Positions 1 through 64,000 of a stretch of DNA of 64,000 nt are shown one piece after another. This DNA is from Streptomyces sp. col6 (GTDB taxonomy: Bacteria; Actinomycetota; Actinomycetes; Streptomycetales; Streptomycetaceae): contig NZ_RDBL01000027.1 of the NCBI RefSeq assembly GCF_008042035.1, positions 225,540 through 289,539 on the forward strand, in the 5' to 3' direction. The number at the start of each line of letters is the position of its first letter. Within the stretch, counting starts at the first letter, position 1. The translations under genes were made by a program, and so were the position numbers. The notes beneath the pieces were generated by a model. It saw nothing but the letters and a program-made list of their open reading frames with translations. It had not been told where the DNA came from and searched no databases.

Positions 1-193
1 TGCAGAACCTCGTGCTGGCCGCCCAGAACGACGTCCCCGCCTCCGAACTCGGCGCGGCCACCTCGGTCCTGTCGTTCTTCCGCAGCCTCGGCGGCGCCAT
101 CGGTACGAGCGCGCTGGGCGCCGTCCTCGGTCACCGGGTGGCCGAGGAGCTGAAGAAGGGCTTCGGCGGTGCGGCCGGCGGCGGCACCGGCGG
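1..193 (+). pseudogene. Inverted partial copy of the MFS efflux gene
   Basis: This stretch encodes about 64 residues identical to the C-terminal third of the efflux pump at 657-2258, but on the opposite strand. Base i here corresponds to the complement of base 1076-i, and identity stops abruptly after the sequence caccggcgg. It then runs into an unrelated coding region on the other strand. There is no start or stop of its own, so it cannot be a working gene. It is either a fold-back artefact at a contig end or the inner edge of a larger inverted duplication extending left of the window. Confidence 0.85.
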
Positions 194-579
194 GGCGCGG
201 AACCGTCGGTGGGGACCACCCAGAGGGTGCCCGCGAGGGCGAAGGCCGCCAGGCGCACCGGGGCGTCGGTGGCGTACGAGACCACCCCGGAGGAGGTCTC
301 GCGGGCGCGTTCGCGCCGGGCCCGCTCCTCCGGCGGGACCTCGCCGGGCTCCTCCTGAGCGAAACCGGGCCCGAGCGGGTCGGCGAGCAGCCTCTCCGCG
401 CCGTCCTCGTACAGCCAGAGCCGGCTCACCGGGTCGGTGCCCGAGGTACCCCGGACGAACACGATCCGCTCGCCGTCGGGGGAGACGGTGAACTCCCGGG
501 GCACGCCCAGCGAGAAGCGCCGCGTACGGGCGAACTGGCCGGGGAGCGCATCGGCGGGCGAGCCGGAGGGGTCTGTCAT
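194..579 (-). pseudogene. S9-family peptidase, N-terminal fragment (truncated)
   Basis: The minus strand reads an uninterrupted N-terminus of about 128 residues starting MTDPSGSPADALPGQFARTR. It contains the beta-propeller repeat FTVSPDGERIVFVRGTSGTD and later LAGTLWVVPTDGS. This resembles the DPP IV/prolyl-oligopeptidase N-terminal propeller of S9 serine peptidases. The frame is lost at the junction with the inverted MFS copy, so the rest of the propeller and the whole catalytic alpha/beta-hydrolase domain are absent. The ATG lies six bases after CATGGT, a -10-like box, suggesting a leaderless start. In an intact genome this gene would lie just downstream of, and in the same direction as, the efflux gene. 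Confidence 0.6.
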
Positions 580-656
580 CCCGACACCATGACAGGTGGC
601 GCGGGGCGAAAGCCGTCCGGGGCCCGTCCGCCGTGGACGGGCCCCGGGAGCGGGGA

Positions 657-2258
657 TCAGTGCGCGGCGGGCGCGGCCGGCTGTGCCGCAGCCGTCTCCT
701 CCGCCAGGCGCTCCATGCCGCTTTGGGTGCGCAGCGGCTTCTCCTTGATGAACAGCACCGCGATCAGCGCCAGGAAGGCGAAGGGGGCGCCGATCAGGAA
801 GACGTCGGCGGTGGCGACACCGTAGGCGTTCTCCACGATGACGCGCGCCGGCTCAGGAAGCTTGCTGAGCTCGGGGACACCGCCGCCGGTGCCGCCGCCG
901 GCCGCACCGCCGAAGCCCTTCTTCAGCTCCTCGGCCACCCGGTGACCGAGGACGGCGCCCAGCGCGCTCGTACCGATGGCGCCGCCGAGGCTGCGGAAGA
1001 ACGACAGGACCGAGGTGGCCGCGCCGAGTTCGGAGGCGGGGACGTCGTTCTGGGCGGCCAGCACGAGGTTCTGCATCAGCATGCCGACACCGACGCCGAG
1101 GACCACCATGTAGACGCTGAGCAGGCCGAAGGAGGAGTCGGCGCCGATCGTGGAGAGCAGGCCCATGCCGGCGGTCATGATGACGCCGCCCGCGATGAGG
1201 AAGCCCTTCCACTTGCCCCGGGCGGAGATGATCTGGCCCGCCACGGTCGTCGAGACCATCAGACCGAGGATCATCGGGAGGCTCATCAGACCCGCGATCG
1301 TCGGGGACTTGCCCAGCGAGATCTGGAAGTACTGGGAGAGGAACACCGTGCCGCCGAACATCGCCACACCGACCAGCAGGCTCGCCACCGTCGTCAGCGC
1401 GACGGTGCGGTTGCGGAAGATGTCCAGCGGGATGATCGGCTCCGCCACCCGGGACTCGACCCACACCGCGGCGGCCAGCAGAACCACACCGGCGGTGACG
1501 AGCGCGGCGGTCTGCCAGGACGCCCAGTCGAAGCGGTTGCCCGCGAGGGTCACCCACAGCAGCAGCGAGCTGACGCCGCTCATGATGAGGACGGCGCCGA
1601 CGTAGTCGATCTTCACCTCGCGGCGGATCGTGGGCAGCTTCAGGGTCAGCTGGAGCAGCACGATCGCGAGCAGCGCGAACGGTACGCCGATGAAGAAGCA
1701 CCAGCGCCAGCCCAGCCAGGAGGTGTCCACCAGGACCCCGCCGATGAGCGGCCCGGCGACCGTGCCGACGGCGAAGACGGCACCGAAGACGCCGGAGTAT
1801 CGGCCGAGTTCGCGCGGCGGGATGATCGCCGCCATCACGACCTGGGCGAGCGCGGTGAGACCGCCCGCGCCGATGCCCTGGACGACACGGCTGACGATGA
1901 GCAGCCCGACGCTGTGCGAGAAGCCCGCGACGAGCGAGCCGACGACGAACATCGACAGGGAGAGCTGGATGAGCAGCTTCTTGTCGTACAGGTCGGAGAG
2001 CTTCCCCCAGATCGGCACGGTCGCCGTCATGGCGAGGAGTTCGGAGGTGACGACCCAGGTGTACGAGGACTGGGTGCCGTGCAGGTCGGCGATGATCCGG
2101 GGCAGGGCGTTGGAGACGACCGTGGAGGCCAGGATGGCCACGAACATGCCGGCCATCAGGCCCGACATGGCCTGGAGTATCTGGCGGCGCGTCATGCCGG
2201 ACGCGGGCCCCTCGGTCGGACCGGCGGCGCCGGTTTCGGGTGTGACGGCAGCGGTCAT
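657..2258 (-). CDS. MFS drug-efflux transporter, DHA2/EmrB-QacA type (14 TM)
   Basis: Proton-driven exporter in the cytoplasmic membrane. The 533 residues match the usual length of 14-helix DHA2 pumps. Motif A is seen as GKLSDLYDKK after helix 2, and the antiporter motif C as GTVAGPLIGG in helix 5. A hydrophilic cytoplasmic tail follows the last helix. The start has a good ribosome site (GAGGAACG, eight bases upstream). It lies 84 bases downstream of a co-directional TetR gene, so the pair is probably one operon repressed by that regulator. The substrate cannot be told from sequence. Part of the gene is duplicated in inverted form at the left edge of the window. Confidence 0.9.
   Translation of the reverse strand: MTAAVTPETGAAGPTEGPASGMTRRQILQAMSGLMAGMFVAILASTVVSNALPRIIADLHGTQSSYTWVVTSELLAMTATVPIWGKLSDLYDKKLLIQLSLSMFVVGSLVAGFSHSVGLLIVSRVVQGIGAGGLTALAQVVMAAIIPPRELGRYSGVFGAVFAVGTVAGPLIGGVLVDTSWLGWRWCFFIGVPFALLAIVLLQLTLKLPTIRREVKIDYVGAVLIMSGVSSLLLWVTLAGNRFDWASWQTAALVTAGVVLLAAAVWVESRVAEPIIPLDIFRNRTVALTTVASLLVGVAMFGGTVFLSQYFQISLGKSPTIAGLMSLPMILGLMVSTTVAGQIISARGKWKGFLIAGGVIMTAGMGLLSTIGADSSFGLLSVYMVVLGVGVGMLMQNLVLAAQNDVPASELGAATSVLSFFRSLGGAIGTSALGAVLGHRVAEELKKGFGGAAGGGTGGGVPELSKLPEPARVIVENAYGVATADVFLIGAPFAFLALIAVLFIKEKPLRTQSGMERLAEETAAAQPAAPAAH
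883..1075. repeat. Second arm of the 193-bp inverted repeat
   Basis: This segment lies inside the efflux-pump gene and is the reverse complement of bases 1-193. The two arms flank a unique 689-base loop holding the peptidase fragment and the 3' end of the efflux gene. The inner end lies in a GC-only stretch (ccgccggtgccgccgccgg) prone to hairpins, a typical place for template switching. The gene reads through without interruption here, so this arm is the original and bases 1-193 the copy. Confidence 0.85.
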
Positions 2259-2342
2259 CGGCTGACGTTCCTCATTCTCTGGTGACTGGCTCCGCGACCG
2301 GTGGTGCCGCGCGGAGTGGTGGTGCGGGCGCGCCGGGCGCGC

Positions 2343-2945
2343 TCAGGCCTTCAGACCGGCGGCCAGCGAGGCGAACGCCTCGCGGTACAGGCTCTGGAAG
2401 GTACGTGTACGGCCCGTGGCCACCCAGACCTCGACCGCGGCCCGCACGGCGGCGACGGCCACGTGCGCGAGAAGCCGGGGATACAGGTCGCTCTCGGGGT
2501 CCTGGCCCAGCCGCTCGGCGACGACGGCCACCATGGCGGTCTCGTCGGCGCCCCGGGCGGCCAGGAAGTTGGGGAGCAGCGCCGGGCTCTTCTTCAGCAC
2601 CGCCAGCTGGAGCTCCCAGCGCTCGTGGTCCTCCTCGATGGAGGCGAGCTCCTGGGCGATGGCCTCGCTGAGGGCTTCGAGCGCGGTGAGGTGCTCCGGG
2701 GCGTTGAGCACGGCCCGGCGGGTGCGTTCGGCGTTCTCCTGGGCGGGACGCGTGATCGCGTCCTCCAGGCACGGGAAGTAGTTGAAGAACGTGCGCACGG
2801 AGACGCCGACCGCGGCGGTGACCGCTTCCACGGTCACGTGCTCGAAGCCGCGGTCGGCGGCCATGCGCAGGGCCGCGCCGGCCAGGGCGTCACGCGTGGC
2901 GCGCTTCTTGCGTTCACGCAGCCCCAGGGGCGGGTCGTCGCTCAT
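2343..2945 (-). CDS. TetR/AcrR-family transcriptional repressor
   Basis: About 200 residues. The N-terminal helix-turn-helix reads VTVEAVTAAVGVSVRTFFNY, the classical TetR DNA-binding signature; the C-terminal two thirds are the ligand-binding helical domain. I place the start at MSDDPPLGL rather than at the upstream GTG, because that extension would cover a perfect 9-bp inverted repeat that is almost certainly the operator. It is transcribed ahead of the DHA2 pump and most likely represses both itself and the pump until a pump substrate binds. The inducer is unknown. Confidence 0.88.
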   Translation of the reverse strand: MSDDPPLGLRERKKRATRDALAGAALRMAADRGFEHVTVEAVTAAVGVSVRTFFNYFPCLEDAITRPAQENAERTRRAVLNAPEHLTALEALSEAIAQELASIEEDHERWELQLAVLKKSPALLPNFLAARGADETAMVAVVAERLGQDPESDLYPRLLAHVAVAAVRAAVEVWVATGRTRTFQSLYREAFASLAAGLKA

Positions 2946-2961
2946 GAAGGTGCATGCTATG

Positions 2962-2986
2962 CAATTTTGCAGGACGGGCAAAATTG
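2962..2986. promoter_or_regulatory. TetR operator: 9-bp inverted repeat
   Basis: caattttgc and gcaaaattg form perfect 9-bp arms around a 7-base spacer, centred about 30 bases upstream of the TetR start codon. It is strikingly AT-rich in this GC-rich DNA. On the minus strand TAGCAT, a -10-like box, lies between it and the ATG. A site of this size and position is typical for an autoregulating TetR dimer. Confidence 0.75.
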
Positions 2987-3014
2987 TTGTCGGCGGCCCC
3001 GGCGGGGCCGGACC

Positions 3015-3989
3015 TCACCCCGCGGCCCGGTCCGGGAGCGTCGGGAGGATCTTCTCGACGACGGAGAGGATGACGCCGTCGTCGGGGAGGGCGGACCCGG
3101 ACTCGCTCCACACGGTGAAGTCGAAGGAGCCGCCCGGGTCCTTGCGGTCGAGGGCCACCGTCAGCGTCCTGGCCAGGGGGCCCTGCGTGCCGGGCCCGCC
3201 GGACGCGTCGCCCCCGATGCGGAACTGCATGAGGTGGTCCGAGGTGAAGACCGCGGGCCGGCCGAGGACCTTGTCCGGCCTGGGGTCGAGGGTCTGGGGC
3301 GCCAGCACCTTCACGTACTGGGCGACGGTCAGGTGGTTGTACGTCGCCGAGAACTCCACGGTGTACGTCTCGAACTGGACCCGGGCCTCCGGCTCGGCGA
3401 CCTTGTCGGCGGTCAGCGACGCGGTGCCGCTGTTGCCGTAGGCCACGGTCGCCTTCTCGCCGGGCGTTCCGAGCAGCTCCGCCAGGTCGGCGCGGTTGAG
3501 CGCCTTGCACAGGTCGTCACCGGTCACCGCCCCCGGCGTCAGGGCGTACGCCTTCGGCAGCTCCTTCCCCGCGTCGTGGTCCGTGCAGGAGGCGGGCTTG
3601 CGGGCGCCGGCGGTGTCTTCCCCCGTGAAGTGGGGGGCCAGCCACACCGCGCCCACGAGCGCCCCGACCAGAGCCAGGGCCGCGAAGACCTGTGCCCCGG
3701 CGCCGGGCCCCTTCTTCTGCGCGGCAGGGGCCGGAGCCGGTGCCGGTGCCGGCGGGGCTGCCGCCGCCGGGGTCGTGGTCGTGCCGGACCAGCGGGCACG
3801 CAGCGCCTTGACCACCGTGTGGACGCGGAACGCGGTGGCTATGAGGAAGACCGCGCCGATGCCCGCCAGGATCCACCTGCGTTCGTCGAGGGCGAGATAC
3901 AGGATGCGTACGCCGAAGACGGACCCGAGCAGGATGAAGAGGGGTTCGCGGACCCAGAAGGGCAGAAGGCGGAGAAGGAGACCGAGCAC
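3015..3989 (-). CDS. Membrane-anchored protein, probable DUF6215 family
   Basis: 324 residues of unknown function. The N-terminus has two or three hydrophobic segments (residues 1-60), then an Ala-Pro linker (repeated APAPAP), another membrane helix (VFAALALVGALVGAVWLA, about residues 100-117) and an extracytoplasmic domain. That domain contains the Streptomyces-typical stretch ELPKAYALTPGAVTGDDLCK and paired cysteines. The sequence resembles what I remember as DUF6215, a family largely confined to streptomycetes. It ends 70 bases upstream of the tetR start with the operator between them, so it is probably a separate transcription unit. No enzymatic motif is visible. Confidence 0.7.
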   Translation of the reverse strand: MLGLLLRLLPFWVREPLFILLGSVFGVRILYLALDERRWILAGIGAVFLIATAFRVHTVVKALRARWSGTTTTPAAAAPPAPAPAPAPAAQKKGPGAGAQVFAALALVGALVGAVWLAPHFTGEDTAGARKPASCTDHDAGKELPKAYALTPGAVTGDDLCKALNRADLAELLGTPGEKATVAYGNSGTASLTADKVAEPEARVQFETYTVEFSATYNHLTVAQYVKVLAPQTLDPRPDKVLGRPAVFTSDHLMQFRIGGDASGGPGTQGPLARTLTVALDRKDPGGSFDFTVWSESGSALPDDGVILSVVEKILPTLPDRAAG

Positions 3990-4089
3990 CCGGTGATCTC
4001 ACCAGATCGTGATCATGGCCGCTGTGACGGAGGCCATAATTCCGGGCATGTTCGGACTTGGTGAGTACCTGTGCACGGTCTCCCCTCGC

Positions 4090-6132
4090 TCAGCCGGCCG
4101 GCTGCCGGAGTACGGCGACCCCGCGCGGCTTCAGCACGAGGGCGCCGTCCGCGTCGTTGTCACCCAGCAGCACCTCGCCGGTGGGGCCGGGGACGGTGAC
4201 CGTCCGGTCGGTCCTGTTGACCAGGAACCGGAACGTGGCGTCCGGCCCTCTGCGTACGGTCGTCTCGACCGGGCCGCGTGCGGCGGGCGGCAGTTCGGCG
4301 TGCACGCCGGCCGCGTCCAGCAGCCGAGGGAGCAGCTTCGCCAGCCCGGCGGTGCCGAGCCGGGTGGAGACGTACGCGGCGGACCCCTCACCCGTCGCGA
4401 GCCGGGTGACGGCGGGGCGCCCGGCCTGCACACCGGTGCGGTACGCGGAGAGCACCTCGGTCCCCGGAGCGGTGGCCGTGATCCGGTCGGTCCACAGGGT
4501 GCCGGTCGTCCCGTCGTCCAGCTCCACCGTCTCACCGGCGACCAGCGGTCCGAACTCCTCGATCCGGATGCCGAGCAGCTCGCGCAGGGCGCCCGGGTAG
4601 CCGCCGAGCCACACGTGGTCGTTCTCGTCGACGATGCCGGAGAAGTAGGTGGTCACGAGATGGCCGCCCTGTTCGGCGTAGCGCGTCAGCGCCTTGCCCA
4701 GGCCGGCCGGGACCATGTGCAGCACGGGGGCGACGAGCATCCGGTGCCGGTGCAGATCGGCGCGGGCGGTGACCAGATCGGCGCGGATTCCGGCGTCGAG
4801 GAGGGCGGTGTACCAGTCCAGGGCCTCCTGCCGGTAGTCCAGCAGGGCGCTGGGGTGGGAGTCCTGCTCGACGGCCCACCACGACTCCCAGTCGTACAGG
4901 ATGCCGACCGGAGCCGGCTCGCGCACGCTGCCGGCGACCGGGGCGAGGTCGCGCAGGGTGGCTCCGAGGTCGCACACCGAACGGAACAGCTCGCTGTCCT
5001 CGCCGGCGTGCGGGAGCATCGCGGAGTGGTACTTCTCGGCACCGGCCGCCGACTGGCGCCACTGGAAGAAGCACACCGCGTCGGCCCCGTGCGCCACATG
5101 CAGCAGCGCGTCCCGGGCCAGATCGCCCGGCGCCTTGGCGACGTTGACGGGCTGCCAGTTGACGGCGCTGGTCGAGTGCTCCATCAGGAACCACGGCCGC
5201 CCCCCGGCGATGCCGCTGGTGAGGTTCGCGGAGAAGGACAGCTCGTCACGGTCCTGCGGCCCGGGGTGGACGTAGTGGTCGTTGGAGACGAAGTCGATCT
5301 CGTCCGCCCAGTCCGGGTAGTTCATGCCGCGGGTCCCGCCCATCACCATGAAGTTGGTGGTGACGGGGACGCCCGGCGTGAGCTCGCGCAGGATGTCCCG
5401 TTCGGCGCGCAGGTGCTCCTTGAGCATGTCCGATGAGAAGCGTTTGAAGTCGAGCTGCTGGGTCGGGTTCGGGTGGGAGGCGGCCAGGCGCGGGGGGAGG
5501 ATCTGCTCCCACGCGGTGTAGTGCTGGGACCAGAAGGCGGTGCCCCAGGCATGGTTGAGCGCGCCGAGGGTGGTGTATCGGTCCTCCAGCCAGTCCCGAA
5601 AGGCGCGGGCGGCGTCGTCGGAGTAGTCGTAGACGTTGTGGCAGCCCAGCTCGTTGTTGACGTGCCACGCGACGAGGGCCGGGTGTTCCGCGTAGCGGGC
5701 GGCCATCGTCCGTACCAGCTGGAGCGCGTGCCGGCGGAAGACCGGGGAGGTCGGCCGCCAGTGCTGGCGGGCCCCCGGCCACACCGTCTCCCCGTGCGCC
5801 GTGCGGGGCAGGATCTCGGGGTGCGCGGTGGTGAGCCACGGGGGAGGGGAGGCGGTCGCGGTGGCGAGATCGACGCCGATCCCGTGCGCGTGCAGGAGGT
5901 CCATGACCTCGTCGAGCCAGCCGAAGTCCCAGGTGTCCGGGCCCGGTTGGAGGCGCGCCCAGGAGAAGATCCCGACGGACACCAGGTTGACGCCCGCCCG
6001 GCGCATCAGCCGGACGTCCTCCTCCCAGACGTCGCGGGGCCACTGCTCGGGGTTGTAGTCGGCACCGTGGACGAGACGGGGGCCGGAGGTGCCGTCCGCG
6101 CCGCTGGGGCCGGACAGGAGGTGGGAGATCAT
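4090..6132 (-). CDS. Beta-galactosidase, glycoside hydrolase family 42
   Basis: Cytoplasmic enzyme hydrolysing terminal beta-galactosyl bonds of short galacto-oligosaccharides with retention of configuration. The 680 residues match GH42. The N-terminal TIM barrel opens with HGADYNPEQWP. The catalytic acid/base is Glu161 in VNNELGC and the nucleophile is Glu318 in WFLMEHST. The trimerisation domain and small C-terminal beta domain follow. No signal peptide is present, so the substrate must be imported. The frame is open far upstream, but the ATG preceded by GGAAGGA and the conserved N-terminus fix the start. It is the last gene of a LacI-controlled operon with a CUT1 sugar transporter, suggesting beta-galactan or galacto-oligosaccharide substrates. 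Confidence 0.93.
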   Translation of the reverse strand: MISHLLSGPSGADGTSGPRLVHGADYNPEQWPRDVWEEDVRLMRRAGVNLVSVGIFSWARLQPGPDTWDFGWLDEVMDLLHAHGIGVDLATATASPPPWLTTAHPEILPRTAHGETVWPGARQHWRPTSPVFRRHALQLVRTMAARYAEHPALVAWHVNNELGCHNVYDYSDDAARAFRDWLEDRYTTLGALNHAWGTAFWSQHYTAWEQILPPRLAASHPNPTQQLDFKRFSSDMLKEHLRAERDILRELTPGVPVTTNFMVMGGTRGMNYPDWADEIDFVSNDHYVHPGPQDRDELSFSANLTSGIAGGRPWFLMEHSTSAVNWQPVNVAKAPGDLARDALLHVAHGADAVCFFQWRQSAAGAEKYHSAMLPHAGEDSELFRSVCDLGATLRDLAPVAGSVREPAPVGILYDWESWWAVEQDSHPSALLDYRQEALDWYTALLDAGIRADLVTARADLHRHRMLVAPVLHMVPAGLGKALTRYAEQGGHLVTTYFSGIVDENDHVWLGGYPGALRELLGIRIEEFGPLVAGETVELDDGTTGTLWTDRITATAPGTEVLSAYRTGVQAGRPAVTRLATGEGSAAYVSTRLGTAGLAKLLPRLLDAAGVHAELPPAARGPVETTVRRGPDATFRFLVNRTDRTVTVPGPTGEVLLGDNDADGALVLKPRGVAVLRQPAG

Positions 6133-6158
6133 GACGGTCCTTCCGGAGATGGCACCGG

Positions 6159-6190
6159 CGGGCGGCGCGGACGCCCGTCCGCGCCGCCCG
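6159..6190. terminator. Intercistronic hairpin between binding protein and GH42 genes
   Basis: A perfect 14-bp GC-rich stem with a 4-base loop (gccc) follows the stop codon of the binding-protein gene and precedes the GH42 ribosome site. There is no T-run. In an operon this position suggests partial termination or 3'-end protection, which would keep the binding protein in excess over the enzyme. Confidence 0.6.
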
Positions 6191-6197
6191 GGGCGTA

Positions 6198-7547
6198 CTA
6201 CTTCTCGACGGTGAAGCCCTGCTCGTCGCCGTACTTGACGGATGCGTCCTGCCAGGCCTTCAGACCCTCGGCGAGCGTTGTGCCGGAGACGTACGCCTTG
6301 CCGGCCGTGTCGTTGAAGACGGAGTTCGCGTACACCTGGTACGGCAGGTACGACCAGTCGTCGGGCACGGCGGCGGCCGACTGCGCGAAGACCTTGTTGG
6401 CCTGCTGCCCGCCGAAGTACGGGAAGGCGGTGTTCTGGAACGAGGCGGACTCCAGCTGCGCGGTGGTGGCCGGGAACGCGCCGCCCTTCACCCGGGTGTC
6501 GACGCCCTTGCCGGCGTTCGCGTACTCGATGAACGCGTAGGCCAGCGCCTCGTTTCCGCCCAGCTCGGGCAGGGCGAGGGCGCTGCCGCCGTTCTCCGCG
6601 CTCGCCGTGGCGCCCGCGGTCCACTGGGGGAGCGGGGCGACGCGCCAGTCCCCGGCCGCGTCCTTGACGCCCGACGCCAGGTTGGCCGGCATCCACGCGC
6701 CGATGGCCAGGGTGGCTATCGTGCCGTCGCCGAGGCCCTTGTACCACTCGTCCGACCAGCTGGTGACCGGTGCGACCAGCTTCTCGTCGAGCAGCTTCTG
6801 CCAGGTGGCGGTGTACTTCGAGGCGCCCGCGTCGGAGAAGTCGATGCGCACCTTCGTGCCGTCGACCTTGTACGGGCGGGAGCCGGCCTGCCACAGCATA
6901 CTGGTGGTGAACCCGGCGTCCCCGGTGTCGTTGGTGATGTACGCCTTCGGGTCGGCCTTGTGCAGGGCGCGGGCGGCGCTCACGTACTCGTCCCAGGTGG
7001 TGGGCACCTTGATGCCGTGCTGGTCGAAGACCTTCTTGTTGTAGAACAGGGCCATCGGACCGGAGTCCATGGGCAGCCCGTACAGGCCCTCGCCGCCCGC
7101 CTTGATGCCGTTCCACGGGCCGGGTGAGTACTGTTCGGCGAGCTTGTCCGCCCCGAACTTCTTCAGGTCGGTGAGCTCCTTGGTCAGCGCGTACTGGCCC
7201 ATGGCGTAGTACTCGACCTGGGCGACGTCGGGTACGCCCTTCTTGGCCGCGATGGCGTTCTGCAGGGCCTTGTACTGGTCGTTGCCGGTACCGGCGTTGA
7301 CCAGCTTCACCTTGACCTTGGGGTGCTCCTTCTGGAAGTCGGCTGCGACCTGCTTCAGCGTCGGCTCCCACGCCCAGACGGTGACGGTCCCTCCCTTCTC
7401 CAGGGCCGCCTGTACATCCGAGGCGGAGAGCTTGTCGGGCCCGGAGGCGGAGTCGTCGGAACCGCCGCAGGCGGTGAGCGTGCCGGCCAGGGCGAGAGCG
7501 CAGAGGACGCCGGTGCCGCGCAGCAGGCGGTGTGAACGCTGAGACAT
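6198..7547 (-). CDS. Sugar ABC transporter substrate-binding lipoprotein (CUT1, family 1)
   Basis: 449 residues. A short basic N-terminus, hydrophobic core and lipobox LTAC with Cys at about residue 27 mark a lipoprotein. The mature part has the family-1 binding-protein layout: VTVWAWEP strand, FQKEHPKVKVKLVNAG, and LYGLPMDSGPMALFYNKKVF at the hinge. It captures an oligosaccharide outside the cell for the two permeases encoded just upstream. Linkage to GH42 suggests galacto-oligosaccharides; this is inference. No ATPase gene lies nearby, so the complex probably borrows the shared MsiK-type ATPase known to serve CUT1 systems in streptomycetes. Confidence 0.92.
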   Translation of the reverse strand: MSQRSHRLLRGTGVLCALALAGTLTACGGSDDSASGPDKLSASDVQAALEKGGTVTVWAWEPTLKQVAADFQKEHPKVKVKLVNAGTGNDQYKALQNAIAAKKGVPDVAQVEYYAMGQYALTKELTDLKKFGADKLAEQYSPGPWNGIKAGGEGLYGLPMDSGPMALFYNKKVFDQHGIKVPTTWDEYVSAARALHKADPKAYITNDTGDAGFTTSMLWQAGSRPYKVDGTKVRIDFSDAGASKYTATWQKLLDEKLVAPVTSWSDEWYKGLGDGTIATLAIGAWMPANLASGVKDAAGDWRVAPLPQWTAGATASAENGGSALALPELGGNEALAYAFIEYANAGKGVDTRVKGGAFPATTAQLESASFQNTAFPYFGGQQANKVFAQSAAAVPDDWSYLPYQVYANSVFNDTAGKAYVSGTTLAEGLKAWQDASVKYGDEQGFTVEK

Positions 7548-7602
7548 GGTCGTTCCACTTCTTCGAGGAATGGAGGTGAGGCACGGAGCGGGAGCGGTGG
7601 GG

Positions 7603-8538
7603 CTACTCCTTGACGCTTCCGGCGGCGAGTCCCGACTGCCAGTACCGCTGGAGCAGCAGGAACGCGGCGATCAGCGGGACGACCGTGATCAGGGAGCCGG
7701 TGATCACCAGATGGAAGACGGGCTGCCCGCCGGCGGTCGCGGCCTGGGCGTTCCAGCTGTTCAGGCCCAGGGTCAGCGGATACCAGTCGGGGTCCTTGAT
7801 CATGATCAGGGGCAGGAAGTAGTTGTTCCAGGTGGCCACCATCGTGAACAGCGAGACGGTGACGATGCCCGGGGCGAGCAGCGGCAGCGAGACCTGGAAA
7901 AAGGTGCGCAGTTCACCCGCGCCGTCGATGCGGGCGGCCTCCAGCAGTTCCGCCGGAATGGCCTCTTGGGCGAACACCCACATCAGGTACAGGCCGAAGG
8001 GGGAGATGAGGGAGGGGATGATCACCGCCCACGGGGTGTTGGTGAGGCCCATGTTGCTGAACATCAGGAACGTCGGTACGGCCAGCGCGGTCCCCGGGAC
8101 GGCGACCGCACCGATGACCACGGCGAACACGGCCCGGCGCCCGGGGAAGGCGAACTTCGCCAGCGCGTACCCGCCCAGGACGGCCAGGAACGTCGCTCCG
8201 CCCGCGCCCAGGACCACGTACATCAGGGTGTTGAGGAGCCACCGGGTGAAGACGCCGTCGTCGTAGGTGAAGGTCTCCCGGATGTTGTCCCACAGCGCGA
8301 AGTCGCCGTCGAACCAGAGCCCGAAGGAGCGGGACAGCCCCTCCTGGGTCTTCGTCGCGCTGATGAGCAGCCAGACCAGCGGGATCAGGCTGTACAGCAG
8401 CACCAGCCCGGTGAGCAGGGTGAGCAGGACGCTGCGGCGGCGGTGCCTGGGGGAACGCGCCCGGGTGGTCACGCGCAGCCGGGGCGCGGAGCGGGTGACC
8501 GCGGGGGAGCCGGTGGAGGACGTCATGGTGCCGGTCAT
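7603..8538 (-). CDS. Sugar ABC transporter permease, MalG type
   Basis: 311 residues with six predicted membrane segments. The conserved EAA loop that contacts the ATPase reads EAARIDGAGELRTFFQVSLP, the MalG/CUT1 signature. The first in-frame ATG is chosen; it lies six bases after the stop of the partner permease, whose last codons contain the ribosome site AAGGGAG. It forms the membrane channel with that partner. A disordered basic N-terminus of about 35 residues precedes the first helix. Confidence 0.93.
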   Translation of the reverse strand: MTGTMTSSTGSPAVTRSAPRLRVTTRARSPRHRRRSVLLTLLTGLVLLYSLIPLVWLLISATKTQEGLSRSFGLWFDGDFALWDNIRETFTYDDGVFTRWLLNTLMYVVLGAGGATFLAVLGGYALAKFAFPGRRAVFAVVIGAVAVPGTALAVPTFLMFSNMGLTNTPWAVIIPSLISPFGLYLMWVFAQEAIPAELLEAARIDGAGELRTFFQVSLPLLAPGIVTVSLFTMVATWNNYFLPLIMIKDPDWYPLTLGLNSWNAQAATAGGQPVFHLVITGSLITVVPLIAAFLLLQRYWQSGLAAGSVKE

Positions 8539-8544
8539 CGCCGT

Positions 8545-9471
8545 TCACGCTCCCTTGCGCATGCCGCGCAGCTGGACGACGTAGGCGACGGCCATGGTGA
8601 TCAGCCCCATGACGATGGCCACGGTCGCGGAGTAGTTGTGCTGCTGGCCGGAGAAGGACAGCGAGTACGTGTAGAAGTTGGGCGTGTAGTCGGTGGTGAT
8701 GGCGTTCGGGGCGAGCTTCTGCAGCACGCTCGGCTCGTTGAAGAGCTGGAAGCTGCCGATGACCGAGAAGATCGTCGCGATGACGAGGGCGCCGCGCAGG
8801 GCGGGCAGTTTGATCGCGCCGATGACACGGAACTGTCCCGCGCCGTCGATCTCGGCCGCCTCGTAGAGCGAGTGCGGGACGACCCGCAGGGCCGAGTAGA
8901 AGATCAGCATGTTGTAGCCGGTGAACTCCCAGGTGACGATGTTGCCGATGGAGGCCAGGACGAGGTCGGGGGAGAGGGGGTCCGGCAGCGAGACGCCGAG
9001 CGCCGCGTTGATGTCGCTGACGAGCCCGAAGCGCGTGCCGTACATGAACCCCCACATGAGGGTGGCGACGACGGCCGGCACCGCGTACGGAAGGAAGACC
9101 GAGATGCGGAAGAAGCTCTTGCCGTAGAGCCGCCCGCTGTCCAGGGCCAGCGCCACCAGGAGCGCGATGCCGAGCATGACCGGCACCTGGACGCAGAGGA
9201 ACAGCGAGACCCGACCCGCCGCCGCCCAGAAGTCCGGGTCGCTCAGGGCCTGTTCGTAGTTGTCCAGGCCGACGAATGCGGTGCCGCCGATGAGCCGGTC
9301 GCGGAAGAGGCTGAGGTAGAGCGAGTACGCGATCGGCGCCAGGAAGACGAGGGCGAAGACCGCCACGAACGGGCCGATGAAGGCCCACCCCGTCCAGGAG
9401 CGGCGGTCCCGTCGTGCGGGGGGCGGCGCAGGGCGCCGTTCTGCGGCTGCCGGGGATGACAGCGTCGTCAT
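8545..9471 (-). CDS. Sugar ABC transporter permease, MalF type
   Basis: 308 residues, six membrane segments, EAA loop EAAEIDGAGQFRVIGAIKLP. It is the first gene of the operon and pairs with the MalG-type permease immediately downstream. The ATG after GAGGAACG is the start; the frame extends further upstream but would then overlap the LacI operators. The N-terminus carries a Pro/Ala/Arg-rich cytoplasmic stretch. Expression is probably controlled by the divergently encoded LacI regulator through two palindromes in the 229-base gap. Confidence 0.93.
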   Translation of the reverse strand: MTTLSSPAAAERRPAPPPARRDRRSWTGWAFIGPFVAVFALVFLAPIAYSLYLSLFRDRLIGGTAFVGLDNYEQALSDPDFWAAAGRVSLFLCVQVPVMLGIALLVALALDSGRLYGKSFFRISVFLPYAVPAVVATLMWGFMYGTRFGLVSDINAALGVSLPDPLSPDLVLASIGNIVTWEFTGYNMLIFYSALRVVPHSLYEAAEIDGAGQFRVIGAIKLPALRGALVIATIFSVIGSFQLFNEPSVLQKLAPNAITTDYTPNFYTYSLSFSGQQHNYSATVAIVMGLITMAVAYVVQLRGMRKGA

Positions 9472-9545
9472 GATCGTTCCTCGCTCATCCGGGTCTGGAC
9501 CTGGGGCGCGGTCCGGCGCGGACGGCCGGACACCGTGAAGCGGGT

Positions 9546-9563
9546 GATGGTTGCGCAAACATC
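9546..9563. promoter_or_regulatory. LacI-family operator 1 of the GH42/CUT1 operon
   Basis: GATGGTTGCGCAAACATC is an 18-bp palindrome centred on CG with a single mismatched pair, the typical shape of a LacI/GalR operator. It lies between the divergent permease and regulator genes. Confidence 0.75.
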
Positions 9564-9590
9564 ACGCACGGCGATGTGTCGTCGGCTGCT

Positions 9591-9606
9591 ATGTTTGCGT
9601 AAACAT
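9591..9606. promoter_or_regulatory. LacI-family operator 2 of the GH42/CUT1 operon
   Basis: ATGTTTGCGTAAACAT has perfect 6-bp arms and shares the TTTGCG/AAACAT core with operator 1. The centres are 44 bp apart, about four helical turns, so two dimers would sit on the same DNA face and could co-operate. Confidence 0.75.
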
Positions 9607-9700
9607 CGGGTGGCGGAATGTCTACACTGCCCGAACGGTGCGGTCAAGAGTCCCCGGGGCGGCCGGGGCACGGACGGCGGGTGGCTGACAGAGAGTGGAC

Positions 9701-10819
9701 ATGGCTGAGGAAACGTCCCCGAATGCGTTCGGAGCGACCGGACCCGCAGGTGGGCGGGGTGGTGCCACCGCCGCCCCAGCCCGTCGGAGCGCGCGGCACG
9801 GCGGGCGGGCGACCGCGTCGATGGCGGACGTGGCACGGCTCGCGGGCGTCTCCGCGCAGACCGTCTCCCGGGTCTCCAACGGCTACGCCGGGGTCAACGA
9901 CGCGACGCGCCGCGCGGTCCTGGACGCCATGAAGGAGCTGGACTACCGGCCCAACAGCGCGGCCCGCGCGCTCAAGCGCGGGGAGTTCCGCACGATCGGC
10001 GTCATCACCTTCTCGCTCGCCACCACGGGCAACGTCCGCACGCTGGAGGCCATCGCCACCGCCGCGGCGCGCGAGGGCTACGCGGTGACCCTGCTGCCCG
10101 TGGCCCTGCCGACGCAGGACGAGGTGCGCGGCGCGTTCTCCCGCCTGGAGGAACTGGCCGTCGACGCGGTGATCGTCATCATGGAGGTCCATCTGCTGGA
10201 CGCCGTGACGCTCACCCTGCCGCCGCACGTCCAGGTGGTCGTCGTCGACTCCGACGCCGGCGACCACTACACGGTCGTCGACACCGACCAGGCCGGCGGC
10301 ACCCGCGCAGCCGTACGCCATCTGCTCGACCTCGGGCACGAGACGGTCTGGCATCTCGGCGGGCCGGAGGACTCCTTCGCCGCCCAGCGCCGCGCGGACG
10401 CCTGGCGGGCGGCACTGGCCGAGGCCGGCCGGGTGACGCCACCCCTGGTACGGGGGGACTGGTCGGCGGAGTCCGGCTACCGCGCGGGCCTCGAACTCGC
10501 GCGGGCGTCCGGCTGCGGGGCGGTCTTCGCGGCCAACGACCAGATGGCGCTGGGGCTGCTGCGCGCGCTGCACGAACGGGGCCTGCGCGTGCCCGAGGAC
10601 GTGAGTGTCATCGGGTTCGACGACATCCCCGAGGCGTCCTCGTTCCTGCCGCCCCTGACCACGGTCCACCAGGACTTCGCCGAGGTGGGCCGGCTCTGCG
10701 TGGACGCCGCCCTGCGCAAGGTGCGTCAGGAGGAACCCGAGCGGGGGACGACGCTTGTCCCGACCCGGCTCGTCCTGCGCGCGAGCACGGCCCGGCCCGG
10801 CCGGCGGGACGCGGAGTGA
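9701..10819 (+). CDS. LacI-family repressor of the GH42/CUT1 operon
   Basis: About 372 residues. An unusually long basic, Gly/Ala-rich extension (about 38 residues) precedes the helix-turn-helix ADVARLAGVSAQTVSRVSNG. The hinge helix (YRPNSAARALKRGEF) and a periplasmic-binding-protein-like effector domain follow. The domain ends with the typical FAANDQMALGLLRALHERG and VSVIGFDDIPEA motifs. It is divergent from the transporter-GH42 operon with two matching palindromes between them, so it is the likely local repressor. The effector is probably a galactoside. The ATG is preferred over the GTG two codons upstream by spacing from GAGAG. Confidence 0.92.
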   Translation: MAEETSPNAFGATGPAGGRGGATAAPARRSARHGGRATASMADVARLAGVSAQTVSRVSNGYAGVNDATRRAVLDAMKELDYRPNSAARALKRGEFRTIGVITFSLATTGNVRTLEAIATAAAREGYAVTLLPVALPTQDEVRGAFSRLEELAVDAVIVIMEVHLLDAVTLTLPPHVQVVVVDSDAGDHYTVVDTDQAGGTRAAVRHLLDLGHETVWHLGGPEDSFAAQRRADAWRAALAEAGRVTPPLVRGDWSAESGYRAGLELARASGCGAVFAANDQMALGLLRALHERGLRVPEDVSVIGFDDIPEASSFLPPLTTVHQDFAEVGRLCVDAALRKVRQEEPERGTTLVPTRLVLRASTARPGRRDAE

Positions 10820-10868
10820 TCCGGTACCGCCGGCCGAGCATGCTGACGAACAGTCAGGCGAGCAGCTT

Positions 10869-11120
10869 TCAAAGCCGGTTGTCCCCGCCGTTGCAGGCGT
10901 AGGTGGCGACCTGCGTGTGGACGGCCGGGGTGGCGCCGGGCGCGTCCAGGCACCCTTGTGTGCCGAGGCTGGGCAGGGCCGTGGTGGGCGAGCCGGTGCG
11001 GGTGCCCCAGGCGTACGCGAGGCGGTCGAGGCCCGTGGTGTTGTGGACGCGCAGCCGGGGGGAGCGACGCGGTGCCCTCACGGCGGTAGAGCGCGTACCA
11101 GTCGTAGTCGGGACGGCATG
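10869..11120 (-). pseudogene. Decayed remnant with ricin-type (QxW) lectin similarity
   Basis: The minus strand keeps a frame ending LGTQGCLDAPGATPAVHTQV, then ATYACNGGDNRL and a stop. This looks like one repeat of a ricin-B beta-trefoil, whose repeats usually read C-L-D...G-T-x-V...C-N-G-G-x-x-Q-x-W. Only part of one repeat is left, the terminal QxW is missing, and upstream coding similarity switches frame. I read it as the tail of a lost secreted carbohydrate-active enzyme. Weak evidence: short, low-complexity DNA and no alignment available. Confidence 0.4.
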
Positions 11121-11243
11121 TCCACCGGCACCACACCGTCGGCGCTGCACGTGGCCGACTTCAAGCTTCCCGCCCGAGGGGAGGCGCACAGGGCAGAGCC
11201 TGCCCGGTCCCCGGATCAAGCGGGCCCCGCCCTATGGTGTGTT

Positions 11244-11255
11244 GTTATCGCTCAC
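11244..11255. promoter_or_regulatory. Possible weak second copy of the arabinose operator
   Basis: GTTATCGCTCAC differs from the half-regulon core GTTAGCGCTCAC by one base and lies 67 bp upstream of the good site at galM. It has no promoter boxes at the expected spacing, so it may be an auxiliary site or chance. Confidence 0.35.
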
Positions 11256-11296
11256 CTATGCGGCGTTCTCTTCTGTAGTAGCCCAGTGATGAGGGG

Positions 11297-11325
11297 TTGA
11301 GTGAGGCTAAGTTAGCGCTCACAAT
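11297..11325 (+). promoter_or_regulatory. galM promoter with lac-operator-like site
   Basis: A -35 box TTGAGT (11297-11302), 17-base spacer and -10 box CACAAT (11320-11325) overlap the operator GTTAGCGCTCACAAT (11311-11325). The same geometry is found at the araR and ytfQ promoters, which supports it. Confidence 0.65.
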
Positions 11326-11332
11326 GCTGGGT

Positions 11333-12439
11333 GTGTATCAGTCCGAGAGAACTCCTCCGACCTGCTCCCCGGCCCCCGTCTCCGGAGGCCCACCCGTCTG
11401 CCGCCCCGATCCGTACTCCGGGCAGCGCTGGACCTTCGGCTTCCCCGGCGGGCTCGTGGCGGAGGTGCACACCCGTGGCGCCCGCCTCCACAGCCTCTGG
11501 GCACCCGACCGGCACGGCGCCCCGGCCGACGTCGTCCTCTCGCCCGCCGACCTCGCCGAGACGGCCACCACCGCCCGGTACTTCGGTGCCACGATCGGCC
11601 GTTACGCCAACCGCATCGCCCACGGCCGGTTCACCCTGGACGGCACGTCCCACCGGCTGACGACACAGGACAACGGCCACTGTCTGCACGGCGGAACGGA
11701 CGGGTTCGACAACCGGCTCTGGGAAGCCGAAAGCGTGCACACCCCGGAGCGGACCGGGGTGCTCCTGCACCTCCGCAGCCCCGACGGCGACCAGGGCTTC
11801 CCCGGAAACCTGGACGTCACGGTGGGCATGCTCATCGGCCGCGACGGAGACCTCACCTTCTCCTACGCGGCGGTCACCGACGCCGCCACCCCGGTCAGCC
11901 TGACCAACCACGCCTACTTCAACCTCGAAGGCGAGGGCGCCGGCGACATCCTCGGCCACGAACTGTCCGTCGAGGCAACCCACTTCACACCGGTCGGCCA
12001 GGACCTCATCCCGCGCGGCGGCCATCTCCCCGTCTCCGGCACACCGTTCGACCTGCGCCGGCCGCGCGGGATCGGCGAGGCACTGGCGTACCCGAGTCCC
12101 GAACTCGGCTCCACGGACGGCGGGTTCGACCACAACTTCGTACTGAAGGCGCGCCGGGACGAGGCGCCGCGCACCGCCGCCGTCCTCCACGCCCCGGCCA
12201 CGGGCCGGTTCCTGGAGGTGCTGACCACCGAACCCGGCCTCCAGGTGTACACCGGGGGACAGCTCGACGGGGCTGTCGTCGGCAAGAGCGGTACGCGCTA
12301 CCGGGCGGGCGCGGGCATCGCGCTGGAGACCCAGCACTTCCCGGACTCGCCCAACCGCCGCGGCGACCCGTCCACCGTGCTGCGGCCCGGTGAGGAGTAC
12401 CGGTCGAGGACGGTCCTGCGGTTCGGCACCCGGGACTGA
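11333..12439 (+). CDS. galM: Aldose 1-epimerase (mutarotase)
   Basis: Interconverts alpha and beta anomers of aldoses such as galactose, glucose or L-arabinose. The beta-sandwich family signatures are present: TIGRYANRIAHGRF, the catalytic-region histidine in NGHCLHGGTDGFDNRLWE, VSLTNHAYFNLEG with the second histidine, and the catalytic glutamate in IALETQHFPDSPN near the end. Start choice: TTG at 11297 and ATG at 11324 are also in frame, but the promoter boxes put transcription start at about the GTG at 11333, making a leaderless mRNA. The lac-like operator on the promoter links it to the arabinose regulon. About 368 residues, normal length. Confidence 0.88.
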   Translation: MYQSERTPPTCSPAPVSGGPPVCRPDPYSGQRWTFGFPGGLVAEVHTRGARLHSLWAPDRHGAPADVVLSPADLAETATTARYFGATIGRYANRIAHGRFTLDGTSHRLTTQDNGHCLHGGTDGFDNRLWEAESVHTPERTGVLLHLRSPDGDQGFPGNLDVTVGMLIGRDGDLTFSYAAVTDAATPVSLTNHAYFNLEGEGAGDILGHELSVEATHFTPVGQDLIPRGGHLPVSGTPFDLRRPRGIGEALAYPSPELGSTDGGFDHNFVLKARRDEAPRTAAVLHAPATGRFLEVLTTEPGLQVYTGGQLDGAVVGKSGTRYRAGAGIALETQHFPDSPNRRGDPSTVLRPGEEYRSRTVLRFGTRD

Positions 12440-12446
12440 AACGGCA

Positions 12447-12487
12447 TGGCTGTGCCCGCCGGTTCACCGGACCGGCGGGCACAGCCA
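12447..12487. terminator. Bidirectional terminator, galM / mmsB
   Basis: A perfect 17-bp inverted repeat, TGGCTGTGCCCGCCGGT and its complement, flanks a 7-base loop between two convergent genes. It fits a shared factor-independent terminator for both strands. Confidence 0.85.
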
Positions 12488-12503
12488 CGTCAGGGGGAGG
12501 CGG

Positions 12504-13751
12504 TCAGGCGCCCGCCCTCCGCTTGTTCCACACGTCGAAGCCGACCGCCGCCAGTAGCACCAGGCCCTTGATGACCTGCTGCCAGTCGGTGCCGACCCCC
12601 ACCAGGTTCATGCCGTTGTTGAGCACACCGAGGACCAGACCACCGATGATGGCGCCCAGCACGGTGCCGACGCCCCCGCTCATCGACGCGCCGCCGATGA
12701 ACGCGGCGGCGATGGCCTCCAGTTCGAAGTTCACCCCCGCCTTCGGCGAGGCCGCGTTGAAGCGCGCAGCGAAGACCAGCCCGGCCAGCGCCGCGAGCAT
12801 CCCCATGTTGAGGAAGACCGCGAACGTCACCTTCCGGTCCTTGACCCCGGACAGCTTCGCGGCGGGCAGGTTGCCGCCGATCGCGTACACATGGCGGCCG
12901 ATGACCGCGTTGCGCATCACGTAACCGAAGCCGACCAGCAGCACCGCCAGGATCAGCAGCACCACGGGCGCGCCCTTGTAGCTGGCCAGCAGCAGGGTCG
13001 TCACCAGCACGGCGGCGACCAGGGCCGTCACCTTCAGCGCGAACAGACCCGTGGGCAGGGTGTCCAGCGTGAACTCGCGCTGACGCCGGCGGTCCCGCAG
13101 TTCCTGGAACACGACGTACCCGGCCAGTCCGAGGCCCAGCAGCAGGGTGATGTTGTGGTAGTTCGTCTCCGGCCCCACCTCGGGCAGGAAGCCGTTGGCG
13201 ATCCTCTGCAGGCCCTCCGGGAACGGGCCGAGCGTCTGGCCCTTGAGGAAGATCTCCGTCAGCCCGCGGAACAACAGCATCCCCGCGAGCGTCACGATGA
13301 ACGAGGGAATGCCGACATACGCAATGAAGAAGCCCTGGAGCGCCCCCGCGACGGCACCCAGCAGCAGGGTGAGGAGCACCGCGACGGGCCACGCGAGATG
13401 GTGCTCGACCATGAGCACCGCCCCGACGCCTCCGACCAGGGCCATCAGGGAGCCCACCGACAGGTCGATGTGCCCGGAGATGATCACGATCATCATGCCG
13501 ATGGCCAGGATGAGGATGTAGCTGTTCTGCAGGACGAGGTTGGAGACGTTGCGCGGCAGCAGCAGGTCGCCGCCCGTCCAGATCTGGAACAGCAGCACGA
13601 TCAGACCGAGCGCGAAGAGCATGCCGTACTGGCGCATGTTCCGCCGTACGCCGTCCAGGAGCACCCGGACGACCGGGACTCCCGTCGGCGGTGTCCCGCC
13701 CTCGCCCGGGGGCGGGGTGGCTTTCGTGGGGGTGCTGACGTCGGTGCTCAT
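12504..13751 (-). CDS. mmsB: Multiple-monosaccharide ABC transporter permease (MmsB/GguB type)
   Basis: 415 residues, longer than simple RbsC-type permeases because of an inserted loop and helix (around [20 protein letters not shown]) characteristic of the GguB/XylH branch. The BPD_transp_2 signature [20 protein letters not shown] is clear, as is [20 protein letters not shown] near the C-terminus. The ATG overlaps the stop of the ATPase gene (ATGA), so the two are translationally coupled. It forms the channel for arabinose, xylose or galactose together with the ATPase and ChvE-like binding protein upstream. Confidence 0.9.
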
Positions 13752-15370
13752 GCCTGCTGTCCTTCGGTGGGGGTGGTACCCGCGGTGGCCACCGGTGGTA
13801 CGGGGGTGTCCTGGGTCATGTGCCGCATCAGGACTTCCTGGGTGGCGGTCTCGCGCGCGACCTCGCCGGTCAGCCGCCCGGCGGCCATGGTGTAGACGCG
13901 GTCGCACATGCCGAGCAGTTCGGGCAGCTCGGAGGAGATGAAGAGGATCGCCTTGCCCTCGGCGGCGAGCCGGTCGATCACGGTGTAGATCTCGAACTTG
14001 GCCCCCACGTCGACGCCGCGCGTCGGCTCATCCAGGATGAGGACGTCGGGACCGGTGAGGATCCACTTGCTGAGGACGACCTTCTGCTGGTTGCCGCCGG
14101 AGAGACGGCCGACCGGTTCGAGGACGTTCGGGGTCTTGATGTTCATGGTCCGCCGGTACCGCTCGGCCACCTTGCGCTCCTCGTGGCCGTCGACGACACC
14201 GCGCCGGGCGAGGTCGCCGAGGGAGGCGAGCGAGATGTTCCGGCTCACCGAGTCCCCGAGGTCGAGACCGTAGTGCTTGCGGTCCTCGGTGACGTACGCG
14301 ATGCCGTGGGCGACCGCCTCGGGGACCGTACGGGTACGCACCTCGCGGCCGTCCTTGAGGACGGAGCCGCGCTCGTAGTGGCCGTAGGAGCGCCCGAAGA
14401 CGCTCATCGCGAGTTCGGTCCGGCCGGCGCCCATCAGCCCGGCGATGCCCACGATCTCCCCGCGGCGGACCTGGAGCGAGACCCCGTCGACGACCCTGCG
14501 GCTGCGGTCGAGCGGGTGGCGCACCGTCCAGTCCCTGACCTCCAGGGCGGGGCGGGCGTCGGCCTCGCCCGTGTACGGCGTGCGGTCGGGGAAGCGGCTG
14601 TCGAGGTCCCGGCCGACCATGCCGCGGATGATGCGTTCCTCGGTGGTGGCCGGGTCGTTGACGTCCAGGGTCTCGATGGACCGCCCGTCGCGCAGGATGG
14701 TGACGGAGTCGGCGATCCGGGCGATCTCGTTGAGCTTGTGCGAGATGATGATCGAGGTGATGCCCTGGTCCTTCAGTTCCCGCATCAGCCGCAGGAGCTT
14801 GGCGCTGTCCTCGTCGTTGAGCGCGGCGGTGGGCTCGTCGAGGATCAGCAGCCGGACGTTCTTCGCCAGCGCCTTCGCGATCTCCACCAACTGCTGCTTG
14901 CCCACGCCGATGTCGGCGACGCGGGTCTCCGGGTGGTCGTCGAGGCCGACCCGCTTGAGCAGTGCGGAGGCGCGGCGCAGCGACTCGCGCCAGTCGATGA
15001 TCCCGCGCCGGGCCGGCTCGTTGCCGAGGAACACGTTCTCGGCGATCGACAGATGGGGGACCAGCGCGAGTTCCTGGTGGATGATGACGATGCCGCGCTG
15101 CTCGCTGGCCCGGATGTCCTTGAAGTGGCACGGCTCGCCGTCGAAGAGGATCTCGCCCTCGTACGTGCCGTGCGGGTGGACGCCGGAGAGCACCTTCATG
15201 AGCGTCGACTTGCCGGCGCCGTTCTCCCCGCACAGGGCGTGCACCTCGCCGCGCCGCACGGACAGGGTCACCTCGGAGAGCGCCCTGACCCCGGGGAACG
15301 TCTTGACGATGGAGCGCATCTCCAGGACCGGGCCGGTGGGTGCGGGGGATCCGGGTGCGGCGGAGGTCAC
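13748..15370 (-). CDS. mmsA: Multiple-monosaccharide ABC transporter ATPase (MmsA/GguA type)
   Basis: About 540 residues with two tandem ABC domains. The first has Walker [10 protein letters not shown], an unusual signature [13 protein letters not shown] and Walker [12 protein letters not shown]. The second has a degenerate Walker A (GLMGAGRTE), the signature [14 protein letters not shown] and Walker [13 protein letters not shown]. This two-domain layout is standard for CUT2 transporters. The GTG start overlaps the stop of the binding-protein gene (GTGA). It powers uptake through the MmsB permease. Confidence 0.93.
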
Positions 15371-16476
15371 CCGAGCTCCTTGGCGTTGATGTAGCCGGAG
15401 TCGACCAGGATCTTCCGGTAGTTGGACTTGTCGACGCTGACCGGGTTCAGCAGGAAGGCGGGCACGACCTTCTTGCCGTTGTTGTAGGTGGAGTCGTCGT
15501 TGATCTCGGGCTTCTTGCCGTTCAGGACCGCGGTCACCATGTTCGCCGCGACCTCGGCCAGCGCGCGGGTGTCCTTGTAGACGGTCTGGGTCTGCTGGCC
15601 CGCGATGATCGACTTCACGGAGGCGACCTCCGCGTCCTGACCGGTGACCACCGGAAGCGGCTTGGCCTTGCTCCCGTAGTCGTCGGACTTCAGGGCGGAC
15701 AGGATGCCGATGGAGATGCCGTCGTACGGGGAGAGGACGGCGTCGACCCGTGCGGTGGAGTACGAGGAGGTCAGCAGGTCGTCCATGCGCTTCTGCGCGG
15801 TGCCGCCGTCCCAGCGGAGCGTGGTGACCTGGTTGAGCCGGGTCTGCTTGGAGCGCACGACCAGCTGCTTCTTGTCGAAGTAGGGCTTCAGCACCTTCAT
15901 GGCGCCGTTGAAGAAGTACTTCGTGTTGTTGTCGTCGTTGGACCCGGCGAACAGCTCGATGTTGAAGGGGCCCTTCTTCGCGCCGTCCTTCAGCCCCAGC
16001 TTGTCGACGATGTAGGTGGCCTGGAGTTCGCCGACCTTCTCGTTGTCGAAGGAGGCGTAGTAGTCGACGTGCGGGGAGCCCAGGATGAGCCGGTCGTACG
16101 AGATCACCGGGATGTCGGCGTCCGCCGCCTGCTGGAGGACGTTGGAGAGCGCCTCGCCGTTGATGGCGGCCACGACCAGCGCGTCGACACCCTGCGTGAT
16201 CATGTTCTCGATCTGGGCGACCTGCTGGTCGGGATCGTCCTCGCCGTACTGCAGGGTGGTGGCGAACCCGGCCTTCTTCAGACTCGCGGTCATGTTCCTG
16301 CCGTCGGCGATCCACCGCTCGGAGGACTTGGTGGGCATGGCGATGCCGATGGTGACGTCCTTCTTGTCCTTCTTCTCCTGGCTTCCCCCCTCACTGTCCT
16401 GTCCGCAGGCGGTGAGGAGCAGGGCGCAGCCGGTGGTCACCGCCACAAGGGCGGACGCGGCTCGGAAGTTCTTCAT
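15367..16476 (-). CDS. chvE: ChvE-type sugar-binding lipoprotein
   Basis: About 369 residues. Signal peptide with lipobox LLTAC, an Asp/Lys-rich linker, then a type-I periplasmic-binding fold ([59 protein letters not shown]). The best match is the ChvE/XylF branch, which binds monosaccharides including arabinose, xylose and galactose. Two in-frame ATGs are six bases apart; the second is better placed after AGG. It is first in an operon with mmsA and mmsB. Its promoter carries a lac-like operator, so it belongs to the arabinose regulon. Confidence 0.9.
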
Positions 16477-16618
16477 GGGCATGACCTGGCAATCCCGTCG
16501 TCGCGAGTGTGGCTCCGCCCGGAACGGGGCGGGGCGGCACGTGTCCGCGTGCCGCCGGGAGGGCGTCGTCGTTCCGGGGCTAAGGGTGGCCGGGGTTCGG
16601 CGGCCTTGATGGAGCTCG

Positions 16619-16652
16619 ATTGTTAGCGCTCGCATCGAAGGGTGCAAGGGGC
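16619..16652 (-). promoter_or_regulatory. chvE promoter with lac-operator-like site
   Basis: On the minus strand TTGCAC, a 16-base spacer and TAACAA form a good promoter. The operator TGCGAGCGCTAACA (16621-16634) overlaps the -10 box and has one mismatch to the best copy at araB. Confidence 0.7.
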
Positions 16653-16806
16653 CTCGGCGCTTTTTCTTGGGGCGGCGTGCGGCCGTAAGGGGAGAAAAGG
16701 GAGGTAATCGTTGCGCATCTCGCAGGTCGCATCGGATGGTCACGCTACGTATGGAGCCCGGCTTCGCCCCCGGGCCGGCCGGGAACGACAAAAGTGCACG
16801 CAACCC

Positions 16807-16836
16807 TTGCCCCCAGAGATTGTGAGCGCTAACAAT
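16807..16836 (+). promoter_or_regulatory. araB promoter with lac-operator-like site
   Basis: TTGCCC (16807-16812), 17 bases and TAACAA (16830-16835) form the promoter. The overlapping operator ATTGTGAGCGCTAACAAT (16819-16836) is an 18-bp palindrome with one imperfect pair. It differs at a single base from the core of the symmetrical E. coli lac operator AATTGTGAGCGCTCACAATT. Confidence 0.78.
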
Positions 16837-16887
16837 CAACGGGGGTGCTCAGCCGCCCCGACTACCCCTGACGAGAGAGACCGCATC

Positions 16888-18594
16888 GTGACGCCACACG
16901 CCTATTCCGACCCCGTCGACCGTCACCACCCCGAGGCCTGCACGGTCGGAGTGGACTTCGGCACCCTTTCCGGGCGCGCCGTGGTGGTCAGGGTGCGGGA
17001 CGGCGCCGAACTCGGCTCGGCGGTCCACGACTACCGCCACGCCGTCATCGAGGACCGCCTCCCGCTCACCGGCGTACCGCTGCCCCCCGACTGGGCGTTG
17101 CAGCACCCGGAGGACTGGCGCGACGTGCTCCGCACCGCGGTCCCCGCCGCCGTCGCGGCCGCCGGGGTCGACCCCGCGCAGGTCATCGGCATCGCCACCG
17201 ACTTCACCGCCTGCACGGTGCTGCCGGCCACCGCCGAGGGCATCCCGCTCGCCCTGCTGCCCGAGTGGTCCGACCGCCCGCACGCCTGGCCGAAGCTCTG
17301 GAAGCACCACGCCGCGCAGGAGCAGGCCGACCGCATCAACGCCCTCGCGCACGCCCGGGGCGAGCAGTGGATCAGCCGGTACGGGGGCAGGATCTCCTCC
17401 GAGTGGCAGTTCGCCAAGGCCCTCCAGGTGCTGGAGGAGGACCCCGGGGTCTACGCCGCCTGCGCCCGCTGGATCGAGGCCGCCGACTGGATCGTCTGGC
17501 AGCTGACCGGCGCCGAGTCGCGCAACGCCTGCACCGCCGGCTACAAGGGCATCCACCAGGACGGCGCCTACCCCACGCCCGACTACCTGGCCGGCCTCCA
17601 CCCGGACTTCGCCGACTTCCCCGCGACCCGCCTGGAGTACCCGCTGTCGCCGCTGGGCTCGCGCGTCGGCGGCCTCAGCAGCCGTGCCGCCGCGTGGACC
17701 GGCCTGCCCGAGGGCATCGCCGTGGCCGCGGGCAACGTCGACGCACATGTGGCCGCGCCGGCCGCCGGAGCCGTCGAGAACGGCCGGCTGCTCGCCATCA
17801 TGGGCACCTCGACCTGCCATGTGCTCAACGGCGCCACCCTCGCCGACGTCCCCGGCATCTGCGGCGTCGTCGACGGCGGCATCGTGGCGGGCGCCTACGG
17901 CTACGAGGCCGGGCAGAGCGCGGTGGGCGACATCTTCGCCTGGTGGCTCCGGCAGGGCGTACCGGACGACTACCGCGCCGAGGCCAGGGACGCCGGCGAG
18001 GACCTGCACCAGCTCCTGACCCGCAAGGCCACCGGCCGGCCGGTCGGGGCGCACGGACTGGTCGCCCTGGACTGGATGAACGGCAACCGCTCCACCCTGG
18101 TCGACCACCACCTCTCCGGAGTCATCGCCGGACTCACCCTCGACACCCGGCCCGAGGACATCTATCTCGCCCTGCTCGAATCCACCGCCTACGGCACCCG
18201 GGTGATCGTCGAGGCGTTCGAGAGCGGCGGTGTCCCCGTCGAGGAGTTCATCGTCACCGGCGGGCTGAGGAAGAACGCCCTGCTCATGCAGATCTACGCC
18301 GACGTGCTGCGCCGCCCCGTATCCCTGGGTACCTCCGAGCAGGGGCCCGCCCTCGGCTCGGCCATCCATGCCGCCGTCGCCGCGGGCGCGCACCCGGACG
18401 TCCGGACCGCCGCCGCCGCGATGGGCAGCGTACGGCGGCACGCCTACCTGCCGGACCCCGCGCGGGCGGACGCCTACGACGCGCTGTTCGCCGAATACCG
18501 CGCCCTGCACGACCACTTCGGCACCGGCCCCGACCTGCTCCTGCATCGGCTGCGGAAGATCCGCAACGCCGCGCGCACCGCGACGGCCGGCTGA
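16888..18594 (+). CDS. araB: Ribulokinase
   Basis: Phosphorylates L-ribulose with ATP, second step of L-arabinose breakdown. 568 residues, the usual AraB length. FGGY-kinase features: N-terminal phosphate-binding strand [15 protein letters not shown], the Asp-containing [25 protein letters not shown], and the C-terminal nucleotide-binding [20 protein letters not shown]. The start is a GTG after GAGAGA; further upstream codons would overlap the operator. First gene of araBAD, divergent from the chvE operon. Confidence 0.95.
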
Positions 18595-18668
18595 CAGACA
18601 CACCCGTCACCCGCCCGGGACCGCCACGCCCGGACCCTTCGTCCAGCACATCGAGGAGCACACCCGAC

Positions 18669-20177
18669 ATGACGCTCGCCCAGCCCGACCGCGAGATCTG
18701 GTTTCTCACCGGCAGCCAGTCCCTCTACGGGGACGAGACCCTGGCCCAGGTCGCCGAACAGTCGCGGGTCATCCGCGACACCCTCGCGGACCAGCCGCAG
18801 ATGACGGTGCGGCTCGTCTGGAAGCCGGTCCTCACCGACGCGGCCGCCATCCGCAGGGTCTGTCTGGAGGCGAACGCCGACGACCGCTGCGTCGGTCTCA
18901 TCGCGTGGATGCACACCTTCTCCCCGGCCAAGATGTGGATCGCCGGCCTCGACGCGCTCCGCAAACCGCTGCTGCACCTGCACACCCAGGCCAACCGCCG
19001 ACTGCCCTGGTCCACCATCGACATGGACTTCATGAACCTGAACCAGGCCGCCCACGGCGACCGCGAGTTCGGCTTCGTGCAGACCCGCCTCGGCGTCCCC
19101 CGCAAGACCGTGGCCGGCCATGTCACCACCCCCGAGGTCGTCGACCGCATCGCCGGCTGGGCACGCGCCGCGCTCGGCCGCGCCGAGCTCTCCGGCCTCC
19201 GGCTCGCCCGCTTCGGCGACAACATGCGCGACGTCGCCGTCACCGAGGGCGACAAGGTCGAGGCCCAGCTGCGGTTCGGGGTCTCGGTCAACACCTACGG
19301 CGTCAACGACCTGGTCGCCGTGGTCGACTCCGCCGACGAGGACACCGTCACCGCGCTCGTCAAGGAGTACCAGGACCTCTACGCCCTGGCCCCCGAGCTG
19401 CGCCACGGCGGCGAACGCCACGACTCCCTGCGCTACGCCGCCCGCATCGAGGCCGGACTGCGCGCCTTCCTCACCGAGGGCGGCTTCCACGCCTTCACCA
19501 CGAACTTCGAGGACCTCGGCGGCCTGCGCCAGCTGCCCGGCCTCGCCGTGCAGCGCCTGATGGCGGACGGCTACGGCTTCGGTGGCGAGGGCGACTGGAA
19601 GACCTCGGTCCTGCTGCGCACGCTCAAGGCCATGGCGGACGGGCTGCCCGGCGGCACGTCCTTCATGGAGGACTACACCTACGACCTGACGCCCGGTCAG
19701 GAACTTATTCTGGGCGCCCACATGCTGGAGGTGTGCCCCTCGCTCACCACGGCGACCCCGTCCTGCGAGATCCACCCGCTCGGCATAGGCGGCCGCGAGG
19801 ACCCGGTCCGGCTCGTCTTCGACGCGGCCCCCGGGCCGGCCGTCGTCATCGGCCTCGCGGACATGGGCGACCGGTTCCGCCTCGTCGCCAACCACATCGA
19901 CGTCGTCACCCCGCCCGAGCCGCTGCCCGAGCTGCCCGTCGCCCGCGCCGTCTGGCGGCCGCGCCCCGACCTGCGCACCTCCACCGAGGCCTGGCTGACC
20001 GCCGGAGCACCGCACCACACCGTGCTCACCACCGCGCTCGGCGGCGAGGAGCTGGAAGACCTCGCGGAGATGCTGCGCACCGAACTCGTCGTCATCGACC
20101 AGGACACCACCATCCGGCGCTTCACCCGTGAACTGCGCTGGAACCAGGCCTACCACCGTCTGGCCCAGAGCCTGTGA
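18669..20177 (+). CDS. araA: L-arabinose isomerase
   Basis: Converts L-arabinose to L-ribulose using a divalent metal. 502 residues, normal for the family. Recognised from the N-terminal [20 protein letters not shown], the strand [18 protein letters not shown], and the metal/active-site regions [20 protein letters not shown] and [18 protein letters not shown], then [10 protein letters not shown] and MLEVCPSL. The ATG follows GAGGAG at ideal spacing. It lies 74 bases after araB and overlaps the next gene's start. Confidence 0.97.
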
Positions 20178-20926
20178 CCGCCGCCGACGCCTCCACCAGG
20201 ACGGAGCCCCTCGTGACCGGGACCGTAGCGGAAGACCTGCGCCGCGAAGTGCTCGAAGCCAACCTCCGCATCCCCCGGGCCGGGCTCGCCACCCTCACCT
20301 GGGGCAACGTGAGCGGGGTCGACCGGGAGGCCGGGGTCTTCGTCATCAAGCCGTCGGGGGTCTCCTACGACGCGCTGGGCCCCGACGACCTGGTCGTCGT
20401 CTCCCTGGCGGACGGGAGCGTCGTGGAGGGCCGGCTGCGCCCGTCCACCGACACCGAGACCCATCGCAGCCTCTACCTGGCCTTCCCCTCGATCGGCGGG
20501 GTGACCCACACCCACTCCACCCACGCCGTCGCCTTCGCGCAGGCCCGGCGCCCGATACCGGTGCTCGGCACGACCCACGCCGACACCTTCAACGGGCCCG
20601 TCCCCGTCACCGCCGCCCTCACGCCCGAGCAGTGCGCCAAGGACTACGAGTACAACACCGGGCAGGTCATCGTGGACCTCCTGGAGCGCGACGCCACCCG
20701 GGCCGAGGAGGTCCCCGGCGCGCTGGTCGCCCACCACGGGCCCTTCACCTGGGGCGCCGACGCCACCAAGTCCCTGGAGCACGCCATCATCTGCGAGGCG
20801 GTCGCCGAGATGGCCCTGCACACCATCGCCCTGGGGGCGGTCGAACCCCCGCAGCACGTACTGGACCGCCATTTCACCCGCAAGCACGGGCCGGGGGCGT
20901 ACTACGGCAACCCAGGAGCCGCGTAA
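20174..20926 (+). CDS. araD: L-ribulose-5-phosphate 4-epimerase
   Basis: Epimerises L-ribulose-5-phosphate to D-xylulose-5-phosphate, feeding the pentose phosphate pathway. Class II aldolase fold of about 250 residues. Zinc histidines lie in [15 protein letters not shown] and near LHTIALG, and the phosphate-binding TWGNVSGVD and KPSGV loops are intact. The GTG at 20174 overlaps the araA stop (GTGA), giving translational coupling. A second GTG at 20213, after AGGACGGA, is an alternative start 13 codons in. Confidence 0.95.
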
Positions 20927-20943
20927 CACCACCGCGTGACACA

Positions 20944-20980
20944 TGCCCGGGTCCCGCACACCGTGTGCGAGACCCGGGCA
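20944..20980. terminator. Terminator after araBAD
   Basis: TGCCCGGGTC pairs with GACCCGGGCA and the inner CGCACA with TGTGCG, one mismatch, 3-base loop. It lies 18 bases after araD and can also serve the convergent regulator gene. Confidence 0.8.
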
Positions 20981-20984
20981 CCGG

Positions 20985-21097
20985 TCATCGCACGACGCCG
21001 AACGCGGCGTCGGCGCGCCCGGTGGCGTCCGTGACGGGGTCGAGGCGCAGCTGGAAGGCGCGTGCGACATGGATCGTCGCCCGTTCCGCTGATCCGG
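20985..21097 (-). pseudogene. Possible C-terminal remnant of a lost gene
   Basis: Right after the regulator's stop the minus strand keeps an open frame of about 37 codons ending RAFQLRLDPVTDATGRADAA, FGVVR and a stop, with coding-like third-position GC. No start or ribosome site is present. It could be the end of a deleted enzyme gene of the sugar island, or chance. I do not recognise the family. Confidence 0.22.
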
Positions 21098-22132
21098 TCA
21101 GTGGCCGCGGGGCGCCCGTACGCTCTCGCGCTCGACGAGCTCGGGGGTGATGACGGGCTGCGCGCCCGTGGTCCCGGCGCCGTTCAGCAGGCCGAGCAGA
21201 AGGTCGAGCGTCGTGGTGGCCACCGCGCCGAAGTCCTGGCGCACGGTGGTCAGCGGCGGCGAGTAGTACGCCGACTCCGGTACGTCGTCGAACCCGACGA
21301 TGCTGACCTGCTCCGGGACCGAGCGCCCCCGCTCGGTCATGGCACGCAGGGCGCCGAGGGCCTGGTGGTCGTTGGCGGCGAACACCGCGGTGACGTCGGG
21401 CATGCGCGCCAGCATCTGCCCGGCGCGGTATCCGGAGGCGGCGGACCAGTCGCCGGTGCTGATCGGCGGCACCTCCGCACCGGCCTCCTGCAGCGCCCTG
21501 CGCCACCCGCGGATACGGCCGGCCGCGTCGAACCAGTCCGGCGGGCCGGAGATGTGCCACACCGTCTCGTGGCCCGCGTCCAGCAGGTGCTTCGTGGCCT
21601 GGTACGCGCCGTGCTCCTGGTCGACGGACACCATCGGCGCACCGCGCTCGGGGTCGCCGTCGATGGTGACCAGGGGGACCTCGGCGGGCACTCCGGCCAG
21701 CGCCGCGTCCGCCGAGGCCGTGGGGGCGATGACCACGATCCCGGCCACGCGCTCGTCCCGGTGGCGCTCGACGGCAGCGGTGATCGAGGCCGGGCCCAGC
21801 TCGGGCACCCGGTGCACGCTCACCGCGAAGCCCTCGCGGGCCGCCGCGATCTCGAATGCGGCCAGGAGCGAGGACGGGCCGTAGAGGGTGGAGTTCTGGG
21901 CGATCACGCCGATCAGCTGGGACCGCCCGGTCACCAGCGCACGGGCCGCGCGGTTGGGCCGGTAGCCCAGCTCCTTGACGGCCGCGAGCACCCTCAGCCG
22001 GGTCTGCTCCCGCACATTGGGGTGGCTGTTCAGCACCCGGGACACCGTCTGATGGGACACGCCCGCGAGTCGGGCGACATCGGTCATCGCCGGCTCCCGC
22101 ACCACTGGACTCGTCACCGTGGCGTCCTTCAC
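21098..22132 (-). CDS. LacI-family regulator of the arabinose regulon (AraR-like)
   Basis: About 344 residues. Helix-turn-helix TDVARLAGVSHQTVSRVLNS, then hinge helix YRPNRAARALVTGRS and a sugar-binding effector domain ending AVFAANDHQALGALRAMTER and VSIVGFDDVPESAYYSPPLT. The recognition helix S-H-Q-T-V-S-R keeps the Gln and Arg that E. coli LacI uses to read its operator (Y-Q...R there). This fits the lac-like operators found at five promoters here. GTG at 22132 is eight bases from AGGAGG and is preferred over the ATG two codons upstream, which is too close. Likely effector: arabinose or a derivative. Confidence 0.9.
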   Translation of the reverse strand: MKDATVTSPVVREPAMTDVARLAGVSHQTVSRVLNSHPNVREQTRLRVLAAVKELGYRPNRAARALVTGRSQLIGVIAQNSTLYGPSSLLAAFEIAAAREGFAVSVHRVPELGPASITAAVERHRDERVAGIVVIAPTASADAALAGVPAEVPLVTIDGDPERGAPMVSVDQEHGAYQATKHLLDAGHETVWHISGPPDWFDAAGRIRGWRRALQEAGAEVPPISTGDWSAASGYRAGQMLARMPDVTAVFAANDHQALGALRAMTERGRSVPEQVSIVGFDDVPESAYYSPPLTTVRQDFGAVATTTLDLLLGLLNGAGTTGAQPVITPELVERESVRAPRGH

Positions 22133-22278
22133 ACCCATCTCCTCCTGACGGTGACCGCCCCGCCCCGCCCGTACGCGGGAGACATGGGTGATCCGCATTG
22201 AACGTTCAATCTACGCCCCGGCCGGGGCGCGGCCCCGCGGTGCGGTGCCGATCGCCCGGCCTCTCCCTGCGCAGACCC

Positions 22279-22307
22279 ATAGTGAGCGCTAACACTGTCG
22301 TCCACAA
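22279..22307 (-). promoter_or_regulatory. araR promoter with its own operator
   Basis: On the minus strand TTGTGG, 17 bases and CACTAT form the promoter; the operator AGTGTTAGCGCTCACT overlaps spacer and -10. The geometry is identical to galM and ytfQ, implying autoregulation. Confidence 0.68.
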
Positions 22308-22346
22308 TAAGTGCGCCCCGATGCCGAATTGTGGTTTCCCCAGGGG

Positions 22347-22375
22347 TTGACGCCGTAAATGTTAGCGCTCACTGT
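22347..22375 (+). promoter_or_regulatory. ytfQ promoter with lac-operator-like site
   Basis: TTGACG (22347-22352), 17 bases, CACTGT (22370-22375), with operator core GTTAGCGCTCAC at 22361-22372. Same arrangement as the galM and araR promoters. Confidence 0.68.
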
Positions 22376-22445
22376 TGACGCCCGTGGCCCCCGATCGCAT
22401 GAGGTCGGTGGCAGGGACGCACGGTTCACGATGGAGGACGACGCT

Positions 22446-23414
22446 GTGTTCAAGAAAATTGCCATGGTCGGCTGTGCCCTCGCGCTGGCCACGCTGACGG
22501 CCTGCGGAAGCGGCGACGGCGGCGGATCCAAGGGGGCCGGCGGAGACAAGCTGGTGATGGGCTTCGCCCAGGTGGGCGCGGAGAGCGGCTGGCGCACCGC
22601 CAACACCAAGTCGGTCCGGGAGTCGGCCAAGAGCGCCGGGATCGAGCTGAAGTTCTCCGACGCGCAGCAGAAGCAGGAGAACCAGATCAAGGCCATCCGC
22701 TCCTACATCCAGCAGAAGGTGGACGTGATCGCCTTCAGCCCGGTCGTGGAGACGGGCTGGGACGCCGTCCTGCTGGAGGCCAAGCGCGCCAGGATCCCCG
22801 TGATCCTCACGGACCGGGCCGTAGACTCCTCGGACACCTCCCTGTACAAGACGTTCCTCGGCTCCGACTTCGTCGAGGAGGGCCGCAAGGCCGGCAAGTG
22901 GCTCACCGAGAACGCGAACGGCCCGGCCAAGGTCGCCGAGATCCAGGGCACCACCGGCGCCGCCCCGGCCATCGACCGGCAGAAGGGCTTCAAGGAGGCC
23001 ATTGCCGGCACGTCCGACATCAAGATCGTGGCCTCGCAGAGCGGTGACTTCACCCGGGCCGGCGGCAAGCAGGTCATGGAGGCACTGCTGAAGTCGCACC
23101 CCGACATCAACGTCGTGTACGCCCACAACGACGACATGGGCCTCGGCGCCATCGAGGCGATCAAGGCGGCCGGCAAGAAGCCCGGCACCGACATCAAGAT
23201 CATCACGGTGGACGCGGTCAAGGCCGGCATGCAGGCCCTGGCCAACGGCGAGATCAACTACATCGTCGAGTGCAACCCCCTGCTCGGCGACCAGCTGATG
23301 GACCTGGCGAAGAAGGTCGTCAAGGGCGAGAAGGTGCCGGAGCGCGTGGTCACCGACGAGGCCGCCTTCACCTCGGAGCAGGCGGCCAAGGTCCTCAAGG
23401 ACCGGAAGTACTGA
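22446..23414 (+). CDS. ytfQ: Furanose-sugar ABC transporter binding lipoprotein (YtfQ type)
   Basis: 322 residues. Short signal FKKIAMVGCALALATLTAC with a lipobox, then a type-I binding fold. Residues typical of E. coli YtfQ are seen: GFAQVGAESGWRTANTKSVR, IAFSPVVETGWDAVLLEAKR and IPVILTDRAVD. YtfQ is known to bind furanose forms of galactose and arabinose. The GTG start is chosen because GGAGG lies eight bases upstream; an ATG five codons earlier is an alternative. First of four transporter genes followed by a GH127 gene, so L-arabinofuranose is a likely ligand here (inference). Confidence 0.88.
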   Translation: MFKKIAMVGCALALATLTACGSGDGGGSKGAGGDKLVMGFAQVGAESGWRTANTKSVRESAKSAGIELKFSDAQQKQENQIKAIRSYIQQKVDVIAFSPVVETGWDAVLLEAKRARIPVILTDRAVDSSDTSLYKTFLGSDFVEEGRKAGKWLTENANGPAKVAEIQGTTGAAPAIDRQKGFKEAIAGTSDIKIVASQSGDFTRAGGKQVMEALLKSHPDINVVYAHNDDMGLGAIEAIKAAGKKPGTDIKIITVDAVKAGMQALANGEINYIVECNPLLGDQLMDLAKKVVKGEKVPERVVTDEAAFTSEQAAKVLKDRKY

Positions 23415-23422
23415 CAGGCGCC

Positions 23423-23456
23423 GCGGCCCCGCCACCGGGACGGGTGGCGGGGCCGC
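23423..23456. terminator. Attenuator-like hairpin between ytfQ and ytfR
   Basis: A perfect 14-bp stem GCGGCCCCGCCACC with a 6-base loop starts nine bases after the ytfQ stop. There is no T-run and the operon continues, so partial termination or mRNA stabilisation that favours the binding protein is likely. Confidence 0.65.
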
Positions 23457-23481
23457 TCCCCCCTTGACGAAAGCACGGGTC

Positions 23482-25029
23482 ATGACCGATTCCCCAGCGG
23501 CCGGCGCCAGCCCGGTCGTCGACATGCGCGGTATCACCGTCGAGTTCGCCGGCATCAAGGCGCTCGCGGGCGTCGACTTCCGCCTGTTCCCCGGTGAGGT
23601 GCACGCCCTCATGGGTGAGAACGGCGCAGGCAAGTCCACCCTGATCAAGGCCCTCACCGGGGTCTACCGGCCGACGGCCGGAACCATCCGGCTGAAGGAC
23701 GAGCCGGTCGAGTTCACCACCCCCGGCCAGGCGCAGGACGCCGGGATCAGCACCGTCTACCAGGAGGTCAACCTCTGCCCGAACCTGTCGGTGGCCGAGA
23801 ACATCCTGCTCGGCCACGAACCGCGCAGGCTGGGCGCCATCGACGGCAGGGCCATGCGGTCCCGCGCCGGGGAACTCCTGGCCCGGATCGGTCTGACCAT
23901 CGATCCCGCCTCCGTGCTGAGCAGCCATTCCATCGCCGTACAGCAACTGGTGGCGATCGCGCGGGCGCTGGTGGTGGACGCGCGGGTGCTGGTCCTGGAC
24001 GAGCCGACGTCCAGTCTCGACAGCGACGAGGTCGAGGAACTCTTCCGGATCGTGCGCGTCCTGCGGGACGAGGGTGTGGCGATCCTGTTCGTCTCGCACT
24101 TCCTCGACCAGGTCTACGAACTGTCGGACCGGATGACCGTGCTGCGCAACGGCACACTCGTGGGGGAGTACCTGCCCCAGGACCTCGACCGCATGGGCCT
24201 TGTGTCGGCGATGCTGGGCCGCGAGCTCGGCGTCCTCTCCGAGGTCGAGCGCCGCTCGGAGGAGCGGGCCCCGGGCAGCGCCCCGGTCCTGGTCGCCCGG
24301 GGCCTCGGCCGGGCCGGTGCGATCGAGCCGCTCGACCTGGAGATCCACGAGGGCGAGGTCGTCGGCCTCGCCGGCCTGCTGGGGTCCGGCCGTACCGAAC
24401 TCGCCCGGCTGCTGTGCGGTGCCGACCGTGCCGACCGGGGCACGCTCACCGTCGGCGGCGAGACGGTCCGGCCCCGGGGGCCGCGCTCGCTCATCGCCAG
24501 GGGTGTCGCCTTCTGCTCCGAGGACCGCAAGGCCGAGGGCGTCGTCGCGGATCTGAGCGTCCGCGACAACCTGATCCTCGCCACCCAGGCCTCCCGGGGC
24601 TGGGCGCGGCCGGTGCCCCGCCGCACCGCCGAGGCGATGGTCGCCGAGTACATCGAGCGGCTGGACATCCGCCCCGCCGATCCCGACGCCGTGATGGGCA
24701 ACCTGTCGGGCGGCAACCAGCAGAAGGTCCTGCTGGCCCGGTGGCTGGTGACCCGGCCCAGGCTCCTGATCCTCGACGAGCCCACGCGCGGGATCGACGT
24801 CGGCGCCAAGGCACAGATTCAGAAAGTGGTCGCCGAACTGGCGGCCGAAGGCATGGCGGTGCTGTTCATCTCCGCCGAACTGGAGGAGGTGGTACGGGTG
24901 TCCGACCGGGTCGTGGTCCTGCGGGACCGGCACAAGGTGGCCGAACTGTCCGGCGGCGACGTCTCCGTGGACGCCGTCATGTCGGCCATCGCGGCCGACG
25001 CCCACAGCGGGGCGGCGGTGGCCTCGTGA
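23482..25029 (+). CDS. ytfR: Furanose-sugar ABC transporter ATPase (YtfR type)
   Basis: 515 residues with two fused ABC domains. The first has GENGAGKST and VLVLDEPTSSLD with the signature IAVQQLVAIARAL. The second has [23 protein letters not shown] and [12 protein letters not shown]. This is standard for CUT2 importers; YtfR is the closest named relative given the neighbours. The ATG is preferred over a TTG six codons upstream. Its stop overlaps the GTG of the next permease. Confidence 0.92.
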   Translation: MTDSPAAGASPVVDMRGITVEFAGIKALAGVDFRLFPGEVHALMGENGAGKSTLIKALTGVYRPTAGTIRLKDEPVEFTTPGQAQDAGISTVYQEVNLCPNLSVAENILLGHEPRRLGAIDGRAMRSRAGELLARIGLTIDPASVLSSHSIAVQQLVAIARALVVDARVLVLDEPTSSLDSDEVEELFRIVRVLRDEGVAILFVSHFLDQVYELSDRMTVLRNGTLVGEYLPQDLDRMGLVSAMLGRELGVLSEVERRSEERAPGSAPVLVARGLGRAGAIEPLDLEIHEGEVVGLAGLLGSGRTELARLLCGADRADRGTLTVGGETVRPRGPRSLIARGVAFCSEDRKAEGVVADLSVRDNLILATQASRGWARPVPRRTAEAMVAEYIERLDIRPADPDAVMGNLSGGNQQKVLLARWLVTRPRLLILDEPTRGIDVGAKAQIQKVVAELAAEGMAVLFISAELEEVVRVSDRVVVLRDRHKVAELSGGDVSVDAVMSAIAADAHSGAAVAS

Positions 25030-26033
25030 TCCGCGGACGTCTGCTCTGGCCGCTGATCGCGCTCGCCGGCCTCCTCCTGCTCAACGTCGTCTTCACGCAC
25101 TCCTTCCTGGCCCTGCGCATCCAGGACGGCCACCTGTACGGAAGCCTCGTCGACATCCTGCGCAACGGCGCCCCGACCATGCTCATCGCGGTGGGCATGA
25201 CCCTGGTGATCGCCACCCGCGGCATCGACCTGTCCGTGGGCGCGGTCGCCGCGATCGCCGGTGCCATCGGCTGCACCTGGATCGCCGACGGCGGAGACGT
25301 GCCGACCGCGATCCTCCTCGCGCTCGCCGTGTGTGTGCTGCTCGGGCTGTGGAACGGCTTCCTGGTCTCCGTGCTCGGCATCCAGCCGATCATCGCGACC
25401 CTCGTCCTCATGACGGCCGGACGCGGTGGCGCGATGCTGCTCACGGAAGGCCAGATCGTCACCGTCGACAGTTCGGCGTACCGGCAGATCGGCGCGGGCT
25501 TCCTCGTCCTGCCGATCGCCATCCTGATCAGCCTCGCGGTCCTCGGCGGGGTCGCCCTGCTGACCCGCCGCACCGCCCTCGGCATGCTGATCGAAGCGGT
25601 GGGAGCCAACCCCGAGGCCAGCAGGCTGGCCGGAGTGCGCTCCCGCACGATCACCTGGACCGTGTACGTGTTCGCCGCCTGCTGCGCCGGCGTGGCGGGT
25701 CTGATGATCAGCTCCAACGTCAGCGCCGCGGACGCCAACAACGCGGGCCTGTGGATCGAGATGGACGCCATCCTCGCGGTCGTGATCGGCGGCACCTCGC
25801 TCGCCGGCGGCCGTTACTCGCTGGGCGGCACCCTCATCGGCGCGCTCGTGATCCAGACCCTGACCACGACCGTCTACACCATCGGCGTACCGACCAACGT
25901 CACCCTGCTGTTCAAGGCGGTCGTGGTGATCACCGTATGCCTGCTGCAGTCCCCGCGCATGGCCCGGATCATCGGCGGCCGGCGCAAGACCCCCGTTACC
26001 GCACCCCGACCCCGGAAGGTGGCCGCCGGATGA
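25026..26033 (+). CDS. ytfT: Furanose-sugar ABC transporter permease 1 (YtfT type)
   Basis: 335 residues, eight to ten membrane helices. The CUT2 permease signature is MTLVIATRGIDLSVGAVAAI, followed later by EMDAILAVVIGGTSLAGGRY. GTGA overlap with ytfR and ATGA overlap with yjfF couple the three genes. The N-terminus is very short before the first helix, which supports the GTG start. Confidence 0.92.
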   Translation: MIRGRLLWPLIALAGLLLLNVVFTHSFLALRIQDGHLYGSLVDILRNGAPTMLIAVGMTLVIATRGIDLSVGAVAAIAGAIGCTWIADGGDVPTAILLALAVCVLLGLWNGFLVSVLGIQPIIATLVLMTAGRGGAMLLTEGQIVTVDSSAYRQIGAGFLVLPIAILISLAVLGGVALLTRRTALGMLIEAVGANPEASRLAGVRSRTITWTVYVFAACCAGVAGLMISSNVSAADANNAGLWIEMDAILAVVIGGTSLAGGRYSLGGTLIGALVIQTLTTTVYTIGVPTNVTLLFKAVVVITVCLLQSPRMARIIGGRRKTPVTAPRPRKVAAG

Positions 26034-27013
26034 GCACATCGGCCCTCGCATCCGTCCGACTCCGCCTTCCCCAGCGGTTCCTGCCCGTCGTCGCGACCCT
26101 CGTGGTGTTCGTGGTGACCTTCGGGACCGGGTCGGTGCGCTACCAGGACTTCGCCTCCGGCCAGGTGGTCGCGAACCTCTTCATCGACAACGCCTTCCTC
26201 ATCGTGCTCGCCGTGGGCATGACCTTCGTCATCCTCACCGGCGGCATCGACCTCTCCGTGGGCGCCGTCGCCGCGCTGTCCACCATGATCGCCGCGTCCA
26301 CCCTCCGGGCGGGCTGGCCGCCCCTGCTGTCCGTACTCGCCGTCCTGGTGGCCGGAACGGTCCTCGGCCTGCTGATGGGCCTGGTCATCCACTACTTCGA
26401 CGTGCAGCCGTTCATCGTCACCCTGGCCGGGATGTTCCTGGCCCGGGGGCTGTGCTTCCTCATCAGCGTCGAGTCGGTGTCCATCGACAACACGGCCTTC
26501 CGTGACTTCGCCACCGGCACGATCGAACTGCCCGGCGACGTCACGGTCACCTACAGCGTGCTCGTCGCCCTGGCCGTGGTGGCCGCGGCGGTGTACGTCC
26601 TCCACCTCACCCGCTTCGGCCGCACCGTGTACGCGGTCGGCGGCAGCGAGACCTCGGCACGGCTGATGGGGCTGCCCACCACCCGGGCCAAGGTGGGCGT
26701 CTACGCGGTGAGCGGCTTCTGCTCGGCCCTGGGCGGTCTGCTGTTCGCCCTGTACATGCTCTCCGGCTACGGACTGCACGCCGTCGGCATGGAACTCGAC
26801 GTCATCGCCGCCGTCGTGATCGGCGGCACCCTGCTGGCCGGCGGGGTCGGCTATGTGGCCGGCTCGATGGCGGGCGTGCTGGTCCTCGGCACCGTACAGG
26901 CGCTGATCTCCTTCGAGGGCACCCTCAGCTCCTGGTGGACCAAGATCGTCATCGGCGCCCTCCTGCTGGCCTTCATCGTCCTCCAGCGCCTCATCGTGCG
27001 ACAGCGGCGGTAG
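26030..27013 (+). CDS. yjfF: Furanose-sugar ABC transporter permease 2 (YjfF type)
   Basis: 327 residues, polytopic. The signature MTFVILTGGIDLSVGAVAAL is near helix 2, and [20 protein letters not shown] and MELDVIAAVVIGGTLLAGGV match YjfF/RbsC permeases. It forms a heterodimeric channel with the YtfT-type permease, the unusual two-permease composition that distinguishes the Ytf system from ribose-type transporters. The ATG overlaps the preceding stop. Confidence 0.92.
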   Translation: MSTSALASVRLRLPQRFLPVVATLVVFVVTFGTGSVRYQDFASGQVVANLFIDNAFLIVLAVGMTFVILTGGIDLSVGAVAALSTMIAASTLRAGWPPLLSVLAVLVAGTVLGLLMGLVIHYFDVQPFIVTLAGMFLARGLCFLISVESVSIDNTAFRDFATGTIELPGDVTVTYSVLVALAVVAAAVYVLHLTRFGRTVYAVGGSETSARLMGLPTTRAKVGVYAVSGFCSALGGLLFALYMLSGYGLHAVGMELDVIAAVVIGGTLLAGGVGYVAGSMAGVLVLGTVQALISFEGTLSSWWTKIVIGALLLAFIVLQRLIVRQRR

Positions 27014-27119
27014 AGCGGCCCGGCCCGAAGAGCACACACGTCCGTGCGACACCGAGGAACAGCGTCCGCCCCCACCGGACCACCCCGTCACCCGACGACG
27101 AGACGAGGAGCGCACACCC

Positions 27120-29948
27120 ATGAGCCCAGCCCTCTCCAGGCGCACCCTGCTGCAAGCCGCGGTGTTCACGGCGGCCGCACCCGCCATCGGAACGGCCCTC
27201 CCTCCGTCGGCGGCCGCCGCCGCACCCCGCGCGGCGGCCGCCCCGGCCCTCCCCGTGCCGTCCGCCTGGACGGTCCGCCCCTTCGCCCTCCAGGACGTCG
27301 CACTCGGCTCCGGACTCTTCGCCGGCAAGCGGCAGTTGATGCTCGACCACGCCCGCGGCTACGACGTGAACCGGCTCCTCCAGGTCTTCCGCGCCAACGC
27401 CGGCCTCACGACCGGCGACGCCGTCGCACCCGGCGGCTGGGAGGGGCTGGACGGCGAGGCCAACGGCAATCTGCGCGGCCACTACACCGGCCACTTCCTC
27501 ACCATGCTCTCCCAGGCCTGCGCGAGCACCGGCGACATCGCCCACGCCGACAAGATCCGTTCCATGGTCGGCGCGCTGACCGACGTACGCGAGGCGCTGC
27601 GCCACGAACCCCGGATGCTCGCCGTCCCCGGAAAGTTCGGCACGGGGCAGGACAACGTCCGGGGCTCCTACCAGTACGTGGACCTGCCCGGCACCGTCCT
27701 CGGCACCGGGACCGCGCTCACCCTCTCCGCCTGGATCAGGCCCACACACGCGGACAACTGGGCCCGGGTCTGCGACTTCGGCAACGACACCACCCGCTAC
27801 CTGTACCTAGCGGCCCGCGACGCGAACGGCGTCCCCCGGTTCGCGATCACGACCAACGGACCCGGCGGCGAACAGTCGCTCACCGGGAGCGCCCCGCTGC
27901 CCCTGAACCAGTGGAGCCACCTCGCCGTCACGATCGGCGGCAACACCGGCACGCTGTACGTCAACGGGACGGCCGTCGCCCGCAACACCTCGATGAGCCT
28001 CGGCCCGGCTGCCCTCGGCACCCTCGCCGACCACTGGCTCGGCCGCTCCCACTTCGCGTCCGATCCCGTGTTCGCGGGCGCCTTCGACGAGTTCAACCTC
28101 TGGTCCAGGGCGCTGACCGCCGCCGAGATCACCGCCCTGCAGACCCGGCGCGCACCGGAATCCGCCGCCGGGCGCGGCAACCTCGCCTCGTACGACTTCT
28201 TCGAGACCACCGGCGGCACGTTCACCGACGCCTCGGGCCGCGGCCTGCACGCGACCCTCCGCCGTACCTGGGGCGCCCCGAGCCACCCGGGATTCCTCGC
28301 CGCCTACCCGGAGACCCAGTTCATCGAACTCGAATCGATGACCAACGGCGACTACACGCGCGTATGGGCCCCCTACTACACCGCCCACAAGATCCTGCGC
28401 GGTCTGCTCGACGCCCACCTCGCCACCGCCGACGCGCGGGCCCTCGACCTCGCGTCCGGGCTCTGCGACTGGATGCACTCCCGGCTCTCCAAGCTCCCGG
28501 CGGCCACCCTCCAGCGCATGTGGGGCATCTTCTCCAGCGGCGAGTTCGGCGGGATCGTCGAGGCGATCGTGGACGTGCACGCCCTCACCGGCAAGGCCGA
28601 ACACCTGGCGCTGGCCCGCCTGTTCGACCTCAACCGCCTCATCGACGCCTGCGCGGCCGGCAGCGACGTCCTCCACGGCCTGCACGCCAACCAGCACATC
28701 CCGATCTTCACCGGCTACGCCCGCCTGTACGACGCCACCGGCGAGGAGCGGTACCTCACCGCCGCCAAGAACTTCTGGGACATGGTCATCCCGCACCGCA
28801 TGTACGGCATCGGCGGCACGAGCCAGGGCGAGTTCTGGAAGGCCCGGGACGTCATCGCCGGAACGATCAGCGCGACGACGGCCGAGACCTGTTGCGCGTA
28901 CAACCTGCTCAAGCTGAGCCGCACCCTGTTCTTCCATGACCAGAACCCGAAGTACATGGACTACTACGAGCGCGCTCTGTACAACCAGATCCTGGGCTCG
29001 AAGCAGGACCGGGCGGACGCGGAGAAGCCGCTCGTCACCTACCTGATCGGCCTGTCGCCCGGCCATGTCCGCGACTACACCCCCAAGCAGGGCACCACCT
29101 GCTGCGAGGGCACCGGCATGGAGAGCGCCACCAAGTACCAGGACTCCGTCTACTTCGCGCGCGCAGACGGCAAGGCCCTCTACGTCAACCTCTACAGCGC
29201 CTCCACCCTGACCTGGGCGGAACGCGGCGTCACCGTCGTCCAGACGACCGACTACCCACGAGAGCAGGGCACCACCCTCACCATCGGCGGCTCCACCGCG
29301 GCCTTCGACCTCAAACTACGGGTGCCGGCCTGGGCGACCGCGGGATTCCGGGTGACCGTCAACGGCACCCCAGCCGGCGGCACACCGGTCCCCGGCAGTT
29401 ATCTCACCGTCAGCCGCACCTGGACCGAGGGCGATGTCGTCAAGGTGGAGATCCCCTTCCGGCTCCGGGTGGAGAAGGCCCTGGACGATCCCTCCCTCCA
29501 GACCTTGTTCCACGGACCCGTCAACCTGGTGGGCCGTCACTCCTCGACCACCTACCTGCCGGCCGGGCTGTACCGCAACGCCGCGCTCTCCGGCGACCTG
29601 CTCCCCTCCCTGACACCGGTGGCGGGCAAGCCCCTGCACTACACGCTGGACGGCGTCGAGTTCGCCCCCTTCCACGAGGGCACCACCGACCCGACCCACG
29701 CCTACGTCCGGCGCGCCGAACCCCGCCTGGCCTTCGGCGGCACCGACTCGGGCGCCACCAACCCGGCCCGCGCGGACGGCACCACCCTGCTGGACGAGAT
29801 CTGGTCGGCCGCGCCGTTCGCCTCCAAGGACGCCCTGGTGAACCGGGTCCGGACCACGGTGGACAGCTGGGTCTCCGCCGGCCTGCTCACCCGGGCGGAC
29901 GGCCAGAAGGCACTGACGACCGCCCAGAACGCCACGTACGTCGCCTGA
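27120..29948 (+). CDS. Tat-exported GH127-type beta-L-arabinofuranosidase with LamG insertion
   Basis: 942 residues. A twin-arginine signal (SRRTLLQAAVFTAAAPAIG) with an Ala-rich cleavage region sends it outside the cell folded. The GH127 (alpha/alpha)6 barrel begins at DVALGSGLFAGKRQLMLDHA. It is interrupted at about residues 180-350 by a LamG/concanavalin-like domain (TALTLSAWIRP ... GAFDEFNLWSRALTAAEI) and resumes near ETQFIELESM. Zinc/cysteine catalytic residues known from HypBA1 are conserved as Glu589-x-Cys591 and the pair Cys661-Cys662, Cys661 being the likely nucleophile. It lies 106 bases after the transporter with its own GAGGAG site, so is probably co-transcribed. It would release L-arabinofuranose for that importer. 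Confidence 0.88.
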   Translation: MSPALSRRTLLQAAVFTAAAPAIGTALPPSAAAAAPRAAAAPALPVPSAWTVRPFALQDVALGSGLFAGKRQLMLDHARGYDVNRLLQVFRANAGLTTGDAVAPGGWEGLDGEANGNLRGHYTGHFLTMLSQACASTGDIAHADKIRSMVGALTDVREALRHEPRMLAVPGKFGTGQDNVRGSYQYVDLPGTVLGTGTALTLSAWIRPTHADNWARVCDFGNDTTRYLYLAARDANGVPRFAITTNGPGGEQSLTGSAPLPLNQWSHLAVTIGGNTGTLYVNGTAVARNTSMSLGPAALGTLADHWLGRSHFASDPVFAGAFDEFNLWSRALTAAEITALQTRRAPESAAGRGNLASYDFFETTGGTFTDASGRGLHATLRRTWGAPSHPGFLAAYPETQFIELESMTNGDYTRVWAPYYTAHKILRGLLDAHLATADARALDLASGLCDWMHSRLSKLPAATLQRMWGIFSSGEFGGIVEAIVDVHALTGKAEHLALARLFDLNRLIDACAAGSDVLHGLHANQHIPIFTGYARLYDATGEERYLTAAKNFWDMVIPHRMYGIGGTSQGEFWKARDVIAGTISATTAETCCAYNLLKLSRTLFFHDQNPKYMDYYERALYNQILGSKQDRADAEKPLVTYLIGLSPGHVRDYTPKQGTTCCEGTGMESATKYQDSVYFARADGKALYVNLYSASTLTWAERGVTVVQTTDYPREQGTTLTIGGSTAAFDLKLRVPAWATAGFRVTVNGTPAGGTPVPGSYLTVSRTWTEGDVVKVEIPFRLRVEKALDDPSLQTLFHGPVNLVGRHSSTTYLPAGLYRNAALSGDLLPSLTPVAGKPLHYTLDGVEFAPFHEGTTDPTHAYVRRAEPRLAFGGTDSGATNPARADGTTLLDEIWSAAPFASKDALVNRVRTTVDSWVSAGLLTRADGQKALTTAQNATYVA

Positions 29949-29951
29949 CGC

Positions 29952-29988
29952 CCGGTCCCGCGCACCGCTCACGGTGCGCGGGACCCGG
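29952..29988. terminator. Bidirectional terminator after GH127 gene
   Basis: GGTCCCGCGCACCG pairs with CGGTGCGCGGGACC, a 14-bp perfect stem with a 4-base loop (ctca) plus an outer extension. It sits between convergent genes and closes the sugar island on the right. Confidence 0.85.
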
Positions 29989-30001
29989 CGCAGCCGGACG
30001 G

Positions 30002-32371
30002 TCAGGACTCTCCCGCCGTCGCGGCGACCGTCCCGGAGTGACGCGCGGGGGCCGGGAGGTGTCCGGTCCGGCCCGGCCACCGGAACACGAGGCGGGAGTG
30101 TTCCTTGTCCAGGACGTCCCCGGCGGGCAGCAGTTCATCCGGCGTACCGGCCGGATGGAGGGTCAGGACGGGCTCGGCGTGCCGGTCGTTGTCCTCGGCC
30201 CGGATGTGGCGGTCCCAGGCCCGCACCGTGGCCGCGAGCCGCTCGGCGAGCCGCGGGCCCTGCTCCCCGAAGGCGTGGACGACCCACTCCCATTCCTTGT
30301 CCTCCGGCAGCTCGCCGTGCCGGGTCTGGACATGGGTCAGGTACGCCAACGAGGCCTCGCCGAGGACGGCCGGCGCGTCGCGGCCCTTCGAGAGGGCCGT
30401 GACGCCGGTGTCCCGATGGGCGTGCAGCCGGACGAAGGCCGGCAGGGTGGTGGCCGCGTACAGCTGAAGGGAGCCGAAGTAGGCGTTCGCCCCCATGGTG
30501 ATGCCGGTGGCGAGGTCGTGCCGGGGCCCGCGCAGCGCCTCCTCCAGGCCCGCCGTCGGTGCGGCGGTGCCGTGCTCGAAGCGAAGCGTCAGTTCACCGT
30601 CGAGGAGGGCGGCGGACGGGATGGCGCGTGCCTGCTGTCCCTGGTCCCGGACGAAGCCGCAGTACGTGAAGTGCCGGGCCTCCAGCACCTGACCGTGGCG
30701 TTCGAAGGCGACCGCACGGGTGTAGCCGCCGATCTCCAGCGGCAGGACCAGGCGCCCGCCCTCGGCCAGCTGCTCCCGCCAGGCCGGCGAGACGTCCCAG
30801 CAGCTGTACGTGATCATGCTGCCGTCGAAGCCGCCACGGGGCACGAGGTGGGCGGGGGCGCCGAGTGCCGCGTCCCCCTCGACGACGGTGACCCGCCCGC
30901 TGCCCGCCTCCGTGAGGAAGCGGCGGGTGCGGCGCACCACCCACGGGTCGATGTCGGCGGTCACCACGCGCCCCGCGGCCCCGGCGGCATGCGCGATCAG
31001 CTCGGCGTTGTACCCGCCGGAGCCCGCCTCGAACACGACCGCGCCCGGCTCCGGGCACAGGCTCTCGATCATGTCGGCCTGGAGCCAGGCCGCGGACACC
31101 GAGCTGATCGCCACCCCCACCCCGTCGCGCCGGGTGACGACGGCCCGGTCGCCGCCGTCGTACGCGATCGCGAGAGGTACCTCCGGGGCGAAGCGGTGGC
31201 GGGGCACCGTCCGCAGCGCGTCGCGCACCCGTTCGGACGGGGCCCAGCCGCCGCCGATCACCGTCCCGGCCATCGCATGACGCAGCCGGACCGCCTCGGC
31301 GGGCTCACCCGGCACGGGCGGCTGCTCGCCGACGACGGGGTAGGAGACCACGGACGGCAGGCCGGGAACGACCCCCGGCCACACGGCGTCCAGCGCCTGG
31401 GCGGCCGGCACGAACACGGGGCCGGCGCAGGAGAGGGCGTGCAGATCGAAGAACTCCCAGCGGGAGAACAGCTTCTCCTCCCGGACCGCCGGGGTGCCCG
31501 TCCAGGCGTTGATCCGGACGACGGCCGTGAGCCGTGGAACGCCGTGGCTGTCGTCGACCAGCACGGTCACCACATGCGCGTCCGCCGGTTCGGCGACCAG
31601 CCCGGTCTCCTCGGCGAGTTCACGCACGGCCGCGGCGGCGAAGCCCTCGGCCCCGGTGGTCTTTCCGCCGGGCAGCTCCAGCATGCCGCGCCGGGACCGG
31701 CCGAGCAGGACCCGGCCGGCGTCATCGGTGACGACGGCGAGGGCGCCGGTCAGCGCATGGCCCGTCGTCGGGCTCTTCTCGACGGCTCGGGTGCCGGTGT
31801 GGCCGGGGCCGCGCAGGACCAGGAAGGCCAGGCCGTCGGCGTCCAGCCGCTCCACCATCCGCCAGCCGGCGGCGAGTACGGCGATCTCTTCCTCGTCCAG
31901 GGCGATCCCGCGCCGTTCCTCCGGCGTGTGCTCCACCACCGGCGTGACGACGATCAGAGCACCGCCCTCCCTCAGCCGCTCACCCAGCCCGTGCACGACG
32001 CGACCGCGGTCCTTCAGGAACGGGTATGTCAGCCGCAGCACGACCAGGTCGTACCCCTCCTCGTGCAGCGGGGCCGGGTCGTCGCGCTCAATGTCCAGCG
32101 GCAGCCACCGCACGCCCTCGACACCGGCGTGCTCCTCGCGGGCCCGCCCGAGCGCGTTGCCGGCGAAGTCGACGGCGTCCACGGTGTGACCCAGCGAAGC
32201 CAGGAGGACGGCCAACTCGCCGGTGCCGCAGCCCACATCGAGCGCGCGGCCACCGCCTTCCGGGACAGGGGCGTGCTCGGCGAACAGCTCGCGCTCGCGC
32301 TCACCGACCGGCCGGAACCCCTTGCCGTCGCCGAAGTGCCGGTCCCACTCATCGCGCGTGGTGTATGTCAA
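30002..32371 (-). CDS. Methyltransferase-NUDIX-PIMT-like triple-domain protein
   Basis: About 789 residues with three enzymatic modules. Residues 1-200 are a class I SAM methyltransferase (motif I LDVGCGTGE, motif II VDAVDF). Residues 215-350 are a NUDIX hydrolase with a complete box, G-x5-E-x7-REL-AEE-TGL. From about 390 on comes a domain like protein-L-isoaspartate O-methyltransferase (VPRHRFAPEVPL, AISSVSAAWLQADMIE, VFEAGSGGYNAELIAHAAG). Its long C-terminal extension is as in PIMT homologues linked to RiPP clusters (FxLD, lanthipeptide or graspetide systems). The TTG start follows GAGGAG by seven bases. No peptide-maturation synthetase lies nearby, so the role is open: housekeeping repair and detoxification or peptide modification. 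Confidence 0.82.
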   Translation of the reverse strand: MTYTTRDEWDRHFGDGKGFRPVGERERELFAEHAPVPEGGGRALDVGCGTGELAVLLASLGHTVDAVDFAGNALGRAREEHAGVEGVRWLPLDIERDDPAPLHEEGYDLVVLRLTYPFLKDRGRVVHGLGERLREGGALIVVTPVVEHTPEERRGIALDEEEIAVLAAGWRMVERLDADGLAFLVLRGPGHTGTRAVEKSPTTGHALTGALAVVTDDAGRVLLGRSRRGMLELPGGKTTGAEGFAAAAVRELAEETGLVAEPADAHVVTVLVDDSHGVPRLTAVVRINAWTGTPAVREEKLFSRWEFFDLHALSCAGPVFVPAAQALDAVWPGVVPGLPSVVSYPVVGEQPPVPGEPAEAVRLRHAMAGTVIGGGWAPSERVRDALRTVPRHRFAPEVPLAIAYDGGDRAVVTRRDGVGVAISSVSAAWLQADMIESLCPEPGAVVFEAGSGGYNAELIAHAAGAAGRVVTADIDPWVVRRTRRFLTEAGSGRVTVVEGDAALGAPAHLVPRGGFDGSMITYSCWDVSPAWREQLAEGGRLVLPLEIGGYTRAVAFERHGQVLEARHFTYCGFVRDQGQQARAIPSAALLDGELTLRFEHGTAAPTAGLEEALRGPRHDLATGITMGANAYFGSLQLYAATTLPAFVRLHAHRDTGVTALSKGRDAPAVLGEASLAYLTHVQTRHGELPEDKEWEWVVHAFGEQGPRLAERLAATVRAWDRHIRAEDNDRHAEPVLTLHPAGTPDELLPAGDVLDKEHSRLVFRWPGRTGHLPAPARHSGTVAATAGES

Positions 32372-32786
32372 CGTGCTGCTCCTCGTGTGGTGGGGGCGTT
32401 CACGGGCGCGGCTCCCGCTCGGCGTATTCAACGACGCCGCAGCGCTGTCGAGCACCTGCTCTTTCGGACGGGCCGGATGTGCCGGGGTTGAGCGGTCCGG
32501 CGTCGCTGCGCACCGCACGCCCCTTGCCGCGCAAGGCCTCGCGGGTGGGGACCGGTTGGCCGAAACGCCGATGCACGCGTGCCGTCACTGTCCGCGATCG
32601 GCCGCGCCCCTCGGGGCCCGGCGACGAGGCGCCGGGCACAAGTCGGCAGCCTGTGTGTCACTTTCGGGTGGGGTCACCCGTATGGATCGTTCCCTTCGGT
32701 GATGAAAGTCGTTGGGGACTCTGGAATCCCGAAAATGATCACGATCGAACACCCTGCGTGTCCGGTGCGATTGCAGGAGGTAGGAA
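32372..32786. other. Long non-coding gap between divergent genes
   Basis: 415 bases without a supportable gene on either strand. The left half is GC-rich like coding DNA but keeps no conserved frame. The right part contains a small inverted repeat, CGGGTG-GGGT-CACCCG (32665-32680), followed by TATGGA, which may be promoter elements of the small gene downstream. Nothing else is recognised. Confidence 0.4.
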
Positions 32787-33074
32787 ATGCTCTCTCTGCT
32801 GGAGAGCTTCTACGACACGATGGACGAGCTGCACGTCGACTTCTGCCGGCGTCTGGAGGACATCGAGCAAGAGGCTTGGTCCGCCCCGGTGCCGAGTGCC
32901 TCCGACGAAAGCGGGCACGACCCGCAAGCGGACAGGTTCGAGGAGATCCGGTATCCGCTCGGGCTGCGTCAGTTCTGGACCGATGACCGTCTGTCGCCCG
33001 AACCCGCGGAAGAACTGGAAGAGAAAGGGCTTGAGAAGAAAGGGTTCTCCGGCCCGTCTCACCCTCACCGGTGA
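32787..33074 (+). CDS. Small acidic protein of unknown function
   Basis: 95 residues, preceded by a near-perfect ribosome site (AGGAGGTAGGAA), so it is very likely translated. The N-terminal part (LLESFYDTMDELHVDFCRRL) looks like an amphipathic helix with one Cys. The middle is Ser/Asp-rich, and the C-terminus is a charged Glu/Lys stretch ending in Pro-His. No signal peptide, membrane helix or known motif. It is divergent from the triple-domain methyltransferase and upstream of a tiny secreted-peptide gene. I do not recognise the family. Confidence 0.55.
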   Translation: MLSLLESFYDTMDELHVDFCRRLEDIEQEAWSAPVPSASDESGHDPQADRFEEIRYPLGLRQFWTDDRLSPEPAEELEEKGLEKKGFSGPSHPHR

Positions 33075-33133
33075 CTCGAAGGAACGATTCACCTCCACCC
33101 GCCCATTCGCTCGCTCCTACGAATGCAGAGACT

Positions 33134-33250
33134 GTGAAGAAGCTCATCGCGACCGTGCTGTTCACCGCGACGTTTGTCCTGGGCACCGCCATGGCCGCCC
33201 CCACCACCCTGACCGGCTCGGCCTCCGACTTCGTCGGGGGCGCCCCATGA
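33134..33250 (+). CDS. Tiny secreted peptide, signal peptide plus about 17 residues
   Basis: A GTG-initiated frame of 38 codons: VKKLIATVLFTATFVLGTAM, then AAPTTLTGSASDFVGGAP and stop. The first half is a textbook Sec signal (Lys-Lys, hydrophobic core, AMA-A cleavage), leaving a short Thr/Ser/Gly-rich peptide. The ribosome site is weak (GCAGAG). It lies 59 bases after the small acidic gene and 141 bases before the methyltransferase gene. Function unknown; it could be an extracellular signal or a non-functional short frame. Confidence 0.45.
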   Translation: MKKLIATVLFTATFVLGTAMAAPTTLTGSASDFVGGAP

Positions 33251-33391
33251 ATCCGCCGGCCCGCTCCGAAACCCGTTTCCCGTAAGGGAGTTGCCTCCCG
33301 TCGAGCTGGTGCGGACGTCGCTCGTGAGGAAGCATGGGCCTGCGCGGCACGGAGTCGTCCGTGCCGCCGTCGTACGAGGCGAAGAGGGCCG

Positions 33392-34192
33392 ATGACTGAC
33401 GGGCAGGGCAACCAGGTGGCGGTGGACGGGTTCGACACGGGCACGCCGCACTCGGCGCGGGTGTGGAACTACTGGCTGGGCGGCAAGGACAACTACGAGG
33501 TGGACCGCCGGCTCGGCGCCACGATGGAGGAGCTGTTCCCCCAGATCATCGGGATAGCCCGCGCCTCCCGGGCGTTCCAGGCCCGAGCAGTGCGCCATCT
33601 GGCTGCCGAGGCGGGGGTGCGCCAGTTCCTGGACCTCGGCACGGGCCTGCCGACGGCGAACGCCACGCACGAGGTCGCCCAGGCCGTCGAGCCGACGGCA
33701 CGCATCGTCTACGTGGACAACGACCCGATCGTCCTCGCCCACGCCCAGGCCCTGCTGACGAGCCGGCCCGAGGGCGCCACGGACTATGTGCACGCGGACC
33801 TGAGGGACGTCGAGGCGGTGCTGCGCCAGGCCGCCCGCACCCTGGACCTCGACCGGCCGGTGGCCGTGATGGTGCTCTCGACGCTGGGGCACGTGGCGGA
33901 CTCGGAGGAGGCCGCGGCGCTGCTCCACGGCTACCTGGACGCGCTGCCGGCGGGCAGCTACCTGATGCTGTGCGACACCATCGAGACCACGGAGACGAAG
34001 GCGGGGTCCGACGAATACGCCAGCGGCGGCGCCATGCCGTACGTCTCGCGTCCCAAGGAGCTCATCGCCGCCTTCGCGGACGGGCTCGAACTGGTGGAGC
34101 CGGGCTTCGGCTCGATCAGCCTCTGGCGCCCCGAGGAGCCGGTCGTCGGAGACCCGGTCGACCAGTGGGGATTCGTGGCCGCCAAGCGGTAG
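33392..34192 (+). CDS. SAM-dependent methyltransferase, DUF574 family
   Basis: 266 residues, full length for this actinobacterial family (Methyltransf_19). Signature N-terminus GTPHSARVWNYWLGGKDNYE, then the SAM-binding LDLGTGLPTANATHEVAQ, acidic VYVDNDPIVLAHAQALL, and VLSTLGHVADSEEAAALL. Expected to be cytoplasmic; substrate unknown. These proteins are highly multiplied in streptomycetes, often next to small regulatory genes. The start follows AGAGGG at good spacing. Confidence 0.88.
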   Translation: MTDGQGNQVAVDGFDTGTPHSARVWNYWLGGKDNYEVDRRLGATMEELFPQIIGIARASRAFQARAVRHLAAEAGVRQFLDLGTGLPTANATHEVAQAVEPTARIVYVDNDPIVLAHAQALLTSRPEGATDYVHADLRDVEAVLRQAARTLDLDRPVAVMVLSTLGHVADSEEAAALLHGYLDALPAGSYLMLCDTIETTETKAGSDEYASGGAMPYVSRPKELIAAFADGLELVEPGFGSISLWRPEEPVVGDPVDQWGFVAAKR

Positions 34193-34235
34193 CCGCCCCG
34201 GACGGCCCGGCCCGAGGGGTGGGTAGCCTGGCGAA

Positions 34236-35087
34236 ATGCTGACAGAGGTTACCGCGACCCGCTATGTCACGCCCCTGCGTGAAGGCGGCTCGCTCCCCGG
34301 GATCGTCGAGGCCGACGACCTCGGCACGTACGTCATGAAATTCACCGGAGCCGGCCAGGGCCGCAAGACCCTGGTCGCGGAGGTGATCTGCGGGCAGCTC
34401 GGGCGCCGGCTCGGGCTGCGCGTGCCCGAGCTGGTGCAGATCCAGCTGGACCCCGTCATCGGGCTCGCCGAGCCCGACCAGGAGGTGCAGGAGCTGCTCA
34501 AGGCCAGCGGCGGGCTCAACCTCGGGATGGACTTCCTGCCCGGCTCGCTCGGCTTCGACGCCCTCGCCTACGAGGTGGACCCGCGCGAGGCCGGGCGGGT
34601 CGTCTGGTTCGACGCGCTGATCAACAACGTCGACCGGTCCTGGCGCAACCCGAACATGCTCGTCTGGCACGGCGACCTCTGGCTCATCGACCACGGCGCC
34701 ACGATGATCTGGCACCACAACTGGCCCGGCGCCCAGGCGTCCGCCGCCAAGCCGTACAACGCCTCCGACCACGCGCTCGCCCCGTTCGGACCCGACATCG
34801 CGACGGCCGCGGCCGAACTCGCCCCGCTGGTGACGCCCGGCCTCCTCGCCGAGGTCGCCGCCGACGTCCCCGACGAGTGGCTGGTGGACGAGCCGGGCTT
34901 CGACTCGACGGACCAGCTGCGCCGGGCCTACGTGGACGCGCTGCTCGCGCGGGCGGCCACCATCCACGAGCGGATCGTCATGGACGCGCCCACCCCCGAC
35001 AAACCCTCCCAGGCCCCGGGCTGGATCACCGAGCGCCTCGCCCCGCGCCACCACCTCACGGACAGCGACAAGGGCGGCCGGGCATGA
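34236..35087 (+). CDS. HipA-like kinase domain protein
   Basis: 283 residues resembling the HipA-like kinase family. Visible kinase elements: YVMKFTGAGQGRKTLVAE (ATP-binding lysine region), the catalytic-loop-like VWFDALINNVDRSWRNPNML, and metal-binding LWLIDHGATMIWHHNW. The HipA N-terminal HIRAN-like lobe and a HipB-type antitoxin are absent, so it is not a classical HipBA system. The ATG lies six bases after TAGCCT, pointing to a leaderless mRNA. The stop overlaps the next gene (ATGA); the two form a conserved actinobacterial-looking pair. The substrate to be phosphorylated is unknown. Confidence 0.78.
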   Translation: MLTEVTATRYVTPLREGGSLPGIVEADDLGTYVMKFTGAGQGRKTLVAEVICGQLGRRLGLRVPELVQIQLDPVIGLAEPDQEVQELLKASGGLNLGMDFLPGSLGFDALAYEVDPREAGRVVWFDALINNVDRSWRNPNMLVWHGDLWLIDHGATMIWHHNWPGAQASAAKPYNASDHALAPFGPDIATAAAELAPLVTPGLLAEVAADVPDEWLVDEPGFDSTDQLRRAYVDALLARAATIHERIVMDAPTPDKPSQAPGWITERLAPRHHLTDSDKGGRA

Positions 35088-35467
35088 ACGAGCGCGATGT
35101 CTTCGAGTACGCGCTGCTGCGCGTCGTACCCCGTGTCCAGCGCGGGGAGTGCTTCAACGCCGGCGTGGTGGTCTACTGCCGTGCCAAGGGCTTCGTGGCC
35201 GCCCGCACCGAGCTGGACGAGACCAAGCTGAAGGCGCTGGACCCCGGCGCCGACGTGACCGGGGTCCGGGCCGCACTGCACGCCGTTGAGGGCGTCTGCC
35301 GCGGCGGTACGGACGCGGGCCAGGCCGCCGGCGACGACGCGGGCCGCCGCTTCCGCTGGCTGATCGCGCCCCGCTCCACCGTCGTACAGCCGGGACCCGT
35401 GCACAGCGGCCTCACCACCGATCCCGAGGCCGAGGTGGAACGGCTGCTCGACCTGCTGGTGCGCTGA
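35084..35467 (+). CDS. DUF3037 domain protein
   Basis: 127 residues. The start FEYALLRVVPRVQRGECFNA, GVVVYCR and the later RFRWLIAPRSTVVQPGPVHS are typical of DUF3037, a family without assigned activity. It is translationally coupled to the HipA-like kinase gene by a four-base overlap, so the two products probably act together, either as enzyme and partner or as kinase and substrate. No membrane or secretion signal. Confidence 0.82.
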   Translation: MNERDVFEYALLRVVPRVQRGECFNAGVVVYCRAKGFVAARTELDETKLKALDPGADVTGVRAALHAVEGVCRGGTDAGQAAGDDAGRRFRWLIAPRSTVVQPGPVHSGLTTDPEAEVERLLDLLVR

Positions 35468-35475
35468 CACGCACC

Positions 35476-35513
35476 CCGGGCCGCCGTCCGCGCACCGTGT
35501 GACGGCGGCCCGG
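35476..35513. terminator. Terminator after the HipA-DUF3037 operon
   Basis: CCGGGCCGCCGTC pairs perfectly with GACGGCGGCCCGG around a 12-base loop, beginning nine bases after the DUF3037 stop. Confidence 0.8.
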
Positions 35514-35548
35514 CGGAGTGTGACATGCGCCGCTGCGCCCGTGGGCCG

Positions 35549-35610
35549 TTGACACCGGGTGCCAGGGCTTCTAGCGTCTCGTCTGCTGAAGGTACTAAGC
35601 GGTTGCTCAG
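35549..35610 (+). promoter_or_regulatory. Consensus promoter and palindromic operator for the SDR pair
   Basis: TTGACA (35549-35554), a 17-base spacer and TAGCGT (35572-35577) form a near-consensus vegetative promoter. Immediately downstream, CTAAGC-GGTT-GCTCAG (35595-35610) is an inverted repeat with one mismatch, in a position to block transcription. The arm CTAAGC is of the kind used by TetR regulators of acyl-CoA metabolism; no such regulator is encoded next to it. Confidence 0.65.
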
Positions 35611-35683
35611 CCATCGGGCCGGTTCTCTCCGGGAGCGCCCCGACGTCCGCTGAGCCGCTATCCAAGGGCGAGGAGAGCCAAGC

Positions 35684-36445
35684 ATGTCCACCAGCGAGCA
35701 GCGCGTAGCCATCGTGACGGGAGCGGCCCGGGGCATCGGCGCCGCCACCGCGGTACGTCTTGCGGCCGAGGGCCGCGCCGTCGCCGTACTCGACCTCGAC
35801 GAGGCGGCCTGCAAGGACACCGTCGAGAAGATCACCGCCGCCGGGGGCAAGGCACTCGCCGTCGGCTGCGACGTGTCGGACAGCGCCCAGGTGGAAGCCG
35901 CCGTCGCGCGGGTCGCCGCCGAGCTCGGCGCCCCGACCATCCTCGTCAACAACGCGGGCGTGCTCCGCGACAATCTGCTCTTCAAGATGAGCGAGTCCGA
36001 CTGGGACACCGTGATGAACGTGCACCTCAAGGGCGCGTTCCTGATGGCCAAGGCCGTCCAGAAGCACATGGTGGACGCCAAGTTCGGCCGGATCGTGTCG
36101 CTGTCCTCCTCCTCCGCCCTCGGCAACCGCGGCCAGGCCAACTACGCGGCGGTCAAGGCGGGCCTCCAGGGCTTCACCAAGACCCTCGCCAAGGAGCTCG
36201 GCAAGTTCGGCATCACCGCCAACGCCGTCGCGCCCGGCTTCATCGTCACCGAGATGACCGCGCAGACCGCCGCCCGGGTCGGCATGGGCTTCGAGGAGTT
36301 CCAGGCGGCCGCCGCCACCCAGATCCCGGTCCAGCGCGTGGGCGTCCCCGACGACATCGCCAACGCCATCGCCTTCTTCGCGGGCGACGAGGCCGGCTTC
36401 GTCTCCGGCCAGGTCATGTACGTCGCCGGCGGACCGCTCAACTGA
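35684..36445 (+). CDS. 3-oxoacyl-ACP reductase-like short-chain dehydrogenase (FabG type)
   Basis: 253 residues, classical SDR. NAD(P)-binding TGAARGIGAATAVRLA, NNAGVLRD, catalytic Ser in SLSSSSALGNRG and Y-AAV-K in NYAAVKAGLQGFTKTLA. The C-terminal FVSGQVMYVAGGPLN is FabG-like. It would reduce a 3-keto group of an acyl thioester with NADPH. The stretch TARVGMGFEEFQAAAATQIP is a lid typical of one actinobacterial FabG-like branch. Followed 20 bases later by another SDR, likely one operon under a strong promoter. Confidence 0.9.
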   Translation: MSTSEQRVAIVTGAARGIGAATAVRLAAEGRAVAVLDLDEAACKDTVEKITAAGGKALAVGCDVSDSAQVEAAVARVAAELGAPTILVNNAGVLRDNLLFKMSESDWDTVMNVHLKGAFLMAKAVQKHMVDAKFGRIVSLSSSSALGNRGQANYAAVKAGLQGFTKTLAKELGKFGITANAVAPGFIVTEMTAQTAARVGMGFEEFQAAAATQIPVQRVGVPDDIANAIAFFAGDEAGFVSGQVMYVAGGPLN

Positions 36446-36465
36446 ACCGAAGGGCTGCGGACATC

Positions 36466-37221
36466 ATGACTGAGCAGGACAGCGGCAAGGTCGCGCTGAT
36501 CACCGGCGCGAGCCGGGGCATCGGCTACGGCATCGCGCAGGCGCTCGTGGAGCGCGGCGACCGGGTGTGCATCACCGGACGCAACGAGGACGCCCTGAAG
36601 GAGGCCGTCGAGGCGCTCGGCGCCGACCGGGTCATCGGCGTCGCCGGCAAGGCGCACGACGAGGCGCACCAGGCGGCGGCCGTCGCCCGCACCATGGAGG
36701 CGTTCGGCCGGGTCGACTTCCTGGTCAACAACGCCGGGACCAACCCGGTCTTCGGGCCGATCGCGGAGCTCGACCTCAACGTCGCCCGCAAGGTCTTCGA
36801 GACCAATGTGATCTCGGCGCTCGGCTTCGCCCAGCAGACCTGGAAGGCCTGGCAGAAGGAGAACGGCGGGGCGATCGTCAACATCGCCTCGGTCGCCGGC
36901 GTCTCCGCCTCGCCCTTCATCGGCGCGTACGGGATGAGCAAGGCGGCCATGGTCAACCTGACCCTCCAGCTGGCGCACGAGTTCGCGCCGGTGGTCCGGG
37001 TCAACTCGATCGCCCCGGCGGTGGTCAAGACCCGGTTCGCGCAGGCGCTGTACGAGGGCCGCGAGGCGGAGGCGGCGGCCGCCTACCCGCTCGGCAGGCT
37101 CGGGGTGCCGGAGGACATCGGCGGCGCCGCCGCCTTCCTCACCTCCAGCCAGTCGGACTGGATCACCGGCCAGACCCTGGTGGTCGACGGCGGCATTTTC
37201 CTGAATGCCGGAGTGGGCTGA
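36466..37221 (+). CDS. Short-chain dehydrogenase/reductase
   Basis: 251 residues. TGASRGIGYGIAQAL, NNAGTNPVFGP, NIASVAGVSASPFIGAYGMSK (Ser and Tyr-x3-Lys) and WITGQTLVVDGGIF give a complete classical SDR. The substrate is not evident; co-transcription with the FabG-like gene suggests an acyl or beta-hydroxy intermediate. Ribosome site AAGGG lies upstream of the ATG. Confidence 0.9.
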   Translation: MTEQDSGKVALITGASRGIGYGIAQALVERGDRVCITGRNEDALKEAVEALGADRVIGVAGKAHDEAHQAAAVARTMEAFGRVDFLVNNAGTNPVFGPIAELDLNVARKVFETNVISALGFAQQTWKAWQKENGGAIVNIASVAGVSASPFIGAYGMSKAAMVNLTLQLAHEFAPVVRVNSIAPAVVKTRFAQALYEGREAEAAAAYPLGRLGVPEDIGGAAAFLTSSQSDWITGQTLVVDGGIFLNAGVG

Positions 37222-37278
37222 GATCGGCCTGGGCCGATATGGCCGCGATTGCCTCAAGTGCCCCGCCGGGCCGACGGA

Positions 37279-37306
37279 TTGACCTGGCGGGGCGCTGCGG
37301 TATGGT
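37279..37306 (+). promoter_or_regulatory. Promoter of the peptide-binding lipoprotein gene
   Basis: TTGACC (37279-37284), 16-base spacer and TATGGT (37301-37306) stand 33 bases before the preferred GTG start. Confidence 0.65.
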
Positions 37307-37339
37307 CTGCCGACCCATGGCTGATCGAGGAGCGTGCAC

Positions 37340-38917
37340 GTGTTCTACCGGGCCAGTCTGCAGGTCGCTGCAGCCCTTGCGTCCCTGTCCTTGCTGGCCG
37401 GTTGCGGGCTGCTGCCCGGCGACGGCTCGGACGTGGACCAGAAGCTCGCCGTCGGGACGACCAGTGAGCCCTCGACCCTGGATCCGGCGGCGGCCTGGGA
37501 CGGCTCCTGGGAGCTCATGCGCAACGTGTTCCAGACCCTGGTGAGCTTCCCGACCGGCAGTACGACGCCCGAGCCGGACGCGGCCGAGGAGTGCCGGTTC
37601 ACCGACCGCACCAGCACCGCCTACCGCTGCAAGCTCCGCACGGGGCTGAAGTTCTCCAACGGCGACAAACTCGACGCCGAGGCCGTCAAGTACTCCATCG
37701 ACCGGATCTCGCAGATCGGGGTCAAGGGCGGGCCCGTCGGCATGCTCGGCTCGCTCGACCGCGTGGAGACCAAGGGCGACGACGTCGTCATCTTCAATCT
37801 GAAGAAGCCCGACGCCACCTTCCCCTTCGTGCTGGCCACCCCGGCCATGTCCCTGGTCGCGCCGAGCGCCTACTCGAAGCACAAGATCCGCACCGACGGC
37901 AAGGTCACCGGCTCCGGCCCCTACCTGCTGGACTCCTACAAGCAGGGCGACCGCTCCGAACTCGTGAAGAACCCCGACTACAAGGGGTTCGCCGACCGCA
38001 AGAACGACGCGGTCACCATCCGGTACTTCAAGACGTCCAGCACCATGGTCGAGGCGCTCAGGAAGAACGAGATCGACGCCACCTACCGCGGTCTGTCCGC
38101 CGAGGACGTCGTGAGCATCGAGGACAGCGGCAAGAACAGCGATCTCCAGATCGTCGAGTCGACCGGCGCCGACATCCGCTTCCTGGTCTTCAACCCGGAC
38201 GACCCGGCCGCCGGGAAACCGGCCGTCCGGCGCGCGATAGCCCAGCTGATCGACCGGGACGCGCTCGTCGCCAAGGTCTACCGGGGCACGGCCGAGCCGC
38301 TGTACTCGATGGTCCCGAAGGGCATCGCAGGGCACGCGACCAGCTTCTTCGACACCTTCGGCAACCCCAGCAAGGAGAAGGCCCGCCAGATCCTGGCCGA
38401 CGCGCACATCACCACCCCCGTCGCCATGACCTTCTGGTACACGACCGACCGGTACGGATCGTCGACGGCGCCCGAGTTCGACGAGCTCAAGCGCCAGCTG
38501 GAGGCCTCCGGACTCTTCCGCATCACGCTGAAGCACAGGCCGTGGAAGACCTTCCAGGAGGGCTTCACCAAGGGCGAGTACCCGGTCTTCGGCCGCGGCT
38601 GGTTCCCGGACTTCCCGGACCCGGACAACTTCATCGCCCCGTTCGTGGGCAAGAACAGCGTCACGGGCATGCCGTACGTCAAGGACGAGATCACCAAGCA
38701 GCTGCTGCCCCAGTCCCGCAAGGTGAGCAACCGGGGCGCCGTCGGCAAGGAGTTCGAGCGGGCACAGAAGATCCTGGTCGACGACGTGCGGCTGCTGCCG
38801 CTGTGGCAGGGCAAGCTGTACGTGGCTGCGGGCGACGACATCGGCGGCGGCGAACGCGCCCTCGACCCGCAGACCGTCATGCAGATGTGGGAGCTGTACC
38901 GCAAGGCCAGCTGGTAG
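37340..38917 (+). CDS. Oligopeptide/dipeptide-type ABC transporter binding lipoprotein (family 5)
   Basis: 525 residues. Signal peptide with lipobox LLAGC. The family-5 fold is recognised from VGTTSEPSTLDPAAAWDGSW, LRTGLKFSNGDKLDAEAVKY, TGSGPYLLDSYKQGDRSEL, and the C-terminal RGWFPDFPDPDNFIAPFVG. It binds a peptide or similar solute outside the membrane. The permease and ATPase genes that usually follow are missing, so this is an orphan receptor feeding a transporter encoded elsewhere. The GTG seven bases after GAGGAG is chosen over the one two codons earlier. Confidence 0.9.
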   Translation: MFYRASLQVAAALASLSLLAGCGLLPGDGSDVDQKLAVGTTSEPSTLDPAAAWDGSWELMRNVFQTLVSFPTGSTTPEPDAAEECRFTDRTSTAYRCKLRTGLKFSNGDKLDAEAVKYSIDRISQIGVKGGPVGMLGSLDRVETKGDDVVIFNLKKPDATFPFVLATPAMSLVAPSAYSKHKIRTDGKVTGSGPYLLDSYKQGDRSELVKNPDYKGFADRKNDAVTIRYFKTSSTMVEALRKNEIDATYRGLSAEDVVSIEDSGKNSDLQIVESTGADIRFLVFNPDDPAAGKPAVRRAIAQLIDRDALVAKVYRGTAEPLYSMVPKGIAGHATSFFDTFGNPSKEKARQILADAHITTPVAMTFWYTTDRYGSSTAPEFDELKRQLEASGLFRITLKHRPWKTFQEGFTKGEYPVFGRGWFPDFPDPDNFIAPFVGKNSVTGMPYVKDEITKQLLPQSRKVSNRGAVGKEFERAQKILVDDVRLLPLWQGKLYVAAGDDIGGGERALDPQTVMQMWELYRKASW

Positions 38918-38922
38918 CTCCC

Positions 38923-38955
38923 CCGCGCGGGCGGGCCTCCGCGGCCCGCTCGCGG
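38923..38955. terminator. Terminator after the peptide-binding gene
   Basis: CCGCG...GCGGGCC pairs with GGCCCGCTCGCGG over a short loop, imperfect but GC-rich, six bases after the stop codon. Confidence 0.55.
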
Positions 38956-39023
38956 ACCGTGTTGTCAGTGGCGCCCGGTAGGTTCTGGGAGCAAGAACGG
39001 ATTGCTTACCGGAGGTTGTTCAC

Positions 39024-39707
39024 GTGACCGACACCGACCTGCTGCCCGAGTCCTGGCGCGGCGTCCTCGGCGAAGAGCTGCAGAAGCCGTACTTCAAGGA
39101 GCTCGCCGAGTTCGTCGAGGAGGAGCGCTCCGCCGGACCGGTCTACCCGCCCCGGGAGCAGGTGTTCGCGGCCCTGGAAGCGACCCCCTACGACAAGGTG
39201 AAGGTCCTGGTCCTCGGCCAGGACCCCTACCACGGCGAGGGCCAGGGCCACGGCCTGTGCTTCTCCGTGCGGCCCGGCGTGAAGACCCCGCCCTCGCTGC
39301 GCAACATCTACAAGGAGATGAAGGAGGAGCTGGGCCTGCCCGTCCCGGACAACGGCTACCTCATGCCGTGGGCCGAGCAGGGCGTCCTCCTGCTCAACGC
39401 GGTGCTCACCGTCCGCGCGGGCGAGGCCAACTCGCACAAGGGCAAGGGCTGGGAGAAGGTCACCGACGCCGTGATCCGGGCCGTCGCCGACCGCCCCGAC
39501 CCGGCGGTCTTCGTGCTCTGGGGCAACTACGCGCAGAAGAAGCTCCCGCTCATCGACACCGAGCGCCATGTGGTGGTGAAGGGCGCGCACCCCTCGCCGC
39601 TGTCCGCCAAGAAGTTCTTCGGCTCCCGGCCGTTCAGCCAGATAAACGAGGCCGTCGCCCAGCAGGGCCATCAGCCCATCGACTGGCGCATCCCCGACCT
39701 GGGCTGA
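39024..39707 (+). CDS. ung: Uracil-DNA glycosylase, family 1
   Basis: Removes uracil from DNA to start base-excision repair. 227 residues, standard size. Catalytic-water motif GQDPYH with Asp67, uracil pocket LNAVLTV, and the DNA-intercalation loop HPSPLS with His189 are all intact. GTG start after CGGAGG. Streptomycetes often have two paralogues; this is a complete active-looking copy. Confidence 0.97.
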   Translation: MTDTDLLPESWRGVLGEELQKPYFKELAEFVEEERSAGPVYPPREQVFAALEATPYDKVKVLVLGQDPYHGEGQGHGLCFSVRPGVKTPPSLRNIYKEMKEELGLPVPDNGYLMPWAEQGVLLLNAVLTVRAGEANSHKGKGWEKVTDAVIRAVADRPDPAVFVLWGNYAQKKLPLIDTERHVVVKGAHPSPLSAKKFFGSRPFSQINEAVAQQGHQPIDWRIPDLG

Positions 39708-39806
39708 TGGCCCCGAGCCTCCACGCGCCCGCCCGTCCCGGCGGTTAGCGTCGAATCCGACGCCCGGCCGGCCGGCGGGTGCGGGCGCGTGGTGAGGGAG
39801 GCCGTG

Positions 39807-40292
39807 GTGACGGAGCAGCGGGAGATGTCGGAGGACGTCTTCATGACCAGGATCGGCCAGGCGGTCATGCTGCTGCACGGCGGCGACCGGGAGGAGGCCC
39901 GCAACCGCTTCACCGTGCTCTGGTCGGAGATCGGTGACGACGGCGACGCCCTGCACCGGTGCACGCTGGCGCACTACTTGGCCGATACGCAGGACGACCC
40001 GGCCGACGAGCTGGCCTGGGACCTGCGGGCACTGAACGCGGCACGGGCGCTGGCCGACGAGCGCGTGGCCGGGCACCGGGACGCCCTCGCGGTGCGGGCC
40101 TTCTACCCCTCGCTGCACCTCAACCTCGCCGCCGACTATGTGAAGCTCCAGCGCCCGGCAGCCGCCCGGGACCATCTGGAACGGGCTCGGGCGGCCTCGG
40201 TGGTACTGGCGGACGACGGCGCGGACGACGGGTACGGGGGAGGCGTCCGGGCGGCGATCGGCCGGCTGGAGCGGCGGCTGCGCGAGTGGTGA
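39807..40292 (+). CDS. TPR-like protein, Streptomyces conserved
   Basis: About 161 residues, mostly helical. A repeated helix-turn-helix pattern (MLLHGGDREEARNRFTVLWS; LHLNLAADYVKLQRPAAARD) resembles tetratricopeptide repeats. No catalytic motif. The GTG at 39807 has the best spacing from GAGGGAGG; an upstream GTG would cover that site. Role unknown. Confidence 0.75.
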   Translation: MTEQREMSEDVFMTRIGQAVMLLHGGDREEARNRFTVLWSEIGDDGDALHRCTLAHYLADTQDDPADELAWDLRALNAARALADERVAGHRDALAVRAFYPSLHLNLAADYVKLQRPAAARDHLERARAASVVLADDGADDGYGGGVRAAIGRLERRLREW

Positions 40293-40314
40293 CGGCCGAC
40301 CCGGTCAGGCCGTC
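40291..40314. terminator. Terminator between convergent TPR and lipoprotein genes
   Basis: GACGGCC and GGCCGTC form a 7-bp stem with a 10-base loop; the stem overlaps the stop codon of the left gene. Confidence 0.5.
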
Positions 40315-40326
40315 ACCTGCGCCGCG

Positions 40327-40803
40327 TCACCGGCCGTAGGTGTGGTCGCAGATACGGGACTGCGGGCTGCCCGCCGGCCAGTGGCCGTAGCCTCTGCCGA
40401 GGGCGCACACCCCGGTTCCGCCGCCGGGCGCGGGCAGGGCCGGCGCGGGGACGGCCGGGGGAATCCGGCGCGGCAGCGGACGGACGGGTGCGGGCCGGGG
40501 CTGCTGCCGGAGCGGCGGGCGCGCCTCTGCGGGGCGGGCGCGGGGCGGGCGCCGAGGACGAGCGGACCGCCGAACCGTTCGGCGGCGGCGGTGGCGTCGG
40601 TGCGCGCCGGACGGCGAGGCCGAGGGGGAGCGCTCCGCCTTCGGCACGGCCTCCAGGGTGTCGTGGACCGGCGAACGGGCGATCTGCGGGGCCAGGTGGT
40701 GCGCCGGCCGGCTGACCTCGGAGCGCGGCGGGGCGGCCGGCTGCGGCTGGACGGACACACACCCCGACAGGGCCGCGACGGCGAGGCCGGCCAGGAGCTT
40801 CAC
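40327..40803 (-). CDS. Small lipoprotein with Arg/Pro-rich linker
   Basis: 158 residues. The N-terminus VKLLAGLAVAALSGC is a short lipoprotein signal with the lipid-accepting Cys at about residue 15. A long Arg/Pro/Ala-rich low-complexity linker follows. A conserved-looking C-terminal module with two cysteines (VCALGRGYGHWPAGSPQSRI, then CDHTYGR) resembles the small Cys-containing tail module of several Streptomyces lipoproteins. The very basic linker may bind cell-wall polymers. Function unknown. Confidence 0.7.
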   Translation of the reverse strand: MKLLAGLAVAALSGCVSVQPQPAAPPRSEVSRPAHHLAPQIARSPVHDTLEAVPKAERSPSASPSGAHRRHRRRRTVRRSARPRRPPRARPAEARPPLRQQPRPAPVRPLPRRIPPAVPAPALPAPGGGTGVCALGRGYGHWPAGSPQSRICDHTYGR

Positions 40804-40949
40804 GGTGGTTCTCGTTCGTTGCACCTGATCAACTCTGGGGCGCCGCTGACCGGCCCGTGAGTCCGTACACGGCAATTGGCCCGCACGAGTGACACCGGTC
40901 AGCACCGCGCCCCGAGCGCCGCCCCGAGCCCGCGCCGCCGCCCTGCGCG

Positions 40950-41537
40950 TCAGTGCCCCAGCATCCCGCGCAGCAACTCGTCGAAGCCGGTGCGCAGCTC
41001 CGCCTCGCTCGGTACGGAGCGGTGGTACGAGCCGGCCGCGCACGAGAACATCAGCCCCTCGCACCAGGCGACCAGGGACAGCGCGTGCCGCTCCGGCTCC
41101 GGTGAACCGGCCGCCGTCATCAGCGCCACCAGCGGCGTGCGGAACTGCAGGCCCGTCGCGTCGAAGAAGGCCCGCAGCCCGGGGCGCCGGGTGGCCTCCA
41201 GCGCCAGTTCGTACCGGCAGACGAGCAGCTCCGGGTGGTGCGTCAGATAGCGGTGCAGGGCGCGGGCGAGCGCCGCCACCAGCTCGTCGGTGCCGCCGCC
41301 CGCCGGGAGTCCGCCGGGGGCGAGGACACCGGCCTCCCGCTCCGCCAGTCGTCGCACCGCGGCTTCCAGCAGGGACTGCCGGGTGCGGGTGTGGTTGGAC
41401 GTGGAGCCCTGTGGCAGCCCGGCCCGCTCGTCCACCGCGCGATGGGTCAGCCCCCGCATACCGCGTTCCGCGAGGAGGGCGAGCGCGGCGTCGGCGATCA
41501 GATCGGCCCGGTCGGAGCCGGTGGGGCGTGCGGTCAT
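40950..41537 (-). CDS. TetR-family repressor of the adjacent FAD monooxygenase
   Basis: 195 residues. The helix-turn-helix reads GLTHRAVDERAGLPQGSTSN, followed by an all-helical ligand domain (TetR_C-like, LELLVCRYELALEATRR region). It is divergent from a FAD-dependent monooxygenase with two identical 14-bp palindromes in the 80-base gap, so it very probably represses both. The ATG lies six bases after TAGGTT on the minus strand, consistent with a leaderless transcript. Confidence 0.9.
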   Translation of the reverse strand: MTARPTGSDRADLIADAALALLAERGMRGLTHRAVDERAGLPQGSTSNHTRTRQSLLEAAVRRLAEREAGVLAPGGLPAGGGTDELVAALARALHRYLTHHPELLVCRYELALEATRRPGLRAFFDATGLQFRTPLVALMTAAGSPEPERHALSLVAWCEGLMFSCAAGSYHRSVPSEAELRTGFDELLRGMLGH

Positions 41538-41557
41538 GGGAGCAACCTACCGGTGCA

Positions 41558-41571
41558 ACTACAGGTGTAGT
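41558..41571. promoter_or_regulatory. TetR operator copy 1
   Basis: ACTACAGGTGTAGT has perfect 6-bp arms around GG, near the repressor's start codon. Confidence 0.82.
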
Positions 41572-41585
41572 ACATTGGGCGGGTC

Positions 41586-41599
41586 ACTACAGGTGTAGT
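41586..41599. promoter_or_regulatory. TetR operator copy 2
   Basis: An identical ACTACAGGTGTAGT, 28 bp centre to centre from copy 1, is next to the monooxygenase ribosome site. Exact repetition of a palindrome in a divergent gap is strong evidence for function. Confidence 0.82.
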
Positions 41600-41617
41600 T
41601 GCGGCGGAGGGAAAGTC

Positions 41618-42826
41618 ATGGACATGCCCCGTGCGGTCGTCATCGGCAGCGGGATCGGCGGACTCACCGCCGCCCTGGCCCTGCACCGGTCCGGCTGGCA
41701 GGTCACCGTGCTCGAACGCGCGGACTCCCTGGAGCCGGTCGGAGCCGGCATCGCCCTCGCCCCCAACGGCCAACGGGCGCTCGACGTCGTCGGGCTCGGC
41801 GACGAGATCAGGTCCCTGGCCGCCTGGCAGGGCGAGGGCGGAATGCGCGCGCCGTCCGGCCGCTGGCTCGCGCGCACCGACGCCACCGCCGCCGCCGAAC
41901 GGTTCGGCGGTCCGCTCGTCCTCGTGCACCGGTCCGTCCTCATCGACCGCATCGCCGCCCGGCTCCCCGCCTCCGCCGTCCGCACCGGCTGCCCGGCCCG
42001 CCTGACCGATCCGGGCACGGTGGGCGGCGCCCCCGCCGTCGTCTCCACGCCGGAGGGGACGATCGAGGCCGAACTCGTCATCGGCGCCGACGGCATCCAC
42101 TCCGCCGTACGGACCGCGCTCTTCCCGGACGCCCCCGGCCCCTCCTACGCCGGCTTCACCACCTGGCGCGTCGTCGTCCCGGCCCCGGAGCGGCCCTTCG
42201 CGCCGCACGAGACCTGGGGGCGCGGCGCCCTCTGGGGCACCCAGCCGCTCAAGGACGGCCGGATCTACGCCTACGCGGCGGCGACCGCGCCCGCCGGAGC
42301 ACGGGCCGACGACGACGAAAAAGCCGGACTCCTGCGCCGCTTCGGCGACTGGCACGACCCGGTCCCGCAGATCATCGCGGCCGCCGCACCGGGGGAGATC
42401 CTGCGCAACGACGTGTACCGGATGGACCGTCCACTGCCCGCCTTCCACCGGGGCCGCACCGTGCTGCTCGGGGACTCCGCCCACGCGATGGCCCCCACTC
42501 TCGGCCAGGGCGGTAACCAGGCCATCGAGGACGGCATCGTGCTCGCCCACCACACGGCTCCCGGCCGGGACCTGGGCGCGGGTCTCGCCGCGTACACCGC
42601 CGACCGGCTGCCCCGTACCGCCGCCGTCGTGCGCAAGGCCGACCGCGTCTCCCGGCTCATGAGCCTCAGCGGCGCCCCGGCCGTCGCCGTGCGCGACTTC
42701 CTGATGTCGGCCGTCTCCCGCCTCGGCCCCGGCCTCGTCCTGCGCACCTTCGACGGGATCGCCGACTGGCGGCCGCCGGGGGACACGTATGCTGCCGGGA
42801 CGACGACGGACGCGCCCGCGGCGTAG
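41618..42826 (+). CDS. FAD-dependent monooxygenase
   Basis: 402 residues, flavoprotein aromatic hydroxylase class. Rossmann VIGSGIGGLTAALALHRSGW (GxGxxG), the NAD(P)H/FAD DG motif ELVIGADGIHSAVR, and the second FAD motif VLLGDSAHAMAPTLGQGGNQ (GD) are all present. It would insert one oxygen atom into a small, probably aromatic, substrate using NAD(P)H. Induction through the divergent TetR suggests it detoxifies or degrades the inducing compound. Good ribosome site GGAGGGAAAG. Confidence 0.92.
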   Translation: MDMPRAVVIGSGIGGLTAALALHRSGWQVTVLERADSLEPVGAGIALAPNGQRALDVVGLGDEIRSLAAWQGEGGMRAPSGRWLARTDATAAAERFGGPLVLVHRSVLIDRIAARLPASAVRTGCPARLTDPGTVGGAPAVVSTPEGTIEAELVIGADGIHSAVRTALFPDAPGPSYAGFTTWRVVVPAPERPFAPHETWGRGALWGTQPLKDGRIYAYAAATAPAGARADDDEKAGLLRRFGDWHDPVPQIIAAAAPGEILRNDVYRMDRPLPAFHRGRTVLLGDSAHAMAPTLGQGGNQAIEDGIVLAHHTAPGRDLGAGLAAYTADRLPRTAAVVRKADRVSRLMSLSGAPAVAVRDFLMSAVSRLGPGLVLRTFDGIADWRPPGDTYAAGTTTDAPAA

Positions 42827-42884
42827 CGGCCGGGCCCTCCCGACGCTCGCGGCGCACGGCGCTGACCAGCGAGAGGAACACCCT

Positions 42885-43784
42885 GTGAAGGTCGGCTGCA
42901 TCGGGCTCGGGGACATCGCGCAGAAGGCGTACCTGCCGGTGCTCGGCGCTCTGCCGGGCATCGAACTCCACCTGCAGACCCGCAACCCGGCCACCCTGGA
43001 CTCGGTCGCCGCCGCCCACCGCATTCCGGCGGAACGCTGCCACCGGGACCTGGACTCACTGCTCGCCCAGGGGCTCGACGCCGCGTTCGTGCACGCCGCG
43101 ACCGCCGCCCACCCCGAGATCGTCGGCCGGCTGCTCGAAGCGGGCGTCGCCACGTACGTCGACAAGCCGCTCGCCTACACGCTGGAGGAGTCCACGCGCC
43201 TGGTCGAGCTCGCCGAGGCGCGCGGCACCGGTCTCGCCGTCGGCTTCAACCGCCGGCTGGCGCCGGGATACGCCCAGTGCGCGGAGCACCCGCGCGAACT
43301 GATCCTCATGCAGAAGAACCGGGTCGGGCTCCCCGAGGATCCCCGGACCATGGTCTTCGACGACTTCATCCACGTCGTGGACACCCTGCGCTTCCTGGTG
43401 CCCGGCCCCGTCGAGCGCACCGTGGTGAGCGGCAGGCTCGTCGACGGACTGCTGCACCACGTCGTGCTCCAGCTGTCCGGCGAGGGCTTCGCCGCCATCG
43501 GCGCGATGAACCGGCTCAGCGGCTCGACCGAGGAGCGGCTGGAGGTCTCCGGCCAGGACTCCAAGCGCGAGGTGCTGAACCTCGCGGAGGTCATCGACCA
43601 CAAGGGGCAGCCGAGCGTGCGCAGGCGCGGCGACTGGGTTCCGGTGGCCCGTCAGCGAGGCATCGAGCAGAGCGTGCTGGCGTTCCTGGACGCCGTGCGC
43701 GAAGGCCGTCCGCTGAGCGCCCGCGACGCCCTGGAGACCCACGAACTGTGTGAACGGGTCCTGCGCGAGCTCGACGCCGCGTAG
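42885..43784 (+). CDS. GFO/IDH/MocA-family oxidoreductase
   Basis: 299 residues. The N-terminal Rossmann fold opens with KVGCIGLGDIAQKAYLPVLG, and the family's catalytic-lysine motif YVDKPLAYTLEES is present. The C-terminal alpha/beta domain follows, with FDDFIHVVDTLRFLVPG. It oxidises or reduces a sugar or cyclitol with NAD(P)H; substrate unknown. GTG start after GAGAGGA, 58 bases after the monooxygenase, so possibly co-transcribed with it. Confidence 0.88.
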   Translation: MKVGCIGLGDIAQKAYLPVLGALPGIELHLQTRNPATLDSVAAAHRIPAERCHRDLDSLLAQGLDAAFVHAATAAHPEIVGRLLEAGVATYVDKPLAYTLEESTRLVELAEARGTGLAVGFNRRLAPGYAQCAEHPRELILMQKNRVGLPEDPRTMVFDDFIHVVDTLRFLVPGPVERTVVSGRLVDGLLHHVVLQLSGEGFAAIGAMNRLSGSTEERLEVSGQDSKREVLNLAEVIDHKGQPSVRRRGDWVPVARQRGIEQSVLAFLDAVREGRPLSARDALETHELCERVLRELDAA

Positions 43785-43795
43785 CCCACGGCGCG

Positions 43796-45370
43796 CTATA
43801 CCACTGCCGCTTCCGCCGGCCGTGTACGCCTCCGGGAGCGCGCGGCCCGGACGCCCATCGAGGCGCAGTACACGGCCAGCACGCCCAGCGCCCCGTACAC
43901 CGGCCAGTCGCCCAGCCGTACGTACAGCGTCGTGCCCCGGGCCAGCGGTACCCCGTAGACGGCGGTGCCGCTGGTGTCCGTGCCGAGCCGGGACCCGACC
44001 GCCTCGCCGTGCGGGCCGTACACCGCGCTCACCCCCGTGAGGGTGGCGTGCACCATCGGGCGTCCGCTCTCCGCCGCCCGCAGCGCGCCGAGCGAGGCGT
44101 GCTGGCCGGGCGCCCAGCCGTGCTGGAACGACGACGTGGACGACTGGGCGATCAGCAGCCCGGCGCCGTCCCGGACCAGCCGCCGGCTCATGTCGGGGAA
44201 CGCGGACTCGAAGCAGACCAGCGGGCCGATGCGCAGCCCGTCCGCGCCGGGCACCCGCATCGTTACCGGGCCGGTGCCGCGCAGCCGGTCCTCGCCCGCC
44301 GCCCGGCCCATCGAGGTCGCCCAGCTCAGCACCGACCGGGCCGGGATGTACTCGCCGAACGGCACCAGCCGCATCTTGTCGTACCGGTCCCCGGTGAGCC
44401 CGTCCGGCCCGACCAGCACGGCGCTCTTGAAGATGCCGGTCCGCCCCGCCCCGTCGGTCTGCCGGGCGTCCACGTTGACCAGGACGTCCGCGCTCACCGC
44501 CCGCGACAGCGCCGCGAGCCGGGCCGTGATGTCGGGCCGCCGGACCGGATCGACGCCGACACTGCTCTCGCCCCACACCACCAGGTCCACGTCCCGCCCG
44601 GCCAGCGACCGCGTCAGCTTCTCGCTGAGGTCGAACCTGCGCTGGATGCTGCCCGGCCCGTCCACGATCCCGGGCTGCACGACGGCCACCCTGGCTGTGC
44701 CGGTCCGCTCCGGCTGTGGCGCCCACATCCAGGCGGCCCCGACCACGAGCGCCCCCACCAGCAGCGACACGGCGGCGGCGACGCGGGCGGCGGAGTGCAC
44801 CAGCAGCACGGTGAGCGCGGTGTTCACCGCCACCACCAGCAGGCTCACCAGCCACACCCCGCCCACCGACGCCAGCCGCAGCGCCGGCTCCACCTGCCAC
44901 TGGCTCGCCCCGAGCAGCCCCCAGGGGCCGCCCAGCGCCTCCCAGGACCGGACCAGCTCGATCATCAGCCAGCCGCACGGAATCACGACCACCGCCGCCA
45001 CCGCGGACCACCCGCCCACCGGCCCGCGCAGCAGCCGGCCCACGAGCACCCCCCACGGCGCCCACAGCAGACCGAGCAGCGCCGCGAGGACCACGATGAA
45101 CACATGCAGACTCGGCATCAGCCAGTGGTGCACGGCGATCATGTAGCCGGTCCCGCCCAGCCAGGCGTCCCGCGCCGCCGCCCGCCCCGTACCGGCCGAC
45201 CGGATCAGCAGCAGCAGCGGGACCAGGCAGACATAGGCGAACCACCACAGCGAGGGCGCGGGGAAGGCGAGCGCCGGCAGCGCACCGGCCACCAGCGCGG
45301 CGGCCGCGCGCCCCGGTGTCGGGTCCAGCATCCGTGCGCCCCGCTCGCGCCACCCGGCCCCTGACCCCAT
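43796..45370 (-). CDS. lnt: Apolipoprotein N-acyltransferase
   Basis: Adds the third acyl chain to the N-terminal Cys of lipoproteins at the outer face of the cytoplasmic membrane. 524 residues: about six N-terminal helices, then a nitrilase-like domain, then a final helix. The catalytic triad is recognisable as Glu in VVWGESSVGVD, Lys in YDKMRLVPFGEYIP and Cys in GPLVCFESAFPDMSR. The ATG follows GAGGAGG at perfect spacing. Actinobacteria carry Lnt-type enzymes that acylate lipoproteins, and many lipoproteins are encoded in this window. Confidence 0.92.
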   Translation of the reverse strand: MGSGAGWRERGARMLDPTPGRAAAALVAGALPALAFPAPSLWWFAYVCLVPLLLLIRSAGTGRAAARDAWLGGTGYMIAVHHWLMPSLHVFIVVLAALLGLLWAPWGVLVGRLLRGPVGGWSAVAAVVVIPCGWLMIELVRSWEALGGPWGLLGASQWQVEPALRLASVGGVWLVSLLVVAVNTALTVLLVHSAARVAAAVSLLVGALVVGAAWMWAPQPERTGTARVAVVQPGIVDGPGSIQRRFDLSEKLTRSLAGRDVDLVVWGESSVGVDPVRRPDITARLAALSRAVSADVLVNVDARQTDGAGRTGIFKSAVLVGPDGLTGDRYDKMRLVPFGEYIPARSVLSWATSMGRAAGEDRLRGTGPVTMRVPGADGLRIGPLVCFESAFPDMSRRLVRDGAGLLIAQSSTSSFQHGWAPGQHASLGALRAAESGRPMVHATLTGVSAVYGPHGEAVGSRLGTDTSGTAVYGVPLARGTTLYVRLGDWPVYGALGVLAVYCASMGVRAARSRRRTRPAEAAVV

Positions 45371-45462
45371 GCCGCGCCTCCTCGCCCCACCCGCAGGCAG
45401 GTCCGTCCGCCATCCGATCCGGCTCTCCTGCCCAGTGTGGGGCAGCGGACGCGGCCCGGCCG

Positions 45463-46329
45463 TCAGCAGGGGACGACGGCCACCGGGCCCATGGCGTGCG
45501 TGAGCGTCGTGTGGGCCACCGGCGAGAGTCCGAGCCCCAGCGACTCACCGCCCCGCCGCCGCCCGACGACGGTCAGCGACGCCGTGGCGGACGCGGTGAC
45601 CAGGGTGCGCGTCGCGGAACCGTTGACCGGCTCCTTCATCACCTCTACCTGCGGATACGCGGTGCGCCAGCCGGCGGTCAGCTCGGCCAGTGACCGCTCG
45701 GCCGCGTCCGCCGCCGCGTCCCGGTCGAAGACGGGCCCGCCGGACAGCATCGACGAGAACATCGTCCAGCCGTGCACGATCCGCAGCCGCGCACCCGGGT
45801 GCGCCGCCGCCGTCGCGAAGGCGAAGTCCAGCACCCCCTCGCTGCTCTCGTCGGCGGCCACTCCTGCCACGATGTCCGGGAAGACCTCGCCCGTTCCGTC
45901 GCCGGGCTTCTCGTCGTCCCGGCCGCCGTGGACGATCACCACGGGGCACTTCGCCATCGAGGCCGTCGCCAGGCTGTTGGACCCCAGCATCAGGGAGCGG
46001 AACCCGCCGAGCCCCCGCGAACCGAGCACCACCAGCGAGGCGTCCCGGCTCAGCGAGACGAGCGCCGCCGACGGGAAGTCGAGCGGTGCGAGCGTCGAGG
46101 GCCGCAGCCCCGGGGCGGTCTCCGCGACCCGGCGCACGGCCGAGGCCAGCAGCTCGCCGGCCTCCTGCTCCTGCGCCTCCTGGTCGGTGCGCCGGGAGAG
46201 TTGCCTGACGTGCACGATCAGCAGGGGCAGATCTCGTGCGACCGCCTCGCGCGCCGCCCAGTCCAGCGCGTCCATGCTGTGCGAGGAGCCGTCGACCGCC
46301 GCGATCACGGGAAGCTCGGTGCCACTCAT
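45463..46329 (-). CDS. Universal stress protein, tandem UspA domains
   Basis: 288 residues made of two Usp domains. Domain 1: IAAVDGSSHSMDALDWAARE and ATP-loop-like VLGSRGLGGFRSLMLGSNS. Domain 2: VAGVAADESSEGVLDFAFAT and VVGRRRGGESLGLGLSPVAH. The G-x2-G-x9-G-S/T type loop in domain 1 suggests ATP binding; the second loop is diverged. Likely a cytoplasmic stress or dormancy protein. Ribosome site GAGAGGA. Confidence 0.92.
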   Translation of the reverse strand: MSGTELPVIAAVDGSSHSMDALDWAAREAVARDLPLLIVHVRQLSRRTDQEAQEQEAGELLASAVRRVAETAPGLRPSTLAPLDFPSAALVSLSRDASLVVLGSRGLGGFRSLMLGSNSLATASMAKCPVVIVHGGRDDEKPGDGTGEVFPDIVAGVAADESSEGVLDFAFATAAAHPGARLRIVHGWTMFSSMLSGGPVFDRDAAADAAERSLAELTAGWRTAYPQVEVMKEPVNGSATRTLVTASATASLTVVGRRRGGESLGLGLSPVAHTTLTHAMGPVAVVPC

Positions 46330-46463
46330 GGGTTCCTCTCCGCCGGTGGGGACCTGCCCCGTACGCTACGGCCGTCCGGGCGCGGATGCCGAGGTGGGAG
46401 CGGCCGTCCGGGCCCCGGCACGGCATACCGCCGCACGTCGTAGTACCTGTGGGCCGGGCCGCC

Positions 46464-46853
46464 TATGCTCGCGGGATGGAGCAGAGCGAAGTGGTGAAGC
46501 GTGTGGTCGGCATCCTCACCGAGGCGGGGGAGATGCGCCGGCTGCTGGAGGAGAACCCCGACCGCGAGGACGCCGACACCGATTCGACCGTGGTGACCGC
46601 CCTTCTCAACGAGACGATGCCGCGGATCGCCATCCCGGAGGACGCCACCGTCGAGGACGTCGTGGTCCTCGTCGGCCGTGAGGTCGGCGGCGCGGTCGAG
46701 CAGCTCGTCGGGGCGTTCACCCTGGCGTTCGCGATGCTGGCCCAGGTGCACGACTCCGGGCAGACGGACGTCACGTCGGCGGACGTGCTGCAGGACCTCG
46801 CCCTGCGCGCCGAGCAGTTCGGCGCCGAGGGCCCCGGCGACGCGGAGATCTGA
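46464..46853 (+). CDS. Small conserved protein of unknown function, leaderless
   Basis: The protein starts at the ATG at 46476 and has 125 residues; the interval includes its -10 box TATGCT (46464-46469), six bases before the ATG, and there is no ribosome site. It is acidic and helical, with MEQSEVVKRVVGILTEAGEM at the start and VEQLVGAFTLAFAMLAQVHD in the second half, and has no signal peptide or known motif. It stands alone between the stress-protein gene and uppP and ends at a strong shared terminator. Family not recognised. Confidence 0.7.
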   Translation, partial: YARGMEQSEVVKRVVGILTEAGEMRRLLEENPDREDADTDSTVVTALLNETMPRIAIPEDATVEDVVVLVGREVGGAVEQLVGAFTLAFAMLAQVHDSGQTDVTSADVLQDLALRAEQFGAEGPGDAEI

Positions 46854-46859
46854 CGCGAT

Positions 46860-46890
46860 GTGCCGCCCCCGGCGCGACCGGGGGCGGCAC
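46860..46890. terminator. Bidirectional terminator before uppP 3' end
   Basis: GTGCCGCCCCCGG pairs perfectly with CCGGGGGCGGCAC around a 5-base loop, between two convergent stop codons. Confidence 0.88.
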
Positions 46891-46901
46891 ACGCGCGGAG
46901 G

Positions 46902-47774
46902 TCAGCCCGCGGACTCGCCCGCGTGCGGGCTCAGCGCACCCGCGCCGACCAGGACGAAGAGCAGGATGCCCAGGGCGATCCGGTAGATCACGAAGGGCAT
47001 GAAGCTCTTCGTCGTAATGAACTTCATGAACCACGCGATGACCGCGTACCCCACACCGAACGCGATGAAGGTCGCGAAGACGGTCGGGCCCCACGACACA
47101 TGACCCTCGCCCGCGTCCTTGAGCTCGAAGACGCCCGAGGCGAGCACCGCGGGAACCGCGAGCAGGAACGAGTAACGCGCCGCCGCCTCACGGGTGTAGC
47201 CCATCAGCAGACCACCGCTGATGGTGGCGCCGGAGCGCGAGACACCGGGAATCAGGGCCATTGCCTGGCAGCAGCCGTAGATCAGGCCGTCCTTGACGCC
47301 CAGTTCGCGCAGCGTCTTGCGCTGCTTGCCCGCGCGGTGCCTGCCGCCCGTCTCGTCGCGGGCGGCCAGCCGGTCCGCGATGCCGAGCACGATGCCCATC
47401 ACGATCAGGGTGGTCGCGATCAGCCGCAGATCACGGAAGGGCCCCTCGATCTGGTCCTTGAACGTGACACCGAGCACACCGATCGGGATCGAGCCGATGA
47501 TGACCAGCCAGCCCATCTGGGCGTCGTGGTCGCCGCGCATCGAACGGTCCGTCAGCGACCTGAACCACGCCGAGACGATCCGGGCGATGTCCTTGCGGAA
47601 GTAGATGAGGACCGCGGCCTCCGTGCCGATCTGGGTGATCGCGGTGAACGCCGCACCCGGGTCGTGCCAGCCGGCGAACGCCGCGGTGAGCCGCAGGTGC
47701 GCGCTGGAGGAGATCGGCAGGAACTCGGTCAGTCCCTGGACGAGGCCGAGGACGAACGATTCGAACCAGCTCAT
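46902..47774 (-). CDS. uppP: Undecaprenyl-diphosphatase (BacA/UppP)
   Basis: Dephosphorylates undecaprenyl pyrophosphate so the lipid carrier can be reused for cell-wall synthesis; excess confers bacitracin tolerance. 290 residues, eight membrane helices. Signature motifs QGLTEFLPISSSAHLRL (with the catalytic Glu region) and PGVSRSGATISGGLLMG are complete, and the Arg in the second motif is conserved. Start ATG at the canonical MSWFESFVLGLVQGLTEFLP. Confidence 0.96.
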   Translation of the reverse strand: MSWFESFVLGLVQGLTEFLPISSSAHLRLTAAFAGWHDPGAAFTAITQIGTEAAVLIYFRKDIARIVSAWFRSLTDRSMRGDHDAQMGWLVIIGSIPIGVLGVTFKDQIEGPFRDLRLIATTLIVMGIVLGIADRLAARDETGGRHRAGKQRKTLRELGVKDGLIYGCCQAMALIPGVSRSGATISGGLLMGYTREAAARYSFLLAVPAVLASGVFELKDAGEGHVSWGPTVFATFIAFGVGYAVIAWFMKFITTKSFMPFVIYRIALGILLFVLVGAGALSPHAGESAG

Positions 47775-47809
47775 GGGGCTTGGGCCATCCCGGATTGCTC
47801 ATGCGGCGG

Positions 47810-47829
47810 CCGACGGCGTATGCCGTCGG
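47810..47829. terminator. Hairpin downstream of the VTT-domain gene
   Basis: CCGACGGC-GTAT-GCCGTCGG, an 8-bp perfect stem with a tight loop, lies in the 186-base gap ahead of uppP. It may end the upstream minus-strand transcript. Confidence 0.5.
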
Positions 47830-47960
47830 CGGCGTGCGGATTGCGGTCGTGGCGAGGACAGGGCCGCGCGGGGCCCCGTCTCGTCTTCGGTCGCGGGCAG
47901 CGTATCGCCCTCGGGTGAACAGCCGACGACACCCCCCGCGCCCCCGGCCGGTCGCGGTCC

Positions 47961-48671
47961 TCAGGCGCCCAGGCGGTGACGGCGGCGCCAGGCGACCACG
48001 GCCGCACCGGCCCCCGTCAGCACGATGAAGCCCATCGCCGCGAGGAAGGCGGGGGAGGTCGGCGAGGACGCCTCGCTGCCCGCCACGACGTACGCGGCCG
48101 TGTTCGGGACCGAGCCCAGCCCCGTCGCCACCAGGAACGGCGGATAGCCCATGCGGGAGACGGCGGCACAGTAGTTGGCGGCGGCGAACGGCACCCCGGG
48201 GAAGAGCCGCAGCGCCAGCATCGAGCGGAAGCCGTGCCGGCTCAGCTGACCGTCCGCCGCCCGCAGCCACCGCCCCCGCACCAGGGTGCGCAACGCGTCC
48301 TGGCCCAGGACCCGGCCGAGCATGAAGGAGATCCCCGCGCCGAGCACCGTACCGCCGAGCGCCGCGGCGAGACCGGCCTGCGCACCGAACAGCGCGCCCG
48401 CCGCGAGGTTCAGCAGGGGGCGCGGCACGAACGCCACCGTGCAGACGCCGTACGCCAGGCCGAACACCACGGCCGCCGTGGAGCCGCCGCTCAGCTGCCC
48501 GAGTCTCCCGGAAGTCAGCAGTTGCTGCGGCTCCAGCAGCAGCATGGCCGTGGCGGCGGCCACCAGCACGGCGACGAGCAGCGAGAGCCGGGACCACGGC
48601 GAGAGCAGCACGCGCGTGCAGCGCACGGCGAGACCGGGGGCGGGCCGGGTGTCGGGGACGACGTCGAGCAT
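47961..48671 (-). CDS. TVP38/TMEM64 (VTT-domain) membrane protein
   Basis: 236 residues, about five or six helices. The family core is visible: YGVCTVAFVPRPLLNLAAGA, LFGAQAGLAAALGGTVLGAG, and LRLFPGVPFAAANYCAAVSR with the characteristic Phe-Pro-Gly. VTT/DedA-type proteins are proposed lipid scramblases or carriers of polyprenyl phosphate; that role, next to uppP, would be fitting but is inference. The ATG giving MLDVVPDTRP is chosen because upstream codons lack hydrophobic or conserved sequence. Confidence 0.85.
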   Translation of the reverse strand: MLDVVPDTRPAPGLAVRCTRVLLSPWSRLSLLVAVLVAAATAMLLLEPQQLLTSGRLGQLSGGSTAAVVFGLAYGVCTVAFVPRPLLNLAAGALFGAQAGLAAALGGTVLGAGISFMLGRVLGQDALRTLVRGRWLRAADGQLSRHGFRSMLALRLFPGVPFAAANYCAAVSRMGYPPFLVATGLGSVPNTAAYVVAGSEASSPTSPAFLAAMGFIVLTGAGAAVVAWRRRHRLGA

Positions 48672-48807
48672 TCGGGGAGAGTAACCGACAAAGGTGTGTG
48701 ATCGCCGTAATGCGCCCCTGCCCGGCTCCGGCGGCCCGTGCCCAATCCCCGTACGGTCCGCCGTAATTCGCTCGACGGGCCGACGGGCCGTCGGAGATGA
48801 TCGGGCC

Positions 48808-48942
48808 ATGTTCCGGTACGCCTTCCCCGCAGCGCCGTCCGCAGTCGCGGACGCGCCGGAGGCTGCCGTCGACACCCTCGCAGCAGGTGGCGCCGCAGCG
48901 CTCACCGCTGCCGCAGCGCCCTTCGGCGGCGCCCGAAGCTGA
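48808..48942 (+). CDS. Possible Ala-rich leader peptide of tuf3
   Basis: A 44-codon frame (MFRYAFPAAPSAVADAPEAA and so on) with 19 or so alanines lies in the 5' region of the EF-Tu gene; GGAG lies 11 bases upstream. Its stop codon is immediately followed by a perfect 10-bp hairpin and then tuf3. This layout resembles an amino-acid-sensing leader, but the frame may be chance in GC-rich DNA. The 136 bases before it (48672-48807) contain only short repeats (gacgggcc twice) and no gene. Confidence 0.28.
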   Translation: MFRYAFPAAPSAVADAPEAAVDTLAAGGAAALTAAAAPFGGARS

Positions 48943-48983
48943 CCCTCCCCCGACTGTCCGGCGGACCCCGCGAGGGGAGGGTC
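48941..48983. terminator. Hairpin in the tuf3 leader
   Basis: GACCCTCCCC pairs perfectly with GGGGAGGGTC across a 22-base loop; it begins at the stop codon of the putative leader peptide and ends 52 bases before tuf3. A second GC palindrome (gggccccggggtcc) follows. Could be an attenuator or the terminator of an upstream transcript. Confidence 0.5.
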
Positions 48984-49035
48984 GGCCGGGCCCCGGGGTC
49001 CTCACGTCACGCTTCGCATCCCAAGGAATGAACCC

Positions 49036-50205
49036 ATGCCCAAGACGGCATACGTGCGCACCAAGCCGCACCTCAACATCGGCACCATGGGTCACGTCGA
49101 CCACGGAAAGACGACTCTGACCGCCGCCATCACCAAGGTGCTCAGCGACCGCGGCACCGGCACCTTCGTCCCCTTCGACCGCATCGACCGCGCGCCCGAG
49201 GAGGCGCAGCGCGGCATCACCATCAACATCGCGCACGTCGAGTACGAGACCGGCACCCGCCACTACGCGCACGTCGACATGCCGGGCCACGCCGACTACA
49301 TCAAGAACATGGTCACGGGCGCCGCCCAGCTCGACGGGGCGATCCTCGTCGTCTCCGCGCTGGACGGGATCATGCCGCAGACCGCCGAGCACGTGCTGCT
49401 CGCCCGTCAGGTGGGCGTCGACCACATCGTGGTGGCGCTCAACAAGGCGGACGCCGGCGACCCCGAGCTGACCGACCTGGTCGAGCTGGAGGTGCGCGAG
49501 CTGCTGTCCGCGCAGGGCTACGGCGGCGACACCGTGCCCGTCGTACGGGTGTCGGGGCTGCGGGCGCTGGAGGGCGACCCGCGCTGGACCGGTGCCGTGG
49601 AGGCGCTGCTCGACGCCGTCGACACCTATGTGCCGATGCCGGTGCGCTACACCGACGCGCCGTTCCTGCTGCCGGTGGAGAACGTCCTGACCATCACCGG
49701 CCGGGGCACGGTCGTCACCGGCGCCGTGGAGCGCGGCACGGTCCGCGTGGGTGACCGGGTGACGGTCCTCGGTGCGGACACCGAGACGGTCGTCACCGGC
49801 CTGGAGACCTTCGGCAAGCCGATGGAGTCCGCCGAGGCCGGCGACAACGTCGCGCTGCTGCTGCGCGGCGTCGAGCGCGACCGCGTGCGCCGCGGTCATG
49901 TCGTCGCGGCGCCGGGCAGCGTCACCCCGAGCCGGCGCTTCACCGCGCGGGTGTACGTCCTGTCGGGGCGCGAGGGCGGCCGCACCACCCCGGTCACCAC
50001 CGGGTACCGGCCGCAGTTCTACATCCGCACGGCCGACGTGGTCGGCGATGTGGACCTCGGCGAGGCGGGGGTGGCGCGGCCCGGGGACACGGTCACCATG
50101 ACCGTCGAGCTGGGCCGGGACATCCCGCTGGAGCCGGGCCTCGGCTTCGCGATCCGCGAGGGCGGCCGCACGGTCGGCGCGGGCACGGTCACGGAGCTGC
50201 TCTGA
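49036..50205 (+). CDS. tuf3: Elongation factor Tu-3, divergent paralogue
   Basis: GTPase that would carry aminoacyl-tRNA to the ribosome. 389 residues; G1 GHVDHGKTT at residues 19-27, switch-I end [13 protein letters not shown]3 DMPGHADY (usual bacterial form DCPGHADY), G4 NKAD (usually NKCD). Domains 2 and 3 are present but diverged. Streptomycetes have a main tuf1 in the ribosomal str operon and some carry this third, poorly related gene; I recall S. coelicolor tuf3 being reported as responding to starvation. It stands alone, not beside fusA or rps genes. Ribosome site AAGGA. Confidence 0.93.
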
Positions 50206-50220
50206 GCCCCGCGAAGACCG

Positions 50221-50259
50221 TGGGCCCGCCTCCCCGGACGCTCCGAGGAGGCGGGCCCA
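50221..50259. terminator. Terminator after tuf3
   Basis: TGGGCCCGCCTCC pairs perfectly with GGAGGCGGGCCCA; the loop itself holds a small inner stem. Located 15 bases after the stop codon. Confidence 0.85.
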
Positions 50260-50274
50260 CCGCACAATGGGGGA

Positions 50275-51120
50275 GTGAACGAGTCGATACCCGTCATCCG
50301 AGATGTGGACCACGGCACCGCACGGCTGCTCCCGGACGTGGACCGGGAGCGGGCCTGGCTGCTGACGGTCGACGGAGCACCGCAGTCCTACGTCGACCTG
50401 GACGCGCCCGAGCACCTGGAGTTCGAGTACGCGCGACGGCTCGGCCATGTCGTGGACTGCGCGGCGGACCCGGGCGAGCCGCTGGACGTCCTGCACCTGG
50501 GCGGCGGCGGTCTCACCCTGCCCCGTTATGTCGCGGCCACCCGCCCCGGTTCCCGGCAGGAGGTGGCGGACGCGGACCGCGCTCTCCTCGACCTCGTCGC
50601 GGAGCACCTGCCGCTGCCCGAGTGCGGCGGCATCACCGTGCACGCGGCGGACGCCCGCGCCCGGCTGGAGGAGACGGTGCCCGGCTCGCTGGACCTGCTG
50701 ATCGCGGACGTCTTCGGCGGGTCACGGGTGCCCGCCCACCTCACCACCGTCCCGTACGCGCGGGCGGCGGCGCGGGCGTTGCGCCCGGACGGGATCTACG
50801 CCGCCAACCTCGCGGACGGGCCGCCGTTCGGTTTCCTGCGCTCGCAGCTGGCCACCTTCGCCACCGCCTTCACCGAGCTGGCGCTGATCGCGGAGCCGGG
50901 CGTGCTGCGCGGCCGGCGCTTCGGCAACGTTGTCCTGGTCGCATCCCGCGCCCCGATCGACACGGCGGCCCTGGCCCGCCGGTGCGCGGCGGACGCGTTC
51001 GCCGCGCGGGTGGAGTACGGGGAGGCGCTTGAGGCGTTCGTCAACGGCGCCCGGCCGGTCGGCGACGAGGACGCGGTCCCCTCACCCGAGCCGCCCGACG
51101 GCTCCTTCCGCATCGGCTGA
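50275..51120 (+). CDS. Spermidine synthase-like protein
   Basis: 281 residues of the spermidine synthase/SpeE methyltransferase-like fold. Motif VLHLGGGGLTLPRYVAATRP, acidic VADADRALLDLVAEHLP in place of the usual ExD pair, then DLLIADVFGGSRVPAHLTTV (the catalytic DxxD region is altered to ADVFGG). Such actinobacterial homologues lack several polyamine-binding residues, so true aminopropyl transfer is doubtful. The GTG start lies six bases after CACAAT, suggesting a leaderless mRNA. Its 3' end overlaps the convergent MFS gene by 39 bases. Confidence 0.8.
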   Translation: MNESIPVIRDVDHGTARLLPDVDRERAWLLTVDGAPQSYVDLDAPEHLEFEYARRLGHVVDCAADPGEPLDVLHLGGGGLTLPRYVAATRPGSRQEVADADRALLDLVAEHLPLPECGGITVHAADARARLEETVPGSLDLLIADVFGGSRVPAHLTTVPYARAAARALRPDGIYAANLADGPPFGFLRSQLATFATAFTELALIAEPGVLRGRRFGNVVLVASRAPIDTAALARRCAADAFAARVEYGEALEAFVNGARPVGDEDAVPSPEPPDGSFRIG

Positions 51121-52395
51121 CGTGGGCGGCACGAGCGGGGCCGCGGCCACCTCCACCGACTCGGTCCTGCGGGTCAGGTTGCGTACGTCCGGCACGAAGA
51201 GCACCGCGCCCGTAACGAGCACGACCAGCCCCGCGCAGCCCCACAGCGCCTGACCGCGCCCGACCAGCGACTCGACGGGTCCGGCGAGGGCGGTGGCGAC
51301 CGGCACCATCGCCACCGAGCCGAACCAGTCGTAGGCCGAGACGCGCGACAGCTTCTCCTCGGGGATCTCCTGGTGCATGGCGGTCATCCAGGAGACGCCG
51401 AACACCTCGATCGCCGTACCGCTGACGAACATCACCACGCAGAGCCAGGTCGCGGACAGCGGCACGGCGAGGCCGGCCGACGGCAGGGCCAGCGGGAAGA
51501 CGCAGAGCGTTCCGGCCAGCAGGAGGCGGCGCGGCTTCCAGCGCATCATCAGCAGTGCCCCGGCCAGGTTGCCGACGCCGAACGCGGCGAGCGCGAAGCC
51601 CCAGGGCCGGGCGCCGCCGAGTTCGTCGCGGGCGACCAGCGGACCGTAGACCGCCTCGGCCGCGCCCACGGCGGCGACCACCACGGAGAACTGGGCGACG
51701 ATGGCCCAGAGCCACGGCCGGCCGGTGAACTCCTTCCAGCCGTCCCGCAGGTCCGCGAGCAGCCCGCCCCCCGGCTCGCGCGCCGGGATGTGGCTGACGT
51801 CGAGGAAGGCGCGCAGGGCTCCCGCGACCGCGAAGGCGGCGGCGTCCACGGCCAGCACCCAGCCGGGGTCCATCGCCGCGATCATGGCGCCGCCGAGGGC
51901 CGCACCGCCGATGGCGGCGCCCTGGGTGGACATCCGGAAGAGCGCGAAGGCACGGCTCGCCTGTTCGCCGCTGACGCTCGACATCAGCATGCCCTCGGCC
52001 GCCGGGCTGAAGAAGGCCTGCCCGGTGCCGCACAGCGCGGTGAGCAGCATCATCTGCCACAGCTGGGGGTCGCCGGCCAGGACCAGCAGGGCGAAGAGGC
52101 CCTGCGAGACGCAGTTGAGGGTGTTGGCCGCCACCATCACCCGGTGCCGCGGCAGCCGGTCCGCGATCGCCCCGCCGATCAGCAGGAAGAGCACCAGCGG
52201 CACCGTCCTGGCGGCGGCGACGAGGCCGACGTCACCGCCGTCGCCGCCGGTCTGGAGAACCGCGAACGCCGCCGCGATCAGTGCGCCGTGGGTGCCCAGG
52301 GCGGTGATGATCGAGGCGGCGGTGAGCAGCCGGTAGTTGCGCCCTGCCGGGACGGGGCGGGTGGAGCGGGAGGCGGGGGCGGCTGCGTCGGTCAC
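51082..52395 (-). CDS. MFS transporter, MefA/enterobactin-exporter-like 12-TM
   Basis: 437 residues, twelve predicted helices. Motif A-like loop GGAIADRLPRHRVMVAANTL after helix 2, and GTGQAFFSPAAEGMLMSSVS in helix 4-5, typical of the MFS_3/MefA group. Probably exports small molecules; substrate unknown. GTG start; GATAGT stands six bases upstream, compatible with leaderless transcription. The gene's last 39 bases overlap the convergent spermidine-synthase-like gene. Confidence 0.87.
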   Translation of the reverse strand: MTDAAAPASRSTRPVPAGRNYRLLTAASIITALGTHGALIAAAFAVLQTGGDGGDVGLVAAARTVPLVLFLLIGGAIADRLPRHRVMVAANTLNCVSQGLFALLVLAGDPQLWQMMLLTALCGTGQAFFSPAAEGMLMSSVSGEQASRAFALFRMSTQGAAIGGAALGGAMIAAMDPGWVLAVDAAAFAVAGALRAFLDVSHIPAREPGGGLLADLRDGWKEFTGRPWLWAIVAQFSVVVAAVGAAEAVYGPLVARDELGGARPWGFALAAFGVGNLAGALLMMRWKPRRLLLAGTLCVFPLALPSAGLAVPLSATWLCVVMFVSGTAIEVFGVSWMTAMHQEIPEEKLSRVSAYDWFGSVAMVPVATALAGPVESLVGRGQALWGCAGLVVLVTGAVLFVPDVRNLTRRTESVEVAAAPLVPPTSADAEGAVGRLG

Positions 52396-52449
52396 CCAGG
52401 GACTATCGCGGCCGCGCCCCCTTTGCGCAAATGAGTTCCCGGACCGGGC

Positions 52450-53535
52450 TCAGGACTCGCTGTCGGTGTCGGTGATCGGCACGGTGCGCACCGTGCTGAG
52501 GATCTTCTCGATCGTCGCGTTGGGCAGCTCGTCGTCGACACCGGCGGCGGCGTACAGCACCCAGGAGGCGAAGGCGCCCTTGGTGTTCTTGAACGTGAAG
52601 GCGTACGTCTTGCCGTCACTGCTGCACTTGGAACGCTTGGTGACGTTGGGCGCGGTCGCGGTGACCAGGCTCCCGGTCAGCCCCGACTTGGTGGTGTACT
52701 GCTTGGGCTTGCTGATCTTGATGGTCTTCTTCGGCATGTGCTGCGCGAACGCGGCCCAAGCCCAGGTGCCGGCCTCGTTCCGGGCGTTCACATCGGCGTC
52801 CGTGGCGCCCTCGGCGCCCCGGGTGCCGGTGCCGGCCAGGCTGTAGTTGTCGTCGGTGCCGTCCTTGTCGGCGTCGTCGGTGCACCACTTCTTCTTGAGG
52901 TCCGCCGGCCCGGTGAACCCGATGAGCGGCATACCGTCGTTCTTCTTCTCGTCCTCGAAGAAGGACAGCACGCCGGGCGGGGACACCTCCCAGTCGCCCG
53001 GCACGTCGAACTGGGTGCCCCACTTGGGGTTCGTCACGACCTTCCAGCCCGCGATCTGCGGCTTGGCCTCGTCGTCGCCGCCGCGCGGGTTGGCCTCGGA
53101 CGGGGACGCGGAACCGGACGGCTTGACGGGCGCGGACGACTTCTTGCCGCCGGCGACGTTCTTGCCGTCCTTGTCGTCGTCCTTGTTCAGCACGATGACA
53201 CCGGTGACCGCGGCGGCCACCACGACCGCGGTCGCCGCGACGATCGCCACGATCGTCGTCTTCTTCTTGTTGTTGTCACCGCCGGGCTGCGGATCGCCGG
53301 GAGGTCCGGGCACCGCGTACTGCGGTGCCGTGGGCTGCTGGTACGGGTTGGGCTGTCCGTAGCCCCCCTGCCCGCCCTGCTGCGGGTACCCGTAACCGGG
53401 CTGCTGCTGTCCCTGCTGCTGGTATCCCGGCTGCTGATAGGGATTCGGCTGCTGGTACCCCGGCTGCTGGTACGGGTTCTGGTTCTGGTCCTGCGGGTTC
53501 TGCTCGCCCCCGGGCGGCTGCTGTCCTGGCCACAT
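52450..53535 (-). CDS. Single-pass membrane protein with Gln/Pro/Tyr repeats
   Basis: 361 residues. The N-terminal 95 residues are a disordered cytoplasmic tail with imperfect repeats of the type NPYQQPGYQQ. One membrane helix (TIVAIVAATAVVVAAAVTGV) follows after Asn-Asn-Lys-Lys-Lys. A Ser/Pro/Lys linker leads to an external domain of about 220 residues (FDVPGDWEVSPPGVLSFFED; two cysteines likely forming a disulfide). This architecture is common in streptomycetes, where the repeat tail may assemble or anchor the protein. Function unknown. Confidence 0.82.
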   Translation of the reverse strand: MWPGQQPPGGEQNPQDQNQNPYQQPGYQQPNPYQQPGYQQQGQQQPGYGYPQQGGQGGYGQPNPYQQPTAPQYAVPGPPGDPQPGGDNNKKKTTIVAIVAATAVVVAAAVTGVIVLNKDDDKDGKNVAGGKKSSAPVKPSGSASPSEANPRGGDDEAKPQIAGWKVVTNPKWGTQFDVPGDWEVSPPGVLSFFEDEKKNDGMPLIGFTGPADLKKKWCTDDADKDGTDDNYSLAGTGTRGAEGATDADVNARNEAGTWAWAAFAQHMPKKTIKISKPKQYTTKSGLTGSLVTATAPNVTKRSKCSSDGKTYAFTFKNTKGAFASWVLYAAAGVDDELPNATIEKILSTVRTVPITDTDSES

Positions 53536-53662
53536 GGCGAGTAACGATAGAGGTGCCCCGCCCGGCGTGCTACGTCCGCCCCCGTGTGCGAACGGTGAAG
53601 GAGGGGCGGCGGCCGGACGGGACGTGGCCGCGAAGGCATGGCCAAAGGCTGCTACCCATGAG

Positions 53663-54127
53663 TAACATCGGTCCATGAGCGCTGAACAGATGACCGCGGG
53701 CGAGATGCTCGCCGCGACGGTCCCCATGGTCCGGACCCTCAACCTCGAATTCCTGGAGTCCACCGCCGACCGCGCGGTGGTCCGCATGCCGGACCAGGCC
53801 GACTACCACAACCACGTCGGCGGACCGCACGCCGGAGCCATGTTCACGCTGGCGGAGTCGGCGAGCGGTGCCATCGTCATCGCCGCGTTCGGCGACCAGC
53901 TGGCCCGCGCCGTGCCGCTCGCGGTGAGCGCCGAGATCGGCTACAAGAAGCTGGCCATGGGGGAGGTCACCGCGACCGCCGTCCTCGGCCGCCCCGCCGC
54001 CGAGGTCGTCGCGGAGCTCGACGCGGGCGAGCGCCCCGAGTTCCCGGTGACCGTGGAGATACGCCGCGGGGACGGAGCCGTCACCGGGGAGATGACCGTG
54101 GTCTGGACCCTGCGCCCCCACTCCTGA
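53663..54127 (+). CDS. Hotdog-fold thioesterase (DUF4442/PaaI-like), leaderless
   Basis: The protein starts at the ATG at 53675 and has 150 residues; the interval includes -10 box TAACAT (53663-53668), exactly six bases before the ATG, and no ribosome site is seen. Single hotdog domain: HNHVGGPHAGAMFTLAESAS is the helix with the substrate-gating motif, then VSAEIGYKKLAMGEVTATAV. Likely hydrolyses an acyl-CoA thioester in the cytoplasm. Ends at a strong terminator. Confidence 0.85.
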
Positions 54128-54140
54128 CCCGTACGACCCG

Positions 54141-54177
54141 ACGGCCGCCCGACACCGGACAGGTGCCGGGCGGCCGT
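54141..54177. terminator. Terminator after the thioesterase gene
   Basis: ACGGCCGCCCG pairs with CGGGCGGCCGT and an inner CACC with GGTG, giving a long stacked hairpin 14 bases after the stop. Confidence 0.85.
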
Positions 54178-54275
54178 TCGCGCTGTCCGCCCCGGTGAAG
54201 CTGAGGGTAGGCTTCCCGCGCTGCGCCGATGAGTTGTCCGGCGGGCGACGAGACATCACACGTAAGGAAACGGCG

Positions 54276-54938
54276 TTGCACATCCAGGAGTGGCTGGAGA
54301 CCGTCCCCGCGATCAGCGTGTACGTCCTGGTGGGCGTCGTCATCGGACTGGAGAGCCTGGGCATCCCGCTGCCCGGCGAGATCGTCCTGGTCAGCGCGGC
54401 GCTGCTGGCCGCGAGCCACGACGGCATCAACCCCTGGATCCTGGGCGCCTGCGCCACGGCGGGCGCCGTGATCGGCGACTCGATCGGCTACGCCATCGGC
54501 CGCAAGGGCGGCCGGCCACTGCTGGCCTGGCTCGGCGGCAAGTTCCCCAAGCACTTCGGAGAGAGCCAGATCGCCCTGGCCGAGCGCTCCTTCCAGAAGT
54601 GGGGCATGTGGGCGGTGTTCTTCGGCCGCTTCGTCGCGCTGCTGCGCATCTTCGCGGGACCGCTGGCCGGGGTGCTGCACATGCCGTACTGGAAGTTCCT
54701 CGTCGCCAACGTGCTGGGCGGGATCGCCTGGGCGGGCGGCACCACGGCCGTCATCTACTCGGTGGGCGTCGTCGCCGAGGCCTGGCTGAAGCGGTTCTCC
54801 TACCTGGGCCTGGCCATCGCCATCCTGATCGGCCTCGCCTCGATGCTGATCATCAAGAACCGCGCCAAGAAGGCCGCCGCCGCGCACTCCGAGGCGGCCG
54901 CCGAGCCGGAACCGGGGACCGTGCCGGTCGCCGACTGA
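54276..54938 (+). CDS. DedA-family membrane protein
   Basis: 220 residues. DedA/VTT features: re-entrant GLESLGIPLPGEIVLVSAAL with the conserved Glu and Pro, SIGYAIGRKGG, and the FFGRFVALLRIFAGPLAGVL arginine motif. DedA proteins maintain membrane homeostasis, and some recycle undecaprenyl phosphate. The TTG start (LHIQEW) is seven bases after AAGGAAAC. C-terminus Ala/Glu-rich and cytoplasmic. Confidence 0.92.
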   Translation: MHIQEWLETVPAISVYVLVGVVIGLESLGIPLPGEIVLVSAALLAASHDGINPWILGACATAGAVIGDSIGYAIGRKGGRPLLAWLGGKFPKHFGESQIALAERSFQKWGMWAVFFGRFVALLRIFAGPLAGVLHMPYWKFLVANVLGGIAWAGGTTAVIYSVGVVAEAWLKRFSYLGLAIAILIGLASMLIIKNRAKKAAAAHSEAAAEPEPGTVPVAD

Positions 54939-54952
54939 GCGGACGGCGTTGT

Positions 54953-55483
54953 TCAGCCGCCGCACGCCTCGCGGTGCGCCTTGGCCAGCTCCACGTAACC
55001 CACCGCGTTGAAGCGGACGCCTTCGAGCTCCTCCTCGGTCAGCTGCCGCTTCACCTTCGCCGGGACGCCCGCCACCAGGGAGCCCGGCGGTACCCGCATC
55101 CCCTGCGGGACCAGGGCCTGCGCCGCGACCAGCGAGCCCGCGCCGATGTGCGCGCCGTTGAGGACGGTGGCCCCCATGCCGATGAGTACGTCGTCCTCGA
55201 TGGTGCAGCCGTGCAGGACCGCGTTGTGCCCGACCGAGACCCGCTCGCCGACTGTCACCGTGAAGCCCGGGTCGACGTGCACGCTGCAGTTGTCCTGGAT
55301 GTTGGAGTCCGCACCGATGACGATGGGGCCGCAGTCCGCGCGCAGCACCGCCTGATACCAGAGGCTGGAGCCCGCCGCCATCGTGACGTCCCCGATCGCG
55401 ACCGAGGTCGGCGCGGTGAACGCGTCCGCGTCGATGGACGGCTCCTTGCCGCCCATGCCCATGATCAACGCCTGCTCCGCCAT
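54953..55483 (-). CDS. Gamma-class carbonic anhydrase-like hexapeptide protein
   Basis: 176 residues forming a left-handed beta helix. Repeats LWYQAVLRADCGPIVIGADS, NIQDNCSVHVD and VSVGHNAVLHGCTI carry the three metal histidines (VHVD, VGHNAVLHG) typical of YrdA/CaiE-type gamma-carbonic anhydrases. It probably binds Zn or Fe and may hydrate CO2, though many homologues show no measurable activity. The ATG is preceded by CGGAGGAA. Convergent with dedA, 14 bases apart. Confidence 0.9.
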   Translation of the reverse strand: MAEQALIMGMGGKEPSIDADAFTAPTSVAIGDVTMAAGSSLWYQAVLRADCGPIVIGADSNIQDNCSVHVDPGFTVTVGERVSVGHNAVLHGCTIEDDVLIGMGATVLNGAHIGAGSLVAAQALVPQGMRVPPGSLVAGVPAKVKRQLTEEELEGVRFNAVGYVELAKAHREACGG

Positions 55484-55637
55484 CGCGCGTTCCTCCGTGC
55501 TCCGCTGCCGTGGGTCGCGGCGGCCACGGCGACCCCCGGCCGTCCGCCGGGGAAACCGTATGCGACGCACCGCCGTCCCAGGCCTGTTGGGGTGAAGATC
55601 ACAGGCCGGTGCGGCCGAAGGCCCGGTGGGCGCGGAC

Positions 55638-56387
55638 TACCGTGAGCGCGTGCCCAAGAACAGAAACGCGTTCTCCTCGCTGACCGCCTGGCGGCGGCGC
55701 GCCCTGTCCGGGGCCGTCCACCGCTGCTGGCGCTGGGCGCGCGAGGCGGGCGCGGTGACCGCCGAGCACCCCGGGGGACTGCGGTTCGCCCGGATCGGCG
55801 GGGGCACCCGGCTGGCGTTCCCGCAGGGCACCGTCTTCGGGGAGCCGTGGATCGAACTGGGCGACCACTGCATCATCGGCGAACAGGTCACGCTGACGGC
55901 GGGACTCATGCCCGACCTCGATCTCGGCCCCGACCCGATCCTCACCCTGGGCGACGGGGTGGTGCTGGGCCGCGGCAGCCATGTCGTCGCCGACACCACG
56001 GTGACCATCGGCGCGAACACGTACTGCGGGCCGTACGTCTACATCACCTCGACCAACCACAGCTACGACGACCCGCACGAGCCGGTCGGCAGGCAGTGGC
56101 CGCGGATGGAGCCCGTCTCCATCGGTCCCGGCTGCTGGATCGGTACCGGTGCGGTGATCCTGCCGGGCGCCCGGCTCGGACGCAATGTCGTCGTGGCCGC
56201 CGGCGCGGTCGTCCGCGGCGAGGTGCCCGACCGGGCGGTCGTGGCAGGCGCTCCCGCCCGGGTCGTACGCAGCTGGCATCCGGACCGGGGCTGGGAGCCG
56301 CCCCTGCGCACACCGGCCCCGGTGCCGATCCCCGCGGACGTCACCCCGGAACAGCTGCTGGCCGTGGCGGAGCTGGAAGAGGGTTAG
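55638..56387 (+). CDS. Hexapeptide-repeat acyltransferase, leaderless
   Basis: The GTG at 55650 opens a 245-residue protein; the interval includes -10 box TACCGT (55638-55643), six bases before it. Left-handed beta-helix repeats (CIIGEQVTLTAG, VVLGRGSHVVADTTVTIGAN, CWIGTGAVILPGARLGRNVV) and the TSTNHSYDDPHEPVG loop with its acceptor-site His resemble maltose/galactoside O-acetyltransferases. It would transfer an acetyl or acyl group from CoA to a sugar or cell-surface molecule. The C-terminus is Pro-rich. Confidence 0.85.
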   Translation, partial: YRERVPKNRNAFSSLTAWRRRALSGAVHRCWRWAREAGAVTAEHPGGLRFARIGGGTRLAFPQGTVFGEPWIELGDHCIIGEQVTLTAGLMPDLDLGPDPILTLGDGVVLGRGSHVVADTTVTIGANTYCGPYVYITSTNHSYDDPHEPVGRQWPRMEPVSIGPGCWIGTGAVILPGARLGRNVVVAAGAVVRGEVPDRAVVAGAPARVVRSWHPDRGWEPPLRTPAPVPIPADVTPEQLLAVAELEEG

Positions 56388-56444
56388 GGCCTAGGGCCTT
56401 TCGTCCGGATCAGGCCGGGCTCGCGCGCTGACCCGGCCCCGCGC

Positions 56445-57311
56445 TCAGCCGGTCGCCAGCAGGACCGTGCCCACCAGTGCGAGTCCGGCGCCCGCCGCCT
56501 GCACGCCCCGCAGCCGCTCCTTGAGGTACCCGCGCGCGGCCAGGGCGGTGACCACCGGATAGAGCGAGGCCAGTACGGCGGCGACGGTGACCGGGCCGTG
56601 CTGCGCGGCCATCGCGTACGTGCCGTTGGCCGCCACGTCCGCGAGCCCGACGAACGCCAGCGCCGGAAGGGCGGCCCGGACCGCCGCCGCGCCTCCCTCC
56701 TCGGGCAGCGCCCGGCCGCCGCGCCGCACCGAGACGTACAGCGCCCCGCCGCCCACCGCGATATTGGTCAGCCGCTGCACGAACAGGGCGAGAAACAGCC
56801 CGGTCACTGTCGTCGACGCCTCGGCGATCAGCGACATCACGGTCCCGAAACCGAAGGCGGCCACCAGCGTCAGCAGGATCGCCCGCCGCTGCACCGGGGC
56901 CCCGCGCAGCTGCGGGCCGCCCGCCATCACGATGCCCGCGACGGCGACGGCGACCCCGGCGCACTGCAGGAGCCCCGGCCGCTCCCCGGCGATCAGTCCC
57001 ACGCCCACCGGTACGGCCACGCCGAGCGAACCGAGCGGGGAGACCACACCCATCGGTCCCAGAGCGAGCGCCTTGTAGAAGCAGAGCATCGCCATCGGCC
57101 CCACGACTCCCGCCCCGACCGCGAACCAGAGCCGGGGACCCGCCTCGCTCCAGCCGCCCGTGACGGTCACGATCACCCCCAGCACCGTCGCCGCGATGAT
57201 CTGCGAGACCACGACCACGGTGAGCGCGGGCGTGCGCCGCGTCAGCAGACCGCCCCCGAAGTCGGCCAGTCCCCACAGGAGGCTGGTGGCCAGGGCGAAC
57301 AACGCGGTCAT
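56445..57311 (-). CDS. EamA/DMT-family transporter
   Basis: 288 residues, ten helices in two EamA repeats (ATSLLWGLADFGGGLLTRRT at the start; LADVAANGTYAMAAQHGPVT in the second half). Members export amino acids or metabolites. It is divergent from a XRE-cupin regulator with a 92-base gap containing an inverted repeat, the standard arrangement for a regulator controlling its exporter. Confidence 0.88.
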   Translation of the reverse strand: MTALFALATSLLWGLADFGGGLLTRRTPALTVVVVSQIIAATVLGVIVTVTGGWSEAGPRLWFAVGAGVVGPMAMLCFYKALALGPMGVVSPLGSLGVAVPVGVGLIAGERPGLLQCAGVAVAVAGIVMAGGPQLRGAPVQRRAILLTLVAAFGFGTVMSLIAEASTTVTGLFLALFVQRLTNIAVGGGALYVSVRRGGRALPEEGGAAAVRAALPALAFVGLADVAANGTYAMAAQHGPVTVAAVLASLYPVVTALAARGYLKERLRGVQAAGAGLALVGTVLLATG

Positions 57312-57346
57312 GGGTGCCTCGCAGTACAGTGCGGTGAACAAGTGGG

Positions 57347-57365
57347 TGCACTCCACCGTAGTGCA
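57347..57365. promoter_or_regulatory. Inverted repeat in the EamA/XRE-cupin gap
   Basis: TGCACT and AGTGCA are perfect 6-bp arms with a 7-base spacer, midway between the divergent starts; a candidate operator for the XRE-cupin protein. Confidence 0.5.
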
Positions 57366-57403
57366 GGATGCTCGACTACGTCATACAAAATATTGGACGG
57401 AAT

Positions 57404-57976
57404 GTGACTGACCTCGATCAGCTGACGCAGTCCCTCGCGCGCAACCTCAAGCGCTGGCGCGGTGAGCGCGGCTTCACCCTGGACGCGCTGGCCGCCCGCG
57501 CGGGAGTCAGCCGGGGCATGATCATCCAGATCGAGCAGGCCCGCACCAACCCGAGCGTCGGCACCACGGTCAAGCTCGCCGACGCGCTCGGCATCAGCAT
57601 CACCACGCTGCTCGACTACGAACAGGGCTCCCCGGTCCGCATGGTCCCCGCCGACCAGGCCGTACGCATGTGGTCCACCGAGGCGGGCAGCGCCACCACG
57701 CTGCTGGTCGGCACGGAGGCCCGCGGCCCCCTCGAACTCTGGTCCTGGCGGCTGATGCCCGGCGACGGCAGCCGGTCGGACCCGCACCCCGAGGGCACGG
57801 TGGAACTGCTCCACGTCACCGCCGGCACCCTCACCCTCGTCGTCGACGACACCCCGTACGCCGTGCCCGCCGGCACCTCCGCCACCTTCGAGGCGCACCA
57901 CCCGCACGCGTACCGCAACGAGGGCACCGAACCGGTCGAACTCACCATGGCCGTCAGCATTCCGCCCGTCAGATGA
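57404..57976 (+). CDS. XRE-family regulator with C-terminal cupin
   Basis: 190 residues. N-terminal helix-turn-helix FTLDALAARAGVSRGMIIQI, linker, then a small cupin barrel (DPHPEGTVELLHVTAGTLTL; VPAGTSATFEAHHPHAYRNE) that would bind a small ligand, possibly with a metal at the His residues. Such proteins control amino-acid or polyamine metabolism and efflux. The GTG after GGACGG is chosen; an ATG 12 codons upstream is possible but has a poor ribosome site. Confidence 0.88.
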   Translation: MTDLDQLTQSLARNLKRWRGERGFTLDALAARAGVSRGMIIQIEQARTNPSVGTTVKLADALGISITTLLDYEQGSPVRMVPADQAVRMWSTEAGSATTLLVGTEARGPLELWSWRLMPGDGSRSDPHPEGTVELLHVTAGTLTLVVDDTPYAVPAGTSATFEAHHPHAYRNEGTEPVELTMAVSIPPVR

Positions 57977-58006
57977 GACGCCGCACACCCCCGCGCACGC
58001 CGCTGT

Positions 58007-58592
58007 TAGCGTGACGCGCATGCGCGCACCCATCGGCTCCTTCGAGAACGCCAGCCCCGCCGTCGACCGTCAGGACCTGCTCACCGCCCCGGTGGCCGAG
58101 GCGGTGCGCACCGGCTGGGGAGGCATCACCCCCGACCAGGTCCTGCACGTCGACACCGACCCGGAGATCGCCGACACCGCGGTCTTCGTCGCGCACCACG
58201 GAGCCGATCTGCTGGAGCGCTCGGCGAACTGCGTCGTCCTGTCGGGCAAGCGCGCCGGAGAGGTCACGCTCGGCGCCTGCGTCGTCCTGTCGCACTCCCG
58301 CGTCGACGTGAACGGCGTCGCCCGCAAGCACCTCGGCCTGCGCAAGGCACGCTTCGCCTCGATGGATACGGCCGTCGGCGAGACCGGCATGGAGTACGGC
58401 GGCATCACGCCCGTCGGGCTCCCTGCCTCCTGGCCGCTGCTGATCGACTCCGCCGTCGTGGACGAGGAGTGGGTCCTGATCGGCAGCGGCTCGCGCCGGG
58501 GCAAGCTCATCGTGACCGGCAAGGCGCTGGCCGCACTGCCGGGCGCCGTGGTTCTCGAAGGGCTGGGTGTCCGGGCCCCCGAAGCGTCCTAG
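58007..58592 (+). CDS. YbaK/EbsC-type aminoacyl-tRNA deacylase domain protein
   Basis: The ATG at 58020 gives 190 residues; the interval includes -10 box TAGCGT (58007-58012), seven bases before it, again with no ribosome site. YbaK signatures: ANCVVLSGKRAGEVTLGACV, then VARKHLGLRKARFASMDTAV with the conserved Lys and TGMEYGGITPVGLP. Family members clear mischarged Cys- or Ala-tRNA. The extra N-terminus is short. Its stop overlaps the convergent gene's stop by four bases. Confidence 0.87.
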
Positions 58593-58996
58593 CCGAGGCG
58601 CGGGATCTCGATGGCGGGGCAGCGATTCATCACCATGTCCAGCCCGGCCGCCCGGGTGCGCTCGTACGCCTTCTCGTCGATCACACCGAGCTGGAACCAG
58701 ACGGCTCGCGCGCCGATGGCGGCCGCCTCGTCGGCCACCGCACCGGCCAGGTCGCTGTTGACGAAGACGTCCACCACGTCCACCGGGAACGGTATGTCCG
58801 CCAGCGAGGCGTACCCCTGCTCGCCGTGGACCCGTTCCGCCTTCGGGTGCACCGGCACCACACGCTTGCCGAAGCGCTGCAGCACCTCGGCGACCCCGTA
58901 GGCGGCGCGGGCACGGTTGCCGGACAGCCCCACCACGGCCCAGGTGTCGCCGGTGTCTTCCAGAATCCTGCGGATCGTCTCCGTGTCTGCGTCCAT
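58589..58996 (-). CDS. CoA-binding protein (YccU-like)
   Basis: 135 residues, a stand-alone CoA_binding Rossmann domain: TWAVVGLSGNRARAAYGVAE, VVPVHPKAERVHGEQGYASL, VDVVDVFVNSDLAGAVADEA, WFQLGVIDEKAYERTRAAGL and MNRCPAIEIPR. It is complete for this family and probably binds CoA or a derivative; role uncertain. Confidence 0.9.
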   Translation of the reverse strand: MDADTETIRRILEDTGDTWAVVGLSGNRARAAYGVAEVLQRFGKRVVPVHPKAERVHGEQGYASLADIPFPVDVVDVFVNSDLAGAVADEAAAIGARAVWFQLGVIDEKAYERTRAAGLDMVMNRCPAIEIPRLG

Positions 58997-59043
58997 GATC
59001 CGCACAACCGGCGGCCCGCTCCGGCCATTCCCGCGAGGAAGCA

Positions 59044-59682
59044 TAGGGTGGCGGGATGCAGGAGCAGTACCGGACCGTCGCCCGCGCGGGCGTCCACGAG
59101 AGCGAGATCAACCGCTCCCGCTTCCTCTGCGCGCTCGCCCCTGCCGCCACCGAGGAGGAGGCACAGGAGTTCGTCGCCCGCGTCCGCAAGGAGCATCCGA
59201 CCGCCACCCACAACTGCTACGCGTACGTCATCGGCGCCGACGCCTCCGTGCAGAAGGCCAGTGACGACGGCGAGCCCGGCGGCACCGCCGGTGTCCCGAT
59301 GCTCCAGATGCTGACGCGCCGCGAGGTCTGCTACGTCGTCGCCGTCGTCACCCGCTACTACGGCGGCGTGAAGCTGGGCGCCGGCGGACTGATCCGGGCA
59401 TACGGGGGAGTGGTCGGCGAGGCGCTCGACGCACTCGGCACCCGCACCCGCCGCCGCTTCCGGCTCGCCACCGTCACGGTCGGCCACCAGCGGGCGGGCC
59501 GGCTGGAGAACGAACTGCGGGCCACCGGACGGACCGTGCGCGCGGTCCGGTACGCCGCCGACGTGACCATCGAGATCGGGCTGCCGGACGCCGAGGTCGA
59601 GGAGTTCCGCCGCTGGCTGGCCGACGCCACGGCGGGCGAGGCACGCGTGGAACTGGGCGGCGAGGCGTACGACGACGCGTGA
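59044..59682 (+). CDS. YigZ/IMPACT-family protein, leaderless
   Basis: The ATG at 59056 opens 208 residues; the interval includes -10 box TAGGGT (59044-59049), six bases before it. The UPF0029 signature is clear: RKEHPTATHNCYAYVIGADA, SDDGEPGGTAGVPMLQML and VTRYYGGVKLGAGGLIRAYG. A ferredoxin-like C-terminal domain follows. Bacterial members have been linked to translation or proline-peptidase context, but function is not settled. Confidence 0.9.
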
Positions 59683-59696
59683 CCCGGCCGGTCACG
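59678..59696. terminator. Short hairpin at the YigZ stop codon
   Basis: CGTGACC and GGTCACG form a perfect 7-bp stem with a 5-base loop that contains the stop codon of the preceding gene. Confidence 0.45.
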
Positions 59697-59804
59697 GACC
59701 CGGCGGGACTTCACGGACGCGCCCTCGGTCCCCCGGCGTGATGGGACACTGTGGGACGTGAGGGCACAGGGGCGGAGGAAGCGCATGCGGACCGGAGCCG
59801 GGTC

Positions 59805-60971
59805 TTGAGGATTCTGCACACATCGGACTGGCACCTGGGCCGGTCGTTCCACCGGGTCCCCCTGCTCGAAGCGCAGGCCGCCTTCCTCGATCACCTGGTG
59901 GCCACCGTCCGCGAGCACGAGGTCGACGCCGTCGTCGTGGCGGGTGACGTGTACGACAGAGCGGTGCCCCCGCTCGGCGCCGTGCAGCTCTTCGACGACG
60001 CCCTCCACCGCCTGGCCGGCGCCGGGGTGCCCACCGTGATGATCTCCGGCAACCACGACTCGGCCCGCCGGCTCGGTGTCGGCGCCGGGCTCATCGGCCG
60101 GGCCGGCATCCACCTGCGCACCGACCCCGCGCACTGCGCCACCCCCGTCGTGCTCGCCGACGCGCACGGGGACGTGGCGTTCTACGGGCTTCCGTACCTG
60201 GAACCGGCCCTGGTCAAGGACACCCTGCGGGCCGAGCGCGCCGGGCACAAGGCCGTGCTGACCGCCGCCATGGACCGGGTCCGCGCCGACCTCGCCGCGC
60301 GCCCGGACTCCACCCGGTCCGTCGTCCTCGCCCACGCCTTCGTCGCCGGCGGCGAACCCAGCGACAGCGAACGCGACATCACCGTCGGCGGCGTCGCCTC
60401 GGTCCCCGCCGGAGTCTTCGACGGCGTCGACTACGTGGCCCTCGGCCACCTCCACGGCTGCCAGGCCGTCACCGACCGGGTCAGGTACTCGGGCTCCCCG
60501 CTCGCCTACTCCTTCTCCGAGTCCGCCCACCGCAAGACCATGTGGCTCATCGACCTGGACGCCTCGGGCGCCGTCACCGCAGAGCGCGTCGACTGCCCGG
60601 TGCCCCGCCGCCTCGCCCGGCTGCGCGGCCGGCTCGACGAACTGCTGAACGACCCCGCGCTCGACCGCCACGAGGACGCCTGGGTGGAGGCCACCCTGAC
60701 CGACCCGGTCCGCCCCGCCGACCCCATGGCCCGGCTCACCGAACGCTTCCCGCACACCCTCGGCCTCGTCTTCGAACCGGAGCGGGCGCCCGACGACCCG
60801 GACATCTCGTACGCCCGCCGCCTGCGCGGCCGCGACGACCAGAGCATCGCGGAGGACTTCGTGGCCCACGTACGCGGCGGCTGCGGGACCGACGCACAGG
60901 AACGGGCGGTGCTGCGCGGCGCCTTCGACCACGTTCGGGTCGACGACGGCGTCCGCGAGGTGAACCGGTGA
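59805..60971 (+). CDS. sbcD: Exonuclease SbcCD nuclease subunit
   Basis: 388 residues, Mre11-type metallophosphoesterase that with SbcC cuts hairpins and DNA ends. Motifs: ILHTSDWHLGR (D-x-H), VVVAGDVYDRAVPP (GDxxD), ISGNHDSARR (GNHD), VVLAHAFVAGG and VALGHLHG (GHxH). The capping domain and SbcC-binding C-terminus are present. The TTG start lies seven bases after GGAG and directly precedes the first beta strand. The stop overlaps the sbcC start (GTGA). Confidence 0.95.
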   Translation: MRILHTSDWHLGRSFHRVPLLEAQAAFLDHLVATVREHEVDAVVVAGDVYDRAVPPLGAVQLFDDALHRLAGAGVPTVMISGNHDSARRLGVGAGLIGRAGIHLRTDPAHCATPVVLADAHGDVAFYGLPYLEPALVKDTLRAERAGHKAVLTAAMDRVRADLAARPDSTRSVVLAHAFVAGGEPSDSERDITVGGVASVPAGVFDGVDYVALGHLHGCQAVTDRVRYSGSPLAYSFSESAHRKTMWLIDLDASGAVTAERVDCPVPRRLARLRGRLDELLNDPALDRHEDAWVEATLTDPVRPADPMARLTERFPHTLGLVFEPERAPDDPDISYARRLRGRDDQSIAEDFVAHVRGGCGTDAQERAVLRGAFDHVRVDDGVREVNR

Positions 60972-63900
60972 GGCTCCATACCCTCCGCATCACCGCGTTC
61001 GGCCCCTTCGGCGCCACCGAGGAGATCGATTTCGACGCGCTCTCCTCCGCCGGCCTCTTCCTGCTGCACGGACCGACCGGCGCCGGGAAGACCTCCGTCC
61101 TGGACGCCGTCTGCTACGCCCTGTACGGGGCGGTCCCCGGCGCCCGCCAGAGCCCCGGCACCTCGCTGCGCAGCGACCACGCCGCGGCGGACCTGCCGAC
61201 CGAGGTGCGACTCGACCTCACCGTCGGCGGGCGCAGGCTGGAGATCACCCGGCGCCCCGCCCAGCCCCGCCCCAAGAAACGCGGCGGCGGCCACACCACG
61301 GAGAAGGCGCAGAGCTGGCTGCGTGGGTACGACCCCGACGACGGCTGGCAGGCGCTGAGCCGGTCGCACCAGGAGATCGGTGAGGAGATCACCCAGCTCG
61401 TCGGGATGAGCCGGGAGCAGTTCTGCCAGGTGGTGCTGCTGCCGCAGGGCGACTTCGCACGCTTCCTGCGCGCCGATGCCGAGGCCCGCGGCCGGCTTCT
61501 CGGCCGGCTCTTCGACACCCGCCGCTTCGCGGCCGTCGAGGACCGCCTGGCCGAGCTGCGCCGGACGGCCGAGGCACAGGTCAAGGCCGGTGACGACCAG
61601 ATCCTCGGACTCGCCCAGCGCATCGCCCAGGCGGCGGGCCCCGCCGCGCGCGAACTCGGCCTGCCGGACGTCCAGCCGGGCGACCCCGGCCTCGCGGACG
61701 CGGTCCTCGGCTGGGCCGCGACCGCCCGCAGCGGCGCCCGCGAACGGCTCGACATCGCCGCGTCGGTCCTCGCCACGGCCGAGCACCGGCACGCCGACGC
61801 CCACCGCGCCCTGGACACCGAACGGGAACTCGCCGCGCTCCAGGAGCGGTACGCCGAGACCCGGCGCCGGGCCGACGCCGTGGAGACCGGCCGCGCCGCG
61901 CACGAGGGTGCGCTCGAACGCCTCGCGCGGGCCCGCAAGGCGGACCTCGTGGCCCCGGCGCTGGAGCTGCGCGAGGCGGCGGAGCGCGCGTACCGGCAGG
62001 CGCGCGAGGCCCGGGACCGTGCCGGGGACCGGCTGCCGGAGACCCTGGCCGACGCGGGCGCCGAACAGCTGGCGGGCCTGGAACACCGGCTCCGCGAGGA
62101 ACGGGGCGGCCTCGAATCCGCGCGCCGCGCCGAGCGGCGCAGTGCCGAGATCGACGACGAGCGCGCCGCCCTGGAGCGACAGGCCGGGGCCGACGACGCA
62201 CTGGTTCGTGACACCGAGGGCTGGTTGGCCGGCTGGGAGACCACCCGCCAGGACCTCCAGGCCCGACTCGACGCGGCGCTGGAGGCCGCGACCCGTACCG
62301 AACTGCTGGCCAGGCGCCTCGATCCGGCCCGCCGCCGCCTCGACGCGGCCCGCCGCCGGGACACCCTGGCGGCGCAGGTGACAACCGCCGGACTGCGGCT
62401 CGCCGACGCCCGCGAACACGCCCTCGGTACCCATGAGCACTGGCTCGACCTGCGCGAGCGCCGGCTGCGCGGCATCGCGGCCGAACTCGCCGCGCAACTG
62501 GCCGCCGGTGAGCCCTGCGCGGTCTGCGGCGCGACGGACCACCCGGCCCCGGCCCGCACCGGCGACGGCCATGTCGACCGGGCGACGGAGGAGGCGGCCG
62601 AACGCACGCACCGCGGCGCGGAGCAGGCCCGCGCGGACGCCGAGCAGGCCCTCGCGGTGGTCCGCGAACGCCACGCGACGGCTCGTGCGGAGGCGGCGGG
62701 GGCCGCCGGAACGGCGGACGGCGGGACGGACCCGGCCGGCGCCACCGGTGCGGCGACGGGTCCGGACGCCACCGGGCAGGCCGACGACGTGACCTCCGTC
62801 TCCACCGGGGCAGGGGACAGCGCCGATTCCGGCGTGGCGCCGACCGTCGCCGCGCTCGCCGCCCTCGTCGACGCCCTGGCCGGCGAGCACGCGGAGGCGT
62901 ACCGGACCGCAGCCGGGGCGCACGCCGCGCGGGAGGCGCTGGCGGCGGCCGAGCGTGAGCAGCGCCGGCGCGCCGAGGACCGGCAGCGGGCCGAGCAGCG
63001 CGCCGCCGCCCGCACCTCGCGGCGCGAGTCGCTGGACGCCGAACGGGCCGCGCTCGACGAGGTCCTGGACCGGGCACGCGGCGGGTACGCGAGCGTCGCC
63101 GAGCACGCCGCCGTCCTGCAGCGACGGGTCGACCTGCTGGTCGAGGCGGCCGGCGCGGTGCGCGAGGAGGAGAGCGCGGCGGCACGGCTCAAGGAGGCCG
63201 ACGACCGCCTCGCGGACGCAGCGTTCCGGGCCGGTTTCGAGACCCCGGAGGCCGCCGCCGCGACGCTGCTCGACGACGCGGGGCAGCGTACGCTCCAGCA
63301 CCGGATCGACGCCTGGCAGGCCGAGGCGGCAGCGGTCGCGGACCGGCTGGCCGAGACCGCGGCCCGGGACGCCGCCGCGCGTCCGGCCGCCGCCCCGGAC
63401 GCGGCGCGGGAGGCGTTCGACCGGGCCGAGCGCGCGCTGCGCGAGGCCGCGGCGGGACTCGACGCCGCCCGGGAACGCTGCGCCGAACTCGCCAGGCTCT
63501 CGCGCCGGGTGGCGGACGAGGTGCGCGCGCTGGGACCGGTGCGCGAGGAGTACGAACGGGTCGCCCGGCTGGCCGGGCTCACCGCCGGCACCTCGGCGGA
63601 CAACGCGCGCAAGATGCGGCTGGAGTCGTACGTACTGGCCGCCCGGCTGGAACAGGTCGCGGCGGCGGCCACCGCCCGGCTGAGCCGTATGTCGGCGGGC
63701 CGCTACCAGCTCGTCCACTCCGACGCCCGTACCGGCGCCCGCAGATCGGGGCTCGGCCTGCACGTCATCGACGCCTGGACCGGTCGGGAGCGCGACACGG
63801 CCACGCTCTCCGGCGGCGAGACGTTCTTCGCCTCGCTCGCCCTGGCGCTCGGCCTCGCCGACGTCGTCACCGACGAGGCGGGCGGCGTACGCCTCGACAC

Positions 63901-64000
63901 CCTGTTCATCGACGAGGGGTTCGGCAGCCTCGACGACCAGACGCTCGACGAAGTGCTCGACGTGCTCGACTCGCTGCGGGAACGGGACCGCAGCGTCGGC
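60968..64000 (+). CDS. sbcC: Exonuclease SbcCD ATPase subunit (3' end outside window)
   Basis: About 1011 residues are visible before the window ends. Rad50-like: N-terminal ATPase half with Walker A GPTGAGKTS and the Q-loop CQVVLLPQGDFARFL. Long Ala/Arg/Glu-rich coiled coils follow, with a zinc-hook Cys517-AV-Cys520 (GEPCAVCGATDHPA). The C-terminal half has signature LSGGETFFASLALALGLADV and Walker B/D-loop LFIDEGFGSLD. Only a few codons should be missing. A Gly/Thr/Asp/Ala-rich low-complexity stretch (about residues 575-625) interrupts the returning coiled coil. GTG start overlaps the sbcD stop. Confidence 0.95.
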   Translation, partial: MRLHTLRITAFGPFGATEEIDFDALSSAGLFLLHGPTGAGKTSVLDAVCYALYGAVPGARQSPGTSLRSDHAAADLPTEVRLDLTVGGRRLEITRRPAQPRPKKRGGGHTTEKAQSWLRGYDPDDGWQALSRSHQEIGEEITQLVGMSREQFCQVVLLPQGDFARFLRADAEARGRLLGRLFDTRRFAAVEDRLAELRRTAEAQVKAGDDQILGLAQRIAQAAGPAARELGLPDVQPGDPGLADAVLGWAATARSGARERLDIAASVLATAEHRHADAHRALDTERELAALQERYAETRRRADAVETGRAAHEGALERLARARKADLVAPALELREAAERAYRQAREARDRAGDRLPETLADAGAEQLAGLEHRLREERGGLESARRAERRSAEIDDERAALERQAGADDALVRDTEGWLAGWETTRQDLQARLDAALEAATRTELLARRLDPARRRLDAARRRDTLAAQVTTAGLRLADAREHALGTHEHWLDLRERRLRGIAAELAAQLAAGEPCAVCGATDHPAPARTGDGHVDRATEEAAERTHRGAEQARADAEQALAVVRERHATARAEAAGAAGTADGGTDPAGATGAATGPDATGQADDVTSVSTGAGDSADSGVAPTVAALAALVDALAGEHAEAYRTAAGAHAAREALAAAEREQRRRAEDRQRAEQRAAARTSRRESLDAERAALDEVLDRARGGYASVAEHAAVLQRRVDLLVEAAGAVREEESAAARLKEADDRLADAAFRAGFETPEAAAATLLDDAGQRTLQHRIDAWQAEAAAVADRLAETAARDAAARPAAAPDAAREAFDRAERALREAAAGLDAARERCAELARLSRRVADEVRALGPVREEYERVARLAGLTAGTSADNARKMRLESYVLAARLEQVAAAATARLSRMSAGRYQLVHSDARTGARRSGLGLHVIDAWTGRERDTATLSGGETFFASLALALGLADVVTDEAGGVRLDTLFIDEGFGSLDDQTLDEVLDVLDSLRERDRSVG

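Follow-up and report, generated by a model that had tools for sequence, protein, structure and literature searches.

The locus and its fusion gene

The stretch of DNA analysed here, referred to as the window, comprises 64,000 nucleotides of Streptomyces sp. col6 (contig NZ_RDBL01000027.1, positions 225,540 to 289,539), and it carries on its reverse strand a single gene whose product joins a methyltransferase, a NUDIX hydrolase and a PIMT-like aspartyl O-methyltransferase (PAMT). The features of this gene are as follows.

30002..32371, (-): fusion coding sequence, 789 aa, TTG start at 32371
31787..32371, (-): N-terminal class I SAM methyltransferase domain, residues 1-195, motif ALDVGCGTGE
31337..31774, (-): NUDIX domain, residues 200-345, from Pfam and the structure model
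31598..31666, (-): NUDIX box GKTTGAEGFAAAAVRELAEETGL, residues 236-258
30077..31294, (-): PAMT domain, residues 360-765, from TIGR04364, PCMT and a 1dl5 fold match
30200..30523, (-): PAMT C-terminal domain, residues 617-724, from DSSP of the model

Translation of the frame reveals no internal stops, and AGGAG lies immediately 5' of the TTG; an alternative in-frame GTG at 32518 would yield 838 aa, with an additional N-terminal part that crosses the leader element described below. The three-domain chain claimed by the first-pass annotation is genuine, as confirmed by Pfam matches to Methyltransf_25 (7e-16, residues 44-137), NUDIX (1.3e-13, residues 209-313) and PCMT (5.4e-22, residues 375-574), by a match to the whole of the NCBIfam model TIGR04364 (341.8 bits against a cut-off of 320, residues 360-765), and by retention of the key motifs, including an intact NUDIX box (GX5EX7REUXEEXGU). 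The protein is not new to databases, since RefSeq already gives proteins of this kind the name 'fxlM, methyltransferase, FxLD system'. The surrounding genes are listed below.

27120..29948, (+): GH127 beta-L-arabinofuranosidase with Laminin_G_3, on the other flank and outside the system
32787..33074, (+): 95-aa ORF divergent from the fusion, with no Pfam or NCBIfam match
33392..34192, (+): Methyltransf_19 SAM methyltransferase (Pfam 1.5e-92), a neighbour whose membership of the cluster is not established
34236..35467, (+): pair of HipA_2 kinase-like and DUF3037 genes, which (at 92% and 96%) also flanks a fuller cluster at locus L051

The motifs are shared widely among relatives. In a set of 60 full-length copies, drawn from overlapping source collections (59 of the 80 loci with a match, plus the window), methyltransferase motif I was present in all 60, the strict NUDIX box in 56, and the strict PAMT motif-I pattern in 52, that of the window included; five of the eight exceptions differ by a one-position change, L046 and L072 read GSDGYN, and L087 reads GSGP-N. 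In the window all three domains are intact, as the first-pass annotation had it. A single match spanning at least residues 51-764 was found in 23 of 199 genomes of the genus, the present one among them, although two of these 23 rows bear a counted stop, and split or truncated copies occur in several other genomes. The fusion also matches 63 plasmid records in PLSDB, 23 of them at a coverage of at least 80%; no match to phages was obtained at E 1e-15. The existence of full-length copies with conserved motifs across genomes shows that the gene is neither a chance ORF nor an assembly fusion.

Identity of the PAMT domain

The closest PDB fold to the predicted model is 1dl5, the PIMT of T. maritima (388 columns, TM-score by target 0.56, the C-terminal domain having been compared only as part of the larger query). 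The first-pass annotation had noted a PIMT-like domain with a long C-terminal extension, and this domain corresponds to the RiPP-type PIMT, or PAMT: the extension exceeds 100 residues, and DSSP of the predicted model assigns to residues 617-724 the order strand-helix-4 strands-helix (E-H-E-E-E-E-H). The canonical PIMT models, on the other hand, were missed by the fusion (TIGR00080, 70 against 159.05 bits; NF001453, 69.8 against 188).

According to PMC13001092, WXXXGXP is a motif of lasso, graspetide and imiditide enzymes. It was not found near the C-terminus in any of the 60 fusions, nor in any of 16 PAMTs from a lanthipeptide context, and 12 of 22 rows of the second PAMT of the cluster described below (C4) carry it; for this reason the motif does not define the PAMT family as a whole. 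In a midpoint-rooted tree, for which long-branch warnings were raised, 22 fusion rows and five cluster rows formed a clade of their own (support 99/99), sister (89/82) to a clade (93/93) made up of 15 lanthipeptide rows. The genus has many standalone PAMT relatives, and 15 of 20 neighbourhoods fetched for them are class I lanthipeptide clusters, the PAMTs of which belong to the sister clade and not to the fusion clade.

A recurrent NUDIX-rich cluster

Linkage was surveyed in 52 loci, the window included, that carry all or part of the fusion; as these were found through the fusion itself, in related species, they are not independent. At least three core companions were present in 34 of the 52, on both chromosomes and large plasmids, the cluster being made up of an ABC exporter, a triple NUDIX, a second PAMT, a SAM methyltransferase, a NUDIX-kinase, a PIG-L protein and an MFS transporter. 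Counted over the same loci, the triple-NUDIX type occurred in 31, NUDIX-APH in 25, the ABC exporter in 23, the second PAMT-like gene in 22, PIG-L in 21 and the SAM methyltransferase in 20. Among the non-core neighbour families, 465 of 526 were private to one locus. A neighbourhood survey, as the first-pass annotation had advised, uncovers a recurrent NUDIX/kinase/exporter cluster, but the window itself retains just the leader and the fusion; it is one of eight loci in which core companions were absent within the fetched flanks.

The modules of the fusion are also encountered in other arrangements. At L159 the order is leader-ABC-PAMT-NUDIX-NUDIX, as unfused genes; at L167 it is ABC-[PAMT-NUDIX-NUDIX]-MT, where the bracketed modules are joined; L141 and L144 have leader-ABC-short MT, and L145 has MT-ASCH-NUDIX. 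Around MT, MT-NUDIX or partial relatives, core companions (at least 45% identity) were found in six of 20 neighbourhoods (L131, L141, L144, L146, L147 and L150), most of the remaining 14 being without them. Because elsewhere they are either encoded apart but in linkage or joined in different fusions, the methyltransferase, NUDIX and PAMT modules probably serve one pathway. Had the orthologues commonly been three independent and unlinked genes, the idea of a combined task would have suffered, and this holds in part: standalone PAMTs are indeed common, yet mostly in lanthipeptide clusters and in the sister clade, and while unfused MT, NUDIX and PAMT genes are linked in ABC/NUDIX clusters, some MT-NUDIX and MT relatives have no such partners. 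Similarly, the earlier suggestion of a repair or modification pathway survives in one half. Modification is plausible, since the modules recur linked or fused within one cluster type, and repair is unsupported, since the canonical PIMT cut-offs were missed.

The leader and the apparent collapse of the cluster

Upstream of the fusion lies an element that in other genomes precedes the first gene of the cluster.

32367..32572, (-): cluster leader, a conserved upstream element of about 190 bp (nhmmer 1.3e-34; alignments)
32448-32467: dyad region within the leader
32428-32436: leader CGTCGTTGA

A search of 295 genomes with this leader returned 30 loci, of which 28 were examined and 27 confirmed by the profile. 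Going 3' from the leader, the first cluster homologue met was the ABC exporter at 19 loci, a NUDIX gene at six, and a gene of the fusion or MT type at two, one of these being the window. This first type of leader is not universal, occurring in 17 of 54 loci and on three of the 23 plasmids that carry the fusion at full length.

In the window, the leader is joined to the stretch just 5' of the fusion, the other cluster genes being gone. Locus L010 has the order leader, start of the ABC gene, final NUDIX-APH codons, fusion, and at L051 an ABC-NUDIX-PAMT-fusion array adjoins the same HipA_2/DUF3037 pair as in the window. Judged from these sequence arrangements, the window looks like a cluster that collapsed to its leader and one gene, the last survivor at the site. 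Compared with the L010 copy, the window fusion has a dN/dS of about 0.30, the single domains ranging over 0.28-0.35, with the caveat that some of the divergence may be older than the collapse.

The leader is treated here as a putative promoter/operator-type DNA element. A structured RNA or riboswitch was considered on account of hairpins spotted by hand and set aside: the consensus fold of 15 sequences is weak (-11.19 kcal/mol, covariation term -0.3), only two of 14 consensus pairs show changes on both sides, and Rfam searched at E up to 1 gave no match in L009, L017, L010 or window positions 29900-33500. A further candidate was the sequence GAACN4GTTC, the LexA 'SOS box'. Exact sites number 27 in 1,173,730 bp, and nine of them lie 5' of a first cluster gene, a fusion or a small ORF at loci with a second leader type; the first type, that of the window, has a different dyad, and the LexA/SOS reading was set aside.

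Proposed function and alternative explanations

Our working view, held with about even confidence, is that the fusion is a trifunctional tailoring enzyme whose cluster, conserved in Streptomyces and borne by both plasmids and chromosomes, has here collapsed to leader and gene. The PAMT domain would methylate the carboxylate of an aspartyl (or isoaspartyl) residue in a partner peptide or protein, and the resulting methyl ester could turn into an aspartimide or isoaspartate. The NUDIX domain may hydrolyse an intermediate linked to a nucleoside diphosphate, or else the product in a toxic form, the N-terminal domain may methylate a small molecule, and the partner ABC and MFS transporters would export the product; placing three domains in one chain could couple steps of one pathway. 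Our best guess for the cluster is that it serves the tailoring of an exported metabolite, which may contain a peptide or a nucleotide, and self-protection. That its output is a natural product is something we infer, as no backbone-building enzyme common to the clusters was seen. A bolder extension, which must be called tentative and somewhat doubtful, is that clusters of the leader-ABC-NUDIX-PAMT-methyltransferase type, spread in part on large Streptomyces plasmids, produce a class of such metabolites that has not been described before. A single chain would there combine NUDIX hydrolysis and a second methylation with the methylation of aspartyl groups by PAMTs of a clade of their own. Such clusters might explain some of the 3653 PAMTs for which PMC10787088 gives no context.

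No substrate peptide was found: none of the small-ORF families listed for the fusion loci resembled a precursor, and a search of small ORFs at these loci for an FxLD-like pattern gave no match. One small upstream ORF, present at nine loci with frame and start kept and an end mostly reading DT(R/G)W(G/A)A, was rejected as a RiPP/pamtide precursor: its conserved end could in large part be the ribosome-binding site of the next gene, and its pN/pS was 0.7-0.8 in the three closest pairs and 0.87 and 1.4 in two distant pairs. PADLOC matches (mad2, mad3, PDC-S07 and others) were likewise dismissed as evidence of defence, for the regions they hit are generic ones of methyltransferase, ATPase and NUDIX type.

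Several other explanations deserve consideration. The cluster could be a damage-repair or house-cleaning unit, combining PIMT-type protein repair with NUDIX nucleotide sanitation while kinases, PIG-L, HIT and amidase-like partners act on damaged metabolites. The partners do resemble such a set (several NUDIX proteins, PIG-L, APH kinases, HIT and an amidase-like protein below its cut-off), but the wide margin by which canonical PIMT models were missed, the RiPP-type order of the PAMT C-terminal domain, and the accessory, partly plasmid-borne nature of a cluster whose exporter gene usually comes first behind the leader make this unlikely. The 23 plasmid records with a full-length fusion could instead point to a function for mobile elements, for instance in conjugal immunity or in the upkeep of plasmids, much like the NUDIX protein Pif of pSAM2; AICEs with NUDIX genes, Pif-mediated conjugal immunity, and a Frankia AICE cargo of pcmt, methyltransferase and LigT are described in PMC3218068 and PMC9513070. 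However, 46 of the 63 matching plasmid records are predicted to be non-mobilizable (a prediction that may be weak for such plasmids), copies such as L051 and that of the window look chromosomal, and the exporter and many small-molecule enzymes would be left unexplained, so that a mobile-element role seems quite unlikely.

There are also explanations that concern the fusion itself. Given that its cluster partners are missing from the window and that other genomes hold split or truncated copies, it might be a functionless relic in its own genome; against this stand the open frame, the intact motifs, its own ribosome-binding site, the retained leader and the low dN/dS relative to L010, overall and in each domain, and we regard decay as very unlikely. 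Under the name given by RefSeq, the fusion would serve an FxLD (class I lanthipeptide) system as O-methyltransferase, parted here from its peptide. In favour of that name are the score above the TIGR04364 cut-off across the whole model, the fxlM annotation of plasmid copies, the class I lanthipeptide genes and FxLD-type peptide adjoining the leader-ABC-PAMT-NUDIX cluster at L159, LanB/LanC inside the fusion locus L028, and a 53-55% relative of the cluster NUDIX-APH gene at lanthipeptide loci L164 and L166. The PAMT tree weakens it, as the fusion clade is sister to the lanthipeptide PAMTs rather than within them. Moreover, of 51 fusion loci L028 alone has LanB/LanC homologues, the window having none, and a member from a lanthipeptide context scores 582 bits with TIGR04364, as against 342-382 for the five fusions that were scored. 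The FxLD precursor model TIGR04363 has no match in the present genome (0/1), though 14 control genomes were equally silent; the precursor is present, anywhere in the genome, in 12 of 40 fusion-bearing genomes. Taken as an account of this protein, the FxLD system is highly improbable, and the RefSeq label on such proteins is probably misleading.

If the cluster is a pathway, as the tailoring proposal holds, it ties a PAMT clade without assigned function to NUDIX, kinase and exporter partners, and the leader of about 190 bp offers a handle for finding many copies, including fuller plasmid versions. The present genome would then exemplify the retention of one cluster enzyme under the cluster leader after loss of its partners.

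Relationship to known systems

Literature searches, with coverage mostly outside subscription journals, listed no paper that deals with either the fusion or the cluster. Comparison is with partial counterparts. With Pif of pSAM2 (PMC3218068) the window protein shares a NUDIX domain on Streptomyces mobile DNA, a likeness drawn from published description; the accessible part of that source describes no methyltransferase, PAMT or exporter partners for Pif. To TIGR04364, 'methyltransferase, FxLD system' (fxlM), it matches over the whole model and barely exceeds the cut-off, but it lies outside the lanthipeptide clade, in a genome without an FxLD precursor match. The RefSeq 'bifunctional class I SAM-dependent methyltransferase/NUDIX hydrolase' corresponds to the MT-NUDIX part of the window chain and, unlike the fusion, has no PAMT domain; one example resides in a similar cluster, and those at L132-L138 and L149 have hardly any companions.

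The RiPP-associated PAMTs (OlvSA/LanSA, TceM, AmdM, SsfM), as portrayed in PMC10787088 and PMC13001092, share the PIMT core with its SAM motif and, as far as the predicted model indicates, the C-terminal extension of more than 100 residues in its strand-helix-4 strands-helix order, the likeness to OlvSA being one of description and not of sequence comparison. In contrast to them, the window domain follows a SAM methyltransferase and a NUDIX domain in the same chain, is missing WXXXGXP, and was found within the window with neither a RiPP core enzyme nor a precursor. The FHA-VWA-associated PAMT clusters, as outlined in PMC10787088, similarly place a PAMT in a conserved multi-gene cluster with ABC transporters, whereas here the partners are NUDIX proteins and kinases, with FHA and VWA absent from the companions scanned with Pfam.

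The fusion protein and its relatives

Translation of window 30002-32371 (minus strand) gives a single open frame of 789 aa from a TTG start, with AGGAG directly upstream. The first-pass annotation had read this chain as a three-enzyme fusion ending in a PIMT-like domain with a C-terminal extension, and this reading holds: a class I methyltransferase (MT), a NUDIX domain and a PIMT-like aspartyl O-methyltransferase (PAMT) with its extension were all detected. The complete SAM-binding motif and NUDIX box that it also noted recur in nearly all of 60 full-length copies: MT motif I is retained in 60 and the strict NUDIX box in 56, while the strict PAMT motif is present in 52. An AlphaFold model built on 20 aligned sequences (mean pLDDT 76.9, pTM 0.58) predicts folded parts with weak linkers, and its top PDB match is the T. 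maritima PIMT, 1dl5 (388 columns, TM-score by target 0.56).

A scan of genome contigs with the fusion returned 54 loci in Streptomyces and close relatives. Among 199 same-genus genomes, 93 have some match at E <= 1e-40, and 23 (its own genome included, and two rows with a counted stop) have one match covering at least residues 51-764; the gene is frame-split in at least three further genomes (G015, G133, G086), and the remaining genus matches are MT-NUDIX only, MT only or PAMT only. Two-domain MT-NUDIX relatives of about 340-384 aa, 50-62% identical to the window protein, were seen in the fetched neighbourhoods L132-L138 and L149; these are without the cluster, the sole exception being one weak ABC relative in L132, and perhaps represent a separate branch.

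Companion genes and exchange of modules

Linkage was counted over 52 loci (51 and the window) that carry all or part of the fusion; these loci are mutually related and were retrieved via the fusion. The recurrent companions are a triple-NUDIX-type protein (31 loci), NUDIX-APH kinase (25), ABC exporter (23), second PAMT-like gene (22), PIG-L deacetylase (21), SAM methyltransferase (20), APH and double NUDIX (14 each), VanX-like peptidase (13), MFS (12) and an APH-like protein (10). Because 465 of 526 non-core neighbour families are confined to one locus, the linkage is more than shared synteny. At least three of these companions are present in 34 of the 52 loci; eight, the window among them, have none inside the fetched flanks. 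Neighbourhoods were also examined around 20 MT, MT-NUDIX or partial relatives, and only 6 contain core companions that reach 45% identity.

PLSDB has the full-length fusion in 23 plasmid records, with sizes of 290-800 kb in 21 cases, and related cluster versions are present on pFRL3, pFRL5 and pFRL6. On a 399-kb linear plasmid, where the conserved leader element precedes the exporter, the gene order is as follows, the annotated 'methyltransferase domain-containing protein' being read as the PAMT:
EEP phosphatase, ABC exporter, NUDIX, MFS, PAMT-type methyltransferase, MT, phosphotransferase, fxlM, hypothetical, glycosyltransferase, PIG-L

The same activities are joined in other ways elsewhere, as a PAMT-NUDIX-NUDIX chain with a separate MT (L167), MT-ASCH-NUDIX (L145), NUDIX-APH (L009) and MT-NUDIX (L131), and in L159, L160, L141 and L144 an exporter of the same kind is followed by a stand-alone PAMT or short MT. 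This repeated joining is the best evidence that the modules serve one pathway, against which the 6 of 20 relatives' neighbourhoods must be set. Proteins of about 490 aa with the same N-terminal MT were observed at L145:8046-9527 (MT-ASCH-NUDIX by Pfam), L140:9028-10509 and L147:8782-10257.

Leader elements

The DNA ahead of the fusion (window 32367-32572) has homologues in other genomes, where an element of about 190 bp precedes the first cluster gene. Its profile matches 17 of the 54 scan loci besides the window, a second leader type being common to other loci, and matches at E <= 1e-3 occur in 35 of 295 same-genus genomes, with one in the window genome. Seven plasmid records contain it, including 3 of the 23 that have the full-length fusion. 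Thirty leader loci were returned, and 27 of the 28 examined were profile-confirmed; in these 27, the ABC exporter comes first among the downstream cluster homologues 19 times, a NUDIX gene 6 times and a fusion/MT-type protein twice, one of these cases being the window. The strongest conserved blocks of 37 distinct leaders include the dyad-like CCGAAA-ACATGTGTTCGAAA and CGTCGTTGA. A riboswitch was considered and is unsupported by RNA folding.

In the second leader type, exact GAACN4GTTC dyads, which resemble a LexA box, lie upstream of the first cluster gene, the fusion or, in L016, a small ORF:
L012: 2398
L016: 2791
L018: 6171
L025: 5084
L027: 9885
L035: 7325
L040: 9599
L049: 8258
L052: 6159

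A putative ORF of 40-51 aa was also noted upstream of the exporter gene or fusion (L012, L016, L020, L034, L035, L040, L049, L051, L052), with its own RBS, a stop overlapping the next start and mostly the ending DT(R/G)W(G/A)A; with pN/pS of 0.7-0.8 in the closest pairs, it is at most a candidate coding sequence.

Collapse at the window site

The cluster at the window locus is collapsed. In relatives the end of the NUDIX-APH gene precedes the fusion; in L010 the leader and first ABC-gene codons run into the apparent last NUDIX-APH codons, followed by the fusion, and in the window the leader is joined to the stretch immediately before the fusion. Contig C89 of the same genome holds, together, a 113-aa piece like the triple-NUDIX gene start and a 44-46% ABC relative. 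The flanking features include:
window 33134-33250, plus strand: ORF of 38 aa that begins like a signal peptide (MKKLIATVLFTATFVLGTAMA)
window 27120-29948, plus strand: GH127 enzyme with internal Laminin_G_3 domain, taken to adjoin an arabinose-type operon

In L051, the ABC exporter, triple NUDIX, PAMT and fusion adjoin a HipA_2/DUF3037 pair, and the same pair borders the fusion in the window; the two proteins are 92% and 96% identical, and the DNA is 90% identical over 1406 bases. On the other side lie sugar-transport-like and, presumably, arabinan-type genes. The L051 leader is of the second type, so the two fusions may have reached this site independently.

Relation to FxLD lanthipeptide enzymes

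RefSeq applies the name 'fxlM: methyltransferase, FxLD system' (TIGR04364) to the fusion clade on PLSDB plasmid records. Fusion residues 360-765 match the whole model at 341.8 bits against a cut-off of 320, and scored members of the fusion clade reach 342-382 bits; the lanthipeptide member L151 scores 582, against 342-393 for scored fusions and cluster PAMTs. The fusion is nevertheless probably not an FxLD lanthipeptide enzyme. A profile search found no match to the precursor model TIGR04363 in its own genome, control genomes being equally silent, and 12 of 40 fusion-bearing genomes have a match somewhere; LanB and LanC homologues occur in 1 of 51 fusion loci. Neighbourhoods were fetched for 20 PAMT-only relatives, and in 15 (L151-L158, L161-L166, L168) the genes form a class I lanthipeptide cluster in which both LanB and LanC homologues are present.

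In a 68-row PAMT tree, one clade (93/93) holds 15 lanthipeptide rows, a further lanthipeptide row from L166 being placed outside it. A separate clade (99/99) groups the 22 fusion rows with four PAMTs encoded in ABC/NUDIX clusters (stand-alone in L159 and L160, PAMT-NUDIX-NUDIX in L167, and a 716-aa protein in L169) and with L150, a fusion piece without the MT domain. The link between the clades has support of 89/82 under a midpoint root and a program warning on long branches. The cluster types do overlap: among the fusion loci, L028 has LanB/LanC and L029 an ATP-grasp homologue, and the L159 leader cluster adjoins lanthipeptide genes, LanB-like and LanC-like ones among them, as well as another, longer PAMT protein:
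L159:12032-18834: class I lanthipeptide cluster directly upstream of the leader-ABC-PAMT-NUDIX cluster
L159:18649-18834: its FxLD-type precursor

A NUDIX-APH relative (53-55%) lies beside the lanthipeptide-type PAMT in L164 and L166, so the two cluster types have one part in common. On contig C6 of the window genome, L100 (about 10216-11552) has a 67-aa ORF resembling the ATP-grasp-like protein of L029, then a PAMT falling within the second PAMT family; it looks like a reduced graspetide locus.

Possible function

The surrounding NUDIX, kinase-like, methyltransferase and export genes lead us to prefer, at about even chances, the reading that the fusion serves to tailor an exported compound and to protect the producer. 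By analogy with RiPP PAMTs, which according to passages of PMC13001092 methylate a chosen Asp to give aspartimide or isoaspartate, the PAMT domain would methylate an Asp that then passes to one of these products. A role in repair, which the first-pass annotation had entertained alongside modification, appears unlikely. Passages in PMC3218068 and PMC9513070 offer the NUDIX factor Pif as precedent for a mobile-element role, which is more doubtful still. That the gene is a relic is slightly less probable again: with a dN/dS of 0.30 against L010, it does not look like a pseudogene. Least probable is a stray FxLD enzyme, given the precursor search, the rarity of LanB/LanC and the clade apart from the lanthipeptide rows.

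In the PAMT survey of PMC10787088, 3653 of 9408 PAMTs are without known context and the main text is free of the word 'nudix'; the fusion clade may be among those 3653. In the model, fusion residues 617-724 are predicted to form a strand, helix, four strands and helix, matching the order described in PMC10787088 for the additional domain found in RiPP-associated PIMT homologues, to which that paper gave the new name PAMTs.
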